Notes under the pieces: model-generated
Database searches by the model: none
What the model was told of the DNA's origin: nothing
Seen by the model: only the letters and a program-made list of their open reading frames with translations
Program-made: the position numbers and the translations under genes
DNA from: Bacteroidota bacterium
GTDB taxonomy: Bacteria > Bacteroidota > Bacteroidia > Bacteroidales > FEN-979
DNA: 64,000 nt
Assembly (NCBI GenBank): GCA_026391835.1
Contig: JAPLDF010000038.1
Span: 1 to 64,000 of the forward strand
Direction: 5' to 3'
Shown here: piece after piece, positions 1 to 64,000 of the stretch
Numbering within the stretch: position 1 is the first letter of the stretch
Layout: the number at the start of each line of letters is the position of its first letter

Positions 1-79
1 CGGTACGCATTTCATCGTCAGGAATTATTTCTTCCAAACGCATTCTCTTTTCTCTCTTTTTCGATTGTTGTTTTTCCAT
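1..79 (-). CDS. Unidentified protein, N-terminal fragment (runs off left edge)
   Basis: Reading leftwards from an ATG at 79-77, the minus strand is open to the window edge and gives about 26 residues that start MEKQQSKKREKRMRLEEI and continue IPDDEMRT. The start is very basic and then becomes acidic; no signal peptide or membrane segment is visible. A perfect TAnnTTTG box (86-93, read leftwards) lies just upstream, which supports a real gene with a very short leader. The fragment is too short to name, and the family is unknown to me. Confidence 0.5.
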   Translation of the reverse strand, partial: MEKQQSKKREKRMRLEEIIPDDEMRT

Positions 80-83
80 GGTG

Positions 84-119
84 GTCAAAGTTATTTAGTT
101 TTATTGATTTAACTTTGAC
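84..119. promoter_or_regulatory. 10-bp inverted repeat containing a -7 box
   Basis: GTCAAAGTTA at 84-93 is repeated exactly as its complement TAACTTTGAC at 110-119, with 16 bases between. Read on the minus strand the left arm contains TAACTTTG, a perfect match to the Bacteroidota -7 consensus TAnnTTTG, directly upstream of the gene that starts at 79. Promoter function follows from the known consensus. That the palindrome is an operator is inference. Confidence 0.35.
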
Positions 120-245
120 ACACTTTATTGAACATACTCTTTGATGATTTGTTTTTAAAGAATTCCCTGAAATCAAATCGCATCCTTCACCATTCTTACC
201 CGCTAATCCAATAAATGTACCTGGAATTATGCAACGTTGATCTGT

Positions 246-330
246 CGTTGTATAAGCTTTGTATAAGCTTCGTATAAGCTATTGTATATGCTTTGTATAT
301 GCTTTGTATAAGCCATTGTATATGCTTTGA
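246..330. repeat. Tandem 11-12 bp repeat (about seven copies)
   Basis: Seven head-to-tail units of the type CTTTGTATAAG / CTATTGTATATG fill this stretch, alternating between 11 and 12 bases with a few substitutions (TATAAG versus TATATG endings). There are no spacers. The repeat produces spurious open frames rich in Tyr, Ile and Lys. The stretch lies between the edge gene and the 3' end of nuoN and has no recognised function. Confidence 0.75.
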
Positions 331-508
331 AAGGATCAAGAGGAATTTCTGGGAGATGTGAAATCTGAAATCCGGAATTCCCTTCTCCCCGGAAATTCCG
401 ATTGATCCCATTTTATGAAGGGTGGGTCAAACTGTATATGGCTGTGCAGCTTATACTTCACCTGCACAAAGATAAGGGAAAACCGAATTATTTACAAACA
501 TTTTTCGC

Positions 509-1885
509 TTACACCAGCCCGATCACCAGGAACGGCAGCAACCCGACCAGGATGATCATCAGGGTCATGAAGAAGAGGTGCACCTTATAGGGGGTTTCCA
601 CGGTGAGCTGCACGCCGTCCGACTCTTTCAGGTACATCGCAATGATGGGCCTGAAGTAGTAGGCCACGCTGATGGCCGACCCTGCCACGGCCACGATGAC
701 CAGCCACACGAACCCTTTTTCGAGGGCGGTGGTGAAGAGGTAATATTTTGCCATAAAGCCCGCCAGTGGCGGAATCCCGGCAAGCGACAGCATGGAGACG
801 GTGAGGCAGAAAGCTTCAAGCGGGTTGGTTTTCGCCATCCCGTTGAGGGAGCTGAAGTAGTCGTTGCCACGGGCTTCGCGGATGAGGATCAGGATGCCGA
901 AAGCGGAGATGGTGGCGATGGAATAGGATAACGTATAGAGCAGCAACGCATTGTCGGACATGGGGCTGAAGGCCACCACGGCCAGCAGCATGTAGCCGGA
1001 ATGGCTGATGCTCGAATAGGCCAGCATGCGCTTGAGGTTGGGCTGGTAAACCCCGGTGAGGTTGCCCAGCAAAATGGTAAACACCGCCATTACCCAGATC
1101 GTGGTTTCCCAGACGCCGTGAATGCCATGGAACGTGTGGGTGAAAAACCGGTACATGGCCACGATGGAGGCGGTTTTCACCACGGTAGCCATAAATGCGG
1201 TGAGCAGCGTGGGCGTGCCTTCATACACATCGGGGGCCCAGAAATGGAAGGGCACGATGGCGATTTTAAAGGAGAGCCCGATGATGAGCAGGAAAAGCCC
1301 TGCCAGGAACATGGGCGGGTAGTTGCCCGAACAGGCGGCCACGTATTCGGAGATCCGGTGAAGGTCGAACGAGCCGCTGGAACCGTAGATCAGCGCGATG
1401 CCGAACAGCAGGAACCCCGAAAGAAACGAGCCGAGGAGGAAATATTTCAGGGTCGCCTCGTTGGAGGTGATCGCCTCCTTATGGCTGCCGGCCAGCACGT
1501 AGAGTGCAATGGAGAGGGTTTCAATGCCCAGGAAGAGCATGATGAGGTTGCCGTAGGAGGTCATCATCACGGCACCGGTGAGGGCAAAGATCATCACGCC
1601 GTATATGTCGTCGAGCGGGCGGGTAACGCCGCGGTAATAGCGGGCGGCAAGCGAGAAGATCAGGAAGGCGGAGAAGATCAGCACAGTGCTGAAGGCAATG
1701 GATACGTTGTCGACAATGACCATCTCATGGGCGTAGCTTTTCGGCATATTCCATCCCGTCACGGTGAGCGCCATGGACACGACCAGTCCCAGCAGGATCA
1801 CCGGCAGCAGCCATGATTGCTTCTTCATGATCCCCAGGAAGAGGACAAGGATGCCGAGGATAGTAAGGGCTATTATGGTGGTCAT
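509..1885 (-). CDS. nuoN: NADH-quinone oxidoreductase subunit N
   Basis: This is an inner-membrane, antiporter-like proton-channel subunit of respiratory complex I. At 458 residues it is almost entirely hydrophobic, as expected for about 14 transmembrane helices. Family signatures are present: LKYFLLGSFLSGFLLFG, the HFWAPDVYEGTPT loop and the NLKRMLAYSSISHSGY segment, which carry the buried Lys and His residues used in proton transfer. It is the last gene of the nuo operon, 174 bases after nuoM; that gap is filled by a hairpin repeat. Length and end position are normal. I see no frameshift or missing segment. Confidence 0.96.
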   Translation of the reverse strand: MTTIIALTILGILVLFLGIMKKQSWLLPVILLGLVVSMALTVTGWNMPKSYAHEMVIVDNVSIAFSTVLIFSAFLIFSLAARYYRGVTRPLDDIYGVMIFALTGAVMMTSYGNLIMLFLGIETLSIALYVLAGSHKEAITSNEATLKYFLLGSFLSGFLLFGIALIYGSSGSFDLHRISEYVAACSGNYPPMFLAGLFLLIIGLSFKIAIVPFHFWAPDVYEGTPTLLTAFMATVVKTASIVAMYRFFTHTFHGIHGVWETTIWVMAVFTILLGNLTGVYQPNLKRMLAYSSISHSGYMLLAVVAFSPMSDNALLLYTLSYSIATISAFGILILIREARGNDYFSSLNGMAKTNPLEAFCLTVSMLSLAGIPPLAGFMAKYYLFTTALEKGFVWLVIVAVAGSAISVAYYFRPIIAMYLKESDGVQLTVETPYKVHLFFMTLMIILVGLLPFLVIGLV

Positions 1886-1918
1886 TCAGCTTTGTTATAT
1901 ATGTTTCTGTTTATTTTT

Positions 1919-2011
1919 CACGAAGGATCACGAAGAATACACGAAGGATCACGAAGAGAAGCAATTCAATCCTCTGTGGTTCTTCGTGTATTCTTCGTGG
2001 TTCTTCGTGTC
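1919..2011. repeat. CACGAAG/CTTCGTG hairpin repeat between nuoM and nuoN
   Basis: The left part repeats CACGAAGGAT and CACGAAGAATA head to tail; the right part carries the complementary TCTTCGTG units. Together they form a long imperfect hairpin within the nuoM-nuoN spacer. This CACGAAG style of intergenic repeat is common in environmental genomes. It encodes nothing, and its role is unknown. Confidence 0.75.
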
Positions 2012-2059
2012 ACTGTTTTTAAATTTTCAACTCAAAACAATATTTCCCGCTCCTTCATT

Positions 2060-3508
2060 CTATTTAACAAAATTCAATATCTGTAACACATCCGGCAGTG
2101 CTACATCCAGGAACATCCCCGGGAAGAGCCCGATCCAGAAGATCATGACGACCAGCGGGATGAAGAGGACCATTTCGGGCCAGGTTAAATCCGACACCTG
2201 CTCCGTAAGCCCGTTGGTTGTTCCGAGCATGGTGCGCTGGTACATCCGCAGCATGTAAACCGCGCTGAAAATGATAGTAAGGCCGGCGATGGCGGCAAAT
2301 ATCTTTGAATATTCAAACAGCCCGAGCAGCAGCAGGAATTCGCCGATGAACCCGTTGGTGAGCGGCAGTGCGATGCTTCCGAGCAGGATGATCATGAACA
2401 TGATGGCGAGGCGGGGCGCTTTCAGGGCAATGCCTCCAAGGTCGCGGATGCTGCGTGTGCCGGTGCGCTGTTCGATGAGGTCGATCACGATGAAGAGCCC
2501 CACGATGTTGATGCCGTGCGAAACCATCTGGATCACGGCCCCTTCCATGGCATAAGGGGTGAGGGCGAACACCCCGGCGGCGATCAGTCCCACGTGTGCG
2601 ATGGAGGAGTAGGCCACCAGCCGCTTCATGTCGTTTTGCCGGATGGCAATGACCGATGCATATACAATGCCCGTGACCGCCAGGATGATCGCGACGGGGG
2701 CATAAAGCTGAACGGCCTGGTGGCATATTGGGATCATCCAGCGGATCATGCCATAGATGCCCATCTTGAGCATGATCCCGCCAAGCAGCATGCTTCCAGC
2801 GGCAGGCGCGGCGGTATAGGTGTCGGGCTGCCAGGTGTGGAGCGGAAAAACCGGGACCTTGATGGCAAAAGCCAGGAAGAAAGCGATAAATATCCAGGTT
2901 TGTTCGGCAGGCGTTAAGGTTGCCGCATAGAGCCACTGAAAGTCGAAGGAGTGCGGCAGCGGCGTCCGGAAATAGAGGTATATCAGGGCGACCAGCATGA
3001 ACAGGCTCCCCACAAAGGTGTAAATGAAGAATTTAAAGGTGATCCGGATGCGGTCGTGGCCGCCCCATACGGCACAGATGAACCAGGCAGGGATGAGGGC
3101 CAGCTCCCAGAAGATGTAGAAGATCAGCCCGTCGAACGCCACGAACACCCCCACCAGCGCCATCTCCATCAGCAGGACCAGGCTGTAGAAGGCAGATGGC
3201 CTGCTGTAGGTGTGGCTGAAGGACGAAAGGATGATGACGGGTACCAGGAAGGTGGTGAGCATAACCATGAGCAGGCTGATGCCATCCATGCCAAACTTCA
3301 GGCTCACGCCCAGGGTGGTGAGCCAGTCGGCGGTAAACAGCAGGTTGCAGTGACACGAGGTTTTATAGGTGATGAAGGCGGCCACGGCGACGCCAAACTC
3401 CACAACCGCGCCTGCCAGCGCAAACTGCCGGATGGCCTTTTCCTGCTTTATCGTCAGCAGGATCAGCGAAATCGCCAGGGGGATCAATATGAGGATAACT
3501 GTCAGCAT
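2060..3508 (-). CDS. nuoM: NADH-quinone oxidoreductase subunit M
   Basis: Second antiporter-like proton-pumping subunit of complex I (482 residues, about 14 membrane helices). Recognisable family blocks are FWELALIPAWF, with the conserved helix-5 Glu, then FPLHTWQPDTYTAAPA, and QNDMKRLVAYSSIAHVGL. The start at 3508 gives a normal N-terminal helix (MLTVILILIPLAISLILL). It begins only three bases after the nuoL stop codon, so the two are surely co-transcribed. It resembles nuoL and nuoN, as expected of paralogous subunits, but the TWQPDTYT loop and the length mark it as M. Confidence 0.96.
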   Translation of the reverse strand: MLTVILILIPLAISLILLTIKQEKAIRQFALAGAVVEFGVAVAAFITYKTSCHCNLLFTADWLTTLGVSLKFGMDGISLLMVMLTTFLVPVIILSSFSHTYSRPSAFYSLVLLMEMALVGVFVAFDGLIFYIFWELALIPAWFICAVWGGHDRIRITFKFFIYTFVGSLFMLVALIYLYFRTPLPHSFDFQWLYAATLTPAEQTWIFIAFFLAFAIKVPVFPLHTWQPDTYTAAPAAGSMLLGGIMLKMGIYGMIRWMIPICHQAVQLYAPVAIILAVTGIVYASVIAIRQNDMKRLVAYSSIAHVGLIAAGVFALTPYAMEGAVIQMVSHGINIVGLFIVIDLIEQRTGTRSIRDLGGIALKAPRLAIMFMIILLGSIALPLTNGFIGEFLLLLGLFEYSKIFAAIAGLTIIFSAVYMLRMYQRTMLGTTNGLTEQVSDLTWPEMVLFIPLVVMIFWIGLFPGMFLDVALPDVLQILNFVK

Positions 3509-3511
3509 CGG

Positions 3512-5416
3512 TCAGATCAGGATATTAAGAAAGAGGATGAGGATGATCCCCAGGATCATGATGAACATGTAAAAACCCACATTCCCGGTTTGGATGAAAC
3601 GCACGGTGTTGCCGGTCCACACCACCATGTTGCCCACCCCGTTCACGATGCGGTCGATGAAACGGATTTCGACAACGTCGTGCAGGAATGTCGACAACCG
3701 GTCAAGCGGTTTTACGATGATGAAATCGTACAGTTCGTCGATGTAATATTTTTTCGTGAGCAGGTTGGGAATGAAGGATCGTCTGGCAGAATCGGGAAGC
3801 AGCACCGGCTGCTTTCTTACATAACGGTTAAATGCCCAGAGGACCATTCCCGCCACCCCGGCAAGGGTGATTCCCATGAGCAGCCATTCGGTACTGTGCG
3901 GCAGGGGAACCTGGTGGGCGGTGACGGCTGCGGCATCTGCAAAGACAGGCGCCAGGAAGGCCGACAGCCGGCTTCCCCCGTCAAATATTTCGGGTATGTT
4001 AAGCACGCCTCCCACGGCGGCAAGGATGGCGAGGATGATCAGCGGCGTGGTCATCACCGGGGGTGATTCGTGCATGTGGTGCTGTTGCGCTTCAGTCCCC
4101 CTGAAATCCCGGAAAAACACCAGGAAGAGCAGGCGGAACATGTAAAATGCGGTCATCAGCGATCCGGCGACGGCAAATTTCCACATCGGCCATGAATATT
4201 CAAACACATGCAGCAGGATCTCATCCTTGGAGAAGAAGCCCGATAAAGGCGGGATCCCGGCAATTGCAATGGTGCCGATGAGAAACGTCCAGTAGGTTTT
4301 GGGCAGCCTGCTGCGCAGCCCGCCCATGTTGCGGATATCCTGTTCCCCGCCCAGCGCATGGATCACGCTGCCGGCGCCCAGGAAGAGCAGTGCCTTGAAG
4401 AAGGCATGGGTGGTGAGGTGGAACATCGCCCCGGTGAAGGCACCAACACTCAGCCCCACAAACATATAGCCCAGCTGGCTGATGGTGGAGTAGGCCAGCA
4501 CTTTTTTGATGTCATTCTGGAATATCGCGATGGATGCGGCAAACAGGGCGGTGGCCAGTCCCGTGATGCCGATGACAGTCATGGTGGCCGGGGCCAGCAC
4601 ATAGAGGATGTTCGACCGGGCAATCATGTACACCCCGGCAGTGACCATGGTTGCGGCATGGATGAGGGCTGAAACAGGCGTGGGACCGGCCATGGCATCG
4701 GGCAACCATGTGTAGAGCGGGATCTGCGCGCTTTTACCGACAGCCCCGACAAAAAGCAGCAGGGTGATGGCAACAATCGCGGGACTTCCCGCCGGCATCG
4801 ACTTTGCCTGGGCAAATACCTGGCCGAACGACATGGAACCAAATGTGTTAAAGATCAGGAACATCCCCAGCAGGAAACCAAGGTCGCCGATCCTGTTCAT
4901 GATAAAGGCCTTTTTCGCAGCATTGTTGTATTCCCGGTTTTTAAACCAGAAGCCGATGAGCAGGTATGAACAGAGCCCCACCCCTTCCCAGCCGATGAAC
5001 ATGACGGGGTAATTGGCCCCGAGTACCAGCAGCAGCATGAAGAAGACGAAGAGGTTCATATAGGCAAAGAACCGGTTGTAGCCCGGGTCCTCTTTCATGT
5101 AACCCACCGAATAGAGGTGGATGAGAAAGCCAACGCCGGTAACGATCAGCAGCATCACGACCGAGAGCGGGTCGATGAGGAAGGCGAAGGGGATTTTGAG
5201 GGGGCCGATGCTGATCCAGTCGAATGAGAAGCCAGGCAATGTGGCAGCGAAATAGCGCAGGTTGAAAGCCACAACCATGCTCACGATAAATGACAGCAGA
5301 ACTGTTCCCGTGCCGATGACCGTGGCCCATTTTTTGGGAACAGCACGGAAACCCAGGCCAAGGACCAGGAAACCCAGGAGGGGGAAGAGGGGGATTAGTA
5401 GTACGATCAGCGTCAT
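3512..5416 (-). CDS. nuoL: NADH-quinone oxidoreductase subunit L
   Basis: Largest antiporter-like subunit of complex I, at the distal end of the membrane arm. I prefer the ATG at 5416 (634 residues, starting MTLIVLLIPLFPLLGFLVLG). The frame stays open to an upstream ATG at 5461, but those 15 extra residues are polar and partly made from an intergenic repeat. Diagnostic segments are the IPLYTWLPDAMAGPTPVSAL loop, AATMVTAGVYMIAR and NDIKKVLAYSTISQLGYM. The long C-terminal tail after residue 500 fits the lateral helix and last membrane segment that clamp the antiporter subunits together. It lies between nuoK and nuoM. Confidence 0.96.
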   Translation of the reverse strand: MTLIVLLIPLFPLLGFLVLGLGFRAVPKKWATVIGTGTVLLSFIVSMVVAFNLRYFAATLPGFSFDWISIGPLKIPFAFLIDPLSVVMLLIVTGVGFLIHLYSVGYMKEDPGYNRFFAYMNLFVFFMLLLVLGANYPVMFIGWEGVGLCSYLLIGFWFKNREYNNAAKKAFIMNRIGDLGFLLGMFLIFNTFGSMSFGQVFAQAKSMPAGSPAIVAITLLLFVGAVGKSAQIPLYTWLPDAMAGPTPVSALIHAATMVTAGVYMIARSNILYVLAPATMTVIGITGLATALFAASIAIFQNDIKKVLAYSTISQLGYMFVGLSVGAFTGAMFHLTTHAFFKALLFLGAGSVIHALGGEQDIRNMGGLRSRLPKTYWTFLIGTIAIAGIPPLSGFFSKDEILLHVFEYSWPMWKFAVAGSLMTAFYMFRLLFLVFFRDFRGTEAQQHHMHESPPVMTTPLIILAILAAVGGVLNIPEIFDGGSRLSAFLAPVFADAAAVTAHQVPLPHSTEWLLMGITLAGVAGMVLWAFNRYVRKQPVLLPDSARRSFIPNLLTKKYYIDELYDFIIVKPLDRLSTFLHDVVEIRFIDRIVNGVGNMVVWTGNTVRFIQTGNVGFYMFIMILGIILILFLNILI

Positions 5417-5444
5417 GTTCCAGGTTGAAAAATTAATGCAATAT

Positions 5445-5536
5445 TCAAAATGCAAAGTCAAATGTCAAAAAATTCAGTACTTCGTCAGCTACCCCTGGTT
5501 TTTTGCATTTTGACTTTGCACTCTGCATTTTGATTT
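5445..5536. repeat. AAATGCAAAGTCAAA hairpin repeat between nuoK and nuoL
   Basis: The left arm (5445-5470, TTCAAAATGCAAAGTCAAAT) and the right arm (about 5498-5536, units TTTTGCATTTTGACTTTGCA) are imperfect complements with a 27-base loop. The same family recurs at 6901-7012, 8621-8720 and, as a single arm, 11653-11691, all in the nuo operon. Confidence 0.8.
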
Positions 5537-5543
5537 CCAGGTT

Positions 5544-5861
5544 TTACCATTTAAGTTTATTGAGCACGTTTATATCAATCGAATGCGTTGTCCTGTATAT
5601 AAGTACCACGATGGCAAGCCCGATCGCCACCTCCGCGGCCGCCACCACCATGATGAAGAACACGAAGATCTGACCCGCCGGGTCGTTGGTATAGGCCGAA
5701 AAAGCCGCCAGCAGCAGGTTGATCGAATTGATCATCAGCTCGATCGACATGAGGATCACCAGGGCGTTGCGTTTTATGAGCACGCCGATCACGCCGATGC
5801 TGAACAGGGTCGAGCAAAAGACCAGGTAATAATGGATCGGGATGGTTGTGAGAGCGGTCAT
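5544..5861 (-). CDS. nuoK: NADH-quinone oxidoreductase subunit K
   Basis: Small membrane subunit of complex I (105 residues, three helices) that links the quinone end to the antiporter-like subunits. The two membrane-buried glutamates of the proton path can be seen in LILMSIELMINSINLL and MVVAAAEVAIGLAIVVLIY. Length is typical. Unusually, the gene before it is not nuoJ: the four-helix-bundle gene and its flanking repeats lie between nuoJ and nuoK, so nuoK may depend on read-through across about 530 extra bases. Confidence 0.96.
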   Translation of the reverse strand: MTALTTIPIHYYLVFCSTLFSIGVIGVLIKRNALVILMSIELMINSINLLLAAFSAYTNDPAGQIFVFFIMVVAAAEVAIGLAIVVLIYRTTHSIDINVLNKLKW

Positions 5862-5875
5862 TTACTTAGCGGTTT

Positions 5876-5925
5876 TATTGAATATCGAATATTGAATAAT
5901 GAATGATGAATATCGAATTATTTTT
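5876..5925. repeat. AATATCGAATATTGAATAATG repeat family, right flank of the four-helix-bundle gene
   Basis: Degenerate units of GAATATTGAATAATGAATG occupy the nuoK upstream spacer and reach the stop of the four-helix-bundle gene. The complementary units lie on the other side of that gene at 6318-6390, so the gene is bracketed by an inverted pair. Further members are at 14003-14042 and 14548-14589. Confidence 0.75.
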
Positions 5926-6292
5926 GCGTTTTCCGTTTTTCGGAAGTTTGGATGCTTTTTACAAATATTGCAATTAGCTCATTGCATTCCTTAAGTCCGA
6001 TTGTTAACAATTCAGTGTTTTTAACCAATGGTTTTAGTTGAGTGATTTTTAAAGAAACCTGTGTTTCCCTTAGTTCCTTTAAACAAATTTTCATTTTATG
6101 AATAAAATCATTCAGAGATTCAGCACTTTGTGCTTCACCATAATTTAATGCCGGTGAACAGGCTGACCGTATGATCTGGCCCGCAATATATCTTCCAAAC
6201 ATTGTATCAGGCAAGGTCTCAGCCAGATTGGCAATCATCACGGCAAACCTTATAAGCCGGTCCTCCAAATCATATGTTTTCTCTTCGTTCAA
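5918..6292 (-). CDS. Four-helix-bundle protein (23S rRNA intervening-sequence type) inside the nuo operon
   Basis: The product matches the four-helix-bundle family first described from intervening sequences in 23S rRNA: EEKTYDLEDRLIRFAV at the start, then IAGQIIRSACSPALNYGEAQ and FIHKMKICLKELRET. I choose a TTG start at 6292, because it gives the usual family N-terminus MNEEKTYDLEDRL and has GGGAGG nine bases upstream. The frame continues to another TTG at 6328, but that part is repeat sequence. About 124 residues, soluble, no signal peptide. The family's function is unknown; members are often small movable genes. It splits nuoJ from nuoK and is flanked by inverted AT-rich repeats, which suggests a later insertion in the same orientation as the operon. 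Confidence 0.85.
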   Translation of the reverse strand: MNEEKTYDLEDRLIRFAVMIANLAETLPDTMFGRYIAGQIIRSACSPALNYGEAQSAESLNDFIHKMKICLKELRETQVSLKITQLKPLVKNTELLTIGLKECNELIAIFVKSIQTSEKRKTQK

Positions 6293-6317
6293 CCTTTCGT
6301 TCCTCCCAGTTCGAAAT

Positions 6318-6390
6318 TCATTATTCAATATTCGTTATTCGTTATTCGTTATTCAATATTCATTATTCGATATTCATTATTCGATATTCC
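6318..6390. repeat. ATTCATTATTCGATATTC repeat family, left flank of the four-helix-bundle gene
   Basis: About eight units of ATTCGTTATTC / ATTCATTATTCGATATTC run head to tail between the nuoJ stop and the four-helix-bundle start. They are the complement of the units at 5876-5925. Confidence 0.75.
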
Positions 6391-6392
6391 TT

Positions 6393-6893
6393 TCATATCT
6401 GTTCCTTCTTCCCCAGCAACACCGCCCCAACCATCGCCGTCAAAAACAGCACGGATGAAAGTTCAAACGGGATAAGATAATCATGGTACAAAATTTTTCC
6501 AAGGTTCTTGACCAACCCGATCTGGGTTGTCATGGGATCCTGTGCCGACTGGATATCGTACCCGCGGAAAATGCCGATCAGTGTAAGCATGAGCATCCCC
6601 CCGGCGATAAAGGCAATGATCTTCACCCACATGGGCTTTGGCGAGCGCTCGTCCTTGTTCAGGTTCAGCAACATGACCGTAAACAGGAAAAGCACCATGA
6701 TGGCGCCGGCATACACGATCACATGCACGACTGCCAGGAACTGCGCATTCAGCAAAACATAGTGGCCGGCGATGGCAAAAAATGTCAGCGTCAGGAAAAG
6801 AACCGAATGGATCGGCTTTTTCGAGGCAAGCATCATTATCGCCGAAAAGAGGGCAAGGATGCTGAGGAAGTGGAAGATATAATGTGTAAACAT
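6393..6893 (-). CDS. nuoJ: NADH-quinone oxidoreductase subunit J
   Basis: Membrane subunit of complex I (166 residues, five predicted helices) next to the quinone-binding region. The family block AVVHVIVYAGAIMVLFLFTVMLLN is present, including the third helix that changes conformation during coupling. The N-terminus (MFTHYIFHFLSILALFSAIMML) is a normal first helix. The gene follows nuoI after a 118-base spacer that carries a hairpin repeat, and precedes the inserted four-helix-bundle gene rather than nuoK. Confidence 0.95.
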   Translation of the reverse strand: MFTHYIFHFLSILALFSAIMMLASKKPIHSVLFLTLTFFAIAGHYVLLNAQFLAVVHVIVYAGAIMVLFLFTVMLLNLNKDERSPKPMWVKIIAFIAGGMLMLTLIGIFRGYDIQSAQDPMTTQIGLVKNLGKILYHDYLIPFELSSVLFLTAMVGAVLLGKKEQI

Positions 6894-6900
6894 AGTTCAG

Positions 6901-7012
6901 AAATCAAAGTATAAAATGCAAAATCAAATGTTAAAATTTGGTGAATCGTATGTCAATACCATCTTTTTGCACTTTGACTTTGCAGTTTGATTTTGCATTT
7001 TGCATTTTGAGT
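6901..7012. repeat. AAATGCAAAATCAAATG hairpin repeat between nuoI and nuoJ
   Basis: The left arm at 6901-6938 (ATAAAATGCAAAATCAAATG) pairs imperfectly with the right arm at 6963-7012 (GATTTTGCATTTTGCATTTT). It is the same family as the repeats at 5445-5536 and 8621-8720, and lies exactly in the nuoI-nuoJ spacer. Confidence 0.8.
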
Positions 7013-7590
7013 TATCTATTGTGCTTATATCTTTTATCTTTCTTAAATTCAATTACTTCCGGCGTCTGCCTTTTCGAAACATCGATCCGTTTTGCCGGGT
7101 CCGCCGGTTCAACCAGCACATCCTTGCCATAGATGAAGTTTTCGCGCTGGTAATCGGCTTTTACAAGTTCAGTGGTGAGGAAAATGGCCTCTTTCGGACA
7201 AGCCTCCTCGCAATCGCCGCAAAAAATGCATCGCAGCATGTCGATCTCATATACCGCCGAATACTTTTCTTCGCGGTAAAGGTGTTCTTCACCGGGTTTC
7301 CGCTCGGCCGAAACCATGGTGATCGCCTCAGCCGGGCAGGCAACAGCACAAAGTCCGCAGGAGGTGCAGCGCTCCCGTCCCTCATCATCGCGTTTCAGCA
7401 CATGCCTTCCACGATAGATATCTGAAAATTCGCGTTTTACCTCGGGATACTGTACCGTGGTTTTCCTGCGGAACAAGTGACCAAAGGTAATACCCATTCC
7501 GTTAAGTATCGCAGGAAAATAGATCCGCTCCCAGAAGGTCATCTTCTTGTTCGAAACTACTTTGGACCTGTTTGTAAGGCTCTTCATCAT
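7012..7590 (-). CDS. nuoI: NADH-quinone oxidoreductase subunit I
   Basis: Peripheral-arm ferredoxin-like subunit that carries clusters N6a and N6b and passes electrons towards NuoB. Two CxxCxxCxxxC motifs are visible: Cys75, 78, 81, 85 and Cys121, 124, 127, 131 (numbered from the ATG at 7590). A second ATG one codon later is equally possible. The 192 residues include an N-terminal amphipathic membrane anchor (FWERIYFPAILNGMGITFGHLF). The gene starts one base after the nuoH stop, so the pair is translationally linked. Confidence 0.96.
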   Translation of the reverse strand: MMKSLTNRSKVVSNKKMTFWERIYFPAILNGMGITFGHLFRRKTTVQYPEVKREFSDIYRGRHVLKRDDEGRERCTSCGLCAVACPAEAITMVSAERKPGEEHLYREEKYSAVYEIDMLRCIFCGDCEEACPKEAIFLTTELVKADYQRENFIYGKDVLVEPADPAKRIDVSKRQTPEVIEFKKDKRYKHNR

Positions 7591-7591
7591 A

Positions 7592-8614
7592 TTATTGGTT
7601 CAGTAAGATGACAACTCCCGTTATCACCACATTCAAAATCGCCAGCGGTATCAGGCTTTTCCATCCGAGTTTCATCAGCTGGTCATAGCGGAAACGCGGG
7701 AGTGTCCAGCGGATCCACATGTAGATGAAGCCGAAAAAGGTGATCTTGGTAAAGAGCACCATGAAACTCACGAAGGCAAAAACATTCGGCGATAGTCCCA
7801 GCTTATCCAGCCCGGGGAAATGGTACCCGCCTAAAAAGAGCGTTGCCATCACGGCCCCGGAGATAAACATGTTGATGTATTCGGCAAAGAGATAAAAGCC
7901 CAGTTTCATGCTGCTGTACTCGGTATGGTAGCCGCCCACCAGTTCTGTCTCGCATTCGGGAAGGTCGAACGGGGAGCGGTTGGTTTCGGCAAAGGCGCAG
8001 ATCAGGAAGATCAGGAATCCCAGGGGCTGGTAAATGATGTTCCAGTTGAACCCCTGCTGCTGGGCAACGATTTCGCGCAGGCTGAGCGACCCGGTCATCA
8101 TCACGATGGTGATGATCGACAGGCTCATGGCCAGCTCATAGCTGATCATTTGCGACGAGGCCCTTACCGCGCCAAGCAGCGCGTATTTGTTGTTGGAGGC
8201 CCAGCCGCCGATCATGATGCCATACACCCCGATGGAGAGGATGGCAAAGACGTAGAGTATTCCGATGTTTACGTCGGCAACCTGCAGGGGGTAGGCCACG
8301 CCGTTGATGACCAGGTCGGGGCCCCAGGGGATGGCGGCACTCGTAAGCAGGGCAACGAACATGGTGAGCGACGGGCCCAGGATGTAGAGAAACTTGTCGG
8401 CCGAAGCCGGCATGAATTCCTCCTTGAAGAAGAGTTTGATACCGTCGGCCAGCGGTTGCAGCAATCCCCACGGGCCGGCCCGGTTGGGGCCGTGGCGGTC
8501 CTGGAACCACCCGGCTACCTTGCGTTCGATCAATGTCGAATACATGGCGACCACGAGGCTGAGGACCAGGATGAAGCTGGCAAGGAGGGTTTTGTATATA
8601 ATTTGTGTTACCAT
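7592..8614 (-). CDS. nuoH: NADH-quinone oxidoreductase subunit H
   Basis: Membrane subunit that forms the quinone-binding pocket with NuoB and NuoD (340 residues, about eight helices). Hallmark sequences are ERKVAGWFQDRHGPNRAG near the N-terminus, LLQPLADGIKLFFKEE, and the acidic loop AETNRSPFDLPECETELVGG, which belongs to the quinone chamber and proton entry path. It is separated from nuoG by a hairpin repeat and ends immediately before nuoI. Confidence 0.97.
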   Translation of the reverse strand: MVTQIIYKTLLASFILVLSLVVAMYSTLIERKVAGWFQDRHGPNRAGPWGLLQPLADGIKLFFKEEFMPASADKFLYILGPSLTMFVALLTSAAIPWGPDLVINGVAYPLQVADVNIGILYVFAILSIGVYGIMIGGWASNNKYALLGAVRASSQMISYELAMSLSIITIVMMTGSLSLREIVAQQQGFNWNIIYQPLGFLIFLICAFAETNRSPFDLPECETELVGGYHTEYSSMKLGFYLFAEYINMFISGAVMATLFLGGYHFPGLDKLGLSPNVFAFVSFMVLFTKITFFGFIYMWIRWTLPRFRYDQLMKLGWKSLIPLAILNVVITGVVILLNQ

Positions 8615-8620
8615 TTTCTA

Positions 8621-8720
8621 AAAATTCAAGGTGCAAAATGCAAAGTCAAAAATCAAAATGTCCTGCTTCGTCGGCAATCCCCAAATTTTTGCATTTTGAC
8701 TTTGCATTCTGCATTTTGAC
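8621..8720. repeat. CAAAATGCAAAGTCAAAAATC hairpin repeat between nuoG and nuoH
   Basis: Left arm 8621-8660 and right arm 8683-8720 (GCATTTTGACTTTGCATTCT) form a long imperfect hairpin with a 22-base loop. It fills the whole nuoG-nuoH spacer and belongs to the same family as those at 5445-5536 and 6901-7012. The right arm directly abuts the nuoG stop codon. Confidence 0.8.
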
Positions 8721-9686
8721 TTATTCATCTTTTTCCATTTTTCCTGCAATAGGGTCAATCACCGACGGTTCGGTCATCTCTTCGTAATGGTTGGCCGAAA
8801 TGACCGATTGACGGCTGATGTGCCGCGGCCCCTCGATGACCCAGTCGCCGGCATCTTTCTTTTCAAACCGGCATTCGTTGCAGATAAACTCCTCCACTTC
8901 CCCAAACTGGTCTTTGCGCCCGGTAACGCGGTAGATCTCGTTGCCGAACATCCATGCGACGGTTTTGCCTGCGCACCTGGCACATTCGCGGTGTGCGTTC
9001 ATCGGTTTGAGGAACCAGACACGGCTTTTAAAACGAAAGGTCTTGTCGGTGAGCGCCCCGACAGGGCAAACATCGATCATGTTGCCCGAAAACTCGTTGG
9101 TTACCGCATTGCGGATAAAGGTACCGATTTCGGAAACATCACCGCGGTACAGAACGCCGTGAAGCCGTTTATCCGTCAGCTGGTCGGCCGCATAAACACA
9201 GCGGTAGCAAAGGATGCACCGGTTCATGTGGAGTTTGATATTTTCACCGATGTCGGTCATGGGGAATTCGCGGCGATCATCTTCGGTGGCCGTTTCTTCC
9301 ATCCCGTAGCCAAAACTAAGGTCCTGCAGGTCGCACTCGCCGGCCTGGTCGCACACGGGGCAATCGAGCGGATGGTTCAGCAGCAGGAATTCAACAATCC
9401 CTTTCCGTGCTTCCACTACTTCGGGGGAGGTGAGGTTTTGCACCACCATGCCATCCTGGACCGGTGTGCTGCAGGAGGCTACCAGTTTCGGCATCGGACG
9501 GGGGTCCTTGGCGGATCCCTGCGAAACCTTTACCAGGCAGGTGCGGCATTTGCCCCCGGAGCCTTTCAGCTTCGAGTAGTAGCACATGGCCGGGGGAACG
9601 ACCTTGCCGCCGATTTTTCGCGCTGCCTGGAGGATGGTGGTTCCATCTTCTACTTCGACAGGGATGTTATCTATTGTGACTTTCAT
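8721..9686 (-). CDS. nuoG: NADH-quinone oxidoreductase subunit G, short form without the molybdopterin domain
   Basis: Iron-sulfur subunit of the peripheral arm. I start it at the ATG at 9686 (MKVTIDNIPVEVEDG, 321 residues); eight more codons are open upstream. Cluster ligands are clear: [2Fe-2S] Cys35, 47, 50, 72; His-Cys cluster His105, Cys109, 112, 118; and a four-Cys cluster at Cys157, 160, 163, 207. A final CxxC...CxxC pair (Cys235, 238, 269, 272) resembles the Fe4S4 module that precedes the molybdopterin domain in long NuoG. That large domain is absent, as is usual in Bacteroidota. It follows nuoF after a small hairpin. Confidence 0.94.
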   Translation of the reverse strand: MKVTIDNIPVEVEDGTTILQAARKIGGKVVPPAMCYYSKLKGSGGKCRTCLVKVSQGSAKDPRPMPKLVASCSTPVQDGMVVQNLTSPEVVEARKGIVEFLLLNHPLDCPVCDQAGECDLQDLSFGYGMEETATEDDRREFPMTDIGENIKLHMNRCILCYRCVYAADQLTDKRLHGVLYRGDVSEIGTFIRNAVTNEFSGNMIDVCPVGALTDKTFRFKSRVWFLKPMNAHRECARCAGKTVAWMFGNEIYRVTGRKDQFGEVEEFICNECRFEKKDAGDWVIEGPRHISRQSVISANHYEEMTEPSVIDPIAGKMEKDE

Positions 9687-9698
9687 TTTTTTCGTTGT

Positions 9699-9725
9699 TA
9701 ATCCCCGCATTGAAATGCGGGGTTA
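9699..9725. repeat. CCCCGCATT/AATGCGGGG palindrome between nuoF and nuoG
   Basis: A near-perfect short palindrome (CCCCGCATTGAAATGCGGGG) fills the spacer between the nuoF stop codon and the nuoG start. It is the CCCCGCAT-type repeat often seen between genes in Bacteroidota. It lacks a T-tract, so it is not a standard terminator. It might tune the nuoF to nuoG mRNA ratio (inference). Confidence 0.6.
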
Positions 9726-11099
9726 CCAATAATTCACGCCGGTTCCGGAATCCGGTATCATGGATTCCACCTCGTAATTAAGTGCCCCGTGGCTGGTGTT
9801 TTTCACCACTTCCGGGTGTTTGACATGATACTCGAACTCCCGGCGGAAGTGCCTGATGGCACTGGCAACAGGCCAGGCTGCGGCATCTCCGAGCGGGCAG
9901 ATGGTATTGCCTTCAATGTTCTTCGCCACACGCACCAGGAGGTCGATATCCGACATTTTTCCCGCCCCGTGTTCAATCCGGTATAAAACCCTCTCCATCC
10001 ACCCGGTTCCCTCGCGGCAGGGAGAGCACTGCCCGCATGATTCGTGGCGGTAAAAATGTGCGAGGTTCCAGGTGTTGCGAACGATGCAGGCATCTTCGTC
10101 AAACACGATGAACCCGCCGGAACCCAGCATGGTGCCGGTTGCAAACTCGCCATCGGCCAGCGATTCATAGGTCATCAGCCGTTTTTCTCCCCGTGCGGTG
10201 TTGAGCATCAGGTCGGCCGGAAGGATGGGAACCGAAGATCCCCCGGGAATCACGGCTTTCAGGTATTTGTCGTTGGCAATGCCGCCGCAGTATTCGGGGG
10301 CGTAGATGAAATCCTCCACCGGAAGTCCCATCTCAATTTCGTAGACCCCGGGGTTGTTGATGTTCCCGCAGGCCGATATCAGTTTCGTGCCGGTGCTTTT
10401 CCCTCTCCCGATCTTTGCATAGGCTTCGCCGCCCATGCGGATGATGGGGGCAACGGTTGCAAGTGTTTCCACGTTGTTCACCACGGTCGGACAGCCATAC
10501 AGCCCCTTGAAGGCAGGGAACGGCGGCTTGATGCGTGGATTTCCGCGTTTTCCTTCCAGCGATTCGAGCAGGGCGGTCTCCTCGCCGCAGATGTAGGCGC
10601 CGGCACCGGGATGGACATAGATGTTCAGCGAAAAATCGGTCCCAAGGATGCGTTCGCCGAGGAAACCGTTCTTGTTTGCCTCCCTGATGGCGGTTTCCAA
10701 TATGCCAACCAGGTATTTGAACTCTCCGCGGATGTAGATGTAACATGTTTTGACCCCAAGCGCATAGCTTGAAATGATGAGCCCTTCGATGAGCAGGTGC
10801 GGCAGGTGGTGCATCAGGTAACGGTCCTTGAACGTTCCGGGTTCGCTTTCATCGGCATTGCACACGAGATAACGCGGTTTGTCCGATTTCCGGTCGAGGA
10901 AACTCCATTTGAGCCCTGTCGGGAACCCGGCGCCTCCCCTGCCCCGCAAACCCGATTTTGTCACTTCATTGCCAACCTGGGCCGGTGTCATCCCGCGCAA
11001 TGCCTGTTCCACGGCAGCATACCCGCCGCTTGCACGGTAAACGCCGAATTCCCGGATACCAGGAATGTCAATGCTGGCTAGCAGAATTTTTCCACCCAT
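9723..11099 (-). CDS. nuoF: NADH-quinone oxidoreductase subunit F (NADH-binding, FMN)
   Basis: Electron-entry subunit of complex I that binds NADH and FMN and holds cluster N3. The 458 residues contain the nucleotide/FMN segment SGLRGRGGAGFPTGLKW near residue 50, CNADESEPGTFKDR, and the C-terminal cluster motif ESCGQCSPCREGTGWM with the fourth Cys in NTICPLGDAAAW. Its start overlaps the end of nuoE by 22 bases, so the two are translationally coupled. No domain is missing. It forms the NADH-dehydrogenase module with NuoE and NuoG; its presence shows that this complex uses NADH rather than ferredoxin alone. Confidence 0.97.
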   Translation of the reverse strand: MGGKILLASIDIPGIREFGVYRASGGYAAVEQALRGMTPAQVGNEVTKSGLRGRGGAGFPTGLKWSFLDRKSDKPRYLVCNADESEPGTFKDRYLMHHLPHLLIEGLIISSYALGVKTCYIYIRGEFKYLVGILETAIREANKNGFLGERILGTDFSLNIYVHPGAGAYICGEETALLESLEGKRGNPRIKPPFPAFKGLYGCPTVVNNVETLATVAPIIRMGGEAYAKIGRGKSTGTKLISACGNINNPGVYEIEMGLPVEDFIYAPEYCGGIANDKYLKAVIPGGSSVPILPADLMLNTARGEKRLMTYESLADGEFATGTMLGSGGFIVFDEDACIVRNTWNLAHFYRHESCGQCSPCREGTGWMERVLYRIEHGAGKMSDIDLLVRVAKNIEGNTICPLGDAAAWPVASAIRHFRREFEYHVKHPEVVKNTSHGALNYEVESMIPDSGTGVNYW

Positions 11100-11701
11100 G
11101 TTGAACCGCCCGGTTTATTTTTGTTAGCATATTCCCGAAGGTCTTCGAGAAGCCTGTCCACCTTTCCCGGTGTAAGCTTCTCATAATATTCGGTATTGAC
11201 CTGCATCACCGGTGCGGTGCCGCAGGAGCCCAGGCACTCCACCTCGCGGAGGGAAAAGATCCCGTCGGGGGTGGTTTCGCCCGGTTTGATCTCCAGGACA
11301 TCCCGGAGATGAGCAAGTATCTGTTCGCTGCCGGCAAGGGCGCAGGGGCCTGTGCGGCAGACTTCTATGACATATTTTCCCATGTTGTCGAGATAAAACA
11401 TTGAATAGAATGTGGCCACTTCATACACTTCGACCGGCTGGATGCCGAGCAGCGAGGCCACATAATCCATGATGTCAACCGAAAGATGGCCACCCAGCTC
11501 CTCCTGCGCGATATGCAGGAGCGGCAGCAACGCAGATTTCTGCTGCCCTTCGGGGTAACGCAGGATCAGTTCATGCACTTTTTTAAGCGTTCCGGGTGCG
11601 AAAGCAACCTGTTTGCCTTCACGGATAAATTGCGGATGCTGTATTATATTGTCATTTTGCATTTTGATTTTGCATTTTGCATTTTGATTTTCTTCATGCA
11701 T
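11078..11701 (-). CDS. nuoE: NADH-quinone oxidoreductase subunit E
   Basis: Thioredoxin-like [2Fe-2S] subunit (cluster N1a) of the NADH module. Ligands Cys115, 120 (CRTGPC) and Cys156, 160 (ECLGSC) are all present. The first 17 or so residues (HEENQNAKCKIKMQN) are unlike the family and are encoded by the same AAATGCAAAATC repeat found in the neighbouring spacers. The true start could be ATG 11701, which overlaps the nuoD stop, or the in-frame ATG at 11662 (MQNDNIIQHPQF). The 3' end overlaps nuoF. Confidence 0.95.
   Translation of the reverse strand: MHEENQNAKCKIKMQNDNIIQHPQFIREGKQVAFAPGTLKKVHELILRYPEGQQKSALLPLLHIAQEELGGHLSVDIMDYVASLLGIQPVEVYEVATFYSMFYLDNMGKYVIEVCRTGPCALAGSEQILAHLRDVLEIKPGETTPDGIFSLREVECLGSCGTAPVMQVNTEYYEKLTPGKVDRLLEDLREYANKNKPGGSTWVEKFC
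11653..11691. repeat. TTTTGCATTTTGATTTTGCA single-arm repeat in the 5' part of nuoE
   Basis: One arm of the repeat family seen at 5445-5536, 6901-7012 and 8621-8720 lies at the nuoD-nuoE junction. Here the other arm is missing, and the repeat is in frame with nuoE. Confidence 0.7.
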
Positions 11702-12866
11702 CCAATTCCCCCGCGATCACATTCATGCTGCTCATCGTCAGGATGGCATCCGACAACACGCCGCCTTTGATCATCTCCGGGTATGCCTGGTAATAGATGA
11801 ATCCCGGCCTGCGGAAATGAAGCCGGTAGGGCGTGCGGCCGCCGTCGCTCACCAGGTAAAACCCGAGTTCGCCGTTGCCGCCTTCGACCGAATGGTACAC
11901 CTCGCCGACAGGCACATCAATTTCTCCCATGACGATCTTAAAATGCCAGATCAGCGCCTCCATTTTGGAATAAACTGCCTCCTTGGGCGGCAGGTAAAAA
12001 TGCGGAACATCCACATGAAAATTGCCTTCAGGAAGGTTTTCGAGGGCATTGCGCACCAGTTTGATGCTTTCCCAGAGTTCCTGCTGCCTGACGCAGAACC
12101 TGTCGTATGTGTCACCCTGCGTACCTACAGGAATGACAAATTCAAAATCGTCATAGCTGCTGTATGGCGTCATCACCCTCACATCGTAATCAACACCGGC
12201 TGCACGAAGGTTCGGCCCGGTAAAGCCATAGTTGAGCGCACGTTCGGCGCTGATGGGGCCTACACCGATGGTACGGTCCATGAAGATGCGGTTGCGCATC
12301 AGCAATTTTTCAAACTCATGAAGCACTTTGGGAAGGTGGTCCAGGAATTCCCTGATCTTTTTTATGGCTGCGGGCGACAGGTCGCGTTCAAAGCCGCCGA
12401 TGCGTCCCATGTTGGTGGTGAGGCGGGCACCGGAAACCTCCTCGTAGATTTCATAAACTTTTTCACGTTCCTGGAACACATAAATAAAGCCGGTGAGGGC
12501 TCCGCTGTCGACGCCGATCACACTGTTGCACACAAGGTGATCGGTGATGCGCGCCAGTTCCATCAGGATGATGCGCATGTAATCGACACGTTTGGTGGTT
12601 TTAACACCCAGCAGCTTCTCAACCGTCATGTGCCATCCGATGTTGTTGATGGGCGACGAACAGTAGTTCAGCCGGTCGGTAAGCGGCGTGACCTGGTAAA
12701 AAGGGCGGTGTTCGGCAATTTTTTCAAAGGCACGGTGAATGTACCCGATGGTTTGTTCGGCACTGATGATCTGCTCGCCATCAAGCGTCAGCACGTTCTG
12801 AAAGATGCCGTGCGTGGCCGGATGGGTAGGGCCTAGGTTGAGGGTTGTATATTGCTTTTCTTCCAT
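11694..12866 (-). CDS. nuoD: NADH-quinone oxidoreductase subunit D
   Basis: The 49-kDa subunit, related to NiFe-hydrogenase large subunits but without the metal ligands; with NuoB it builds the quinone site. The start is placed at ATG 12866, giving MEEKQYTTLNLGPTHPATHG, the standard family opening (390 residues). The open frame reaches 12932, but that extension is a GC-rich repeat. Other signatures are IGYIHRAFEKIAEHR and YCSSPINNIGWHMTVE. NuoC and NuoD are separate proteins here, not fused as in E. coli. The stop overlaps the nuoE start region. Confidence 0.97.
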   Translation of the reverse strand: MEEKQYTTLNLGPTHPATHGIFQNVLTLDGEQIISAEQTIGYIHRAFEKIAEHRPFYQVTPLTDRLNYCSSPINNIGWHMTVEKLLGVKTTKRVDYMRIILMELARITDHLVCNSVIGVDSGALTGFIYVFQEREKVYEIYEEVSGARLTTNMGRIGGFERDLSPAAIKKIREFLDHLPKVLHEFEKLLMRNRIFMDRTIGVGPISAERALNYGFTGPNLRAAGVDYDVRVMTPYSSYDDFEFVIPVGTQGDTYDRFCVRQQELWESIKLVRNALENLPEGNFHVDVPHFYLPPKEAVYSKMEALIWHFKIVMGEIDVPVGEVYHSVEGGNGELGFYLVSDGGRTPYRLHFRRPGFIYYQAYPEMIKGGVLSDAILTMSSMNVIAGELDA

Positions 12867-12869
12867 GTT

Positions 12870-12921
12870 GTTTACCCCGCCACATGCCCCCCGAATCCGG
12901 GAGGGGGAAGGCGGGTTGGTA
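12870..12921. repeat. GC-rich palindromic repeat between nuoC and nuoD
   Basis: CCCCGCC and GGCGGGTTGG arms enclose CCCCCGAATCCGGGAGGGGG, making a GC-rich hairpin upstream of nuoD. It is translated only if the upstream GTG/ATG of the nuoD frame were used, which the protein family argues against. Confidence 0.6.
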
Positions 12922-13416
12922 TCATCGTCCAAAAAATCTGTCGTCCTTGTCTTCCCGCGTGGGATCTTCCAGCGGGTATTCCTTGCGCATGGGGAAAAAG
13001 TCCATGTATTCCACGTTCAATATTCGCTTCAGGTTGGGATGCCCTTCAAAGATAATCCCGTAAAAATCGAAGGTTTCGCGTTCCATCCAGTTGGCTGTTG
13101 AGAACAAATCGGTTACGGTTGGAACAACCGGGTTGCCAAGGGTAACGAATGTTTTGATGCGAATGCGCTTGTTTTCAGCAAGATTGTGCAGGTGATATAC
13201 CACCCCGAGCGGCAACCCGCGGTCGGGATAGTGAATGCCGCACAGATCGGTGAGAAAGTTAAAGTTCATAGTTTCGCTCTCCTTCAGAAAACGGATCACT
13301 TCATGGATCACGGGTGTGGTGACAATCACGGTGAGCATGTCGCCGGCACCCTCCGTTTCAAGGATGTCGTGTGTGAAGCGCTTCTGCAGGTGGTCGGTGA
13401 TGTATGTGTTTTCCAT
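12922..13416 (-). CDS. nuoC: NADH-quinone oxidoreductase subunit C
   Basis: The 30-kDa peripheral subunit (164 residues) that braces NuoD and NuoB. The family signature ERETFDFYGIIFEGHPNLKRIL is complete near residue 120, and HNLAENKRIRIKTFV precedes it. It is short compared with proteobacterial NuoC, which is usual in Bacteroidota. The C-terminus DPTREDKDDRFFG is the normal acidic/basic tail. It starts seven bases after nuoB and is separated from nuoD by a GC-rich repeat. Confidence 0.96.
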   Translation of the reverse strand: MENTYITDHLQKRFTHDILETEGAGDMLTVIVTTPVIHEVIRFLKESETMNFNFLTDLCGIHYPDRGLPLGVVYHLHNLAENKRIRIKTFVTLGNPVVPTVTDLFSTANWMERETFDFYGIIFEGHPNLKRILNVEYMDFFPMRKEYPLEDPTREDKDDRFFGR

Positions 13417-13423
13417 TTATCCG

Positions 13424-13981
13424 TTACAATAATATCCCGTATGCCGCCAGCAAATCCCTGTATTCGGGGGAATAGCGGCGGCGTATTGATTCGTTTTCCA
13501 CCAGGTCCTGAATTTTCATGAAGCCGTCGATGATCTGTTCGGGGCGGGGCGGGCAGCCGGGCACGTAAACATCCACCGGGACCACCCGGTCTATTCCCTG
13601 CAAAACGCTGTAGGTGTCGAAGATCCCCCCGCTTGAGGCACAGGCACCAACGGCAAGCACCCAGCGGGGCTCGGCCATCTGGATGTAGACCTGTTGAATG
13701 ACCGGGGCCATTTTTTTTGCAATGGTTCCCATCACCATGAGCAGGTCGGCCTGCCGCGGACTGAAACTAAGCCGTTCGGCGCCAAACCTTCCCAGGTCAT
13801 AATGCGCTCCCATGGTGGCCATGAACTCAATGCCGCAGCATGAGGTGGCAAAGGGGAGCGGCCAGATGGAGTTCTTCCTGGCCAGGCCTACCACCTTGTC
13901 GAGCGTGGTCGCAAAGATCCCGGGAGCGGTGTACCCGTCGGGAGGATCTGCTTTGCTATATTTAGGTGGTTCCATTTGCAT
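13424..13981 (-). CDS. nuoB: NADH-quinone oxidoreductase subunit B
   Basis: Holds cluster N2, the last cluster before quinone. The tandem-cysteine motif is at Cys48-Cys49 ([12 protein letters not shown]), with Cys114 (VGACASSGG) and Cys143 ([12 protein letters not shown]) completing the ligands. At 185 residues the length is normal. The start [21 protein letters not shown] fits the family; the ATG two codons in is an alternative. Spacing to nuoC is seven bases. The gap to nuoA (97 bases) carries an AT-rich repeat. Confidence 0.97.
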
Positions 13982-14002
13982 TTATGCTATTCACTATGTT
14001 TT

Positions 14003-14042
14003 TGAATAACGAATATTGAACAACGAATGTCGAATATTGAAC
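14003..14042. repeat. GAATAACGAATATTGAAC repeat between nuoA and nuoB
   Basis: Degenerate units of GAATATTGAACAACGAATG. It is the same family as those flanking the four-helix-bundle gene (5876-5925, 6318-6390) and the copy upstream of nuoA (14548-14589). Confidence 0.65.
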
Positions 14043-14078
14043 TTTTGCTATCGCATATTTCGCCATATAGCTGTTTTT

Positions 14079-14462
14079 TCAGTCCTCCCAGTTCAATGCT
14101 CCTTTTTTAATAATGTACCAGAATCCGAAGAGGAGGAATCCCAGGAATAATAACATTTCCCAAAATCCATCCCAGCCGAACTCCTTGAAATTAATGGCCC
14201 AGGGATAGAAGAAGATGATTTCAACATCGAAGAGCACAAAGAGGATGGCGATCAAAAAGTACTTGACAGAAAAAGGGAAGCGCGCATTGCCCTTCACCTC
14301 AATCCCGCATTCAAAATTCTGGTCTTTGCGGATGGTGTGGAACTTTTTGCGCTTGCCGCCAATGTAATGGGTTGCCACCATGGTGGCGGCAACAAAGCCA
14401 AAAGCCACAACCGATTGAACCAGCACCGGGATATAATCTGACGGAAAAAAAGATGCTTCCAT
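14079..14462 (-). CDS. nuoA: NADH-quinone oxidoreductase subunit A
   Basis: First gene of the complex I operon: a small membrane subunit (127 residues, three helices) beside NuoH. The conserved loop and helix 2 read FECGIEVKGNARFPFSVKYF followed by FVLFDVEIIFFYPWA, which include the Cys and the acidic pair of the family. A -7 promoter box lies about 20 bases upstream, so this is probably the operon's start. It is followed by nuoB after 97 bases. Confidence 0.96.
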   Translation of the reverse strand: MEASFFPSDYIPVLVQSVVAFGFVAATMVATHYIGGKRKKFHTIRKDQNFECGIEVKGNARFPFSVKYFLIAILFVLFDVEIIFFYPWAINFKEFGWDGFWEMLLFLGFLLFGFWYIIKKGALNWED

Positions 14463-14791
14463 TATTTAGAATTATTCTTGACAAAGATATGTAAAATTTT
14501 TAAATGCCGTGAATATCTTCACAAAGAAAATGGTGGAGAGGGGGGATTAATGAATAACGAATATTGAATAATGAATAATGAATGACGAAGTAAAATTGAA
14601 GAACAAGATAATGGAGTTTCCAATACCGGGAATGTTGTCCAGAATCAAGACTTTTTAAAAACCGTAAAATTATTATAATACTATATTTCAATCTGTTAAC
14701 TCAAACAAATTAATTCGGCTCGATTTTTTCAATGTATACCGAAGCAACATCCTCATGAATTCACGGTGGGCTTGTTTAACACTGCGAAATT
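14463..14791. other. Divergent spacer between nuoA and the exported protein
   Basis: This 329-base region separates the leftward nuo operon from the rightward exported-protein gene. It holds the nuo -7 box (14482-14489) and an AT-rich repeat of the GAATATTGAATAATG family at 14548-14589. Nothing else was recognised; a promoter for the rightward gene could not be singled out. Confidence 0.6.
14482..14489 (-). promoter_or_regulatory. Probable -7 element of the nuo promoter
   Basis: Read on the minus strand this is TATCTTTG, a perfect TAnnTTTG box, ending about 19 bases before the nuoA ATG. No clear -33 TTTG element is seen at the usual spacing. Promoter assignment rests on the Bacteroidota consensus. 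Confidence 0.5.
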
Positions 14792-15205
14792 ATGTGGACC
14801 GAAAGAAAAACAACACGCATCCTGTCATTTATAGCCATGGTTTTCAGTGCGTTCCTGCTAACCACCGCCTCAATGGCCCAGCTGACCTGTTCGGCGGGTG
14901 CAGGGGCAACAATTTTTCATCCCGACGATATCTCCGGCATCTGGCTGACCTCGGCGGATGGCACCCAGTTTATCCTGAAAAACAGCATCAACAGCTGCTT
15001 TGATCTGCATATCGGGGATTTGCCACCGGTGCTGACCGGCAGTAAAGGGACGGAGGAGGTCAGCTACAGCTTGAGTGTTGTGCACCAGCAATCAGGTTCT
15101 TTTGACCAGATCGGCATCCGTTTAAATGTATTGTTCAGCAAGGAAGTGGATCATGGAGCCTACCTGGCCGCCGTCCCCTACCAGATTTCGGTGAATTACA
15201 ACTAA
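14792..15205 (+). CDS. Small exported protein, possibly DUF4402-like
   Basis: 137 residues with a clear signal peptide (basic MWTERKTTR, hydrophobic core FIAMVFSAFLLTTAS, cleavage near MAQ). The mature part is mostly predicted beta strand with two cysteines and ends YQISVNYN. That ending, with a preceding Gly/Ala-Tyr strand, recalls DUF4402 surface proteins, which usually finish in a similar VTVNYN strand; this assignment is tentative. No sorting domain is present. It stands alone between the nuo promoter region and the sulfotransferase-like genes. Role unknown. Confidence 0.65.
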   Translation: MWTERKTTRILSFIAMVFSAFLLTTASMAQLTCSAGAGATIFHPDDISGIWLTSADGTQFILKNSINSCFDLHIGDLPPVLTGSKGTEEVSYSLSVVHQQSGSFDQIGIRLNVLFSKEVDHGAYLAAVPYQISVNYN

Positions 15206-15843
15206 GGGCCTGCCATTAAAAGTATGCCACTAAGTCACCAGGGCACTAAGATACACAAAATATTGAATATCTGTAGCATATACCTTGTGAACCTTTGTGA
15301 CCTTGTGACTCTGTTACCTTGTTACCTTGTGGCAAAAAAACACTTGCCGGCGCAGACTCAACTTATCACGTTTATATTACCGGTGGTTGCCTGGTTAAAC
15401 CAACCATGACAACCCGGGATAATGCTATATACCGGCAAATAGTCATTCTTTACCGATTTCAGGTCCCTCCAAAGCCTTCGCAATCCTACCTTTATACGTG
15501 TGAAAGCACTACGTAGAAGCGAATCACCACAATTTTCCCGTAAAAAAACAACTGTCCGGCCAGGCTGCCGGGAACAGGCAACCCTGCGTTATGTTGCATG
15601 TCTATGAAACAAATTGCTGTGAAACCCTGAACAGTATCCAGCCTGGCAGCATGAAGATCGTCAGGGAATAAATTCAAAAATAAATGACAGGGAGCCACTC
15701 CCTGGAATTCATAAAATCTTATACAATTTTTAAATAATTTCGTAACAGGAAAGAGCGTATCATGAACTAAAATTGTACCCGGAAAAAACCGCAAAAACCC
15801 ATTTTAAAATTCAACTGAGTCATCAATAAAAACAGTTTTATCT
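15206..15843. other. 638-base spacer with a repeat and no recognised gene
   Basis: A CCTTGTGAC/TAAGTCACCAGGG repeat occupies 15224-15332. The remaining 500 bases show only short open frames without family resemblance, including a leftward one at 15492-15794 that I do not believe. The last 60 bases are AT-rich and could hold the promoter for the gene at 15844. Confidence 0.55.
15224..15332. repeat. TAAGTCACCAGGG / CCTTGTGACTCTGTT repeat
   Basis: The left arm (15224-15258: CACTAAGTCACCAGGGCACT) is complementary in style to the right arm (15282-15332: CCTTGTGAACCTTTGTGACC). The right-arm unit recurs as a run at 48094-48180. It is non-coding. Confidence 0.65.
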
Positions 15844-18240
15844 ATGAACCGGATCCATCTTAAAGTCTTTATTCTCATATTTATGATGAGTGCATTTACA
15901 CTCAATGCGCAAACCTATGGTGATTACACTTTTTACGCACCCAAAACCAACGGCAAGGCATACCTTGTTGATATGAGCGGAAACACTTACCACACCTGGA
16001 CATTCGCCGCCAATGCCCCCACCGGATATTCTTCCTATTTACTCCAGGGGGGAACCGTGCTGAGAACCGTGGCAAAGACGGGAAACTCCTTTACAGGCGG
16101 ACCCGTTTGCGGGGAGGTACAAAAAGTTGACTGGAACGGAAATGTCGTATGGGACTTCGTTTATTCCACCACTACCTATTGTTCGCATCATGATATTTGC
16201 CCTATGCCAAACGGGAATGTACTGCTGATCGCATACGAATCAAAGACACCGGCGGAGGTGACCCAGGCCGGCTGTTCACAAAGCATTACCATGTGGCCTG
16301 AAAGGATCGTTGAGATTCAGCCATCGGGCACCACGGGAGGAACCGTGGTATGGGAGTGGCATGCATGGGATCACCTTTGCCAGAACTACAACGCTGCCAA
16401 AAGCAATTATGTCACATCCATCGTGCAGCACCCGGAATTGCTTAACATCAATTATAACACCCAGAAAGACTGGATGCATGCGAACGGGATCGACTACAAC
16501 GCAGCCCTCGACCAGATCACCTTCTCTTCGCATTATTTAAATGAACTCTATGTGATCGATCACAGCACGACCACTGCCCAGGCCGCAGGGCATACCGGCG
16601 GAAACTCGGGCAAAGGCGGGGATTTACTCTACCGGTGGGGAAATCCTGCCGCTTACCAGGCATCGGGTACAACCATCTTCAACGTGGTTCATGATGCACA
16701 CTGGGTGCCGGCTGATTGCCCGAATGCAAATTACCTTGCCGGGTTCAACAACAAAGGCGGTACGGGCAATAAAACATGCGTCGACCTTATCAACCCGCCT
16801 TACAACGGGTATAATTACAACCTCACCCCCGGCTCCGCCTACGCCCCGGCCACCTATGACTGGCGTCATACCTACAGCGGCACGCCCACCCAGGACGAGG
16901 GAAATTCGCAGCAACTGCCTAACGGGAATACCCTGGTCTGCATTTCATTCTCAGGATATATTTACGAAATCAACCCAGGTCAGACGGTTGTATGGTCAAA
17001 AACCATTGCAGGTTCGGTTACCAATGCCTTCCGGTATACCGCCTGTTATGTCAACGGCCCGGGGACGGTCACAGCAACCGCATCACCAAACCAGGTCTGC
17101 ACGGGAACATCTGTCCAGCTTACCGCAACCCCTTCGGGCGGCACATCCAACACCTATTCCTGGACATCGCTTCCGGCAGGGTTTACCTCCACCCTGCAAA
17201 ACCCTGTTGTTTCGCCTGCCGTCACCACAAGCTATATTGTAACCATGACCAGCGGCACCTGCTCTGCCGGTGATACCGTTACCGTTACCGTCATCCCGCA
17301 GCCCACGGTGGCGGCAAGTGCCTACCCATCGCAGGTATGCCCGTTTGCATCAGCACAACTTTCGGCCGTACCAAGCGGAACCGGCCCCTATTCCTATTCC
17401 TGGACCTCCGTTCCTGCAGGATTCACCTCCGCCCTGCAGAACCCGGTTGTAAACCCGGGTGTGGCAACAACCTATACGGTTACCATCACCAGCGGGACCT
17501 GCACGGCAACGAACTCCACAACAGTCGACATGCTTGCGCCGCCTACGGTCCTCGCCACCGCCGACCCCCAGGAGATATGCCCCAATGGCTCATCACAGCT
17601 GAATGCCACCCCCGGCGGAACGGCAAACTACGTTTACGCCTGGACCTCCATCCCTGCAGGATTCACCTCCGCCCTGCCCAACCCGGCTGTATCCCCTTCT
17701 GCAACAACGATGTACATCGCCGGCATCTTGGCCGACGGCTGCCAGGCCTCCGATTCGGTGCTGGTTACCGTCGACGCATTGCCAGCCACGCCGGTCATTA
17801 CCCTCAGCGGCGATTCGCTGATGTCGAGTTCACCCGCCGGGAACCAGTGGTACCTGGATGGCGGCATCCTCAGCGGGGCTACCGGACAGTACCTCCTGAT
17901 CCCCCAACCCGGATCCTACCAGGTACAGGTTACCGGCTCCACCGGTTGCATCTCCCAGATGTCGGCCCCCTTCATCTATGTGGGCATCGGCGAAGCGATC
18001 GACGGATGTAGTGTCACTGTTTATCCCAACCCGACAAACGGCACCATCAGGGTCGGCGGCACCGGGCTGGAGAACAGGTCGTTCGACGCCAGGTTGTTCA
18101 ACTCCCTGGGCAGGATGGTTCTCTCTTCGAAAAACATCTGTACATTTGATCTTTCAGGGATGGCAGGCGGAATATATTATCTTTCCATTGTGACAGACCG
18201 GTCGGAATCACTTACAAAAAAGATCATCCTGATTAAATAA
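15844..18240 (+). CDS. Secreted aryl-sulfate sulfotransferase-like protein with Ig-like repeats and T9SS sorting domain
   Basis: 798 residues. A signal peptide (to about residue 22, NAQ) leads into a domain of about 360 residues that resembles bacterial arylsulfotransferases (ASST): SHHDICPMPNGNVLL (His115/116), WMHANGIDY (His212), FSSHYLNELYVIDHS (His230), GDLLYRWGNP and VVHDAHWVP (His283/286). ASST enzymes move sulfate between phenols using an active-site His; which His here is catalytic cannot be settled by eye. Residues about 400-645 hold three similar PKD/Ig-like repeats (TATASPNQVC, AASAYPSQVC, LATADPQEIC), and the end (VTVYPNPTNGTIRV onward) is a type A T9SS sorting domain. It should be exported to the cell surface. 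A close paralogue follows six bases later. Confidence 0.85.
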   Translation: MNRIHLKVFILIFMMSAFTLNAQTYGDYTFYAPKTNGKAYLVDMSGNTYHTWTFAANAPTGYSSYLLQGGTVLRTVAKTGNSFTGGPVCGEVQKVDWNGNVVWDFVYSTTTYCSHHDICPMPNGNVLLIAYESKTPAEVTQAGCSQSITMWPERIVEIQPSGTTGGTVVWEWHAWDHLCQNYNAAKSNYVTSIVQHPELLNINYNTQKDWMHANGIDYNAALDQITFSSHYLNELYVIDHSTTTAQAAGHTGGNSGKGGDLLYRWGNPAAYQASGTTIFNVVHDAHWVPADCPNANYLAGFNNKGGTGNKTCVDLINPPYNGYNYNLTPGSAYAPATYDWRHTYSGTPTQDEGNSQQLPNGNTLVCISFSGYIYEINPGQTVVWSKTIAGSVTNAFRYTACYVNGPGTVTATASPNQVCTGTSVQLTATPSGGTSNTYSWTSLPAGFTSTLQNPVVSPAVTTSYIVTMTSGTCSAGDTVTVTVIPQPTVAASAYPSQVCPFASAQLSAVPSGTGPYSYSWTSVPAGFTSALQNPVVNPGVATTYTVTITSGTCTATNSTTVDMLAPPTVLATADPQEICPNGSSQLNATPGGTANYVYAWTSIPAGFTSALPNPAVSPSATTMYIAGILADGCQASDSVLVTVDALPATPVITLSGDSLMSSSPAGNQWYLDGGILSGATGQYLLIPQPGSYQVQVTGSTGCISQMSAPFIYVGIGEAIDGCSVTVYPNPTNGTIRVGGTGLENRSFDARLFNSLGRMVLSSKNICTFDLSGMAGGIYYLSIVTDRSESLTKKIILIK

Positions 18241-18275
18241 CATAATTGTTTGTCGTGACAACCATAAAGAAAGAT

Positions 18276-20024
18276 ATGCAAAAAATATTTCATTTTCGCC
18301 ACCGCTTCAGGGTTGCCATGTTGTCGACCGCGTGGTTATTTGGCTTCCTTTTCCTCATGGGTTCAGTGGGTTCCCAGACGTACGACGGGTACACGCTCTA
18401 TTTTCCGCAGGGAGGCACGAAAGCTTACCTGGTTGATCTTTCCGGGAACACCTATCACACATGGACCTTCAGTGCAAGCAAACAGACCTGTTATGCCAGC
18501 TACCTGCTTGCGGGGGGGGTATTGCTGAGAACCGTCAACCACCAGGGAAACTCCTTTACCGGGGGCCCGATTTCAGGGGAGGTGCAAAAAGTCGACTGGA
18601 ACGGCAATGTTCTATGGGATTTTGTCTATTCCACCACTGATTACTGCTCCCATCACGACATTCACGGCATGCCCAACGGCAACGTCCTGCTGATCGCCTA
18701 TGAGCGCAAGAGTGCGGCCCAGGTGACCCAGGCGGGATGCTCCCAGGGCATCGAGATGTGGCCCGATAAAATCGTCGAGATCCAGCCTTCGGGAACAAGC
18801 GGCGGAACAGTGGTTTGGGAATGGCATGCGTGGGATCACCTTGTACAGAATTTTGACCCGGCTAAAAGCAACTACGGCGTGGTGGCCGACCATCCCGAAC
18901 TGCTCAACATCAACTACCATACATCAAAAGACTGGATGCACATGAACGGGGTTGACTACAACGAAACGCTGGACCAGGTCACATTCAGTTCACATGCGCT
19001 CAATGAGATTTATGTAATCGATCACAGCACCACAACTGCGGAAGCTGCATCACATGCCGGGGGAAATTCGGGAAAGGGCGGGGACCTTCTCTACCGCTGG
19101 GGGAATCCGGCCGCTTACAATACTGCCGGAACCACAGATTTCAACGTGGTTCACGACGCACACTGGGTACCTGCCGACAATCCCCTGTTCCCGAATGCAC
19201 TTGGCGGCTTCAACAACAAGGGAGGTACCGGCGGAAAAACCTGCGTCGACCTGGTCAATCCGCCCTACAACGGGTACAATTACACCCTGGTTCCGGGTAC
19301 GGCATATGCACCTGCAACCTATGACTGGAGAAACACCTACAGCGGCAATACGAGCCCGGACAATGGAAATTCGCAGCAGCTGCCAAACGGGAACACGCTG
19401 ATCTGCATTGGCATGTCGGGTTTTATCTACGAGATCGACTCAAACCAGGTCCAGGTGTGGTCGAAAAGTGCCGGAAGCACCCTGGCCCAGTCGTTCCGTT
19501 ACCCCCCATGCTTTATAACAGGAACCTATGGGGCAACGGCAACCGGTTCTCCTGCAACAATCGCTCCCGGGGGCAGTTCGCAACTTGGTGTTTCGGTTAC
19601 GGGTGGCGTCGCATATACTTATTCCTGGATGTCAAACCCGCCGGGGTTTTCATCCGGCCTGCAAAATCCCGTTGTTTCACCTGCTGCAACAACAACGTAT
19701 TATGCAACGGTTAAGAATGGCCCCTGTTCGGCCACGGATTCCATCGTGATCACCGTTGATGGTACCGGCATAGGTGAATCCTCCTTCAGAAACGAGATCA
19801 GGATATTCCCCAACCCGGCTACTAATTGGATCACCGTTACCGGGAAGCGCCTTGAAAACACATCATTCACCGTGACCATATTCAATGCCCTCGGGAAGGT
19901 CGCGGGGACATTCAGGAACCAGCATACGCTGGACCTTTCAGGGCTTCCAGGCGGAATCTATTACCTTACGCTGCTTACCGGCAACCGGGAATATGCCGGT
20001 GAAAAAATAATTCTTGTTAAATAA
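18276..20024 (+). CDS. Second aryl-sulfate sulfotransferase-like T9SS protein (paralogue)
   Basis: 582 residues from ATG 18276; the frame extends to 18246 but the upstream codons are not signal-like. After the signal peptide it repeats nearly every block of its neighbour: YLVDLSGNTYHTWTF, SHHDIHGMPNGNVLL, DWMHMNGVDY, FSSHALNEIYVIDHS, GDLLYRWGNP and VVHDAHWVP. It has only one Ig-like repeat (near residues 430-510) and a T9SS type A tail (IFPNPATNWITV). The two genes are a tandem duplication that has since diverged in repeat number. The short gap to the upstream gene implies co-transcription. As with the paralogue, the sulfotransferase activity is inferred from the fold family, not shown. Confidence 0.85.
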   Translation: MQKIFHFRHRFRVAMLSTAWLFGFLFLMGSVGSQTYDGYTLYFPQGGTKAYLVDLSGNTYHTWTFSASKQTCYASYLLAGGVLLRTVNHQGNSFTGGPISGEVQKVDWNGNVLWDFVYSTTDYCSHHDIHGMPNGNVLLIAYERKSAAQVTQAGCSQGIEMWPDKIVEIQPSGTSGGTVVWEWHAWDHLVQNFDPAKSNYGVVADHPELLNINYHTSKDWMHMNGVDYNETLDQVTFSSHALNEIYVIDHSTTTAEAASHAGGNSGKGGDLLYRWGNPAAYNTAGTTDFNVVHDAHWVPADNPLFPNALGGFNNKGGTGGKTCVDLVNPPYNGYNYTLVPGTAYAPATYDWRNTYSGNTSPDNGNSQQLPNGNTLICIGMSGFIYEIDSNQVQVWSKSAGSTLAQSFRYPPCFITGTYGATATGSPATIAPGGSSQLGVSVTGGVAYTYSWMSNPPGFSSGLQNPVVSPAATTTYYATVKNGPCSATDSIVITVDGTGIGESSFRNEIRIFPNPATNWITVTGKRLENTSFTVTIFNALGKVAGTFRNQHTLDLSGLPGGIYYLTLLTGNREYAGEKIILVK

Positions 20025-20040
20025 CCTAAAAGAAAAAAAC

Positions 20041-21255
20041 ATGAAACCAATTATCCGCAACATGCTGCTTCTCCTGCTGGTGCTTGCAGGATCCGTTATC
20101 CGGGCGCAGCAATTCACCAACTACACCTCCGCAAACGGACTTCCTTCCGACAATGTGACGGGTGTCGCCATCGATGCCGGCAACCACAAATGGTTTGGCA
20201 CACAGGCCGGGGTTGCCACATTCAACGACACCGCCTGGACTACCTACACGACTGCAAACGGATTGATTGACAATTACATTAACTGCATCGCTGTAGATGT
20301 AAACAACCATGTTTGGGTAGGAACGGATTATGGCGTCAGTAAATTTGACGGTTCGGTGTGGACATCCTATACTGCTGTCCACGGCCTTGTGAACAATACA
20401 GTGAACTATATTGCCGGCGATCCCGACGGAAGCGTGTGGATCGGAACCGGCAACGGCTTGTCAAACTTTAACGGCACAACGTGGAAAAACTACACCACCA
20501 CGGATGGATTGCCCGGCAACCTCATCAGCTACATCGCCATCGACGGGAGCGGGAACAAATGGCTGGGAACCTTTCTTGGGGGAGTGTCCAAATTCAACGG
20601 AACGACGTTTACAAATTTCACCATGGCGGCCGACAGCCTTCCTTCCGACAACATTTATGCGATCGGCATGGGGGCCAACAAAACAAAATGGATCGGCACA
20701 TACAACGGGGTGGCGGTTTTCGACAGCCTCGACCATTGGGTTTGTACGTACAGGAAAGCCCAGGGAATGTTAAACAGCTTCGTCACCGACCTCGCCATGG
20801 ATTCAAGAAAGACGATGTGGTTCGGACTTTACGACATCTATAACCAGGAAGGGGGAATTACCCGCAACAATGCCAGCGACTGGCGCTCCTATACCGTTGC
20901 CAACGGCCTGGTCAACACACTTGTTAAAAGGGTTGCCGTTGACAAGTCCGACTTCATCTGGATTACAACCGGATCGGGCGTTTCCAAATTGTATGACCCC
21001 ACTTCGGGTGTGGGCGAACCGGCCGGGATGACGTTGAATATTTTTCCAAACCCCGCAACCACCGAAATCCACCTGGATGGCCTGGCCACCTCCGGAAAAC
21101 TTTCGGTCATGACAATTGACGGGAAAGTACGCATGTCGCAACTCCTTGTGAAAGGCTCAAACGTTGTCAGCCTCCAGGGCCTGCCTGCCGGGGTTTACCT
21201 TATGAAATATGCAACCGGGCAGGGCAGTTACTCAGGAAAACTTGTTATCAGGTGA
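20041..21255 (+). CDS. Reg_prop-type beta-propeller protein with T9SS sorting domain
   Basis: 404 residues from ATG 20041, 17 bases after the preceding stop. After a signal peptide (GSVIRAQ) it has about seven repeats of the pattern GLPSDNV..IAID..GN.KWFGT..GVSKFNGT.WT.YT, the two-component-regulator propeller blade (PF07494). Such blades usually form the sensor part of hybrid kinases, but here there is no membrane helix or kinase. The chain ends in a T9SS type A sorting domain (LNIFPNPATTEIHL), so it is a secreted or surface propeller. Its stop overlaps the GTG start of the next gene. Ligand unknown. Confidence 0.85.
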   Translation: MKPIIRNMLLLLLVLAGSVIRAQQFTNYTSANGLPSDNVTGVAIDAGNHKWFGTQAGVATFNDTAWTTYTTANGLIDNYINCIAVDVNNHVWVGTDYGVSKFDGSVWTSYTAVHGLVNNTVNYIAGDPDGSVWIGTGNGLSNFNGTTWKNYTTTDGLPGNLISYIAIDGSGNKWLGTFLGGVSKFNGTTFTNFTMAADSLPSDNIYAIGMGANKTKWIGTYNGVAVFDSLDHWVCTYRKAQGMLNSFVTDLAMDSRKTMWFGLYDIYNQEGGITRNNASDWRSYTVANGLVNTLVKRVAVDKSDFIWITTGSGVSKLYDPTSGVGEPAGMTLNIFPNPATTEIHLDGLATSGKLSVMTIDGKVRMSQLLVKGSNVVSLQGLPAGVYLMKYATGQGSYSGKLVIR

Positions 21256-23510
21256 GGCAGACAATCTTTGCAATAATCTTTTTTGCCTTCCTGTTCCCGG
21301 TGATGGGACAGGAAGGGTTTTACGATGTGGGGAAGATCCAGGAGATCAGGATCATCATGCATGAGAAGAACTGGAAACATATGCTCGACAGCGTATTTAC
21401 ATCAAGCCTGGGAAATGACCGCCTGGACTGTGACATCCTGATCAACGGGCAGCTTCTCAAAAACGTTGGGATCCGTTACAAAGGATTCAGTTCCGTGGAT
21501 GTGAAGGATGTTAAAAACCCGTTCAACATCGACCTGGCCTACAGCCGGAATAACAACAACTACAAGGGATATACGAGTTTAAGGCTGGGAAATGTCAACT
21601 ACGACCCCTCTTTTATCCGGGAAGCCCTGTCGTATGAGATCGCCAGGAAGTACATGCCGGCGAGTCATGCGAATTTTGCGCATGTTTATGTCAATGATAC
21701 CCTGCTCGGACTTTATTCCAACGTGGAGGCGGTAAATGCGGAATTCCTGACCGGGTATTTCTCCGGCAATGGCAACAGTTTTATCAAGGGATCGCCCGCA
21801 ACGCTTGAATACCCGTTCGGCCAGAATGCAAACCTTGCAAATACGCACGGTACCGATTCCACGGCTTACCAGCCCTTTTATGCGCTTGAATCGGATTACG
21901 GCTGGTCTGACCTTTACCATTTCATTGCTGTCCTGAACCAGGATCCCGACAGCATTTCACAGGTGCTGAATGTTGACCGTGCCCTGTGGATGCATGCATT
22001 CAATTACGCACTGCTCAACCTCGACAGCTACATCGGGTATTCACAGAATTACTACATGTACAAAGATAACAACGGGATTTTTCAAATGATCCCGTGGGAC
22101 ATGAACATGTCGTTCGGCAGCTTCCGCCATTCCGACGGGTCTACCCATTTCAACGGGCTGACCATCCCGCAGACCAAACAGCTGAACCCGCTCGGGCTAA
22201 TTGATTTCGCCGTATCCCCGCGTCCCCTGGTAACCAAACTGCTGAAGAATGACACGCTGAGGAGAATGTTCCTGGCACATATGCGGACGATCGTGGAGGA
22301 GAATTTAAGCAACAATGAATATTTCACAAGGGGGCAACTCATTCAGGCAGTCATCGACTCGTCGGTCAATGAAGATACGAACAAGTTTTACTCCTACGAA
22401 TATTTCCATGAAAACCTGCTGAACACCGTCGGAAGTTCCGGTTCGGCCAATGAATTCCCGGGGATCAGGGACCTTGTCGAGGCCAGGGTGAACTATCTTG
22501 ACACTTTGCCCGGCATCCGGGGCGCCCCGGTGATCGGGTGGCACCGGCATGATCCGGAAGTCCCGGTAAAGGGTCAACAGGCCTGGTTCACCGTGCAGGC
22601 AACCGGAACGTCCAGGGTTTTCCTTGGCTTCCGCTTCCGGTCTGCTGATGCGTTCACGAAGATCCCGATGGAAGATGACGGGAACCACCATGACAGTATT
22701 GCCGGAGACGGGATTTACGGGGCATCCCTCCTTCTCACCGGCCCCGTGATCCAGTATTATTTTTACGCTGAAAACGACAGTGCGGGCATCTTTTCGCCTG
22801 AAAGGGCCGAATACCAATTCTTCTCCCTCCAGCCGATGATCGTTGTCGGGGACGTGGTGCTGAATGAGTTCCACACCGGAAGCGGCATTGAAACCTGGAT
22901 CGAACTGCTCAATACCTCTTCCGAGCCCCTGAACCTGGGAGGGATGAAACTTTCCGACGACCCGGCTTCTCCTGCAAAATGGGAAATCCAGGATACGGTC
23001 ATCCCGCCTAAAAAATATCTCCTTATCTACCCGGGCGAGAATATCAAAGCAGGAACGACGGCATCATCCATCACGCTTCCCACGTCGAGAGGCACCCTGC
23101 GGTTGTCGAACGCATCGGGCCTGGCAGTCGATTCGGCCAGTTACGGGCTGCAGGTTGCGGGAAAGAGCACGGGCAGATATCCGAACGGAACCGGTGCGAT
23201 GACCTTTATGCTTCCGACAAAGGGAAGCTACAACACTTCCGGGACAACACCCGGAACAGGGTTCCTCCTCTACCCGAACCCCGCAAGGGAAGTGGTCAAC
23301 ATCGAGATCATGGACCATTCGGGGCCGGTAAGCGTAACGATTATCAACTCCCTCGGAAAACCGGTCCTCGAAAATACCACTCTTTACAATACCAGCCTGG
23401 TACAGCCCGTGGCACAACCGGTTGATATTTCGACCCTCGGCAGCGGGCTCTATATGATACGGGTTGGCTGCAACGGGGCTGTCACAACCCAAAAACTCGT
23501 TATTTATTAA
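21252..23510 (+). CDS. CotH-kinase family protein with lamin-tail domain and T9SS sorting domain
   Basis: 752 residues. The GTG start at 21252 overlaps the upstream TGA (GTGA), giving translational coupling and a good signal peptide (FAIIFFAFLFPVMGQ). Residues about 25-390 are a CotH-type kinase-like domain: VGIRYKGFSS, NLDSYIGYSQNYYMYKDNN (Asp258) and IPWDMNMSFG (Asp283). CotH in Bacillus is an atypical spore-coat protein kinase. Residues about 535-640 (VLNEFHTGSG.ETWIELLNTS) are a lamin-tail domain, and the end (FLLYPNPAREVVNIEI) is a T9SS type A tail. It is predicted to act outside the cell. Its proximity to VTC and DUF4956 genes matches a recurrent neighbourhood of unknown purpose. Confidence 0.87.
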   Translation: MRQTIFAIIFFAFLFPVMGQEGFYDVGKIQEIRIIMHEKNWKHMLDSVFTSSLGNDRLDCDILINGQLLKNVGIRYKGFSSVDVKDVKNPFNIDLAYSRNNNNYKGYTSLRLGNVNYDPSFIREALSYEIARKYMPASHANFAHVYVNDTLLGLYSNVEAVNAEFLTGYFSGNGNSFIKGSPATLEYPFGQNANLANTHGTDSTAYQPFYALESDYGWSDLYHFIAVLNQDPDSISQVLNVDRALWMHAFNYALLNLDSYIGYSQNYYMYKDNNGIFQMIPWDMNMSFGSFRHSDGSTHFNGLTIPQTKQLNPLGLIDFAVSPRPLVTKLLKNDTLRRMFLAHMRTIVEENLSNNEYFTRGQLIQAVIDSSVNEDTNKFYSYEYFHENLLNTVGSSGSANEFPGIRDLVEARVNYLDTLPGIRGAPVIGWHRHDPEVPVKGQQAWFTVQATGTSRVFLGFRFRSADAFTKIPMEDDGNHHDSIAGDGIYGASLLLTGPVIQYYFYAENDSAGIFSPERAEYQFFSLQPMIVVGDVVLNEFHTGSGIETWIELLNTSSEPLNLGGMKLSDDPASPAKWEIQDTVIPPKKYLLIYPGENIKAGTTASSITLPTSRGTLRLSNASGLAVDSASYGLQVAGKSTGRYPNGTGAMTFMLPTKGSYNTSGTTPGTGFLLYPNPAREVVNIEIMDHSGPVSVTIINSLGKPVLENTTLYNTSLVQPVAQPVDISTLGSGLYMIRVGCNGAVTTQKLVIY

Positions 23511-23606
23511 CTTTATGAGATTGTTTAAATTTTTATCAAATTCCCTGGTACACAGATTGTAAAAAACGCTCCTGCAATGAATTAACCCGCAAATAATTAT
23601 ACTTCT

Positions 23607-24023
23607 ATGACATCCAAATTTAAAAAATCCTTCACCATCAGCATGTTATTGCTACTGGCCGTCCCCATGATGATGATTTCATGCAAAAAAGAGCCCGGAA
23701 CAGGCGGCAAATCGACCATCTACGGAAAGGTGCTGGTGAAGGATTACAACTCCACCTTCACTGTGTTGCAGGAGACCTATTATGGTCCCGAGATCTGGGT
23801 TTATCTCATCTATGGCGACGACCGGGATTACGGCGACCGCATCCAGACAAGCTATGACGGGACCTGGGAATTCAAATACCTGCGTGCGGGAACATATAAA
23901 GTTTATGTATTATCCAAGGACTCGACGCTGCAAACCAGTGCGATGGTCCCTGTGATCAGGGAGGTCGTGATCCCCAACAAAAAACAGGAGATTGAAGTGC
24001 CTGATCTCGTAATCTTTAACTAA
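23607..24023 (+). CDS. Lipoprotein with a carboxypeptidase-regulatory-like domain
   Basis: 138 residues. A lipoprotein signal (LLAVPMMMISCKKEP, lipid-bearing Cys26 in the lipobox) leads to one small beta domain: STIYGKVLVKDY near the start, then YDGTWEFKYLRAGTYKVYVLSKD. This is the pattern of the prealbumin/carboxypeptidase-regulatory fold used as a spacer or adhesion module. It stands 97 bases after the CotH gene and six bases before the next, so it opens the VTC/DUF4956 set. No enzymatic motif is seen. Confidence 0.7.
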   Translation: MTSKFKKSFTISMLLLLAVPMMMISCKKEPGTGGKSTIYGKVLVKDYNSTFTVLQETYYGPEIWVYLIYGDDRDYGDRIQTSYDGTWEFKYLRAGTYKVYVLSKDSTLQTSAMVPVIREVVIPNKKQEIEVPDLVIFN

Positions 24024-24029
24024 CCCAAT

Positions 24030-24596
24030 ATGAACCGGACAATTATTTTATTCCTGTGCCTGCTGATCGGGCTCACCGCCCCCTGCCAAAGCAAGAAAGA
24101 ACGAAAGAAATACAAGATCAAGTCGACGACTGAATGGGAAACCACCACCGCTGATGACAAGGCCACGACCTATAAAACATCCTATGAGGAGTTTGACAAG
24201 GCAGGACACACGACGGTAAAAATCGAATATGCTCCCGACGGAACTGTGTCATTTAAGGCAACCGCCGTTTACGACAGTTTCAAAAACAAAACCGAAGAGA
24301 CTGAATTCGACCTGGCAAAAAAGAAAAACCTCCGAAAGACATATAAGTATAACGCCCTGAAAGACATGACCGAGGAGGTGGAGTATGAAGGTACGGGAGC
24401 AATCCGCAAAAAAACGGTATACGCTTACGATGCCAGCGGCAACAAAATTTCCGAAACAGAGTCGGATGCCACGGGAACCCTCCTGAAAAAATCGGTCTAT
24501 ACCTATAATTCCAAAAACCTGAAGACCGGGAAGACCACCGCCCCGGGATCTAAAAAGAAAGACAAGTCGAAAAAGTGGGAATATGTCTACTATTGA
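24030..24596 (+). CDS. Exported YD-repeat-like protein
   Basis: 188 residues with a signal peptide (MNRTIILFLCLLIGLTAPCQ). The mature part is very rich in Lys, Glu, Thr and Tyr, and has about five degenerate units such as TVYAYDASGNKISETE, SVYTYNSKNLKTGKT and EFDLAKKKNLRKTYKY. This is the tyrosine-aspartate (YD/RHS) style of beta repeat. No RHS toxin core or C-terminal effector follows; the chain stops after KWEYVYY. Its last 14 bases overlap the start of the VTC-domain gene. Likely periplasmic; function unknown. Confidence 0.7.
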   Translation: MNRTIILFLCLLIGLTAPCQSKKERKKYKIKSTTEWETTTADDKATTYKTSYEEFDKAGHTTVKIEYAPDGTVSFKATAVYDSFKNKTEETEFDLAKKKNLRKTYKYNALKDMTEEVEYEGTGAIRKKTVYAYDASGNKISETESDATGTLLKKSVYTYNSKNLKTGKTTAPGSKKKDKSKKWEYVYY

Positions 24597-25338
24597 TGAA
24601 ATGATCACACTGTTTGAGCCCATCCCGCTTGAAAAAATGGATGAGGTGAAACTGCTTAACCGGATGGATTCAAAATTCATCTTCAATGCGGCGAAGCTGC
24701 CCTGTGTCCTGGAGCAGCTTTATGCCTCTTACTATGTCCTGGAGATCGGGATGGTCCGGCTTCAGCGGTATGAAACCCTCTATTTCGACACACCAGAACA
24801 CAGGCTGTACCTGAACCATCATAACAAACGGCTGAACCGTTTCAAAGTCCGCAGCCGAAAATACGTCGATTCCGGTCTCTGCTATTTCGAAATCAAGTTC
24901 AAAAACAACAAGGGAAGGACGTTGAAGGAGCGGAACAGGCAAAAAGGTCCGCAGGAGGAGATCACCGGCAAACAGGAGCGCCTGCTGACCACCACGACGA
25001 AACTCACGCCCGGCATGCTTCAGCCTGTCCTCTGGGTTAATTTCACCCGCATCACCCTGGTCAATCATGGCATGTCGGAGCGGGTTACCATCGATACCGG
25101 TCTTACTTTCAGGCACGGACTGGCCGAACGTTCATACCCCGGGTTGGTGATCGCCGAAGTAAAACAGGACAGGTCGGCACCTTCCGTCATTTCCGGTATC
25201 CTGCACAGGGAGCATGTTCCCGGAACGAATATCAGCAAATATTGCCTGGGGATCATCAGTCTCAACCAGGAGATCAAACAAAACAATTTCAAACAGAAAC
25301 TCATTCACATTAACAAACTGAATCATGATATCTGCTAA
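24583..25338 (+). CDS. VTC-domain protein, probable polyphosphate polymerase
   Basis: 251 residues, cytoplasmic by sequence. It matches the VTC domain (PF09359), whose yeast member Vtc4 makes polyphosphate from ATP at the membrane. The charged tunnel residues are kept: Arg27-Asp29-Lys31 (NRMDSKF), YFDTP (67-71), Arg86, Lys88-Arg90-Arg92, Glu103-Lys105-Lys107 (FEIKFK), VNFTRITL, RVTIDTGL and VIAEVKQD. All these are on facing strands of the tunnel in the known fold, so activity is plausible. It overlaps both neighbours, the YD-repeat gene and the DUF4956 gene, and is surely translated with them. Confidence 0.87.
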   Translation: MSTIDEMITLFEPIPLEKMDEVKLLNRMDSKFIFNAAKLPCVLEQLYASYYVLEIGMVRLQRYETLYFDTPEHRLYLNHHNKRLNRFKVRSRKYVDSGLCYFEIKFKNNKGRTLKERNRQKGPQEEITGKQERLLTTTTKLTPGMLQPVLWVNFTRITLVNHGMSERVTIDTGLTFRHGLAERSYPGLVIAEVKQDRSAPSVISGILHREHVPGTNISKYCLGIISLNQEIKQNNFKQKLIHINKLNHDIC

Positions 25339-26041
25339 GCAACTTACAATGTTCTTCCTGCTTCTGCTCCTGGCCATGCCGGTCAAGGTGTGCCTGCCTC
25401 AACAGGCGGATCCCGACCTGGCGCTTATGGAAGAGCCCGTTTCCAAAGAGACCAAATCGAAGAAGAAGGAGCAAAAGATCCTCGAGATGAACGAAAAGTT
25501 CCTCATAAGCCTGGGCATCAACCTGCTCAACGTGGCGCTGATCATCCTGTTCATCTATTACCCCAACTACCGGAAGCTCGACTATATCTTTACCTTCATC
25601 ATCTTCAACCTGGTGATCTTCCTGCTTACCTTCGTGCTGAAATATGTCAAACTCTCGGTAGGGGCGGCATTCGGGCTTTTTGCGGTATTCTCGATGCTGC
25701 GGTACCGCACCCAGGGGCTTTCGATGAAGGATCTCACCTACCTTTTCATCTTCATTTCGATGGGGGTCATCAGTGCCATCCAACTCGAATATTATGAACT
25801 GGCGATCATTCATGGCATCATCCTTACCAGCACCTTCGTTCTCGACGGGAATATCATCTTCAAGCGGGAACTCCTGAAGAGCATCCAGTACGAAAACATC
25901 GAGATGATCAAACCCGGCAACCATGAAGCCCTGATGGGTGACCTCCGGAACAGGACCGGCCTCAACATTCACCGGATCGTGATCGGAAAGATAAATTTTC
26001 TCAAGGACTCAGCTGTGATCAAGGTATACTATTATGACTAA
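25325..26041 (+). CDS. DUF4956 membrane protein
   Basis: 238 residues. A signal-like first helix is followed by a charged linker (SKETKSKKKEQKILEMNEKF), then about four closely spaced membrane helices (residues 60-165) with the family hallmark GAAFGLFAVFSMLRYRTQGLSMKDLTYLF. A soluble tail of about 70 residues follows. The family function is unknown. DUF4956 genes commonly sit next to VTC-domain and CotH genes, so a role as the membrane partner of the polymerase is inferred. The start overlaps the VTC stop by 14 bases and the stop overlaps the next start. Confidence 0.88.
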   Translation: MISAKQLTMFFLLLLLAMPVKVCLPQQADPDLALMEEPVSKETKSKKKEQKILEMNEKFLISLGINLLNVALIILFIYYPNYRKLDYIFTFIIFNLVIFLLTFVLKYVKLSVGAAFGLFAVFSMLRYRTQGLSMKDLTYLFIFISMGVISAIQLEYYELAIIHGIILTSTFVLDGNIIFKRELLKSIQYENIEMIKPGNHEALMGDLRNRTGLNIHRIVIGKINFLKDSAVIKVYYYD

Positions 26042-26708
26042 AAGGCCGGGATATCTTTTAATATTTTTCCTGGTCCTTGCAGGCAACACGCTCCGTTCGC
26101 AGGTGAACGACGCCCAGCTGTGGCTGAGCGCAAACCTGGAAAAGAAACTGACACCCGCCCTGTCGCTTGGGTTTACGGAGGAGATGCGGATGAACGAGAA
26201 CATCACCGAAGTGGGCACCATTTTCAGTGACCTTGGCCTCAGCTACCGGTTTCTGCAGCGATTCAAGGCCGGTGCATCATACCGTTTCACGATGAAGAGA
26301 AGGTATGACGACACATACAAATACCAGAACAGCTGGTATGTTGAAGGAAGTTACCGGGAAAAGCTGAAACCGGTCACGCTGGCCCTAAGGCTGCGCTACC
26401 AGTCAAGGTATGCCGAAGAACAGACCACCAAAAAGTCGGAAATCCCAAAGAACCACCTGCGGACAAAACTTACGGTGAAATATGACCTTCAGAAAAAATT
26501 CGAACCCTACCTGTATGCCGAAACATATTTCCGTACCGGTGTAACGGCAGCTTACTCATTCGATCAGCTCAGGCTGTGCGCAGGCATGGAGTATACCTTC
26601 AACCGGATGCACATGATCGACCTGCATTACCTGTTCTGCCGCGAATACAACGTGGTGAACCCCGAAACGGACTATGTGATCGGGATCGGATATTATTTTA
26701 CATTTTAA
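26034..26708 (+). CDS. DUF2490 outer-membrane beta-barrel protein
   Basis: 224 residues with a signal peptide (LLIFFLVLAGNTLRSQ). The mature chain consists of alternating amphipathic strands (LWLSANLEKKLTPALSLGFTEE, FKAGASYRF, LALRLRYQSRY, YVIGIGYYFTF) and ends in aromatic FTF, as expected for an outer-membrane barrel inserted by BAM. The start overlaps the DUF4956 stop by eight bases, so it belongs to the same operon. It probably offers an outer-membrane channel or anchor to the VTC/DUF4956 pathway (inference). Confidence 0.82.
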   Translation: MTKRPGYLLIFFLVLAGNTLRSQVNDAQLWLSANLEKKLTPALSLGFTEEMRMNENITEVGTIFSDLGLSYRFLQRFKAGASYRFTMKRRYDDTYKYQNSWYVEGSYREKLKPVTLALRLRYQSRYAEEQTTKKSEIPKNHLRTKLTVKYDLQKKFEPYLYAETYFRTGVTAAYSFDQLRLCAGMEYTFNRMHMIDLHYLFCREYNVVNPETDYVIGIGYYFTF

Positions 26709-26712
26709 CAAC

Positions 26713-27822
26713 ATGACACGATCTTTTTTAACCGGGAAGAAACTCAGGGTACTGCTGCACCTGGTGGTCTGGTCTGTACTGTTTATCCTCCCGGCCTACA
26801 TGCTCTATGGCAATTCGGCGCGCGACCGCTCTTTCATGATCGAAGTGTGGTTTCAGCTTGCCTGTTTCGCGGTCCTTTTTTACACGAGTTACAACCTGCT
26901 GGCCCCGCGTTTCTTTTTTACCGGGAAGAAAGTCATGTATTTCATCACTGCAGCCCTGATGATCATCATTTTTACGCTGTTCCTCGGGTTGTTGCATGAC
27001 CATTTCGTTCCCGATTTCAGGAGAGTCAACATGGAGCGCCAGCTTCCTTCAAAGACGGAATGGGAAACGGGCCGGCAGGGACTTCTCAGGCCTCCCCCCA
27101 ACGACAAGCTGCCTCCGCCGGTGCGGAACTGGCCGCTGTTCAACTTCCTGCTCTCCTCCTTTATGGTAACCGGGTTAAGCCTGGGCCTTCGGTTTTCGGA
27201 AAAACTCCAGCTCAACGAAAAGTTACGCAAAGAGGCGGAAAAAGAGAAACTGCATACCGAGCTTGCATTGCTGAAACACCAGATCAACCCGCATTTCCTG
27301 TTCAACACCCTGAACAGCATATACAGCCTTGCACTGATACAAAGCGACAAGACCGCCGAAGCGGTGATGATGCTGTCGGACATGATGCGGTATGTGATCC
27401 AGGATGTGGAGCACGAGACCGTGCCGCTTGAACTTGAACTTGAATATGTTGTGCATTATGTTGAACTGCAGAAGATGCGTCTGGCCGGCAACATAGATAT
27501 CCGGGTAAATATCGAAGGGGATCCCGGGCCATACATGATTCCGCCGATGATACTGGTTCCGTTTGTCGAGAACGCATTCAAATATGGCACCAGTTCCCAT
27601 GAAAATGCGGTGATCAGCATTGATCTGAAAATTGCCGGCGGGTTGCTTACGTTCAATGTTTCAAACCATGTATTTGCCGGCAGGGAAAAAGCCGAAACAT
27701 TCGGCATCGGCATCCAGAACACCCGGCAGCGGCTGAACCTGATGTACCCGGGGAGGCACAAGCTGGTACTGTCGAACACCGGAACAATCTTCATGGTAAA
27801 TCTCGAGATATCCCTGGCATGA
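26713..27822 (+). CDS. LytS/YehU-type sensor histidine kinase
   Basis: 369 residues. Four membrane helices (about residues 12-33, 45-62, 75-95 and 143-160) are joined by a Pro-rich loop outside helix 3. The His_kinase domain (PF06580) begins LLKHQINPHFLFNTLNSI, with the phospho-accepting His194, and the ATPase part has VPFVENAFKYG and the glycine box GIGIQNTRQRL. There is no periplasmic sensor domain of note. It starts only four bases after the DUF2490 stop and overlaps its response regulator, so the pair seems to be part of the envelope operon. Confidence 0.92.
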   Translation: MTRSFLTGKKLRVLLHLVVWSVLFILPAYMLYGNSARDRSFMIEVWFQLACFAVLFYTSYNLLAPRFFFTGKKVMYFITAALMIIIFTLFLGLLHDHFVPDFRRVNMERQLPSKTEWETGRQGLLRPPPNDKLPPPVRNWPLFNFLLSSFMVTGLSLGLRFSEKLQLNEKLRKEAEKEKLHTELALLKHQINPHFLFNTLNSIYSLALIQSDKTAEAVMMLSDMMRYVIQDVEHETVPLELELEYVVHYVELQKMRLAGNIDIRVNIEGDPGPYMIPPMILVPFVENAFKYGTSSHENAVISIDLKIAGGLLTFNVSNHVFAGREKAETFGIGIQNTRQRLNLMYPGRHKLVLSNTGTIFMVNLEISLA

Positions 27823-28520
27823 TGACCTGTATTGCTGTCGACGATGAGCCACTGGCACTGGAAGTGATCAGGAAATATGTTTCTGACACACCACTGGTAA
27901 GGCTTTTAAACACGTTCACCGATGCCATCCAGGCGTTGACCTTCCTCAAGTTGCAGCAGGTTGACCTGATCATCCTCGACATCCGGATGCCCGATATCAG
28001 CGGGATCCAGTTCCTGCAAAGCCTGAAAGAGCGCCCCATGGTGATCTTCACCACCGCCTACGCCGAATATGCTGTGAAGGGCTTTGAACTCGAAGCGGTT
28101 GATTACCTGGTAAAACCGATCAAATTCGAACGGTTTGAAAAAGCCCTGGAGAAGGCGGGGAAACTGATGGCCATGCGCCGGGCGGCTGCACTGGAGCCGG
28201 AAGAAGACTTCATGTGCGTGAAATCGGGTTATGGCACTGTGAAGGTCAGTTTTGGCGACATCCTCTATATCGAAGGGCTTGATGATTACATTAAAATTCA
28301 CTTCCTGGATGAAAAGAGACCCGTCCTCTCGCTCATGAGCCTGAAGAATGTCCTGGAAAAGCTGCCGGAAGGCCGGTTCATGCGGGTACACAGGAGTTTC
28401 ATCGTTTCGCTGAAAAACGTCAGGAGCGTCCGTAAAAAACACATCTTTCTCGAAACCATTAAAATACCGATCGGAGATACCTATGCAGAAGCAGTCCATT
28501 CCTGGCTTTCGGGATTATAA
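27819..28520 (+). CDS. LytTR-family response regulator
   Basis: 233 residues. The receiver domain (1-120) has the acidic pocket Asp8-Asp9, the phosphorylation site Asp54 (IILDIRMPDISG), Thr in FTTAYAEYAV and Lys in YLVKPIKFERF. Residues about 135-233 form a LytTR DNA-binding domain (VKVSFGDILYIEGLDDYIKI, FMRVHRSFIVSLKNV). The start overlaps the kinase stop (ATGATG over TGA). It is the cognate partner of the LytS-type kinase just upstream and probably acts on the CotH/VTC operon or on envelope genes (inference). Confidence 0.93.
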   Translation: MMTCIAVDDEPLALEVIRKYVSDTPLVRLLNTFTDAIQALTFLKLQQVDLIILDIRMPDISGIQFLQSLKERPMVIFTTAYAEYAVKGFELEAVDYLVKPIKFERFEKALEKAGKLMAMRRAAALEPEEDFMCVKSGYGTVKVSFGDILYIEGLDDYIKIHFLDEKRPVLSLMSLKNVLEKLPEGRFMRVHRSFIVSLKNVRSVRKKHIFLETIKIPIGDTYAEAVHSWLSGL

Positions 28521-28585
28521 TGCTACGAATACCCGTAGAATCCGCCTGTTTACCTATTCATTATCCAAACTCCATGTTTGCGGGG

Positions 28586-28593
28586 TAGTTTTG
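28586..28593 (+). promoter_or_regulatory. Probable -7 element before the hydrolase lipoprotein
   Basis: TAGTTTTG is a perfect TAnnTTTG box about 30 bases before the ATG at 28624. It suggests a separate transcription unit from the LytTR gene. Confidence 0.4.
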
Positions 28594-28623
28594 TGAAAAT
28601 TCCCGCTGTTAATCAAGTTGTCC

Positions 28624-29481
28624 ATGATAAAAAAACGAATCCCGAGTTTTCTTCAAGTCATTGTGGGGCTGCTACTGTGTTTCCTGGTCGCCGCTTCCGG
28701 GTGCCGCAAATCACCGCAGGCGGTTATCCCGTCATCCTACCAGGAAAAACTTGACCTGGCCTACGGAACCGACACCCTCCAGCGGTATGACCTGTTCCTG
28801 CCCGAAGGCCGCAGCGCGGATACCAAAATGATCCTGCTGATCCACGGGGGCGGATGGGTTACCGGCAATAAACGGGACTGCGATTATTATGCCCGGCAAT
28901 TTGCCGCAGCCGGGTTTGCCGCCATCTCCATGAACTACCGGCTTGCGAATGATTCGATCCATTACCGTCATATGCTTGCCGACATCGATTCAATGATCGC
29001 TTGCCTGTCGGAGAATGCTTCAGCCTGGGGTGTCGGGAGCAGCAGCATCGCCCTGTTCGGTTACAGTGCAGGCGGTCACCTAGCATTGCTCTATTCATCG
29101 TCGGGGAACAGGAAACAATCCATCAGTTCGGTGGTCTCCCTGGCAGGCCCCTCCAACGTACAGGATACCATGCTCTGGAAAACCCCTTACCTGCTCTGGG
29201 AGATCAAACTCATGGAAGGTGATACCTTGCCGGCAAACTGGTCGCAGGCAAACCCAATACACCTAATGAATGCCGGCAGCCCTCCCACCCTGCTCATCCA
29301 TGGCGTCTACGACAGTGTTGTTCCTGTTTCGCAATCGGTCAACCTGAACCAGGTGATGAAAGCTATAAATGCCCCTGTTCATATGCTGCTTCTCGACAAC
29401 GAAACCCACTATTTATCTTCAGGTGCAACCGCAACCATGCTTGAAGAGACGAAAACCTTTCTGAATGCGAATATGAAATAA
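28624..29481 (+). CDS. Lipoprotein alpha/beta hydrolase (esterase/lipase type)
   Basis: 285 residues. I use ATG 28624 because the two codons upstream begin with TTG. A lipoprotein signal (LLLCFLVAASGCRKS) anchors it to a membrane. The catalytic fold is that of hormone-sensitive-lipase-like esterases: oxyanion motif IHGGGWVTG, nucleophile elbow GYSAGG, acid in HGVYDSVVP and His in NETHYLSS. These hydrolyse acyl or carbamoyl esters of small molecules; the substrate cannot be told. It stands alone, with the thymidylate kinase gene 99 bases on. Confidence 0.88.
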   Translation: MIKKRIPSFLQVIVGLLLCFLVAASGCRKSPQAVIPSSYQEKLDLAYGTDTLQRYDLFLPEGRSADTKMILLIHGGGWVTGNKRDCDYYARQFAAAGFAAISMNYRLANDSIHYRHMLADIDSMIACLSENASAWGVGSSSIALFGYSAGGHLALLYSSSGNRKQSISSVVSLAGPSNVQDTMLWKTPYLLWEIKLMEGDTLPANWSQANPIHLMNAGSPPTLLIHGVYDSVVPVSQSVNLNQVMKAINAPVHMLLLDNETHYLSSGATATMLEETKTFLNANMK

Positions 29482-29580
29482 AATTAAAGTTTCCGAGAGC
29501 AGACAACCGTAAAACCTTTTTCCCAAAGATTCCCTGAAACCAGCCAATTCTAACACGATATTTATTAATATTGCGTTTAT

Positions 29581-30225
29581 ATGGAACTTAAGATGAAACG
29601 GAATTTATTTATCGCCTTTGAAGGTATCGACGGGAGCGGGAAAAGCACACAGGTTAAGCTGCTGGCGGAGAAATTAACAGAAGCAGGGCACCGGGTGTAT
29701 TCCACCGTGGAACCCACCGACAGCTACATCGGAACAATCATCAGGGACATTTTCAACCACAGAATTGAAGCCGACCACCGGACGATTGCGGGGCTTTTTG
29801 TTGCCGACCGGCTCGACCACCTGCTGAACAAGGCCAATGGCATCCTGAAAAAACTGGAAGATGGCTTTACGGTTATTACCGACAGGTACTACTTTTCGTC
29901 GTATGCATACCATGGCGCGCACATGTCGCTTGACTGGGTGATCGAAGCCAACTCGCTAAGCGCCGGCCTGCTCCGCCCCGATCTGAATATTTTCATCGAT
30001 ATCGCTCCCGAAACCGGCATGGACCGGATCAAAAGGGGCAGAAGTTCACTGGAACTGTTTGAAACCATTGAAAACCAGGTAAAGGTCCGGGCCAAGTATT
30101 TTGAAGCAATGGGGAAGCTGAAAGGGGCCGAGAAGATCTTTATAACCGACGGCAACCGCTCTCCCGAACTCATTGCTGCAGATATCTGGACCGAAATTTC
30201 AAAAATGGGTACTTCCGCTCTTTAA
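29581..30225 (+). CDS. tmk: Thymidylate kinase
   Basis: Cytoplasmic enzyme that phosphorylates dTMP to dTDP in the route to dTTP. 214 residues, normal length. The P-loop is FEGIDGSGKSTQ, the DR(Y) motif TDRYYFSSYAYHGA, and the lid region MDRIKRGRSSLELFE. The start may be ATG 29581 or the ATG four codons later (MKRNLFIAFEG), which fits the family just as well. Downstream lies a long GC-rich hairpin repeat that could end transcription between this gene and the convergent efflux operon. Confidence 0.95.
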   Translation: MELKMKRNLFIAFEGIDGSGKSTQVKLLAEKLTEAGHRVYSTVEPTDSYIGTIIRDIFNHRIEADHRTIAGLFVADRLDHLLNKANGILKKLEDGFTVITDRYYFSSYAYHGAHMSLDWVIEANSLSAGLLRPDLNIFIDIAPETGMDRIKRGRSSLELFETIENQVKVRAKYFEAMGKLKGAEKIFITDGNRSPELIAADIWTEISKMGTSAL

Positions 30226-30245
30226 CCTGACTCCCGGGCAAACCC

Positions 30246-30359
30246 ACTCTGCGGCCCTCTGCGCCTTCTCTGTGTTCTCAGCGGTAAAAAGAATTTAACC
30301 GCGGAGAAGGCGCAGAGGGCCGCGGAGAAGGCGCAGAGGGCCGCGGAGGGCAGCAGAGA
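30246..30359. repeat. GCGGAGAAGGCGCAGAGGGC hairpin repeat
   Basis: The left arm (30246-30283: CTCTGCGGCCCTCTGCGCCT) is matched by three tandem copies of GCGGAGAAGGCGCAGAGGGC-type units to 30359. A long, stable hairpin can form between the convergent tmk and ABC-permease genes. Non-coding. Confidence 0.8.
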
Positions 30360-30368
30360 TGTTGAGGG

Positions 30369-31589
30369 CTATTCGTACCTCAGTGCATCGATCGGGTTCA
30401 ACCCGGCGGCCTTTCGTGCCGGATACCAGCCAAAAAAGATGCCGATGGCCGAAGAGAAGAGGAATGACATGAGGATGGACTGAATGGTAATGGTCACCGG
30501 CCAGCTGAGGATGTTGGCGATGAGCTGTGAAACCAGCACGCCGAGCGTTACCCCGATAAAACCCCCGAGCAGGCTGATCAGCAGGGCTTCGATGAGAAAC
30601 TGGAGCAGCACATCCCGGCCGCGGGCGCCCACGCTCATCCTGATCCCGATCTCACGGGTGCGTTCGGTCACCGAAACCAGCATGATGTTCATGATCCCGA
30701 TGCCCCCCACAAGCAGCGAAATACTTGCGATGGTGGCCAGCAGGATGGTTAGGATCCCGGAAGTTGCCGTGGCCGCGGCAGCAATATCTGTCTGCGTACG
30801 GATGGTGAAATCGGCATCCTCGGATGGCCCGAGGTTGTGCTTGGCTTTCAGCACATCGGTGATCTCCTGCGACGCAACGGGGATAAGCGGTTCTGACTTT
30901 GCGGATGCCAGCATGCTCTGGATGTAGGTCACCGCCATGATCCGTTTCTGGACGGTGCTGAATGGTGCGATCACCATATCATCCTGGTCCTGGCCAAACG
31001 CATTCTGCCCTTTTTTCTCGGTGATGCCGACAATTTTAAAAGGAATTTTATTGATACGGATGAAGCTGCCAACCGGATCGGTATCGGCACCGAACAGGTT
31101 CGTGACCACGGTCTGGCCGATCACGCAAACTTTGGTGGCGCTGCGGTCATCGTTCATGGTAAAGAGATTTCCGCTCATCAGCTTGAGGTTCCTGATTTCA
31201 AAGTAATTCGGATAAACGCCGTATACGGAGGTGCGCCAGTTCATGTTGCCATTCACCAGCTGGCCGCTGCTGCGGACCTGCGGCGTGACATATGCCACCG
31301 ACGGACAGCGGTCGGAGATGGCCGTTACGTCATCGATCGTCATCTTCTGTGACGACCCTGCCTCCATGCGCACCCCGCCGGTGTTGCTTGCCTGCGGGAA
31401 GATCATGAGCACATTGGTGCCCAGGGTGGAGATCTGCGCCTGGATGCTTTGTTTCGACCCTTCCCCGATGGCCAGCATGGCGATAACGGAAGCCACGCCG
31501 ATTATAATCCCAAGCATGGTCAGGAAGGTGCGCATCTTGTTTTTGGCCAGCGAACGCAAGGCAGCCTTTAAAAGGTTTTTCAGCTTCAT
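30369..31589 (-). CDS. MacB-type ABC transporter permease
   Basis: 406 residues: one N-terminal helix (MLGIIIGVASVIAMLAIGEG), a large periplasmic MacB_PCD-type domain (residues about 45-260) and three C-terminal helices of the FtsX family (LLVGGIGIMNIMLVSVTERTREIGIRM is intact). It works as a mechanotransmission permease that drives efflux rather than substrate translocation across the inner membrane. It lacks the fused ATPase of E. coli MacB; the ATPase is the separate gene just upstream, overlapping by four bases. Part of an ATPase-permease-adaptor-channel set. Confidence 0.93.
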   Translation of the reverse strand: MKLKNLLKAALRSLAKNKMRTFLTMLGIIIGVASVIAMLAIGEGSKQSIQAQISTLGTNVLMIFPQASNTGGVRMEAGSSQKMTIDDVTAISDRCPSVAYVTPQVRSSGQLVNGNMNWRTSVYGVYPNYFEIRNLKLMSGNLFTMNDDRSATKVCVIGQTVVTNLFGADTDPVGSFIRINKIPFKIVGITEKKGQNAFGQDQDDMVIAPFSTVQKRIMAVTYIQSMLASAKSEPLIPVASQEITDVLKAKHNLGPSEDADFTIRTQTDIAAAATATSGILTILLATIASISLLVGGIGIMNIMLVSVTERTREIGIRMSVGARGRDVLLQFLIEALLISLLGGFIGVTLGVLVSQLIANILSWPVTITIQSILMSFLFSSAIGIFFGWYPARKAAGLNPIDALRYE

Positions 31590-32344
31590 ACTTCTTCCTC
31601 CTCCTCAGCCATTACGGGCATGTTCGCCAGCTCATAGGCGGCATTCCTCGGTTTTTCCACCTCTACGGCCCTGATGATCTTCCCGTCGCGGAAGGTGATG
31701 TTTCGCTTGGTATAAGCCGCAATATCGGACTCATGGGTTACAATCACGATGGTGATCCCTTTCTCGTTCAACTTCTGGAAAATGCCCATCACGTCAATAC
31801 TGGTGCGGGTATCCAGGTTGCCGGTAGGTTCATCGGCCAGGATCACAACCGGGTCGTTCACCAGGGAGCGTGCGATGGCCACCCGCTGCTGCTCGCCACC
31901 CGAAAGCTGGTTCGGGAAATGGTGGGCGCGGTCGGCAAGGCCAACAGCTTCCAGTGCATCCAGCGAACGTTCGCGCATCTCGCGGGAGGTGATCTTTTTA
32001 TTGTACATCAGCGGCAGTTCTACATTTTCGAGCGCCGAGGTCCGCGACAGCAGGTTAAACGACTGGAATACAAAACCGATCTTGCGGTTTCGCAGGTTGG
32101 CCAGCTGGTCTTTGGAGAGGCTGCTTACATCCACCCCGTCAAGCTGGTACTGGCCACGGGTAGGCACATCAAGGCACCCGATGATGTTCATGAAGGTGGA
32201 TTTGCCCGAGCCGCTTTTCCCCATGATGGCCACGAAGTCATCGTTCAGGATTTCGGCATTCACCCCGCGGAGGGCATGCACCTCGACATCCCCCATCTTG
32301 TAGATCTTTACCAGGGCCTTGACAGAAATGATTGCCTTGTTCAT
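31586..32344 (-). CDS. ABC transporter ATP-binding protein (MacB/LolD type)
   Basis: 252 residues from ATG 32344 (MNKAIISVKALVKIYKMGD); the longer frame to 32395 overlaps the adaptor gene. Walker A GKSGSGKST, signature LSGGEQQRVAIAR, Walker B VILADEPTGNLDTRTS and the H-loop VTHESDIAAYTKR are complete. The subfamily pattern matches ATPases that serve FtsX-like permeases. It starts one base after the adaptor stop and overlaps the permease start, so the three are co-translated. Confidence 0.94.
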   Translation of the reverse strand: MNKAIISVKALVKIYKMGDVEVHALRGVNAEILNDDFVAIMGKSGSGKSTFMNIIGCLDVPTRGQYQLDGVDVSSLSKDQLANLRNRKIGFVFQSFNLLSRTSALENVELPLMYNKKITSREMRERSLDALEAVGLADRAHHFPNQLSGGEQQRVAIARSLVNDPVVILADEPTGNLDTRTSIDVMGIFQKLNEKGITIVIVTHESDIAAYTKRNITFRDGKIIRAVEVEKPRNAAYELANMPVMAEEEEEV

Positions 32345-32345
32345 G

Positions 32346-33620
32346 TTAGCGTCCTCCCCTGCCGCCGGTGCCACCCCGCTGCATCGAGGGTGCAAATGGA
32401 TTTTGCTGCTGTTGCTGCTGACCGGCCTGGGTACTTTGCGGGCTGGTCATGCTGAGAACAACCTCCTGCCCTTCTTCTATTTTTCCACGGACTTCGGTAT
32501 TCAAGCCGTCGGTTACACCCAGGCGCACGCGGCGTGGTTTCAGGGAATCTCCGACCTTGATCCAGATCATACCGGAACTTCCCCGCCGGCGGACTTCACC
32601 TCCGCCGGAGCCTCCCGGGCGTCCTCCTCCTCCTCCCTTGCTCCACATTTCACGTCTCTTCTTAACCGAATCCGGAAGGTTCTTTTCCAGCGCATCGACG
32701 TATTCCTTGGGCGGACTGAACCGCAGGGCCGTGGCGGGCACTTTTAAAATGTCTTTCTCCTCCTGCACCATCACGGTAATGTTGGCGGTCATCCCGGGCA
32801 ACAACTTCAACTCCGGATTCGGAACATCAACGATCACGGTATAGTTGACCACATTCTGTGTCACGACCGGCTGAAGCCGCACCTGGCGCACCGTTCCGTC
32901 AAAGGTCATGTCGGGATAGGCATCCACTGTGAATTTCACGGTCTGGTCGACCAGTATTTTACCGATATCGCCCTCGTCGATGTTTGCCTGTACCTGCATC
33001 TTGGTAAGGTCGTTGGCAATGGTGAACATGGTGGGGGTGCTGAAGCTGGATGCTACCGTTTGCCCCACATCCACCGCCCGCGATACCACCACCCCTGATA
33101 TGGGTGCAATAATGGTGGCATACCGGAGATTGATCTTTGACCGGTTCAGTGCCGACTGGGCCGAGATGGCATTGGCAACGGCAGTCTCATAGGTGGTCAG
33201 CGCCAGGTCGTAATCGGCCTGGGCCATCACCTTTTGTTCGAACAATGTTTTTGTGCGGTCGAAGTCCCGTTTTGACTGGTTTACCTGGATATCAGCCTTT
33301 CTCAGGGAGGCCCTGGCATCATCAACGGCCTGCGCAAGCAGCGTGGTATCGAGCACGGCGATGACCTGTCCCTCCCTGACCACGGAATTGAAATCGACCA
33401 GGATTTTTTTAATGATCCCCGACACCTGGGTGCCAACCTGTACGGTCGTCACCGCCTGCAATGTGCCGCTCGCCCTGACGGTAACCTGGATGTCGCCTTT
33501 TTCAATTTTGGCGGTCCTGTATTCCACAGCTTCCGCCTTTTTCTTTCCGATGATCATCCATCCACCGATCCCCGCCGCAACCACCACCACCGCTAAAATA
33601 ACCCAATATGCCTTTTTCAT
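32346..33620 (-). CDS. MacA/HlyD-type periplasmic adaptor protein
   Basis: 424 residues from ATG 33620 (MKKAYWVILAVVVVAAGIGG). One N-terminal helix, then the lipoyl/barrel-sandwich part (VQVGTQVSGIIKKILVDFNS), an alpha-hairpin (ARASLRKADIQVNQSKRDFDRTKTLF) and a beta-barrel (MQVQANIDEGDIGKI). It bridges the inner-membrane ABC permease to the TolC-like channel. Oddities: a Gly/Arg-rich stretch (GGGGGRPGGSGGGEVRRRG) inside the membrane-proximal domain and a Gln-rich, Gly/Arg-rich C-terminal tail. Both are low complexity and likely disordered. Confidence 0.92.
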   Translation of the reverse strand: MKKAYWVILAVVVVAAGIGGWMIIGKKKAEAVEYRTAKIEKGDIQVTVRASGTLQAVTTVQVGTQVSGIIKKILVDFNSVVREGQVIAVLDTTLLAQAVDDARASLRKADIQVNQSKRDFDRTKTLFEQKVMAQADYDLALTTYETAVANAISAQSALNRSKINLRYATIIAPISGVVVSRAVDVGQTVASSFSTPTMFTIANDLTKMQVQANIDEGDIGKILVDQTVKFTVDAYPDMTFDGTVRQVRLQPVVTQNVVNYTVIVDVPNPELKLLPGMTANITVMVQEEKDILKVPATALRFSPPKEYVDALEKNLPDSVKKRREMWSKGGGGGRPGGSGGGEVRRRGSSGMIWIKVGDSLKPRRVRLGVTDGLNTEVRGKIEEGQEVVLSMTSPQSTQAGQQQQQQNPFAPSMQRGGTGGRGGR

Positions 33621-33645
33621 AAACTTCATCTTGTTAACTATCAAC

Positions 33646-33687
33646 TTAAATCGTAAATCGTAAATCGTAAATCGTAAATCGTAAATT
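33646..33687. repeat. TAAATCG tandem repeat
   Basis: Six near-exact copies of the 7-mer TAAATCG lie between the adaptor and TolC genes. The complementary form (ATTTACGATTTACG) is found at 44239-44275 before pstB. Non-coding. Confidence 0.75.
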
Positions 33688-35026
33688 AAAATGTTATGGC
33701 TTTTCCCTGGTAAAAATCCAGTATCTTCCTCTTGAAAATATAATCGTATTTCGCCTGGATGAGATTCGATTGCGATTGTGTAAAGTTGTTCTTCTGGATC
33801 AGGAAATCGGTGGCGCTCATCACCCCGACCGAATACTTCTTTTCGGCATTTTTATACACCGACTCTACTGCAGCAACCTGCAGTTTCGTGGCTTCGTACT
33901 TTTTTACCGAGGCACGCATGTCGGTATATGTTTGCTCAACATTTTTCCGCAACACATTTTTAACGTTCTGTTCATTCAGCCGGGTGGTAAGCAGGTTGAT
34001 CCTGGCCCGTTCGATGTTGCTCCTGGTCGCGCGGTTGCTGTATATCGGGATGGACACCCCCATGGAAAACGACTGGCCGAGGTTGTCCCACATCTGCTGA
34101 AAAAAGGGATATCCCTGCTGATTTACCTCGCCTCCCTTTTTACGGCTCGAAGCATAGTTGGAACTCATGTTGGCACCCAGGCTGACCCGGGGCCAGTATG
34201 CACCCTGCGAAACTTTCAGCGCCATCTCCGAAGCGCTTGTTCTCAGTGAAGCACCGGTGATCTGGGGTTGCACGGCCAGCGACTTCTGGTAGATCTCGGC
34301 ATTGGTTTCAAGCACTCCCGCCGCCGATTCATCCATGGCGGGCACTTCCACCTCGAAATTATCGGTGACGGGGATATCCATGAGCTGCATCAGGGTCACT
34401 TTGGCGAGGTCAAGCTGGTTTTGTGCCGTGATCACGGCAAGGTTGTCGGTAGCAAGCTGCGATTGTATCTGCAGCAGGTCACTTTCGGGCGACTTGCCTG
34501 CATTCACCATCTTCCCTGTCCGCTCAACCTGCGCGGCGGTGGCTTCTTCCTGGCTTTTGGCGGCTGCAAGAATTTCGGCCGAAAAAAGCACCTGGAGGTA
34601 CCCCGTGGTGATGTTGAGGGTCACGTCATTTTTCGCCTTCTCGATATCATACTGACCTGCCTGCACACTCAGCCGGTTTTGCCGGATGGTATTGTTGTTC
34701 TGCAATCCGTTGAAGAGATTGTAACTGCTGCTCACGCCAAGGTTTGTCGAGTGGAAACCTTCCGTTACATATGAGTACGTGGTAGGATCGACACTTTTAC
34801 CGACATTGAGCGCTTCATTGGCACTTGCACTCACGCTGGGTATCCGGTTTGCCTTTGACTGGGCCAGGCTTACCTTGTTGAGCTCGTTGCTCATGCGGCT
34901 CTGGTTAACAGTTATGTTCCGCTGAAGTGCCGTATCCAGGCATTGCTGAAATGTCCAGGGTTTGGTCTGTGCCCCGGCCAGTTCCGCGGTGAGCAGAAGG
35001 ATAAAAAGCAAAATTTTAGTTTTCAT
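33686..35026 (-). CDS. TolC-family outer-membrane efflux protein
   Basis: 446 residues from ATG 35026, with a signal peptide (ILLFILLLTAELAGAQ). It has the two OEP repeats of TolC: long alternating helices with coiled-coil character (DIEKAKNDVTLNITTGYLQVLFSAEILAAAKSQ region and NLLTTRLNEQNVKNVLRKNVEQT region) and strands rich in Ser/Asn/Tyr that build the barrel. It gives the outer-membrane exit for the MacA/MacB-type pump encoded next. It is first in the efflux set, with the two-component genes upstream. Confidence 0.93.
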   Translation of the reverse strand: MKTKILLFILLLTAELAGAQTKPWTFQQCLDTALQRNITVNQSRMSNELNKVSLAQSKANRIPSVSASANEALNVGKSVDPTTYSYVTEGFHSTNLGVSSSYNLFNGLQNNNTIRQNRLSVQAGQYDIEKAKNDVTLNITTGYLQVLFSAEILAAAKSQEEATAAQVERTGKMVNAGKSPESDLLQIQSQLATDNLAVITAQNQLDLAKVTLMQLMDIPVTDNFEVEVPAMDESAAGVLETNAEIYQKSLAVQPQITGASLRTSASEMALKVSQGAYWPRVSLGANMSSNYASSRKKGGEVNQQGYPFFQQMWDNLGQSFSMGVSIPIYSNRATRSNIERARINLLTTRLNEQNVKNVLRKNVEQTYTDMRASVKKYEATKLQVAAVESVYKNAEKKYSVGVMSATDFLIQKNNFTQSQSNLIQAKYDYIFKRKILDFYQGKAITF

Positions 35027-35051
35027 TTGTATAAAATAACAGCATTTAATC

Positions 35052-35100
35052 ACCCTCCACGTCCCCCTCTCCCGGGGGAGAGGGGGTGCAGGGGGTGAGG
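35052..35100. repeat. CCCCCTCTCCC palindrome
   Basis: CCCCCTCTCCC at 35063-35073 faces GGGAGAGGGGG at 35076-35086, followed by GCAGGGGGTGAGG that pairs with CACCCTCCAC to the left. A widespread style of intergenic palindrome in environmental bacteria; here it lies between the response-regulator stop and the TolC gene. Confidence 0.65.
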
Positions 35101-35104
35101 CATT

Positions 35105-35833
35105 TCAATCCAATGGTTTTTCGTAGTTAATGATCTTATAAAGCTGATCACGGTAATGTTCACTGATCGGAATTTCCTTTTTCCCGATGGTAAGCATGTG
35201 TTTTTGTATGAAGTCGATTTTGTTGAAAGCCACGATAAACGAGCGGTGTACCCGGATAAAATCGTGTGCGGGGAGTTTTTCCTCCAGCGCCTTCATGCTG
35301 ATCTGTGTAACGACAGGCTTTTCGCCGGCATATATCTTTACATAGTCCTTTAATCCCTCAACATAGAGGATGTCTTTCAGGTTGATCTTATAAAGTTTGT
35401 AGTCGGCTTTGACAAAAAGGTAATTCGGGGAGGCTACGATTTCTTTTGCACTTGGATGAACCGAGGCACGGTCGCGCAGGTCGATGTATTCGCGCACCTT
35501 GTTTACCGCCTTCAGGAACCGCTCAAATGCATATGGTTTCAGCAGGTAGTCGATCACATCGAGATCAAAGCCGTCGGTGGCATATTTTGAAAAAGCCGTC
35601 GTAAAAATAACCAGGGGCTTGTGATGCAAACTCCTGAGCAGCTGGATCCCGGAGATGTCGGGCATCTGGATATCCAGGAACAACAGGTCGACGGGCTGGC
35701 TGCGCAATACTTCCATCGCCTCCATGGCGCTCCGGCAGGTTTGAACCAGTTCCAGGAAGGGCACTTTTTTTATGTTGTCTTCGAGCAGGTCGAGGGCAAG
35801 CATCTCATCATCGATGGCAAGGCAGCGTATCAT
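35105..35833 (-). CDS. LytTR-family response regulator (second pair)
   Basis: 242 residues. The receiver domain has Asp8-Asp9, phosphorylation site Asp54 (LLFLDIQMPDISG), FTTAFSKYA and the LLKPYAFERF switch region. The LytTR domain from about residue 140 contains ILYVEGLKDYVKI and FIRVHRSFIVAFNKI. It starts three bases after the stop of the LytS-type kinase, and is the cognate output of that kinase. It probably regulates the efflux genes downstream (inference from position). Confidence 0.93.
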   Translation of the reverse strand: MIRCLAIDDEMLALDLLEDNIKKVPFLELVQTCRSAMEAMEVLRSQPVDLLFLDIQMPDISGIQLLRSLHHKPLVIFTTAFSKYATDGFDLDVIDYLLKPYAFERFLKAVNKVREYIDLRDRASVHPSAKEIVASPNYLFVKADYKLYKINLKDILYVEGLKDYVKIYAGEKPVVTQISMKALEEKLPAHDFIRVHRSFIVAFNKIDFIQKHMLTIGKKEIPISEHYRDQLYKIINYEKPLD

Positions 35834-35836
35834 CCT

Positions 35837-36865
35837 TTAAAAATGAATATCCAGTTCCACTTTGTATTGACCGCCATCGTCGCTGATCTTCAGATGGTGT
35901 TTCCCGGGGTATAAAAGCTCAAGCCTGCGCATCACGTTTTTCAGGCCAATCCCCGAACCCTGTTCGTCCGTGCTTCCATGGCGCTTTGCAATATGGTTTT
36001 CCACAACAAATGAAAGTGTCTGCCCGGCGCAAATCAGGCGGATCTTAATTTCAGACAACCCCTTGTAACTAACCCCGTGTTTGAAGGCGTTTTCAACGAA
36101 CGGAATAAGCAGGAGGGGTTCTATTGAATACAATTCGGGCCGCCCTTCGGTTGAGAAATCAATTTTCACGGTTTCCGGCAAACGCAGCCGCTGCAGTTCA
36201 ATGTAGCTTTGCAGGTATTCCATCTCCTTCTCCAGGCTTACCTTCTCATCTTTTGAATCCTGCAGCATATACCGCATGATCTGGGAAAGTTTTATGATGG
36301 CATTTTCGGTTTCATCCGATTTCTTTCGGGCCAGGGAACAGATGTTGTTGAGGATGTTAAAAAGAAAATGCGGATTAACCTGCGATTTCAAAAAGGCGAG
36401 TTCGGATGAAAGCTTCTCCGCCTCCATCTCCTTCTTCTGGCGTTCGTTCTTGAACCACTCCATCGTGATGCGCACGGAACTGCTTAAAGCAAATGCCATC
36501 ACGGCCGGATAAAACGGGAAGAAAACCGTGCGCCAGAAGTTGAACGGGTGGTGGTGTTCAATGAGGCCGGAGGTGGAAACCGCAAAAAGGAGATTCAGTC
36601 CGCTGATGGCAATCAAACCAACCAGCAGCATCAGGAAATAGAAGCCTAACTTTTTTCGCAATAAAAAACGGGGGATCAGGAACAGGAAGTTGTAATAAAA
36701 ATAGGCAGCCATGAGCAACTGCTGAAACCATCCCATCAGCATGAACCGCTCCCGCCCGGTGGCCGATTCGATAAATACCAGTGGTACCAGCAAAAAGGCA
36801 ACCCATACCAGGATATGGATCAGTACAGTGTAGGACTTTGAGCGCAGGCCCGGAATTTCTTCCAT
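35837..36865 (-). CDS. LytS/YehU-type sensor histidine kinase (second pair)
   Basis: 342 residues: four membrane helices (roughly residues 12-33, 45-66, 75-98 and 112-133), a short coiled linker (NERQKKEMEAEKLSSEL), then the kinase with FLKSQVNPHFLFNILNNI (His166) and the ATPase motifs IPFVENAFKHG and GSGIGLKNVMRRLELLYPG. It closely resembles the kinase at 26713 in architecture. It is divergent from rpoN, and 144 bases separate the two starts. Confidence 0.93.
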   Translation of the reverse strand: MEEIPGLRSKSYTVLIHILVWVAFLLVPLVFIESATGRERFMLMGWFQQLLMAAYFYYNFLFLIPRFLLRKKLGFYFLMLLVGLIAISGLNLLFAVSTSGLIEHHHPFNFWRTVFFPFYPAVMAFALSSSVRITMEWFKNERQKKEMEAEKLSSELAFLKSQVNPHFLFNILNNICSLARKKSDETENAIIKLSQIMRYMLQDSKDEKVSLEKEMEYLQSYIELQRLRLPETVKIDFSTEGRPELYSIEPLLLIPFVENAFKHGVSYKGLSEIKIRLICAGQTLSFVVENHIAKRHGSTDEQGSGIGLKNVMRRLELLYPGKHHLKISDDGGQYKVELDIHF

Positions 36866-36995
36866 GGTTCAGACAGTTTTGGCGAAATTATTCAATTCCC
36901 TCTCAACTTTTTAACAAAATAGACAGTTCATCCGTTTTTAATGATTGGAAAGTTTTTTTCACCGATAAGGAAAATAACTTGGATGGATTAATTGT

Positions 36996-37003
36996 TATAT
37001 TTG
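36996..37003 (+). promoter_or_regulatory. Probable -7 element of rpoN
   Basis: TATATTTG is a perfect TAnnTTTG box that ends six bases before the rpoN ATG at 37010. With the usual distance from box to transcription start, the message would begin at or next to the start codon, so rpoN may be read from a leaderless transcript. Confidence 0.4.
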
Positions 37004-37009
37004 TCATCT

Positions 37010-38497
37010 ATGTTGAACCAGAAATTACAGCAACGGTTAATTCAGAAACTATCCCCCCAGCAGGTGCTGGTGATGCGTTTGCTGCAGGAACCCATCCTCT
37101 CGCTCGACCAGCGGATCAAGCAGGAGATCGAAGAAAACCCGGCACTTGAAGAAGCCAGCGCCGACGAAGACGAAGTTGACACATTCGACGAGGAGGGTAC
37201 CATCGATTCCATTGATTCGGATGAAGACGAATTCACGGAGGTTGACCCCCCGGCCTCTGCCGAAGATGAATTCACCTTTGAAGATTACGTGGATGAGGAG
37301 GAAATTCCTGAATACAGGCTGGTCGCCAACAACCAGAGTCCCGACGACGTTACCCGGGAAATTCCCATCATATCGGGCATCAGTTTCCAGGATTTCCTGA
37401 TCAGCCAGATCGGGTTGCATAAATTCACCGACAAACAGTACATCATCGCGGCCACCATCATCGGCAACCTCGATGAGTCGGGATACCTGTGCCGCGAGAT
37501 TCCGGCCCTCGCCGACGACCTGGCCTTTAACCAGGCCATTGAAGCCACGCATGAAGAGATCCTCGAAGTGCTGAAAATCGTCCAGTCCTTTGATCCGCCA
37601 GGCATAGCCGCCCGCAACCTCCAGGAGTGCCTGCTGATCCAGCTCGAACACAAACCCGACCGCACCTACACGACCGATCTTGCCGCTATCATCCTCCGCT
37701 TCTATTTCGACGAATTCAGTAAAAAACACTATGACAAGATCCTTCAGAAGGGCAACATCTCGGAAGATGAACTGAGGGAAGCCATTGCAGAAATCCAGAC
37801 GCTGAACCCCAAGCCGGGCAATACGATTTCGGAAGTGGCCCGCGACAGCCAGTACGTTGTGCCCGACTTCCTCATCACCAGCAACGACGGCATACTCGAA
37901 CTGACGCTCAACACAAGGTACACCCCCGAATTGTCGCTGAACCGCGATTACATCAGCATGCTGCACGAATATGGCGGTGCCCGGCACAAGACGGCGGAGA
38001 AAGACGCGCTGACGTTTATCAAACAAAAACTCGATTCGGCGCGCGGATTCATCGACGCCATCAGGCAGCGCCAGGAAACCCTGTACACCACCATGAAGGC
38101 CATCATGGATTACCAGCGTGAATATTTTCTTACAGGCGATGACACAAAGCTCAGGCCCATGATCCTGAAAGACATTGCCACCATTGTCTCTCTCGACATC
38201 TCTACCATTTCACGCGTCGCCAACAGCAAATATGTTCAGACTCCCTTCGGCACCCTGCTGCTGAAAAGCTTTTTCAGTGAATCGATGCTGAATACCGAAG
38301 GAGAGGAGATTTCGACCCGGGAGATCAAGAAGATCCTCCTGGACACGATCGATGCCGAAACAAAAGCCAAACCGCTTACCGACGACGAACTGGTTGACCT
38401 GCTGAAAGAAAAGGGCTACAATATTGCGCGCCGTACCATTGCAAAGTACCGCAAACAACTGAATATTCCCGTTGCGCGTCTCAGAAAAGAACTTTAA
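37010..38497 (+). CDS. rpoN: RNA polymerase sigma-54 factor
   Basis: 495 residues from ATG 37010 (MLNQKLQQRLIQKLSPQQ); the longer open frame upstream overlaps the promoter. Region I (1-50) is Gln/Leu-rich and needs an activator ATPase; region II (about 50-115) is very acidic (ASADEDEVDTFDEEG). The core-binding and DNA-binding parts follow, including the helix-turn-helix DISTISRVANSKYVQTPFG and the C-terminal RpoN box ARRTIAKYRKQL, both intact. It directs core polymerase to -24/-12 promoters. No sigma-54 activator gene was noticed in the window. Confidence 0.96.
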   Translation: MLNQKLQQRLIQKLSPQQVLVMRLLQEPILSLDQRIKQEIEENPALEEASADEDEVDTFDEEGTIDSIDSDEDEFTEVDPPASAEDEFTFEDYVDEEEIPEYRLVANNQSPDDVTREIPIISGISFQDFLISQIGLHKFTDKQYIIAATIIGNLDESGYLCREIPALADDLAFNQAIEATHEEILEVLKIVQSFDPPGIAARNLQECLLIQLEHKPDRTYTTDLAAIILRFYFDEFSKKHYDKILQKGNISEDELREAIAEIQTLNPKPGNTISEVARDSQYVVPDFLITSNDGILELTLNTRYTPELSLNRDYISMLHEYGGARHKTAEKDALTFIKQKLDSARGFIDAIRQRQETLYTTMKAIMDYQREYFLTGDDTKLRPMILKDIATIVSLDISTISRVANSKYVQTPFGTLLLKSFFSESMLNTEGEEISTREIKKILLDTIDAETKAKPLTDDELVDLLKEKGYNIARRTIAKYRKQLNIPVARLRKEL

Positions 38498-38501
38498 CCA
38501 C

Positions 38502-39116
38502 ATGATTGAGACAAAACTTGCCCGGGTGATCTCCTACCTGTTTCATCCGCTGATGATGCCCTGCTATGTGCTGGTTCTCCTGCTGAACCTGAACAGTTTC
38601 CTGGCACTGCCACTGCCGTTTTCATACAACATGGCGCTGTTTGCCGTCGTATTCCTGACCACCGTGCTTTTCCCGCTCTTTCTGACCTGGATGCTGTACC
38701 GCCTTGGAATAATCGCCTCCGTGTTCATGACGACAAAGGAAGAACGGACTTACCCGATCCTGGCCATCTCGGTATTTTACTACCTGACCTATTTCCTCCT
38801 GAGAGGGATCCATATATCCGCTATTTTCAGCTATTACATGCTGGGCGCCACCCTGCTGGCCATCATTTCGCTGATCCTGAATTTCTCCAGGAAAATCAGC
38901 CTCCACATGATCGGTATTGGCAGCCTTACCGGCCTGTTTCTCGGGCTCTCCCTAAATTTCGGGATCGATCTCCAAACCGAAATATTTTCGGGGATACTGC
39001 TGGCGGGAATCATCGGGTTTGCCCGGTTAAAAACAAACTCCCACCAGCCGGCCGAAATATATTCCGGCTTTGCAATGGGAGTAATTGTTATGACAGTTTT
39101 ACTGACGCTGCTCTGA
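38502..39116 (+). CDS. Polytopic membrane protein, remotely PAP2-like
   Basis: 204 residues from ATG 38502, five bases after rpoN, so probably co-transcribed. About six membrane helices. The segment ARLKTNSHQPAEIYSGFAMG resembles the SR..xxxSH..xxVxxG motif of PAP2 phosphatases and related permease-like proteins; the first Arg-containing motif is not clear, so catalysis is doubtful. The same rpoN-adjacent gene is seen in other Bacteroidota, as far as I recall. Function unknown. Confidence 0.75.
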   Translation: MIETKLARVISYLFHPLMMPCYVLVLLLNLNSFLALPLPFSYNMALFAVVFLTTVLFPLFLTWMLYRLGIIASVFMTTKEERTYPILAISVFYYLTYFLLRGIHISAIFSYYMLGATLLAIISLILNFSRKISLHMIGIGSLTGLFLGLSLNFGIDLQTEIFSGILLAGIIGFARLKTNSHQPAEIYSGFAMGVIVMTVLLTLL

Positions 39117-39815
39117 TCAGAAGGGCATCAATACGAATCCAACCGATATCGGGTACATGTCGATACCCTTGTCTTTCAGGAAAATTTTGGAAAGGGAATA
39201 ATAGCCATTGACGTTAAACCACTTGTAACCAATACGCAACGTGGGTCCGTAGGCGAGTTTTTCAATATTCCGGATCCCCTTGAAGGAACTTTTCAGGGTG
39301 TTGGAGGTCCCCCAGAGATAGTCCTCGCCAACCCATTTCGAATGGGCATAGACCATATAACCAACCTTAAAGCCAATACCCACCGAAACTTTGCTTTTTG
39401 TTTTCAACCTGAATTCCACCGGGACTTCAATATAAGGCATGGTAAGTTTGCTGCGTTTGTGGCTGATATCATCCGGGATCCTGGAAAACTGGAGCGTATC
39501 TCCTCCCCTTTCATTAAAGTAATAGTTCCAGTAAAGGTTGTGGATGCTGATCTCCAGACCGATGGCGAAACTGAAATTGCTTTTCCCGAAGGGCATGTTG
39601 TAGGTGCCAAATACCTGTACGCCCTGGTTAATGGTGCGTGTCTTCATCCCCGCCGGGGTGTTCATCCAGATATCGGTAAAGAGTCCGACACCAATGCTGA
39701 TGCGCTTTTTGGTTGATGCATTCACCACCTGCGCCATCCCGTAACGCGGGACCAGGAAGGTGATGCACAGCACGAATGCAGTGAGGGTGACCAGGATTTT
39801 ATTGACGCTTTTCAT
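39117..39815 (-). CDS. Outer-membrane beta-barrel protein
   Basis: 232 residues from ATG 39815, with a signal peptide (LVTLTAFVLCITFLVP, cleavage near GMAQ). The mature chain has alternating strands (KRISIGVGLFTDIW, FSFAIGLEISIHNLYW, KVSVGIGFKVGYMVYA, YPISVGFVLMPF) and an aromatic C-terminus, fitting a small eight- to ten-strand barrel (PorT/outer-membrane beta-barrel type). It is convergent with the preceding gene with no spacing (stops at 39116/39117). A -7 box at 39837-39844 supports its own transcription. Confidence 0.8.
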   Translation of the reverse strand: MKSVNKILVTLTAFVLCITFLVPRYGMAQVVNASTKKRISIGVGLFTDIWMNTPAGMKTRTINQGVQVFGTYNMPFGKSNFSFAIGLEISIHNLYWNYYFNERGGDTLQFSRIPDDISHKRSKLTMPYIEVPVEFRLKTKSKVSVGIGFKVGYMVYAHSKWVGEDYLWGTSNTLKSSFKGIRNIEKLAYGPTLRIGYKWFNVNGYYSLSKIFLKDKGIDMYPISVGFVLMPF

Positions 39816-39836
39816 AGGATGGATTTTTACCGGTTG

Positions 39837-39844
39837 CAAAAGTA
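39837..39844 (-). promoter_or_regulatory. Probable -7 element of the barrel gene
   Basis: The minus strand reads TACTTTTG, a perfect TAnnTTTG box, about 22 bases before the ATG at 39815. A TTTTG lies 24 bases further upstream, slightly beyond the normal spacing to a -33 element. Confidence 0.45.
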
Positions 39845-39888
39845 GCTAATAATAGGCTAGATAACGCTCAAAATGGCGGAAAATTGGT

Positions 39889-40797
39889 TCAGCCCCACAA
39901 GTTTTCCGGATAAATGCCAAGGCGTACCAGCTCACGGATGTTTTTTACGACCGTCCCGCGGTCTTCCCTGTAGGTCATCCCAAACCATTTTTCATCGCAA
40001 TGGAGAATCTTCACGGTGGCCTGCTGCGTCTTGATGAGCTCATTGACCACGCTCGGAATAAAAAATTCGGCTTTCAGGTTTGCCGCATTCGCCTGGATAA
40101 ACGCTTCAAATCCTTTGGCCAGGAAACTGAACAGGGATGGTGTAAACCCCCAGAAATTCATCGAAACGATGGTGTCGCCGGGGATCATCACATCCTGTTC
40201 CTGCTCATTCCTGTATGCAATCCCTGTTTCATTCCGCTCGATGCGGGTGCGTTCCACCACATTCACCAGCAGGGAATTTTCGTCGGGTTCACACACACCG
40301 CGTGAAACGGCTCCGAACTCCGACAGGGTATTTGCAACGCGGTAACCCACCATGCAATAGTCGGTGTTCCTGCCGGGGGTCCAGTCCTTGTAATAGGCTG
40401 CAAGGGTTTCGAATGCACCGCGGCCGTAAAAATCATCGGCATTGATCACTGCAAACGGCCCGTTGACTTTTCCGTCGGCCATCATCACGGCATGGCCGGT
40501 ACCCCATGGTTTGCTCCGGTTATCGGGAATGGTGATGCCTTCGGGCACCATCCAGGTTTCCTGGAACACATAGTCGATGGCAATCTTGTCGCGCAGGCGC
40601 TCCACGAACACCTCCTTGAACTCGTCTTCGATAGCCTCCTTGATGATGAAAATCACCTTGCCGAACCCGGCCCGGATGGCATCGTAAATGGAGTAGTCGA
40701 TGATGGTCTCGCCCGAAGGGCCAACCTGGTCAAGCTGTTTGAGGCCCCCGTAGCGGCTGCCCATGCCGGCAGCAAGAATTAACAGTGTTGGTTTCAT
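39889..40797 (-). CDS. Sugar-phosphate nucleotidyltransferase
   Basis: 302 residues of the NTP_transferase family. The signature loop LILAAGMGSRYGGLKQL binds the nucleotide; KPWGTGHAVMMA and INADDFYGRGAFE supply the base contact and metal-binding Asp pair. It activates a sugar-1-phosphate with a nucleoside triphosphate; the exact sugar cannot be read from sequence. The FucP-type permease just upstream (70 bases) is a frequent partner in Bacteroidota and suggests that an imported sugar is activated for glycan synthesis. No kinase or epimerase gene is adjacent. Confidence 0.88.
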   Translation of the reverse strand: MKPTLLILAAGMGSRYGGLKQLDQVGPSGETIIDYSIYDAIRAGFGKVIFIIKEAIEDEFKEVFVERLRDKIAIDYVFQETWMVPEGITIPDNRSKPWGTGHAVMMADGKVNGPFAVINADDFYGRGAFETLAAYYKDWTPGRNTDYCMVGYRVANTLSEFGAVSRGVCEPDENSLLVNVVERTRIERNETGIAYRNEQEQDVMIPGDTIVSMNFWGFTPSLFSFLAKGFEAFIQANAANLKAEFFIPSVVNELIKTQQATVKILHCDEKWFGMTYREDRGTVVKNIRELVRLGIYPENLWG

Positions 40798-40867
40798 ATT
40801 TCTTATTTAACCCGGTGAAGGGATTATATTCTTTTTTTAACCACAACAGGCACAGTAGTTTTGTTGT

Positions 40868-42217
40868 TTATTTCCACGAACGAAGTTTATGTCCTGACAA
40901 TGCATAATAAAAAATGAACATATAACAGGGAATGATGATCCAGTAGGCCTGCTGGGGGCTGAAAAGATCCACCATCCGGCCATAGAGCAACGGCAGCAGG
41001 GCTCCCCCGGCTATGGCCATGATCAGCAGCGAAGAGCCGATCTTTGTAAACCGGCCCAGCCCGTCGATGGCAAGCGGCCAGATGGCCGGCCACATGATGG
41101 CATTGGCAAGTCCGAGCAAAGCGATAAAGAAGACGGATAAATCAAATGGGAGCGTCAGCGAATATCCTGCAAATGCCATCGAAAAGGTTGCCTGGCAGTG
41201 AATCCCGGCAGTTATAATGGCCAGGACGCCAAAGACAATTCCCAGGAATGCCGAGATCATCAGCGCCTTCTCCTGTTTCAGGTATTTTGGAATGGTGATG
41301 ATGCCGATAATATATCCCAGAACCATGGCGATGAGGGTGTAGGAGGCGAAATATTTTGACAGTTCAAACGTAAATCCCTGGGCTTTTCCATAGTTGATGA
41401 TGGTGTCGACGGCAACCACCTCCACTCCTACATAAACAAAAATGGCCACGACGCCCAGCACCAGTTGGGGAAACTGGAAAACGCTCTTCTTCCCGGCATT
41501 GGCAGTGGAGGTTGAAACGTCCTCCTTGTCGGTATCGATGTCGGGAAGCGCCGAAAATCGCAGTAAAACGGCAAGAATGACCAGCACCACGGCCATGATG
41601 ATGTAGGGCAGGATGATCCGCCCGGCCAGTTCGTTGAGCATGGTGTTCTTTTGAAGTTCATCCATCGCACCAAGCAGGGTTTTGTCATACCGGTCCATCC
41701 CCTTCAGCACGATGGCGCCCAGGATGAGCGGACTGATGACGCCTGCGATTTTATTGCAGATCCCCATGATGCTGATGCGTTTTGCAGCACTTTCGAGCGG
41801 CCCCAGGATGGTGACATACGGGTTGGAGGCGGTTTGCAAAACAGCCAGGCCGGTGCCCTGGACAAAAAGACCGGTAAGGAACAAGCCGTACATCCTGGAA
41901 TAGGCTGCCGGGATAAAGATCAGTGCACCGATGGCCATCAGCACTAGCCCAAGCGACATCCCGTTTTTAAACCCGGTTTTATGCAGCACGAACGACGAGG
42001 GGATCGCCATCACGAAATAGGAGATGTAGAATGCAAACGCGACGAAATAGGATTCGAAATTGTTTTTTTCACAGGCAATTTTCAGGAAGGGGATCAGCAC
42101 CGAATTGAGCCAGGTAACAAACCCGAAGATGAAGAAAAAAATGCCGATGATGGTGATCGAAAGGATATAATTACCCTTTGACCGGTCGGTGAGCGGTAAT
42201 CCTGCCTGTTGTGCCAT
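40868..42217 (-). CDS. FucP/GluP-type sugar:proton symporter (MFS)
   Basis: 449 residues, 12 membrane helices, inner membrane. It belongs to the FHS family of the major facilitator superfamily: FVTWLNSVLIPFLKIAC in helix 1, QTASNPYVTILGPLESAAKRI after helix 4, and FIALLGLANAIMWPAIWPLAI in helix 10 match fucose/glucose/galactose permeases. An 18-residue acidic/Ser-rich loop follows helix 6. Start MAQQAGLPLTDRSKG is typical. It heads a two-gene unit with the nucleotidyltransferase. A TATTTTTG box (42259-42266, minus) is its likely -7 element. Confidence 0.92.
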   Translation of the reverse strand: MAQQAGLPLTDRSKGNYILSITIIGIFFFIFGFVTWLNSVLIPFLKIACEKNNFESYFVAFAFYISYFVMAIPSSFVLHKTGFKNGMSLGLVLMAIGALIFIPAAYSRMYGLFLTGLFVQGTGLAVLQTASNPYVTILGPLESAAKRISIMGICNKIAGVISPLILGAIVLKGMDRYDKTLLGAMDELQKNTMLNELAGRIILPYIIMAVVLVILAVLLRFSALPDIDTDKEDVSTSTANAGKKSVFQFPQLVLGVVAIFVYVGVEVVAVDTIINYGKAQGFTFELSKYFASYTLIAMVLGYIIGIITIPKYLKQEKALMISAFLGIVFGVLAIITAGIHCQATFSMAFAGYSLTLPFDLSVFFIALLGLANAIMWPAIWPLAIDGLGRFTKIGSSLLIMAIAGGALLPLLYGRMVDLFSPQQAYWIIIPCYMFIFYYALSGHKLRSWK

Positions 42218-42258
42218 GGAAACGAAATTGGTGAGGGCTTCTGCCAGAATATTTCAGG

Positions 42259-42266
42259 CAAAAATA
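42259..42266 (-). promoter_or_regulatory. Probable -7 element of the sugar permease
   Basis: The minus strand reads TATTTTTG (perfect TAnnTTTG), about 41 bases before the ATG at 42217. Confidence 0.4.
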
Positions 42267-42340
42267 GTTAATTAAGTCGTTATTAATCATTTTAGCTGGA
42301 ACTTATCATTGTTCGTGGATACTTTATCATCTTTTCTGCA

Positions 42341-42800
42341 GAAGGTATTACGATTTTCCCGGGAAATGTAAAATCTGTACATTGATTTTACTTTGAATTC
42401 TCTCCAATTTTGAACCCAACAGGATTCATTGGCTGATTTTTAGCTGTTAAGCACTGTCGCAATCATCGCAACACCATGTTCTGTAAAAGCATATGGTAAA
42501 TACGATGAATGTTTCAGACTGGAGAACCGGTGCCAATTTGTCACCAGTTCATTTGTTTCTTTAAGATTCAACTGAAACATGAACTCAATCGGGAAACGGT
42601 CCAGATTTCTTTTTACCTGTCGGTTCAGATATTTTGTTTCCACACCATAAATTACCGCCAGATCTCGATCAATCATTACGCGATTGCCACGAATCATTAA
42701 AATAAAATGTTCTATCCCTTCAGGGGTAATCACTTCTTCCATACCTTTTTTCTGTTTAATCGGCTTTTCAGGAAAAGGTAATACGATGTTCTCGAAAATT
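42341..42800. repeat. Imperfect direct repeats flanking the ORF6N remnant
   Basis: 42341-42367 (GAAGGTATTACGATTTTCCC) and 42774-42800 (AAAGGTAATACGATGTTCTC) agree at about 21 of 27 positions in the same orientation and bracket the ORF6N fragment. Both encode I-V-(I/L)-P followed by E-K-x-I on the minus strand. Confidence 0.45.
42440..42742 (-). pseudogene. Truncated ORF6N-domain protein
   Basis: 100 residues that match the N-terminal ORF6N domain found in phage and mobile-element proteins: RGNRVMIDRDLAVIYGVETK, VKRNLDRFPIEFMFQLN and LPYAFTEHGVAMIATVLNS. In intact members the chain continues from VLNS into a helix (SERAIQVN type) and a C-terminal region; here a stop follows immediately. The frame is also open upstream of the ATG (ENIVLPFPEKPIKQ). 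Similar coding (GKIVIPSAEKMIK) recurs after the stop at 42337-42370, so the locus looks like a remnant of a duplication or element. The domain may bind DNA. Not clearly a working gene. Confidence 0.75.
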
Positions 42801-42808
42801 TTTACAAC

Positions 42809-42834
42809 TCAGGTGCGCAGAAATACGCACCTGA
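42809..42834. repeat. Perfect 9-bp stem hairpin
   Basis: TCAGGTGCG (42809-42817) and CGCACCTGA (42826-42834) form an exact 9-bp stem with an 8-base loop. There is no T-tract, so it is not a classical terminator. It lies in the 228-base gap between the ORF6N remnant and the exported protein. Confidence 0.5.
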
Positions 42835-42970
42835 AATACACAAAACAACCCTGGCAGGTGTGTTTAAATCCCCTTCATCTTCAGGCATTTCAGCGCTTGA
42901 TATGATGCTGCCTGCGGAGGTAATTTTACATCATAAAACATCAATCATTAACAACTAAAAAAACAACGCC

Positions 42971-43456
42971 ATGAAAACAACGAAATTCATATCAGTTCTC
43001 AGTCTTGCACTGATCTTTGCCTCAGCAACTGCAGTTTTTGCAGGGATCCCCGAAAAGCCTGCTCCCAGGGATGACAATGCCATCATCAGGTTCCAGGTAA
43101 ACATTCACCTTTCGGCCGACCTGAATATTTCAGGCACCTACCTGGTCCAGCTGGTTGATGCGGCAGGTCGCCTGGTGGCGCCGCCACAGCCGTTTGCCCC
43201 CGGCATCAGGAGCTATACTTTTTTGTATGATGTGCGGCCGAATGGGATTTTTTATGAACGGGGATGGAAAACCAAAATAACAGCGATGTTGACCCCGGCT
43301 TTAGCCAGTGAACACATCGGGCTTGCCGAACTTGTCACCCGCCCGGTTACACTGGTGGGACCGTTTGCAACAGGGCATACCTACTATTTCAACCTCTTCC
43401 CGGCCATGCTGCTGCTGCAAAAGGAAAAGTCTGTAGATAAAGTAAAACAATGGTGA
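42971..43456 (+). CDS. Small exported protein of unknown family
   Basis: 161 residues with a clear signal peptide (FISVLSLALIFASATAVFAG). The mature part has beta-rich segments (IIRFQVNIHLSADLNISGTYLVQLVDAAGRLVAPPQPF, RSYTFLYDV) and ends in a charged, Lys-rich tail after YFNLFPAMLLLQ. No cysteines, lipobox or sorting domain. It stands alone and is followed by an intrinsic terminator at 43486-43515. I do not recognise the family. Confidence 0.7.
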   Translation: MKTTKFISVLSLALIFASATAVFAGIPEKPAPRDDNAIIRFQVNIHLSADLNISGTYLVQLVDAAGRLVAPPQPFAPGIRSYTFLYDVRPNGIFYERGWKTKITAMLTPALASEHIGLAELVTRPVTLVGPFATGHTYYFNLFPAMLLLQKEKSVDKVKQW

Positions 43457-43485
43457 TCAGGAAAACAAAGCGTTCACCTTCGGAG

Positions 43486-43515
43486 GCCGGGATTTGATTC
43501 CGGCTTCTTTTTTTA
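43486..43515 (+). terminator. Intrinsic terminator after the exported protein gene
   Basis: GCCGGGA (43486-43492) pairs with TTCCGGC (43498-43504), one G-T pair included, with a 5-base loop. A run TTCTTTTTTT follows. It ends rightward transcription 30 bases after the stop and just before the convergent phoU. Confidence 0.75.
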
Positions 43516-44235
43516 TGACAGGTCAGGTGCTGGCAGGCTGGGATCAAACGTAACCGGCCCGGATTCCTGCTCCAGTTTGAATGGGTTCTTGTGCTTGATC
43601 ATCTTCCCGTCGACAATAAAAACGATAGATTCGGCGATGTTGGTCGAGTAGCCTGCGATGCGGTCAATTTGTGTCAGGATGATCATCAGGTTTGTTGCCA
43701 CTACGATCACCTCGGTTTTATGCATCATCTCATCCAGGATGCGGCCGGATACGGACTGCACTTTGGCTTCAATTGCACTGGCTGAGGCGAAAATATCTTT
43801 TACGAACGTTGTGTTGCGTGTATTCATGATGGTGACGACATCCTTTACGATGAGGTCGGCCATGTTGGCCAGTTCGTCCACATGAAGTTCTGCGAGGATC
43901 TCGCGGTACTCGCTCACTCCTTCAATTTTTTCAGAAATATTCACGGCCAGGTCGCCCAGGCGTTCCAGGTCGTTGTTCATCTTCAGCGCCGACATGATGA
44001 GGCGCAAGTCTGTTGCCACCGGCTGGGTAAGGGCAAAAATTCGCTGGCATAGCTTGTCGATCTTCACATCAAGCTTATCCACCTTGTTGTCCTTGTCGAT
44101 AACCTGCTGCGCCAGTTCGATGTCGCAGGTCAGCATTGCCTCCAGCGAATTGTGTACCTGGTCATATACAAGGTTCCCCATCTTGAGGAGCCGCTTTTTC
44201 AGTTTGTCCAGTTCTTGTTCAAAATGACGTTCCAT
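43513..44235 (-). CDS. phoU: Phosphate transport system regulator PhoU
   Basis: 240 residues, two repeats of the three-helix PhoU domain. Signatures: ALTQPVATDLRLIMSALKMNNDLERLGDLAVNI in repeat 1 and DQIDRIAGYSTNIAESIVF-type metal-binding helix in repeat 2 (TQIDRIAGYSTNIAESI here). It links the Pst importer to phosphate signalling and prevents phosphate overload. It is the last gene of the pst set, 44 bases after pstB; a TTTACGA repeat lies between. No PhoR/PhoB pair is next to it. Confidence 0.95.
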   Translation of the reverse strand: MERHFEQELDKLKKRLLKMGNLVYDQVHNSLEAMLTCDIELAQQVIDKDNKVDKLDVKIDKLCQRIFALTQPVATDLRLIMSALKMNNDLERLGDLAVNISEKIEGVSEYREILAELHVDELANMADLIVKDVVTIMNTRNTTFVKDIFASASAIEAKVQSVSGRILDEMMHKTEVIVVATNLMIILTQIDRIAGYSTNIAESIVFIVDGKMIKHKNPFKLEQESGPVTFDPSLPAPDLS

Positions 44236-44238
44236 GGT

Positions 44239-44275
44239 TATTTACGATTTTTGATTTACGATTTACGATTTACGG
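44239..44275. repeat. ATTTACG tandem repeat before phoU
   Basis: Four copies of the 7-mer ATTTACG / TTTACGA between pstB and phoU; the complement of the TAAATCG-like run at 33646-33687 in style and period. Non-coding. Confidence 0.65.
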
Positions 44276-44279
44276 TGAC

Positions 44280-45038
44280 CTAACCAAACCTCCCCGTGAT
44301 ATATTCTTCCGTATGTTTTTTGTCGGGCGTGGTAAAGATTTTCTTTGTCTTCCCGAATTCGATGAGTTCGCCGAGGTAGAAAAAGGCCGTGAGGTCGCTC
44401 ACGCGCGCGGCCTGCTGCATGTTGTGCGTGACGATGACGATGGTATAGTTTTTTTTCAGTTCGAAGATCAGCTCTTCGATTTTTGCCGTGGAGATCGGGT
44501 CGAGGGCGCTGGCCGGCTCGTCCATCAAAATGATCTCCGGTTCCACCGCCAGCGTACGTGCAATGCACATCCGCTGCTGCTGCCCGCCCGACAACGCCAT
44601 GGCAGAATCGTTTAGCCGGTCTTTCACCTCTTCCCAGATAAATGCCTTCTTCAGGGAAGTTTCAACAATCTCCTCAAGTTTCGTTTTGTTGTTGATGCCG
44701 TTGATCCTCGGCCCGTAGGCCACATTCTCGAATATCGACTTGGCAAACGGGTTCGACTTCTGAAATACCATGCCGACTTTCTTCCGCAGGTTGACCACGT
44801 CAATTTGCTTGTCGTAGATATTGAGCGAATCCACCAGCACCTCCCCGGTGATCCGTACATTGGGGATCAGGTCGTTCATGCGGTTCAGGGTGCGGAGAAA
44901 GGTTGATTTCCCGCATCCAGATGGCCCGATAAAGGCGGTAACCTCCTTCTCCGGAATTTCGATGGAGATGGAATTCAACGCCATTTTTGGCCCGTAATAC
45001 AGGGTTAAATCCCTGGTTTTTATCTTTATTTCCTTCAT
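44280..45038 (-). CDS. pstB: Phosphate ABC transporter ATP-binding protein
   Basis: 252 residues, the ATPase that powers phosphate import through PstA and PstC. Walker [10 protein letters not shown], signature [13 protein letters not shown], Walker [13 protein letters not shown] and [13 protein letters not shown] are all intact. The family-specific [16 protein letters not shown] follows the Walker A. The gene lies 57 bases after pstA and is followed by phoU. The length is standard. Confidence 0.96.
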
Positions 45039-45095
45039 GCTTCAAATTTCTTTCATCACGACCTCCGGGTTTTATAAACCAGGAAGGTCTTTGGT

Positions 45096-45995
45096 TCATT
45101 TTGCTTTTCTGCGCAACCTTGACCGGATGATAACAGCTGCCAAATTTAATGTAAAAGTGAGCAGCAGCAAAACCATGGTGGTGGCAAACTGGATTGGAAG
45201 AGTCTGGTCAACATTGGCCGACTGGGTCGCCAGGATGTAGATGTGATAGCCCAGGTTCATGAACTGGTCGCTCATCGAGGTTGGCAGTGTGGCCAGGTAG
45301 TAGGCTGCCCCAGTGAAGAGGATCGGGGCCACCTCACCTGCACCGCGGCTTACGGCCAGGATTGTGCCGGTCATGATCCCCGACCGGGAACCGGGGATGA
45401 CGATCCGTTTGATGGTTTCCCATTTGGTGGCGCCAAGGGCGAGGCTTGCTTCGCGCAGTTCACGCGGAACAGTGCGGATGGCCTCTTCAACCGAAACGAT
45501 CACAACCGGAAGTGTCAGCAGGGCCATGGTCAGGCTTGCCCAGAGAATGTTGGGCTGCCCCCATTTCAACTCTCCGCCCAGGAAAAAATCATCGACGCCG
45601 CCGCCAACGAACTTGATGAAAAAACCAAGTCCGAACAACCCGAAAATGATGGATGGCACCGTGGCAAGTGTCCGCACGGCAAAACGTATGGTTTGCGCCA
45701 GGACCGATTTCTCGTGGGCATACTCGGTGAGGTATATGGCCGTGATGGTGCCGAAAGGCACGGCTGCTATGCTCATGATAAGCACCAGCAGGGCAGTTCC
45801 GTAGATGGCGGGGAATATTCCCCCTTTCATCATGCCATCTTCAGGAAAGGCTGTGAGAAATTCCCATGAAAAAGTATCCTTGCCTCCTTTGATGATCACC
45901 ACCAGCAGGATGATGATCACGGCGATGATCACGAATGCCGAGAATGCGGTTACACCGATGAAAAATCCGCCTGTAATGTCTTTTTTCCTGCTCAT
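45096..45995 (-). CDS. pstA: Phosphate ABC transporter permease PstA
   Basis: 299 residues, six membrane helices, inner membrane. The permease loop EAIRTVPRELREASLALGAT, followed by KWETIKRIVIPGSRSGIMTGTIL, is the EAA-type contact with PstB. The product pairs with PstC to form the channel. The start overlaps the pstC stop by four bases (translation coupling). Confidence 0.95.
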   Translation of the reverse strand: MSRKKDITGGFFIGVTAFSAFVIIAVIIILLVVIIKGGKDTFSWEFLTAFPEDGMMKGGIFPAIYGTALLVLIMSIAAVPFGTITAIYLTEYAHEKSVLAQTIRFAVRTLATVPSIIFGLFGLGFFIKFVGGGVDDFFLGGELKWGQPNILWASLTMALLTLPVVIVSVEEAIRTVPRELREASLALGATKWETIKRIVIPGSRSGIMTGTILAVSRGAGEVAPILFTGAAYYLATLPTSMSDQFMNLGYHIYILATQSANVDQTLPIQFATTMVLLLLTFTLNLAAVIIRSRLRRKAK

Positions 45996-47116
45996 GACTG
46001 TTTCCCCTGAAATCGTTTCACCAGCTTGCCCTTCACATAAAATTCGGCAAGGGCATTGAGGCTGAAGTTAAAGACAAAGAGCAGCGAACCTATCAGGAAG
46101 AGGACGTTGTAATGTGTGTCGCCAAAAACAACCTCCGCCATTTCGGCGCCGATCGTTGCAGCAAGTGTCCGGACCGATTCAAACGGGTTGACTGAGATAA
46201 GGGCTGCATTCCCGGTTGCCATCAGGGCGATCATGGTCTCCCCGAAAACACGCCCGATCCCGAGGAGGATTGCTGCGAATATCCCCGGTGTCGCCGCCGG
46301 AAGCGTCACAAACAAAGCTGTTTGCCAACGGGTGGCCCCCAGCGCCAGGCTTGCTTCGGTGTAGGTTCGGGGCACGGCCGTAAGCGCATCTTCGGTAATG
46401 GTGAAAATGATCGGGATGGCGGCCAGCGCCATGGCCACACCTCCCACGAAGGCATTGAGCCGGCCGTCGTAGCCGAAAATGTTCTGGAAAAATGACGCCA
46501 TCACCATCAGGGCGAAAAAACCGATAACCACCGATGGAAACCCCGCCAGCAACTCGATGGCCGGTTTGATAATTTCCCGCATCCAGTATGGCGCGAATGA
46601 TGCCGAGAACAGGGCGGCAAGGATGGCGATGGGTGCTGCAAACAACATCGCAATGAGGGTTATTTTCAAGGTACCAACAAAAAGCGGGACCAACCCGTAT
46701 CTCGGGTTGTCGGAAACAGGCAGCCATTTCTTCCCGGCCAGGCTTTTAAATGTCGCCTGTTCCGATCCGTGAACGATGGTATCTTCGGCGCGGGCCTGGT
46801 TTTCGATCATCATGGTGTCGTTTGTCGTAACGCCATACTGCTCCTGCCCGGAGGAGTTGGTTTGACCCTGGTCCGCCTCACCTCCGTATTGCTCCTGCTT
46901 CTGAACCTGTTCAACTTTTACGGCTTCCTTCTTTTTATAATTAAAAATGGGAAGCGCCTCCTTGAACACAAACACAAAGATCAGCACAATAATGGTGATG
47001 GAAAGGAATGCAACCCCCGTGATGATCTTCTCGGAAAGAAACTCAGACCACCTGAATTTCTTCTTCAACGACTCCCTGGTGAATACAAACTTCCCTTTTT
47101 CAACTGGTTTATCCAT
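45992..47116 (-). CDS. pstC: Phosphate ABC transporter permease PstC
   Basis: 374 residues. After a cytoplasmic basic start and one helix (IITGVAFLSITIIVLIFVFVF) it carries an unusual charged, Gln-rich insert of about 70 residues (KVEQVQKQEQYGGEADQGQT onward, with NSSGQEQYG) before the remaining helices. The EAA loop reads DALTAVPRTYTEASLALGAT. The insert falls in the periplasmic loop after helix 1, which makes the protein longer than typical PstC; it does not break the reading frame. Next to pstA and pstS. Confidence 0.94.
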   Translation of the reverse strand: MDKPVEKGKFVFTRESLKKKFRWSEFLSEKIITGVAFLSITIIVLIFVFVFKEALPIFNYKKKEAVKVEQVQKQEQYGGEADQGQTNSSGQEQYGVTTNDTMMIENQARAEDTIVHGSEQATFKSLAGKKWLPVSDNPRYGLVPLFVGTLKITLIAMLFAAPIAILAALFSASFAPYWMREIIKPAIELLAGFPSVVIGFFALMVMASFFQNIFGYDGRLNAFVGGVAMALAAIPIIFTITEDALTAVPRTYTEASLALGATRWQTALFVTLPAATPGIFAAILLGIGRVFGETMIALMATGNAALISVNPFESVRTLAATIGAEMAEVVFGDTHYNVLFLIGSLLFVFNFSLNALAEFYVKGKLVKRFQGKQS

Positions 47117-47197
47117 TGTTTCCTTTTAACGGTGAATGGCAACATCTTTACAAATGCTGCCAGACACCGGTTTGCACACTTACTTACTAACCAAAAA

Positions 47198-48037
47198 CTA
47201 TTTTACGGGGAAGTAGCCAATTTCCGTTACGAGCTTCTGTCCCTCCGGGCTGAGAATCCAGTCGATATATGCCTTGATCTCTCCTGTTGGCCTGTTGCAC
47301 AGGTACATATACAGGTAACGGGTGATGGGGTATTGTCCTTTTTTTACTGTTTCGGCATTGGCAACGAAGGCCTGGCTTTTATCATCCTTTTTCACCATGC
47401 AGTGCTTAACGCCGGCTGCATAAGCTGCACCGCCGTAACCGATGCCGAATTTATCTTTCGAAACGGCATTCACCACGGCAGCAGTGCCGGGTAAGGTCTG
47501 GCAGCTGGCTGCGTAGTCGGTCTTTACAACATTGTCTTTGAAAAAAACATAGGTTCCCGAACTGTTTTCGCGACCATAGAGTTTGATATCCTGGTCTGGT
47601 CCGCCAACCTCTTTCCAGTTGCGGGTTTTCCCCGAAAAAATATTGCCCAGCTGCTTGATGGTCAACTCTTTTACAGGATTTGACTCATTGAGGAAGATGG
47701 TGACACCATCTTTTGCGCAGGGAATTTCAATGCCCAGGGAGGCATAACGTTCTTTCAGCTTGTCCATTTCCGATTGCTTCATCGGGCGGCTGGAGTTGCA
47801 GATATCTGTTGCACCGTTGATCAGGGCTGAAATGCCGGTTCCCGAACCACCCCCAGTTACCTGTATAACCGCTGTCGGGTGCGATTTCATATATACTTCC
47901 GCCCATTTTTGTGCCAGGATGACCATGGTATCAGAACCCTTCACCGTAATTTTTTTGGGAGCCGGCATGAAGGCGAAGCCCAACACCGCGATCATCAGCA
48001 TCGCTGCCATTCCGAGTTTTGTTTTCAAGTTTTTCAT
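47198..48037 (-). CDS. pstS: Phosphate-binding protein PstS
   Basis: 279 residues with a signal peptide (MLMIAVLGFAFMPAP). The phosphate-binding loops are visible: VKGSDTMVILAQKWAE, GGGSGTGISALINGATDICNSSRP and GRENSSGTYVFFKDNV. It catches phosphate in the periplasm for PstCA. No lipobox Cys, so it is either soluble or tethered by its signal. It precedes pstC by 81 bases. A TATATTTC sequence upstream differs from the -7 consensus by one base. Confidence 0.95.
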   Translation of the reverse strand: MKNLKTKLGMAAMLMIAVLGFAFMPAPKKITVKGSDTMVILAQKWAEVYMKSHPTAVIQVTGGGSGTGISALINGATDICNSSRPMKQSEMDKLKERYASLGIEIPCAKDGVTIFLNESNPVKELTIKQLGNIFSGKTRNWKEVGGPDQDIKLYGRENSSGTYVFFKDNVVKTDYAASCQTLPGTAAVVNAVSKDKFGIGYGGAAYAAGVKHCMVKKDDKSQAFVANAETVKKGQYPITRYLYMYLCNRPTGEIKAYIDWILSPEGQKLVTEIGYFPVK

Positions 48038-48093
48038 TTGTTTAATTTTTACGAAATATAGTGATTTTTATTGGAATTTATTATAATGCGTTG

Positions 48094-48180
48094 TATGACC
48101 TTGTGACTTTGTGCCTCTGTGACTTTGTGACCTTGTGACTTTGTTACCTTGTGACTTTGTTACCCTGTAACCTTGTAACA
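48094..48180. repeat. CCTTGTGACTTTGTTACCTT tandem repeat
   Basis: Seven or more 7- to 8-base units (CTTTGTGA, CCTTGTGA, CTTTGTTA) run head to tail between the porin gene and pstS. The same unit forms the right arm of the repeat at 15224-15332. Non-coding. Confidence 0.75.
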
Positions 48181-48194
48181 TATCGGGGATCCAT

Positions 48195-49787
48195 TTAGAA
48201 CTTTGCCTGTAAACGAAGCGTCAACACGTTTTGTTTGATGACATTGCTGTAATCGTAGGTACCTTTCACATTGTTTACCGTATAGTCTGTGTAAACAGGT
48301 CCTTTTCCTTTTGCATCGACCAGTCCTACTTTCTTGTTCATGGGAATTTCGTATGCCAGCATGATCTTGATGTTGTCGGTGAAAAAATAGGAATAGGAGA
48401 AGGTCCAGGTGCCGTAAGGAATATCGTCGACACCACTGACGAGTTTGTTTACGGTTGTGGTTTTGGTAAGGTATTGGTTCTCCGTTACAAGGCTGTTCCC
48501 GACCGACATGGTCGATGCCTTGGCAACTCCGTAGGCATCTGCCACCTTGGGTTCGTACCTGGCCGTAACGCCCCCGATTGAATCAGCTTTTAACTTTGTG
48601 TTCGGGTTGTAATAATCGTACCTGACGGCAACCTGGTTGCGTTTCCCGATATTCTTGATCAGATATACATAATAGCCAAAAAAGTTGCGGCTGATCGCCG
48701 GGGCTTTGTTCACCGTGGTGTTCGTAATGGTGGTCAGCACCAGGGTATCCATCGCTGCACCTTTTTTCATTGAGGAGGAGTTGGTTGTAAAGGATGCACT
48801 TCCGTTATACCCCGGTGTTGAATTAACACCAAAAATGTATTCTCCTTTCAGGGTAAGTCCGCCGAGCACATCGAGGTAGAATTGTGTTTCGAAACCCACC
48901 CAGTTCTTTTTAACACCTTTGCCAACACTGGTCAGTTTGGTATCATAGGCATAATCCGACTTGAGAAGATCTGTTGAGTTGGCTTTTATCTGTCCGTAGT
49001 ATCCGTGAGCGCCGATGGTGAGTCCGCCCCACTGTTCCAGTTTGAATGCGTACGTTATCCTGCCCATAAAATCCTTGTAATTGTCAAAGTCGGTATTTTG
49101 AATGACTGCCGCACTCTTGTCCCATTTCCCGGTACCGTAGTTATATACAGGGTTGTTGATGGAGATCCCGTCATTGCCATTGAAAACTGCCAGCTGCACC
49201 TTGATCGGCACCTTTGGCGGGGCAATTTCAAGCTTGACGCCGATGGCCCGCTCGTCGGGATAAATGGCTTTGATCACGCGTGAACGCTCAGGCACTTCGC
49301 GGCTGCTTGAAGAATATTCCACTTCGTAGTCGGGCCTGTTGAACTTCCCTGCAAATAACGAAAAGGTCTTCAACCACTTGTCGTTCAGTTGCACATAGGC
49401 ATCCTTGAGGGTAATGTTCCCCGGGGCAAAATCGGGCTGCAGCACGAATGCCACACCTTCCAACGGTTCATACGTAAATTTGATCCTGGCCCTGCGGACC
49501 GAAAAAAGGTTGTTGGGATACACATTCGACGCTTCAAAATTCTGCCATTGGGCCTGGAGATAACCCGATACTTTGATCTTGGTCAGCTTGGCGAGGTCGC
49601 CTTCGGCTGTTGCAATTCTTTCTTCAACACCGCTGATCTTGTCGCGCAGGGTGCTTACATTTTCTTTCAGGGTGTCCTGATCTTTTTTTAGGGTTTCAAC
49701 TTGTGTTTGTGCCTTGATACCGGTTGACAGTATCAACATCGGAAGGATCAGCCCGAGGGTTAAAAGAATGTTTGTAAATCGTTTCAT
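48195..49787 (-). CDS. Phosphate-type porin (OprP/OprO family)
   Basis: 530 residues. Signal peptide (ILLTLGLILPMLILSTGIKAQ), then a coiled coil of about 45 residues (VETLKKDQDTLKENVSTLRDK onwards, GVEERIATAEGDLAKLTK) that may form a periplasmic trimer stalk, followed by a barrel opening with KVSGYLQAQWQNFEAS and RRARIKFTYEPLEGVAF, the phosphate-selective porin pattern (PF07396). The C-terminus ends in a strand with Phe (LTLRLQAKF). Lying upstream of pstS, it probably brings phosphate or polyphosphate across the outer membrane. Confidence 0.92.
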   Translation of the reverse strand: MKRFTNILLTLGLILPMLILSTGIKAQTQVETLKKDQDTLKENVSTLRDKISGVEERIATAEGDLAKLTKIKVSGYLQAQWQNFEASNVYPNNLFSVRRARIKFTYEPLEGVAFVLQPDFAPGNITLKDAYVQLNDKWLKTFSLFAGKFNRPDYEVEYSSSSREVPERSRVIKAIYPDERAIGVKLEIAPPKVPIKVQLAVFNGNDGISINNPVYNYGTGKWDKSAAVIQNTDFDNYKDFMGRITYAFKLEQWGGLTIGAHGYYGQIKANSTDLLKSDYAYDTKLTSVGKGVKKNWVGFETQFYLDVLGGLTLKGEYIFGVNSTPGYNGSASFTTNSSSMKKGAAMDTLVLTTITNTTVNKAPAISRNFFGYYVYLIKNIGKRNQVAVRYDYYNPNTKLKADSIGGVTARYEPKVADAYGVAKASTMSVGNSLVTENQYLTKTTTVNKLVSGVDDIPYGTWTFSYSYFFTDNIKIMLAYEIPMNKKVGLVDAKGKGPVYTDYTVNNVKGTYDYSNVIKQNVLTLRLQAKF

Positions 49788-49809
49788 AGTCGCAGATTAT
49801 AATTTTCGA

Positions 49810-49817
49810 CAAAGGTA
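49810..49817 (-). promoter_or_regulatory. Probable -7 element of the porin-pst unit
   Basis: The minus strand reads TACCTTTG, a perfect TAnnTTTG box, about 23 bases before the porin ATG at 49787. It likely drives the porin, and perhaps pstS onwards. Confidence 0.45.
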
Positions 49818-49923
49818 TTTCTACCCCTCGCTGCCAATGTTAACAAATGGTTACGATTAGATTAAATAATTGTTAACAGTTGACAGGAAATTTACAATCT
49901 GCAAGGATTTGCGATGGTATAAA

Positions 49924-52296
49924 CTACTTTTCTGCCGGTTGAAATGTGATGGCAAAAGAGGTTCCCGGATCACCGGTAACGACCAGTTTTGCTTCAATCT
50001 GGTTGCAGAGGATCTGGACAACCTGGAGCCCCATGGTCGTAATCTGTTCAAGATTTACACCTTTGGGCATTCCGATACCGTCATCGCTGAGCACAAGGGT
50101 ATTGATGCCACTTTGGTCATCCACGGTAAAACGGATTTGAATTTTTCCCGGTCGACCGTCGGGGAAGGCGTGCTTGTAGGCGTTGCTTAAAATCTCATTG
50201 ATGATCAGCCCAAGGGGAATGGATGCTTCAATATCCATGACCACTTCATCTGCTTCAACAGACAAATCGATGTCACGGCGGTTATAGGTACCGGCAATGA
50301 CAGAGGCGAGCGAGCGGAGGTACCCGGGAAATGATATCTTTTCAAAATCGTTTGACCGGTACAACATTTCATGTACCAGCGACATGGTGCGTATTCGCAG
50401 CTGCAGGTTGGTCAGCGACTGGAGCAATTCCTGGTTTTTGGTCTGAGCCATTTGCATGTTGATCAGGCTGACGAGTATTGCGAAATTGTTTTTAACCCGG
50501 TGATGGATCTCTTTCAGAAGATTTTCCTTTTGCTTTGTTCCTTCCATGATTTCGAACTCTTTGGTTTTACGTTCCTGTATGTCGCGGGTAACACCCACCA
50601 TCCCTTTAAAAACCCCGCTGATAGGATCAAAGAGCGGGTTTAAAATTGATTCAACCCAAAAAACAGTTCCATCCTTTTTTCGAGCCTGGTAAACAAACTG
50701 CCTGGATGCCCTGTGTTCTATCATCTCCCTGAACTTTGATTCGGCATATTCGTAAAAATCGGGGTGGGTAAGGTCATAAGGCGACTTGTTGATAATTTCA
50801 TCAGCCTCATAACCGTAAACACTCATGGATGCAGGCGAAGCATAGATACGGTTTCGCTCACTGTCCATATGGGTGATAAAGTCAATGGAGTTATCCGTTA
50901 TGAACTTGTACTGGTTCTCCCGGTCACGGGTTTGTTCCTCCATCGCTTCACGCTCCCTGATCTCCTCCGACAGTTGGATGTTCAGGTCCTGCATTTTGCG
51001 CCTGACACGCCTGATATACAACAGCAGGATAACGAAAATAAGCATGGAAAGCCCCGCCACGATTACAAGGACCGCCAGTATATAAATTTGGTAATCATGG
51101 TATATTACATTCAGGGCTTTAAAGTCGTGTTCCCTCTCCTTCACCTTTCCAGATTGCTGGATTCGCTGGAGCTGCTGATTGGTTTCAAGAATTGCAATGT
51201 TGTTCCGGTTCTGCTCCCGGATGATGACCTCGGCCACGGAACTATAGCGTGCATAACAGTCAAGCGCCCTCTTGTAGTTTTTCCGGTGCAGATAATAATT
51301 ATAGAGATGGCGATAGCCATTTTCGATGAGGTTCTTACGGTCATACCTGTTGGCCAGAATTAACCCTGAATCCATGAATATTTTCCCTGAATCAGGCCTT
51401 TCAAGGTCGTAATAATCCCCGGCAACATTGATCAGCGAACTGTTTACCTCCGGAGTCGCCCGGTTCCGTTGCCGCACAGCCAGCGCTTTCATGTTGTAGT
51501 GCAGCGAAGTGCGGTAGTCCCCCATTTTGGAATGGATGTGGCCAATGCGTGTATACAGCACACCACGCAAATCCTTGTTGGAGGAGTCTGTCTCCGAAAG
51601 CAACTTCGTGTAAAAAGCCAATGCTTCCGGGTATTTGTCCTCGTTCAGGTACAATGTCCCGATGTCATTTTTCACCTGGTCCTCATTCATCCTGTCGCCG
51701 GCCTGGCGGAAAAAGCCAATTGCCCTGTTGTAGAAATACATGGCCGCCATGTGGTTTCCCATTGCCTGGTAGGTAACTGCAAGTTGATCAAACAGAAGTC
51801 CATTCATGGATTTCTTGTTTGTTTTCTGAGCCAGGGCCATTCCCCTTTTAAGGTATGAGAGCGCTTTCGGAAAGTTTTTCAGGGTACGGTTTACAATTCC
51901 GATTTTTATGATAGCCCTCATCTGCCCGGTTGTGTCCATAATCCTCTGGTAAGTCTTCCAGGCTGCCAGGTATTGTTCATGGCCCTGCATGAATTTACGC
52001 TTCATGGTAAAATAATCTCCAATCTGCATCCTGGCTTTTGCTTTCAGGGTGTCATTTTTTTCAGAGATGGAAATTTTAAAGGCCGAGATGTAGTAACTGA
52101 ATGATTTTTCCGGCTGGGTGTTCTGGAGCATCTCCCCAAGTTCAAGATAAATTACCGCTTTTTGAACCGGGGTTTCATGGCGCATCATGCGGAACATGCT
52201 ATCCTGCAGACATCGGTCCAGCGGGGTAAACTGGGCGAATAATTTCAGGGAAAGAAGGCTGAAAAAAATGACTGCAGCCAGAAAACACTTGTGCAT
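49924..52296 (-). CDS. TPR-PAS histidine kinase (HisKA_2 type), orphan
   Basis: 790 residues. Signal peptide (MHKCFLAAVIFFSLLSL), about eight TPR-like helix pairs in the periplasm (roughly residues 30-400), one membrane helix (IYILAVLVIVAGLSMLIFVILL), a PAS domain (about 465-580; FITDNSIDFITHMD, FVYQARKKDGTVFWVE) and a kinase core with KEIHHRVKNNFAILVSLINM as phospho-acceptor motif and LGLIINEILSNAYKHAFPD for ATP binding. This HisKA_2 type is widespread in Bacteroidota. No response regulator gene is adjacent. It follows copA with a 56-base gap and has its own -7 box. Confidence 0.93.
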   Translation of the reverse strand: MHKCFLAAVIFFSLLSLKLFAQFTPLDRCLQDSMFRMMRHETPVQKAVIYLELGEMLQNTQPEKSFSYYISAFKISISEKNDTLKAKARMQIGDYFTMKRKFMQGHEQYLAAWKTYQRIMDTTGQMRAIIKIGIVNRTLKNFPKALSYLKRGMALAQKTNKKSMNGLLFDQLAVTYQAMGNHMAAMYFYNRAIGFFRQAGDRMNEDQVKNDIGTLYLNEDKYPEALAFYTKLLSETDSSNKDLRGVLYTRIGHIHSKMGDYRTSLHYNMKALAVRQRNRATPEVNSSLINVAGDYYDLERPDSGKIFMDSGLILANRYDRKNLIENGYRHLYNYYLHRKNYKRALDCYARYSSVAEVIIREQNRNNIAILETNQQLQRIQQSGKVKEREHDFKALNVIYHDYQIYILAVLVIVAGLSMLIFVILLLYIRRVRRKMQDLNIQLSEEIREREAMEEQTRDRENQYKFITDNSIDFITHMDSERNRIYASPASMSVYGYEADEIINKSPYDLTHPDFYEYAESKFREMIEHRASRQFVYQARKKDGTVFWVESILNPLFDPISGVFKGMVGVTRDIQERKTKEFEIMEGTKQKENLLKEIHHRVKNNFAILVSLINMQMAQTKNQELLQSLTNLQLRIRTMSLVHEMLYRSNDFEKISFPGYLRSLASVIAGTYNRRDIDLSVEADEVVMDIEASIPLGLIINEILSNAYKHAFPDGRPGKIQIRFTVDDQSGINTLVLSDDGIGMPKGVNLEQITTMGLQVVQILCNQIEAKLVVTGDPGTSFAITFQPAEK

Positions 52297-52318
52297 ATAT
52301 GGGTGTTGTCTTTGCGGT

Positions 52319-52326
52319 CAAAGATA
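52319..52326 (-). promoter_or_regulatory. Probable -7 element of the TPR-PAS kinase
   Basis: The minus strand reads TATCTTTG, a perfect TAnnTTTG box, about 23 bases before the ATG at 52296, in the gap after copA. Confidence 0.45.
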
Positions 52327-52352
52327 TGTATAATATTGTAACCCTTAAAATT

Positions 52353-54617
52353 TCAATCGAGACGTTTGGACCTCAGCCGCAAACTGTTGCTCACGACCGA
52401 TACCGAACTGAAAGCCATTGCAGCGCCTGCCAGCATTGGGTTCAGCATAAATCCGGTGAAGGGATAAAGGATCCCGGCCGCAACGGGGATCATGATAATG
52501 TTGTAAAAAAAAGCCCAGAAAAGATTCTGGCGGATGGTTTTTACCGTTTCGTGCGAAAGTTTCAGCGCCGTCACCAGTTTCCCCAGATCCCCTTTGATGA
52601 GCGTGATCTGTGCGCTTTCAATGGCGATATCCGTACCGGTGCCCATGGCGATGCCAATGTCGGAAACGGCAAGCGCCGGGGAGTCGTTTATGCCATCTCC
52701 TACCATGGCTACCACAAATCCCTGTTCTTTCAACCTGCTAACGTAAGCTGATTTATCGGCGGGCGTGGCCTCGGCTTTGAAATACCCGATTCCTGCTTCG
52801 GCTGCAATGTGCGAGGTAATGGCAACACTGTCGCCCGAAAGCAGGTGCACCTGCAGCCCCATCTCCTGCAACTTTGCAATGGCTTTTGCCGAACCGGGTT
52901 TCACCGTATCGGCAAGCGCGACCATGGCGATCACGACGCTGTTGCACGAAACATAAACAACCGACCGCGCCTCCTGTTTGAGTTTCAGCTCCTCCCGGCC
53001 GAATTCTTCCGGTACGACACAGCCGCTGCCGGTGATATACGACCGGCTTCCAATATGGTATAGATCTCCGTCAAACCGCGCAAGAACGCCCTTCCCGGTA
53101 ATGCTTTCGAAACCGGAAACAACACCGGTGCCAACGGGCTTTAGCGGTAATGTTCCATCAGCGTCAATTGGTTGCACGCTGAAAAAGTTCACCAACGCCT
53201 GCGCGAAAGGATGTTCCGACATCGACTCAATGGCAACGATTGCCCCGGGAATGTCACGACCTGACGGGGAAGGGAGGTTCCCGGCATCATGGTCCCAGGT
53301 CACATCGGTTACCTGGGGCCTTCCATTGGTGACCGTTCCTGTTTTATCCAGCACGATGGCAGTGGTTTTGCAAAAAATTTCGAGGCTTTGGGCATCCTTC
53401 ACCAGGATGCCGTTTTGTGCCGCTTTCCCAAGTCCGACCATCAGTGCGGTAGGCGTTGCAAGCCCCAGTGCACATGGACAGGCGATGACAAGCACCGTTA
53501 CGGCGGCAATAAATGCAAGCGGGGCGCCGGTGGCGGGGCTCCACACCGTCCAGGCTATGAATGTAAGCACAGCAATTCCTATCACAACCGGCACAAACAC
53601 TGAGGCAGCCTTATCCGCCACCTTCTGGATGGGGGCCTTGCTTCCCTGCGCTTCCTGCACCAGCCTGATGATCTGGGAAAGCATTGTCTCACTCCCGACC
53701 TTTTCGGCCACGACTTTCAGGCTGCCTGTCTGGTTGATGGTCGCGCCAATCACGCCATCGCCGGGCCATTTGTTTACCGGGACCGATTCGCCGGTAATCA
53801 TGCTTTCGTCAATGGTGCTGAACCCCTCCACAACCCTGCCGTCTGTCGGGATCTTTTCGCCGGGCCTGATAACAAGGGTATCTCCTTTCACGATTTTCGA
53901 GATGAGCATCTCCTTTTCCACCCCGTTGCGGATAACACGGGCGGTTTTCACCCCCATCCCCATCAGTTTCTTTATTGCTTCGGAAGTTTTACGTTTCGCC
54001 TTTTCTTCAAAATACCTTCCCAGCAGGATAAAAGTGACAATGACAGCGGCCGCTTCGAAGTAAACATGCGGTTCCAGTCCACGTGACAAAAAATAATCCG
54101 GGAAGAGTGTGTTGAAGGCGCTGAACACAAATGCACTGCCGGTGCCGAGGGCCACGAGGGTATCCATGTTGGCCGAAAAGTGAAGCATCCGTTTCCAGGC
54201 AATGATAAAAAACTCCCTTCCGAACAGGGCAAGTACAGGGATCGTCAGGGCCATCATGATCGGGCTGGCGTATGGCATGTGATGGAATACCATGGCGATC
54301 AGCACGACCGGGATGGAAAATGCTGCCGACAGGATGGTGTTGATCCGCAGCTTTTTTAACCGCACGGCAGCCATGTCGTGTTCCTCTTCAGCCGACAGGT
54401 CGCGGGTGATGAGTTTAAATCCAAGGCTGTCTACTGTCTTTTCAATCTGCACAAGCGTAATCACCGCCGGATCAAATTCCACCATCACCTGCTCAGATGC
54501 CAGGTTTACAGTGGCCGAACCCACCCCCTCCGTAGCCGAAAGCATGGTTTGAATGCTGCCTGCGCAGGAGGCGCAGGACATGCCGTCGACACGATATATT
54601 CCCTTGATATTTCCCAT
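52353..54617 (-). CDS. Copper-translocating P-type ATPase (CopA type)
   Basis: 754 residues, P1B-type pump that exports Cu(I) or similar soft-metal ions. One N-terminal heavy-metal-binding domain (GMSCASCAG), then eight membrane helices, the actuator TGES loop ([14 protein letters not shown]), the metal-transport motif [11 protein letters not shown] in helix 6, phosphorylation site [11 protein letters not shown], the nucleotide-binding EHPFAQAL and the hinge [13 protein letters not shown]. The CPC pattern plus the NLFWAFFYN and [20 protein letters not shown] segments point to copper specificity. No chaperone or regulator gene of the CopZ or CueR kind lies next to it. Confidence 0.95.
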
Positions 54618-54643
54618 GATTCAATACTCAACGATATCTTTTG

Positions 54644-54651
54644 CAAATTTA
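54644..54651 (-). promoter_or_regulatory. Probable -7 element of the copper ATPase
   Basis: The minus strand reads TAAATTTG, a perfect TAnnTTTG box, about 27 bases before the ATG at 54617. Confidence 0.45.
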
Positions 54652-54727
54652 TACTAATTCCAGATAACCGTTGCCTCTTATTGTCAGCCAATTCCTTTAA
54701 CTTCTTCAAAGTTCTGTTACCTCTTTG

Positions 54728-54759
54728 AAAAAAAGCCGCCCCGGTTTCCCGGAACGGCT
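54728..54759 (-). terminator. Strong intrinsic terminator of the T9SS BNR-repeat gene
   Basis: On the minus strand AGCCGTTCCGG and CCGGGGCGGCT form an 11-bp stem (with two G-T pairs) closed by a GAAA tetraloop, followed by seven T residues. It ends leftward transcription 54 bases after the stop of the gene at 54813-57824. Confidence 0.88.
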
Positions 54760-54812
54760 AACCAAACACTGTTTTTCACCTCCCGCTTTGGAATGGAGAA
54801 ATGGGTGGGGTA

Positions 54813-57800
54813 CTACAACTTGATAAGTTTCATCGTCTTTATACTTGTCCCGGTCGTTACCTGGATAAAATACAATCCCGGCCGCATGTTTTCAACTCCG
54901 AAGGTGTGTTTCAATTCGCCTGGAATATCTGCGGACAACACTTTAACTCCATTCATGCTGTAAATCTCAACATTCGACATGGTGGGTTCAGCAGTTCCGG
55001 TGAGTTGGATCGTGAACGAACCGCCTGCAGGATTTGGATAGATACGGACATTTTCATTCATCATGATCGCCGGACCCGATGCCTGTATATTGCCATGGGG
55101 AACCGGGGTATTTACGACCGGATTCATTGGACTGATGCAGAAATCACCTGTTAAGGTAATATAACCATGCATGTATGCCCCTGAATCTATTGATGTCCCG
55201 GGGAGATAGATGATGTTCTGACCGGCGATCATTGTGGCAGAACCGCCATCCTGAACGGTAAATGTCGTTCCGCTTCCTGCAACATATATAGTCAGGATTG
55301 CATCGTAGCAGTTGATTTCACCATTGACAACGATGATGTTCTGCAGGTTGGTGTTTTCCGGTATAACTGTCATTGCAATTTGGTTGGAAGTAGCAGGGTT
55401 CCCGGTGGTGCAGGTTTCGCTGGATGTCAGTTTGCAAATTACTTTATCGGCATTTATAGGAATGTAGGTAAACAGGGCATTGTCGGTTCCCGAATTAACC
55501 CCGTTCACCTTCCACTGGTACGAAGGTGCTGCTCCTCCGTTTACGGGGATAGCTGTAAATGTCACGGCGGTGCCGGCAACAACCGGGTTAATCTCCGCAC
55601 CAATGGTCACGCTCACTACAGCTGCAGAGGTTTCAGTGATCACGGCACTTCCGGTCATCTGGGTTGTACCGGCACCATTGGTCCCGGCAATCGTGTAGTC
55701 ACCCGCAACCTGGTCGCCAAAGCTGATGGCCGCGCCTGTCCCTGCAACAGTCGGAACTTGTGCGACACTGTTTTTGTACAGGATATAGGTTACGCCTGTT
55801 GTTGAGTTTGAAAGGCCAACAGGCAAACCGGTGCCGCCCTGGCAATAAGTACCGCCGCCGGTTACAGAAAATGCCACGGGGGGCAGGGAAAATGAGTATT
55901 TCCATACAGATTGACCGTATGTTCCGGCATACAGCATGCCGTTTGCAGCATAAAGGCCAAGCACTTCAGGAATGGAAGGAAATGCCGTGTTCATGCTGGT
56001 CCAGGTATTTCCCATGTCATTTGAAAGATAAACACCGCCGGTGCCCCCTGCATACAGCGTGGGTCCGTCAAATAAGAGTACGTTTGATATCCCGATGGTT
56101 GCCGGAAGGAGTGTCCACGATAAACCTTTATCGGTGGAACGAATAATCCCACCGGTTGCAGTACCAAACACTGTATCTCCTTTAACTGCAACTGATTTGA
56201 CCAAACCGTATCCCGGACTGCCCACACCACCGTTGGCGGCTGTCCAGGTAGTGCCGTCATTGGAAGAAACGAAAACTCCCCTTGCATTCCCGATCCAGAT
56301 GTTGGTTCCATAAAATGTGATTGCCCTGATTGATTTTTCACCTATGGTTGGCAACCCGGAATTGATCGTAGTCCAGGTCGTTCCTCCGTTGGAAGTGCGC
56401 CTCATGCCGTCGTTGTTGGTTCCGGCAAACACATAGGTTGCATTGCTGCCTAGCGCCCTGACCACTTTCCCAATGGAAGTGGTTTGAGTCCAGGTTGCTC
56501 CGTTGTCGTCTGACTTGAAAACACCGAGGGTGTTATTTACACCGGCATAAACAGTGGTTCCCGATGTCGCCATGGTAAATACCTGGGAATTTGTCGTGGT
56601 CCCCGGCAAGAGTGTTTTATTCCAGTTGGCCCCTGCGTTGGTTGATTTATAAATGCCTGAATAAAAATATGTACCAGCAAAAATATCGGTACCATTCGCT
56701 GTAAATGCATCGCAATTCACCCCGCTCAGCCCGGTGCTTGACTCAGCCCAGGTTGCGCCGCCGTCCAGGGATCTCACCACTCCGCCCCCGTGGGCTGTCA
56801 TGCCAAAATTTCCAAGATTGCCGGCAAAAACATTGTCGCCATTGCTCAGCAATGCCTCCACCATATAAGCAGACAAGGCAGGTATGCTGGTCCATGTACT
56901 GCCATGGTTGACAGATTTGTAAGTTTTAGGCCCCTCATTTCCATCATTGGTCGCGGCATATATAACAGGCCCTTCGGCACAAATTGTACCGTTGGCCGCA
57001 CCCTCGGGTTTGCTAATCCCGTTGTTGATCCCGATAAAGTAATCCCCGTTGCTCGGAGACCAGAAAAAACCAAAAGAGGTTTTGGCATAAAAGTCACTCC
57101 CGCTGGATACCAGCTGGTAGATATTATTTCCTGAGGGAAACCCGGTGGATACAACGTCCCAGGTCAGGCCCTGGTCAAAGGAACGGTAAATTCCCTGTTG
57201 CGACACGGTTCCCGACGATCCTCCTGCAAATATTACATCCCCGACCGCGCACATTGCATAAACCATTCTGAATACTGTTGAATCAATTCCAATCCCGGTG
57301 GAATCCGGGGGGCCATAGGCGTCAAACACTTTCACCCAGCTATCGCCATTGTTCGATGAGCGGAATATTCCATTCTGATACGTTGAAGCAAATAAATAGG
57401 TACTCGTCCTGGCAAGCCCCGTAATATAAAGATCCGTAAAGTACCCGTTTGCGCTTACCTCTATTCCGGTGTTCTTTGCCACCCATGTATCACCGTGATC
57501 GTCTGATCTGAAAACACCTTGTCCCAGTTTTGACCAGTAGCTTGTTCCTGCAAAGATGCTTGAGCCGTTGACCAGCATCTGTGTAACTGAAGCGCCACCC
57601 GGTAAACCGTTGAACTTCGGTATCCAGCTGTCTCCGTTATTTGTTGAACGATAAACGCCGCCATATTGTGACCCGGCATAAATTTCAGTGCCAAACTTTG
57701 CCAGGCACCGGTAATCGCCTCCATCGATGCCGTTGCTTTGCACCCACTGGCCGGAACACCTGTAACTGCTCATGTTCATAACAACAAAAGCAATAATTAC

Positions 57801-57824
57801 TAAAAACATGGTAATTTTTCTCAT
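54813..57824 (-). CDS. Secreted BNR/sortilin-type repeat protein with T9SS sorting domain
   Basis: 1003 residues. Signal peptide (MFLVIIAFVVMNMSS). Residues about 25-660 consist of roughly a dozen beta-propeller units of the type GTYWSGIYKSTNNGDSWI.., similar to YCF48/BNR-repeat proteins (glycan-related or stress-assembly propellers, and sortilin-like folds). A Pro/Gly-rich stretch and one Ig-like repeat region (about 670-840) follow, and the C-terminus carries a T9SS type A sorting domain (VRIYPNPAGGSFTI onward, ending with FIQVTTGTSIKTMKLIKL). It is thus exported and surface-attached or released. Function beyond that is unknown; it has its own strong terminator. Confidence 0.87.
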   Translation of the reverse strand: MRKITMFLVIIAFVVMNMSSYRCSGQWVQSNGIDGGDYRCLAKFGTEIYAGSQYGGVYRSTNNGDSWIPKFNGLPGGASVTQMLVNGSSIFAGTSYWSKLGQGVFRSDDHGDTWVAKNTGIEVSANGYFTDLYITGLARTSTYLFASTYQNGIFRSSNNGDSWVKVFDAYGPPDSTGIGIDSTVFRMVYAMCAVGDVIFAGGSSGTVSQQGIYRSFDQGLTWDVVSTGFPSGNNIYQLVSSGSDFYAKTSFGFFWSPSNGDYFIGINNGISKPEGAANGTICAEGPVIYAATNDGNEGPKTYKSVNHGSTWTSIPALSAYMVEALLSNGDNVFAGNLGNFGMTAHGGGVVRSLDGGATWAESSTGLSGVNCDAFTANGTDIFAGTYFYSGIYKSTNAGANWNKTLLPGTTTNSQVFTMATSGTTVYAGVNNTLGVFKSDDNGATWTQTTSIGKVVRALGSNATYVFAGTNNDGMRRTSNGGTTWTTINSGLPTIGEKSIRAITFYGTNIWIGNARGVFVSSNDGTTWTAANGGVGSPGYGLVKSVAVKGDTVFGTATGGIIRSTDKGLSWTLLPATIGISNVLLFDGPTLYAGGTGGVYLSNDMGNTWTSMNTAFPSIPEVLGLYAANGMLYAGTYGQSVWKYSFSLPPVAFSVTGGGTYCQGGTGLPVGLSNSTTGVTYILYKNSVAQVPTVAGTGAAISFGDQVAGDYTIAGTNGAGTTQMTGSAVITETSAAVVSVTIGAEINPVVAGTAVTFTAIPVNGGAAPSYQWKVNGVNSGTDNALFTYIPINADKVICKLTSSETCTTGNPATSNQIAMTVIPENTNLQNIIVVNGEINCYDAILTIYVAGSGTTFTVQDGGSATMIAGQNIIYLPGTSIDSGAYMHGYITLTGDFCISPMNPVVNTPVPHGNIQASGPAIMMNENVRIYPNPAGGSFTIQLTGTAEPTMSNVEIYSMNGVKVLSADIPGELKHTFGVENMRPGLYFIQVTTGTSIKTMKLIKL

Positions 57825-57859
57825 AACGAATTGTTTTTATGGTTTATAGATGGACATTT

Positions 57860-58075
57860 TCATTCAGTTACTGTTTCATCGGGGAAGGATTCGGGTAGCT
57901 GATTTCCGGATTCGTCCTCTTTAATCATCTCTGCAAAGGCAGGATCAATAAGCTTTTTTAATACTTTATGCTGTAACTCCAGCCTGGTCAGGTATTTCCT
58001 GGGCTTTTCGCTGTCGGCAGGAAGCTTATTGTAAAGCGGTAAACTCTTATCCTGAAGTTTCTTTTTCCTGCCCAT
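57860..58075 (-). CDS. Small charged protein of unknown function
   Basis: 71 residues from ATG 58075 (MGRKKKLQDKSLPLYN); the frame is open to 58129 but that part is not supported. Basic start, then mixed charge with ELQHKVLKKLIDPAFAEMIK, likely two helices, and an acidic end. No signal. It sits 35 bases before the T9SS propeller gene in the same direction. I do not recognise the family. Confidence 0.5.
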   Translation of the reverse strand: MGRKKKLQDKSLPLYNKLPADSEKPRKYLTRLELQHKVLKKLIDPAFAEMIKEDESGNQLPESFPDETVTE

Positions 58076-58347
58076 GAGTGATGTTGGATTTTTTTCGGCA
58101 AATATCAACCGGCGAATGCCCGCTGGCAAATTTTCTGCCTATACAAAAACCACCAACCAGGTTTAATCTACCCCTACATTTACTGGGAGTATGCCTTTCA
58201 AATTGGGCAAAATTTACACATCTTGCAGACAAACAGGCTACTTACGGGTAATAGGGAGGCGATATCGCTTATAAGCCACCATAACGAAGGAATGGGTGTA
58301 TGCATGTGAGGCAAAGCCTGCGGCAATTGCCGGTGTAGGGGAGAGTG

Positions 58348-60087
58348 TTAAATCTGGGAGAGGAACGTCACCAGGTTGACTTCCGAATTGGTGATTCCAA
58401 GTTTCTTTCTTAACCGGTACCTGGCATGTTCAACGGTAAGCAGTCTCTGGCTGGTTAATTCCGAGATTTCCTTGGTAGACATATTCAGCCGGAGGAAGGC
58501 ACTCAGTTTAAGTTCACTTTGCGTCAGGTCAGGAAATTTCTGCAACAATGCCTCATAAAACCCCTGGTGAACCTCCTGGAAACGAATTGAAAACTCCCTG
58601 AGCATTTTATCGTCGGCATTTTTCTCGATTTCATGACTGATCTTTGATAAGGCCTCCCTCGTTTCGTCCTTTTTCGCCTCTTTTTCGATCTGGGCCAGCT
58701 TGTTTGAAATATCGGTCAACATTTCGTTTTTTTTCATAAGGGCAATCAGATTGATTGTCAGTTCTTTATTTTTGAAGTTCAGCTCCGATTCAAACTTTTC
58801 CTTTTCAAGAACCGCCATTTTTACCCTGATCCGTTGCCGGGAGTTAATCAGCAACACGATGACAATTCCCGACAGCAATCCTAAGAAGATGATTCCCATC
58901 AGGTAGTTTTTCCGGTTCTGCTTGATCTGCCTGGCCTTGTCGATTTTTTCATAATTATACTGAAACTCCAGCTTATATATCTCCTTCTGATTCTGGAAGA
59001 AAAGGAGGGTATCCTGGGCGTTATGCTGAATCATGGCATATTTGTATGCATTCGCCGAATCCTTTTCTGCAAGGTATATTTCATGCAGCAGTGCAGCAGC
59101 ATGCCTTGTCGTTTCGAATGAGTTGTTTTCTTTACCCTTCAGCAGTGCTGATTTTGCAAATTCCTTGCTTTTTACCAGGTTATGCAGGCTTGAATAATAC
59201 TCTCCGAGGAAAATTTCACAATCAGCAATGAGCAGCGGGCTGTTTGACCCGGTAAAAATTGTCAATCCCTTATTGTAATAGTAAAAAGCACTGTCAGGCT
59301 TTTTCAGCCTGAAATAGGTAATTCCCAGGTTTGTATAGTTAATCCCCTGAAGCTGGCTGCTTCCCAGTTCGGAATTTACCTTTAACGCTTTTTTAAGATA
59401 GAATAGGGCTTTGGGGTAATCCACCAGGTGATCGAGATAGATCCCGGCAATATTGTTGTACTGATGCGCCATCCCCTGCTTATCACCCAACTCCTGTGCT
59501 ATTTTTAATGCCTTGTAAAGATAATCAATGGCCATTTTGTAATTCTTCTGACTCAGATAGTCAGCACCGATGTTACCCATTGTTATCCCGATATCCATTT
59601 TATCGTTGATCTGTTCAAACAACCGCAATATCCTGTAGTTGATGTCCATACTCCTGCCAAAATCGCCAAGTTCCGCATAAATAATTGCCATAATCCCCTG
59701 GGCGGTTGCATTTTCCTTAACCAGTTCAAGGTCTTCGGCAAGTTCTTTTGCTTTTTCCGCATACTGCATTGCCGCCTTATAATCGTTGAGGGCCAGGCAA
59801 ATATCTGCCATCCTGAGAAACGAATTCAGGCTGCCGGTTTTATAGTCTATGCGAGCTGATAAAATATTGGCCTTGCGGGCATGGTTCATGGCAGCCTGCA
59901 GGTCAGTGCCTCCAACTTCACGTGACAGCAAAATGAGCGTGTTAATTTTATCTTTGGTTGTTTTAGCCAGTGATATTGAAAGTTTCAGGCTATCAGCATT
60001 ATTGTTCTCAGCTGCCATGGACGGAAGCGGAGAATTAAAAAACATTATTATCAGGAATAAATTAAACTTAAGGCTGGATCCCGTCAT
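58348..60087 (-). CDS. TPR regulator with membrane helix and LuxR-type HTH
   Basis: 579 residues from ATG 60087; a TTG nine bases upstream is in frame but less likely. Signal peptide (LFLIIMFFNSPLPSMAAE), about eight TPR units (EKAKELAEDLELVKENATAQ and similar), one membrane helix (LMGIIFLGLLSGIVIVLLIN) near residue 400, a coiled-coil region and a C-terminal helix-turn-helix (LTQSELKLSAFLRLNMSTKE, TVEHARYRLRKKLGI). This layout is common in Bacteroidota and is thought to pass a periplasmic signal directly to DNA. Target genes unknown. A TATTTTTG box lies upstream. Confidence 0.88.
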   Translation of the reverse strand: MTGSSLKFNLFLIIMFFNSPLPSMAAENNNADSLKLSISLAKTTKDKINTLILLSREVGGTDLQAAMNHARKANILSARIDYKTGSLNSFLRMADICLALNDYKAAMQYAEKAKELAEDLELVKENATAQGIMAIIYAELGDFGRSMDINYRILRLFEQINDKMDIGITMGNIGADYLSQKNYKMAIDYLYKALKIAQELGDKQGMAHQYNNIAGIYLDHLVDYPKALFYLKKALKVNSELGSSQLQGINYTNLGITYFRLKKPDSAFYYYNKGLTIFTGSNSPLLIADCEIFLGEYYSSLHNLVKSKEFAKSALLKGKENNSFETTRHAAALLHEIYLAEKDSANAYKYAMIQHNAQDTLLFFQNQKEIYKLEFQYNYEKIDKARQIKQNRKNYLMGIIFLGLLSGIVIVLLINSRQRIRVKMAVLEKEKFESELNFKNKELTINLIALMKKNEMLTDISNKLAQIEKEAKKDETREALSKISHEIEKNADDKMLREFSIRFQEVHQGFYEALLQKFPDLTQSELKLSAFLRLNMSTKEISELTSQRLLTVEHARYRLRKKLGITNSEVNLVTFLSQI

Positions 60088-60120
60088 TGTTCTCAAAACT
60101 CAGGCGCATAATAATTTTAA

Positions 60121-60128
60121 CAAAAATA
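60121..60128 (-). promoter_or_regulatory. Probable -7 element of the TPR-HTH regulator
   Basis: The minus strand reads TATTTTTG, a perfect TAnnTTTG box, about 33 bases before the ATG at 60087. Confidence 0.45.
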
Positions 60129-60242
60129 TTGAATATTACAATTGTAACATCCAAAATCTCTTCTTGTTTAGCGTGAAAAGTGCCCGGCCGCACGCTACGG
60201 CTTTTCACCTTTACTTTTTCATTCCTAGCTGAACGCTTTCTC

Positions 60243-60692
60243 TCATTCACTGATCGCCGGGAAGCTGCCAGTCTTATACGCCTTAGCCGCTTTATTCAAT
60301 TCCTTGTAAAGGTTCACGCCATCAGCCGCCAGCCTTTCCAGCCTTGCCTCCGAAACATGTACCTTCGGGATATCCTTCAGGATCTCGTTGCGCTGGTTTT
60401 TCCATGTCCGGATCCCGTCGATCATCCGCAAACTTAAGTGAGCGGTCAGGGCCGGGTACCTGGAACTGACATGCAGGAATTTGAGCCGCTTGATCGATTG
60501 TTCCAGCGTAAACCCGCTTGCCGGAACCTGGTTCTCAACCTGGCCCAGCAGCTTTTTCAGTTTTTTTTCGAACATGGCGGATAATATCCAGGAGGCTTCA
60601 AGAAAAAACTCCTGCTTTATGGCCATCCCGGCCTTTTCGATTAACTTTTTACCGTTTCCCTTTTTTTCGGCTTTGTTCTTTTTGCGTTTCAT
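60243..60692 (-). CDS. Uncharacterised helical protein next to a toxin-antitoxin remnant
   Basis: 149 residues from ATG 60692 (MKRKKNKAEKKGNGKKL); the frame extends to 60770, but those codons come from the junction with the broken Doc gene. All-helical pattern: basic N-terminus, IKQEFFLEASWILSAMFEKKLKKLLG, then LEQSIKRLKFLHVSSRYPAL and DGIRTWKNQRNEILKDIPKV. The WKNQRNEILKD segment recalls the RN-type motif region of HEPN-fold proteins, but the final His of the R-x4-6-H motif is missing. Function unknown. Confidence 0.55.
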   Translation of the reverse strand: MKRKKNKAEKKGNGKKLIEKAGMAIKQEFFLEASWILSAMFEKKLKKLLGQVENQVPASGFTLEQSIKRLKFLHVSSRYPALTAHLSLRMIDGIRTWKNQRNEILKDIPKVHVSEARLERLAADGVNLYKELNKAAKAYKTGSFPAISE

Positions 60693-60754
60693 AACCACTG
60701 GTTTGGTTTGAGAAATAATATTGATTGAGGCCAGACATGCGACTGGTTGCATTG

Positions 60755-60901
60755 TCACGTTGGTGGCCATTGTTGATCGAAGGTCATGAAAGGTCTGTTG
60801 ATTGCCGATTCAAGTGCGTTATAATCTCTAATTCCATGAATGCCTCCAAATCTGTCAATGAGAATATCATGAATATTAATGACTTCTTCGACAAGGATCA
60901 T
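60755..60901 (-). pseudogene. Truncated Doc/Fic-family toxin
   Basis: From ATG 60901 the minus strand encodes 48 residues: ILVEEVINIHDILIDRFG, then GIHGIRDYNALESAINRPFMT, then FDQQWPPT and a stop. This is the typical N-terminal part of death-on-curing toxins (the GGxHGIRDxxxLESAxxRP block), which normally continues into the catalytic HPFxDGNKR helix. The rest, including that catalytic motif, is absent in all frames that follow, so the toxin is dead. The ATG overlaps the upstream TGA (ATGA), as in intact toxin-antitoxin operons. Confidence 0.8.
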
Positions 60902-61086
60902 TTTGAAAGTTTTTCAAGAAGTTCCTGATCTTCTTTAAATATCTGTTTAAGATGTCTCAAAGACTCAAAATCTTTCTTTGATTTATTTTCAACTTCTTTT
61001 AGATAGGAGAGAATATCAGTTAAAAAATCGTCAGGAACCTTTTGAATAACACGATTGATTTCTTTTCTCAAGTCTTTGGTGGTCAT
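60898..61086 (-). CDS. Probable antitoxin partner of the truncated Doc
   Basis: 62 residues (MTTKDLRKEINRVIQKVPDD, FLTDILSYLKEVENKSKKDF and a Lys/Leu-rich end, ELLEKLSK). The pattern of a short amphipathic N-terminal helix (LRKEINRVIQKVPDDFLTDI) and an acidic/basic coiled region matches small antitoxins of the DUF2281/Phd-like class that precede doc genes. It overlaps the toxin remnant by four bases. A TATATTTG box (61103-61110) lies 17 bases upstream. It appears intact even though the toxin is broken. Confidence 0.75.
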   Translation of the reverse strand: MTTKDLRKEINRVIQKVPDDFLTDILSYLKEVENKSKKDFESLRHLKQIFKEDQELLEKLSK

Positions 61087-61102
61087 AGTCTATGAGTTTA
61101 TA

Positions 61103-61110
61103 CAAATATA
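61103..61110 (-). promoter_or_regulatory. Probable -7 element of the antitoxin gene
   Basis: The minus strand reads TATATTTG, a perfect TAnnTTTG box, 16 bases before the antitoxin ATG at 61086. Confidence 0.45.
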
Positions 61111-61275
61111 CAAAAGATTTTTTCAAAGTGAAAAGAGTAGGCTCGAATGGCCACTAACGGATGCAAAAAGGCCGTGCAGTTATTTGACAAACCCAAATCC
61201 GGTCGTGTGGATAAGATACCTTTGCTAAAAATATGATTTCATATAATGCTGAATGTTAATGAATTATTAAATATC

Positions 61276-64000
61276 TCAATTCTTTTTCTGGTCTTCTGCC
61301 ATCTCCCCCGGGTAATCGATATCCGGTCCTGTGGAAAGCGCTTTCCAGTCGAATTTTTCATCCAGCGGGGTCAACGCTTTTTGCGGATCAAAGATACGCA
61401 GATCAGGCGGCAAAGCTTCATATGGCGTGAAGTCGGGATTTCCGGTGAACATATCCGACAAATCGGTCGCCCCGGCATCGTACTGGTTAAGGTATGGCAA
61501 GCCGAGGATGTTCCAGAAGGTTTTGAAGATACTGCCAAAACTGTAATGAACGTGGCCGACATGGCCCCTTTTTGCATAAGGAGAAATCACCATCAGCACA
61601 CTCCGGTGTGCATCCACGTGATCCACCCCGTTTTGCGCGTCATCCTCGGTAACCACGATGGCCATATGTTTCCAGTAAGGCGTATGGCTGAGAAACTCCA
61701 CGATGCGGCCAAGTGCAAGGTCATTGTCGGCCATGTAACTCTCCCTGAACGGGTATCCGGCATCAGGCCGCTCGCCCGCGCCATGGTCATTGGGCAGGAT
61801 GACGGTAAGGACGGCAGGCATGGTTTTTCCCCGGCCGGTCCATTTTTCATTGAACTCCCTGGTAAACTGGCTCACCCTGTACTGGTCGGGTATGGCCATG
61901 TTGAACGTGGCATAGGTTTTTGAAGTCCTTGTAAACACGGGCGCCGGCATCGGGTAGTTGGTAAAGTACCGGATGCCGAATTCCTTAAAGGTATCTTTAT
62001 AAAATGCGGGTTCAAACATGACCCCGAATCCGAAATTGAAAAACTCAACGCCATTGCGCCCGAGATGATCCCACATCGAGCCGGCTTCGTTGTAATCTTC
62101 GGGGTAAATGGCACCGGCCGAACCGGTCATGCCAAGGCTTCCTGGTGCCTTCGACGCCGGGTTGTAGGTGCGGTTCCCTCCATAACTCGCCGGAACCGTC
62201 GCCTCCACCCATTCGTTCGGGTAGGTATTCACCAGCCACCGGTGCCCGTCTGCCGAAACATCCGAATCAACATAAAAATTATCGGCAACCGAATACCGTG
62301 CGGCCAGTTTCAGGTGGTTTGGCATGACGGTGGCTTTTTCAACCTGGCGCGTTCGGTCCTTATTGCGAAAAGATACACCCCTTCCGTAACGTGCAAGGGA
62401 CGGATCTCCCCTGCTTCCTGCAAGTTGTCCGAACACCTCGTCGTAGGTGCGGTTTTCCTTCGAAATAAACACGATATATTTTACCGGCGACTCCCGCTCT
62501 CCGCCATACACCGGGATGGGATTGTCCTTGCGGGCCCGCCTGGCATCGCCAAGGGTCCCGATCCTGAAATTGTTGCTGACAACACGCCCGGTATAGCTTT
62601 TCAACACCTCATCCGGCGGAATGCCGATGACCGAAACCGAGCCTTTCATCAAACACCCGATATAGGTTCCTTCCGGCCCGGTTTTGTAGACTTTTCCGCC
62701 ATTGGGGCCGCTTCCAAATCCTTTGGCATTGGCAACGATCAAACTTTTACCGTTCCTGGTCACGGCCAGCTTTGAAGGAAACCAGCCGACCGGGATGTGG
62801 CCTATTACTGTCAGTGTTGGGATATCAATGACACCAACCGCATTGATCCCCGATTCGGCTACATAGAGGCGCTTTTCATCGGGCGACACCGCCAGTCCAA
62901 ACGGAATGACGCCCCTGAAATTTTTAACCGCTTCGTGCAGTTGCAGCCGTATCTCCTTCACAACCCGGTTGTTTTTAATGTCGATAACGGAAATATTATC
63001 ATTGTTCCCGTTGCTGGCAAAGACATATTTTGAGGTTGACACCATCGAATTCGGGCTGGAACCGCCAACGGCAGGAATACCCTCCACCAGGGCACCTACC
63101 GGCGTCCCGGTTTTTATCTTTGCAACAACCGCAGGGTGCCGCATGCCGGCAATGTCGATCGCCCAAACTGAGAAGGATTCAGGCACATTTGGTTCCCCCA
63201 GGCCGGGAACATGCATTCCGCCTATGTCCACCCCCTCCTTCATCTCCTTCGACCCATAGGCAAACGGGGGATACCTCAATGCGTGTGCATAATCCTTTTT
63301 TTCTTCGATGGAATCTGTCTTCTGATAGGCAAACATACCGGCATTGGCCACATAGACCATCTTCTCATCGGGCGATAGTGCAATTCCGAACGGATACCGT
63401 CCAACCGGAACGCTGCCGGCGACCTTCCCCGTATGCAGATCGATGATCACCATGCGGAAGTTGGTTTGGTCCACTGCATACAGGAACCTGCCGTCTTTCC
63501 CCAGTACCATATCTCCGATATAACCATCCGGGTGTTTTTTCCCGCCCGTCTCCTGCGAACAGTCAATAGAATCGATCTTCCTGCCATTTTCAACCGAAAA
63601 AAGATAGACCTTATTCGCCTGTCCGCCAGCCACATAAACGACCTTCTGGTCGGGCGAGATCGCCAGCCCCATGAATACGGAGGCCAGGATGCCGGCATCG
63701 GTCAATGGTCCAGGAGGTACCTGCATCACAGCAGGATGCGCAGTTTGCAACCCCCTGATGATGGAGATGGAGAGGGGCCTCACGCCCGAGTTCGCTGTTA
63801 CCGCAATATTCCCGTCGTTGCTGATCGCCAGGCCATAAGGATGCGGGGCGGTTTCAACAGAAGTTCCCGCCGGGGTAAGAAATCTTCCGTTCGGGAGAAC
63901 CGTGATGCCGCTTTTCCGGATGGAGGTGTATGCTGTTCCTGCAGGTGCCGACAGTACCGAAAGTTCACTTTTATGCCGGGAACAGGCCAGTTGAAAAACT
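61276..64000 (-). CDS. YncE-like propeller/phosphoesterase lipoprotein, 5' end outside the window
   Basis: The reading frame is open from the stop at 61276 to the right edge; I see about 907 residues. The visible start is VFQLACSRHKSEL, a lipoprotein signal end (Cys in LACS), so only the first signal residues lie beyond the edge. Residues about 40-440 are a YncE-type beta-propeller (PYGLAISNDGNIAV, PFGIALSPDEKMVYVAN, VPVGWFPSKLAVTRNGKS). From about 500 onwards is a phosphoesterase/alkaline-phosphatase-superfamily domain: VFISKENRTYDEVFGQL, YSVADNFYVDSDVSADGHRW and IVVTEDDAQNGVDHVDAHRS. It is thought to hydrolyse phosphate esters at the cell surface; the substrate is unknown. An internal GTG at 63783 is not the true start. 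Confidence 0.9.
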   Translation of the reverse strand, partial: VFQLACSRHKSELSVLSAPAGTAYTSIRKSGITVLPNGRFLTPAGTSVETAPHPYGLAISNDGNIAVTANSGVRPLSISIIRGLQTAHPAVMQVPPGPLTDAGILASVFMGLAISPDQKVVYVAGGQANKVYLFSVENGRKIDSIDCSQETGGKKHPDGYIGDMVLGKDGRFLYAVDQTNFRMVIIDLHTGKVAGSVPVGRYPFGIALSPDEKMVYVANAGMFAYQKTDSIEEKKDYAHALRYPPFAYGSKEMKEGVDIGGMHVPGLGEPNVPESFSVWAIDIAGMRHPAVVAKIKTGTPVGALVEGIPAVGGSSPNSMVSTSKYVFASNGNNDNISVIDIKNNRVVKEIRLQLHEAVKNFRGVIPFGLAVSPDEKRLYVAESGINAVGVIDIPTLTVIGHIPVGWFPSKLAVTRNGKSLIVANAKGFGSGPNGGKVYKTGPEGTYIGCLMKGSVSVIGIPPDEVLKSYTGRVVSNNFRIGTLGDARRARKDNPIPVYGGERESPVKYIVFISKENRTYDEVFGQLAGSRGDPSLARYGRGVSFRNKDRTRQVEKATVMPNHLKLAARYSVADNFYVDSDVSADGHRWLVNTYPNEWVEATVPASYGGNRTYNPASKAPGSLGMTGSAGAIYPEDYNEAGSMWDHLGRNGVEFFNFGFGVMFEPAFYKDTFKEFGIRYFTNYPMPAPVFTRTSKTYATFNMAIPDQYRVSQFTREFNEKWTGRGKTMPAVLTVILPNDHGAGERPDAGYPFRESYMADNDLALGRIVEFLSHTPYWKHMAIVVTEDDAQNGVDHVDAHRSVLMVISPYAKRGHVGHVHYSFGSIFKTFWNILGLPYLNQYDAGATDLSDMFTGNPDFTPYEALPPDLRIFDPQKALTPLDEKFDWKALSTGPDIDYPGEMAEDQKKN

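Follow-up and report, generated by a model that had tools for sequence, protein, structure and literature searches.

Gram-positive Pel loci are known to have an accessory set of genes for a CotH kinase, a polyphosphate polymerase (PPP/VTC), a DUF4956 protein and DUF4832, and the trio of the first three flanks the Pel genes in Streptococcus, Clostridium and Bifidobacterium (PMC7112168). In S. intermedius the trio is represented by SIR_1592-1594, and both Pel and aggregation change when the DUF4956-type gene or the CotH gene is deleted, the reported phenotypes not being those of the polymerase gene SIR_1593 (PMC12345266). Outside Pel loci, the authors of that study saw no such trio. CotH genes also occur beside the VTC/DUF4956 pair in other phyla (PMC7112168, PMC2879425).

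The cluster described here, from a window of 64,000 nucleotides (the whole stretch of DNA analysed) of a Bacteroidota bacterium, is a variant of this known CotH-VTC-DUF4956 module, with DUF2490 and secreted partners and with no Pel genes nearby. Like the Gram-positive set, it has the CotH, VTC and DUF4956 genes together; unlike that set, it lacks adjacent Pel genes and adds a DUF2490 barrel, a lipoprotein, a small protein labelled YD and a CotH protein predicted to be secreted by the T9SS route. The trio is thus not tied to the Pel polysaccharide, contrary to the published view.

Resemblance to the eukaryotic VTC complex, of which Vtc4 is the catalytic subunit, extends to the TTM fold, the tunnel residues and the presence of a membrane partner, whereas the SPX and DUF202 domains of that complex were found in none of the cluster proteins scanned, and the catalytic and membrane parts are encoded by separate genes in the window, the membrane part being DUF4956. 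With the Bacillus CotH spore-coat kinase (PKL/Fam20C-like) the window protein shares the kinase domain and two aspartates, the catalytic one and that of the IPWD motif, but it is fused to a Lamin Tail Domain (LTD) and a T9SS tail, and its predicted export is from a Gram-negative cell. The DUF2490 protein belongs to the same Pfam family as the putative porins of TC 1.B.81, its usual site being directly after DUF4956.

In the literature, we found no paper linking VTC, DUF4956 or CotH to DUF2490, or to donors for extracellular kinases. A sequence-only reading of this DNA had proposed an uncharacterised envelope phosphorylation pathway; the idea of such a pathway is partly supported by the present analysis. 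The word "uncharacterised" does not quite fit, as it overlooks the precedent of the trio in Gram-positive Pel loci (PMC7112168, PMC12345266).

Organisation of the cluster

Table 1. Genes of the cluster and its upstream extension in the window.
Feature	Position	Strand	Basis or remark
Arylsulfotransferase-like (PF05935/PF14269) secreted protein, T9SS tail	15844..18240	+	recurrent upstream neighbour
Second arylsulfotransferase-like T9SS protein, tandem copy	18246..20024	+	domain scan
Reg_prop beta-propeller protein, T9SS tail	20014..21255	+	domain scan; recurs within its own family and in a few more
CotH kinase domain, LTD and T9SS sorting tail	21252..23510	+	Pfam CotH 4.6e-41; secreted atypical kinase
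138-aa predicted lipoprotein (hyp), lipobox-like ISCKK	23607..24023	+	sequence; second gene upstream of VTC, conserved
188-aa predicted secreted YD protein	24030..24596	+	conserved, immediately upstream of VTC
VTC/TTM polyphosphate-polymerase-type protein	24583..25338	+	Pfam VTC 4.8e-28
DUF4956 membrane protein	25325..26041	+	Pfam 1.3e-43
DUF2490 putative outer-membrane porin (TC 1.B.81 family)	26034..26708	+	Pfam 5.4e-23
LytS-type membrane histidine kinase (HK)	26713..27822	+	Pfam His_kinase 1.2e-25; attachment lineage-specific
LytTR response regulator (RR)	27819..28520	+	Pfam Response_reg and LytTR; attachment lineage-specific

All nine genes called among the window ORFs between 20014 and 28520 lie on the + strand, so that the unidirectional run, with its positions, had been read correctly from the sequence. 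It is not uninterrupted, as a gap of 96 bp follows the CotH gene, nor does it begin there, as the conserved block reaches upstream through the Reg_prop gene (4-bp overlap with CotH) to the two arylsulfotransferase-like T9SS genes (15844-20024). The CotH and VTC genes are separated by two small genes, 6 bp apart. From YD onwards spacing is tight, with overlaps of 14 bp at YD/VTC, 14 bp at VTC/DUF4956 and 8 bp at DUF4956/DUF2490, a gap of 4 bp before the histidine kinase and an overlap of 4 bp between the latter and the response regulator. An arylsulfotransferase-like gene was seen in 20 of 80 VTC loci; the window has a tandem pair.

The label "YD-repeat" for the 188-aa protein was the sequence-only reading's alone, since this protein has no match in either Pfam or NCBIfam. 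VTC is single-copy in the window's genome, while a second CotH gene is encoded elsewhere. Elsewhere in the genome there is also an ordinary polyphosphate kinase, PPK1, and VTC is therefore not required for ordinary polyphosphate storage.

Conservation across the phylum and beyond

A sample of 296 Bacteroidota genomes was searched for VTC, DUF4956, DUF2490 and CotH, which are carried by 48, 74, 104 and 107 genomes, respectively. DUF4956 is present in every one of the 48 VTC genomes, and 26 of the 74 DUF4956 genomes have no VTC. For 51 of 54 VTC genes, DUF4956 is the next gene downstream, on the same strand and within 600 bp, the order always being VTC then DUF4956; in the other three, DUF4956 is found within 3 kb, with CotH in between (maps L087, L095, L097) or close by. 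VTC is also beside 18 DUF4956 loci in a set comprising 40 near relatives and the window's own genome.

The 80 loci fetched by VTC come from Bacteroidales, Chitinophaga, Flavobacteriales, Cytophagales, some archaea and one member of the Verrucomicrobia. Emticicia (L167), a cultured representative of the Bacteroidota, is among the carriers of the cluster. Within 6 kb on the same strand, these loci contain DUF4956 (73/80), DUF2490 (66/80), the hyp lipoprotein (58/80) and YD (58/80), compared to none of each among 329 distal genes, although many loci are co-descended and counts from the sets L028-L044 and L106-L185, which have some genomes in common, are not additive. VTC and DUF4956 overlap or are at most 10 bp apart in 71 of 73 loci. 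The strict order hyp-YD-VTC-DUF4956-DUF2490 occurs in 47 of 74 loci, 26 of which have CotH no more than three genes upstream. The gene cluster is a genuine conserved neighbourhood, far beyond chance. It was on such a neighbourhood in other genomes that the sequence-only reading had staked its proposal, and both the VTC-DUF4956 adjacency and the five-gene order recur.

The attachment of CotH is looser. It is found in 33 of the 80 VTC loci (vs 5 of 329 distal genes) and within 8 kb in 27 of 50 loci with enough flank, i.e. about half, either upstream or downstream. This variable placement would fit CotH being an unrelated passenger, with the system consisting of YD, VTC, DUF4956 and DUF2490 alone. 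We regard this as very unlikely, as CotH is encoded in 47 of 48 VTC genomes (23 of 24 families) and in 67 of 74 DUF4956 genomes, its overall frequency being 107 of 296 (for CotH and VTC, hypergeometric p near 2e-23, a statistic that ignores shared ancestry), and as it accompanies the pair in other phyla (PMC7112168, PMC2879425).

A different picture emerges for the LytS/LytTR pair, which had been read as the sensor of the pathway. A histidine kinase is beside the cluster in 17 of 80 loci, so that any sensing by LytS/LytTR is lineage-specific and the sensor role was over-read; we reject the pair as a core part, as it adjoins the cluster in some lineages only. A local profile (P334) was likewise discarded, its matches being mainly to T9SS tails.

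Candidatus Methanoperedens archaea (L115-L117) possess a VTC-DUF4956 pair that shares about 50% identity with its Bacteroidota counterpart, which looks like gene exchange between domains. In two of these loci (L116, L117) genes for MoaA and an AsnC-type HTH protein adjoin the pair. These archaea have no outer membrane, and they keep VTC and DUF4956 without DUF2490; for this reason the two genes look like the minimal unit, and DUF2490 like an outer-membrane addition.

The VTC protein

While phmmer with the single VTC protein gave no relevant match in the PDB, and a first VTC profile produced a weak match to Vtc2 and nothing better, a broader profile of bacterial VTC proteins matches yeast Vtc4 (3g3q) at 2.9e-21. 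In this alignment R27, K31, R90, R92, K105 and K115 of the window protein correspond to Vtc4 R196, K200, R264, R266, K281 and K294, and R156, R167, E192, K194 and K219 to R361, R373, E426, K428 and K458. All eleven mapped tunnel residues are invariant among 62 aligned sequences, so the claim that they are kept was correct. Substitutions at three of them (R264A/R266A/E426N) impair yeast VTC (PMC9911596). The AlphaFold model (pLDDT 93.8) has the TTM beta-tunnel fold and is nearest to Vtc4 (Z 18.5), with hydrolytic TTMs scoring at most 14.5.

Hydrolytic TTMs carry four Glu at positions where Vtc4 is basic (PMC4641920). In this acidic patch the window protein has basic R27 and K194 but carries an Asp at residue 29, a site occupied by Thr198 in Vtc4 and by Glu in hydrolytic TTMs. 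That single acidic position could be taken to indicate a triphosphatase-type or regulatory TTM, the cluster then being an envelope system that responds to phosphate or metal and produces no polyphosphate, and the listing of the B. thetaiotaomicron DUF4956/DUF2490 genes in the iron stimulon of that species (PMC10434189) points in the same direction. We consider this quite improbable, given that R27 and K194 are basic like their counterparts R196 and K428 in Vtc4, and that Vtc4 is the top match by both fold and profile. The identity of the VTC enzyme is well supported. The Vtc4 profile match, the kept tunnel residues and the Vtc4-nearest model make a polyphosphate polymerase the best reading of the protein, its activity being predicted from sequence and model.

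Envelope partners and the CotH kinase

In the predicted DUF4956 structure, one N-terminal helix precedes five membrane-type helices, and the C-terminal domain is ferredoxin/ACT-like. That it had been named a membrane partner is supported. Comparison of folds turned up no relative with confidence (Foldseek E 0.02 at best; top VIA Z 7.9, on helices), and two candidates, the anion channel ALMT12 (Z 7.9, 5.2 A) and the AcrB helices, were rejected as being at chance level for helical proteins. Twelve proteins flanking the VTC-DUF4956 pair, in deeper classes, match HlyD_3. Because DUF4956 is a membrane protein that has HlyD-like neighbours elsewhere, a role in envelope transport is plausible, i.e. 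that it helps to move the product across the envelope. The DUF2490 protein passes the PF10677 cut-off (82.1 vs 29.8 bits), and its assignment to a putative outer-membrane barrel family agrees with the description of these proteins as a putative porin family (TC 1.B.81; PMC4827864).

In the CotH protein, Asp258 aligns with the catalytic Asp and Asp283 is the Asp of the IPWD motif; both are kept, as had been stated, and the protein has the PF08757 domain, catalytic Asp and metal-binding Asp of its family. It is probably a T9SS-exported surface kinase, with phosphorylation as its predicted activity.

Proposed pathway and its relation to Pel

Of several possible explanations, we tentatively favour one in which two genes of the cluster form a bacterial counterpart of the eukaryotic VTC complex, to which surface partners are added, while rating it at slightly less than an even chance. 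The VTC protein, in the cytosol, would polymerise phosphate from ATP; DUF4956 would anchor it and pass the chain through the inner membrane; DUF2490, the small lipoprotein and YD may handle the chain in the periplasm and outer membrane; and the T9SS-exported CotH kinase or kinases would work at the cell surface, with the phosphate polymer as a possible donor or partner. The linkage, the catalytic residues and the VTC fold are observed, and the partners are predicted to be membrane-bound or secreted; from these we infer the polymerase activity, the membrane passage, the role of each envelope protein and the donor for CotH. We count against this two-gene counterpart the Asp at position 29, the lack of a confident fold relative for DUF4956, the presence of CotH within 8 kb in only about half of the loci, the 26 of 74 genomes with DUF4956 but no VTC, and the fact that the changes reported in S. 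intermedius are not those of the polymerase gene SIR_1593 (PMC12345266). It also requires an extracellular phosphate donor for CotH. A more specific form, a conveyor across the envelope from VTC via DUF4956 and the outer-membrane barrel to CotH, which would use polyphosphate rather than ATP as donor for surface proteins or polymers, seems distinctly unlikely.

The Gram-positive precedent suggests another process, where the trio is a matrix or exopolysaccharide accessory module that uses phosphorylation to tune how a surface polymer is produced or assembled, and has no dedicated export of polyphosphate. Its position at Pel genes in three genera (PMC7112168), and the changes in Pel and aggregation upon deletion of CotH and DUF4956-type genes (PMC12345266), argue for such a role. 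For the cluster studied here we find it somewhat unlikely. None of the neighbouring window proteins scanned belongs to a Pel family, and the cluster is not contiguous with pelDEADAFG. PelG, the single Pel family searched genome-wide, gave no match in 19 of 20 genomes that carry the cluster, and the match in the remaining one (G031:C38:48347-48676; E 7.2e-4) is below the cut-off, at 19.1 vs 29 bits. In that genome, the DUF4956 loci are on contigs C3 and C56 and the sub-cut-off match is on C38. Nor is any polysaccharide synthase prominent among the genes that recur nearby, where one polysaccharide biosynthesis protein was seen.

The locus is compact and conserved, and joins a polyphosphate polymerase, as best read, to a membrane partner, a putative outer-membrane pore and a kinase predicted to be exported. 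The question of the phosphate donor for secreted kinases thereby becomes directly testable in cultured Bacteroidota.

DUF4956 genes without VTC

HlyD-like adaptors are also found beside DUF4956 genes that have no VTC. In four such loci (L100, L101, L102, L105) the gene after DUF4956 encodes a protein of adaptor size, which is HlyD-like in L101 and L102 and biotin/lipoyl-like in L100, and the next gene a protein of about 410 aa, for which there are no Pfam matches in L100-L102. Two further loci without VTC (L066:8419-10868, L067:5415-7864) have DUF4956 followed by an unknown protein of 341 aa and by one of 480 aa, the latter being a metallophosphatase in L066.
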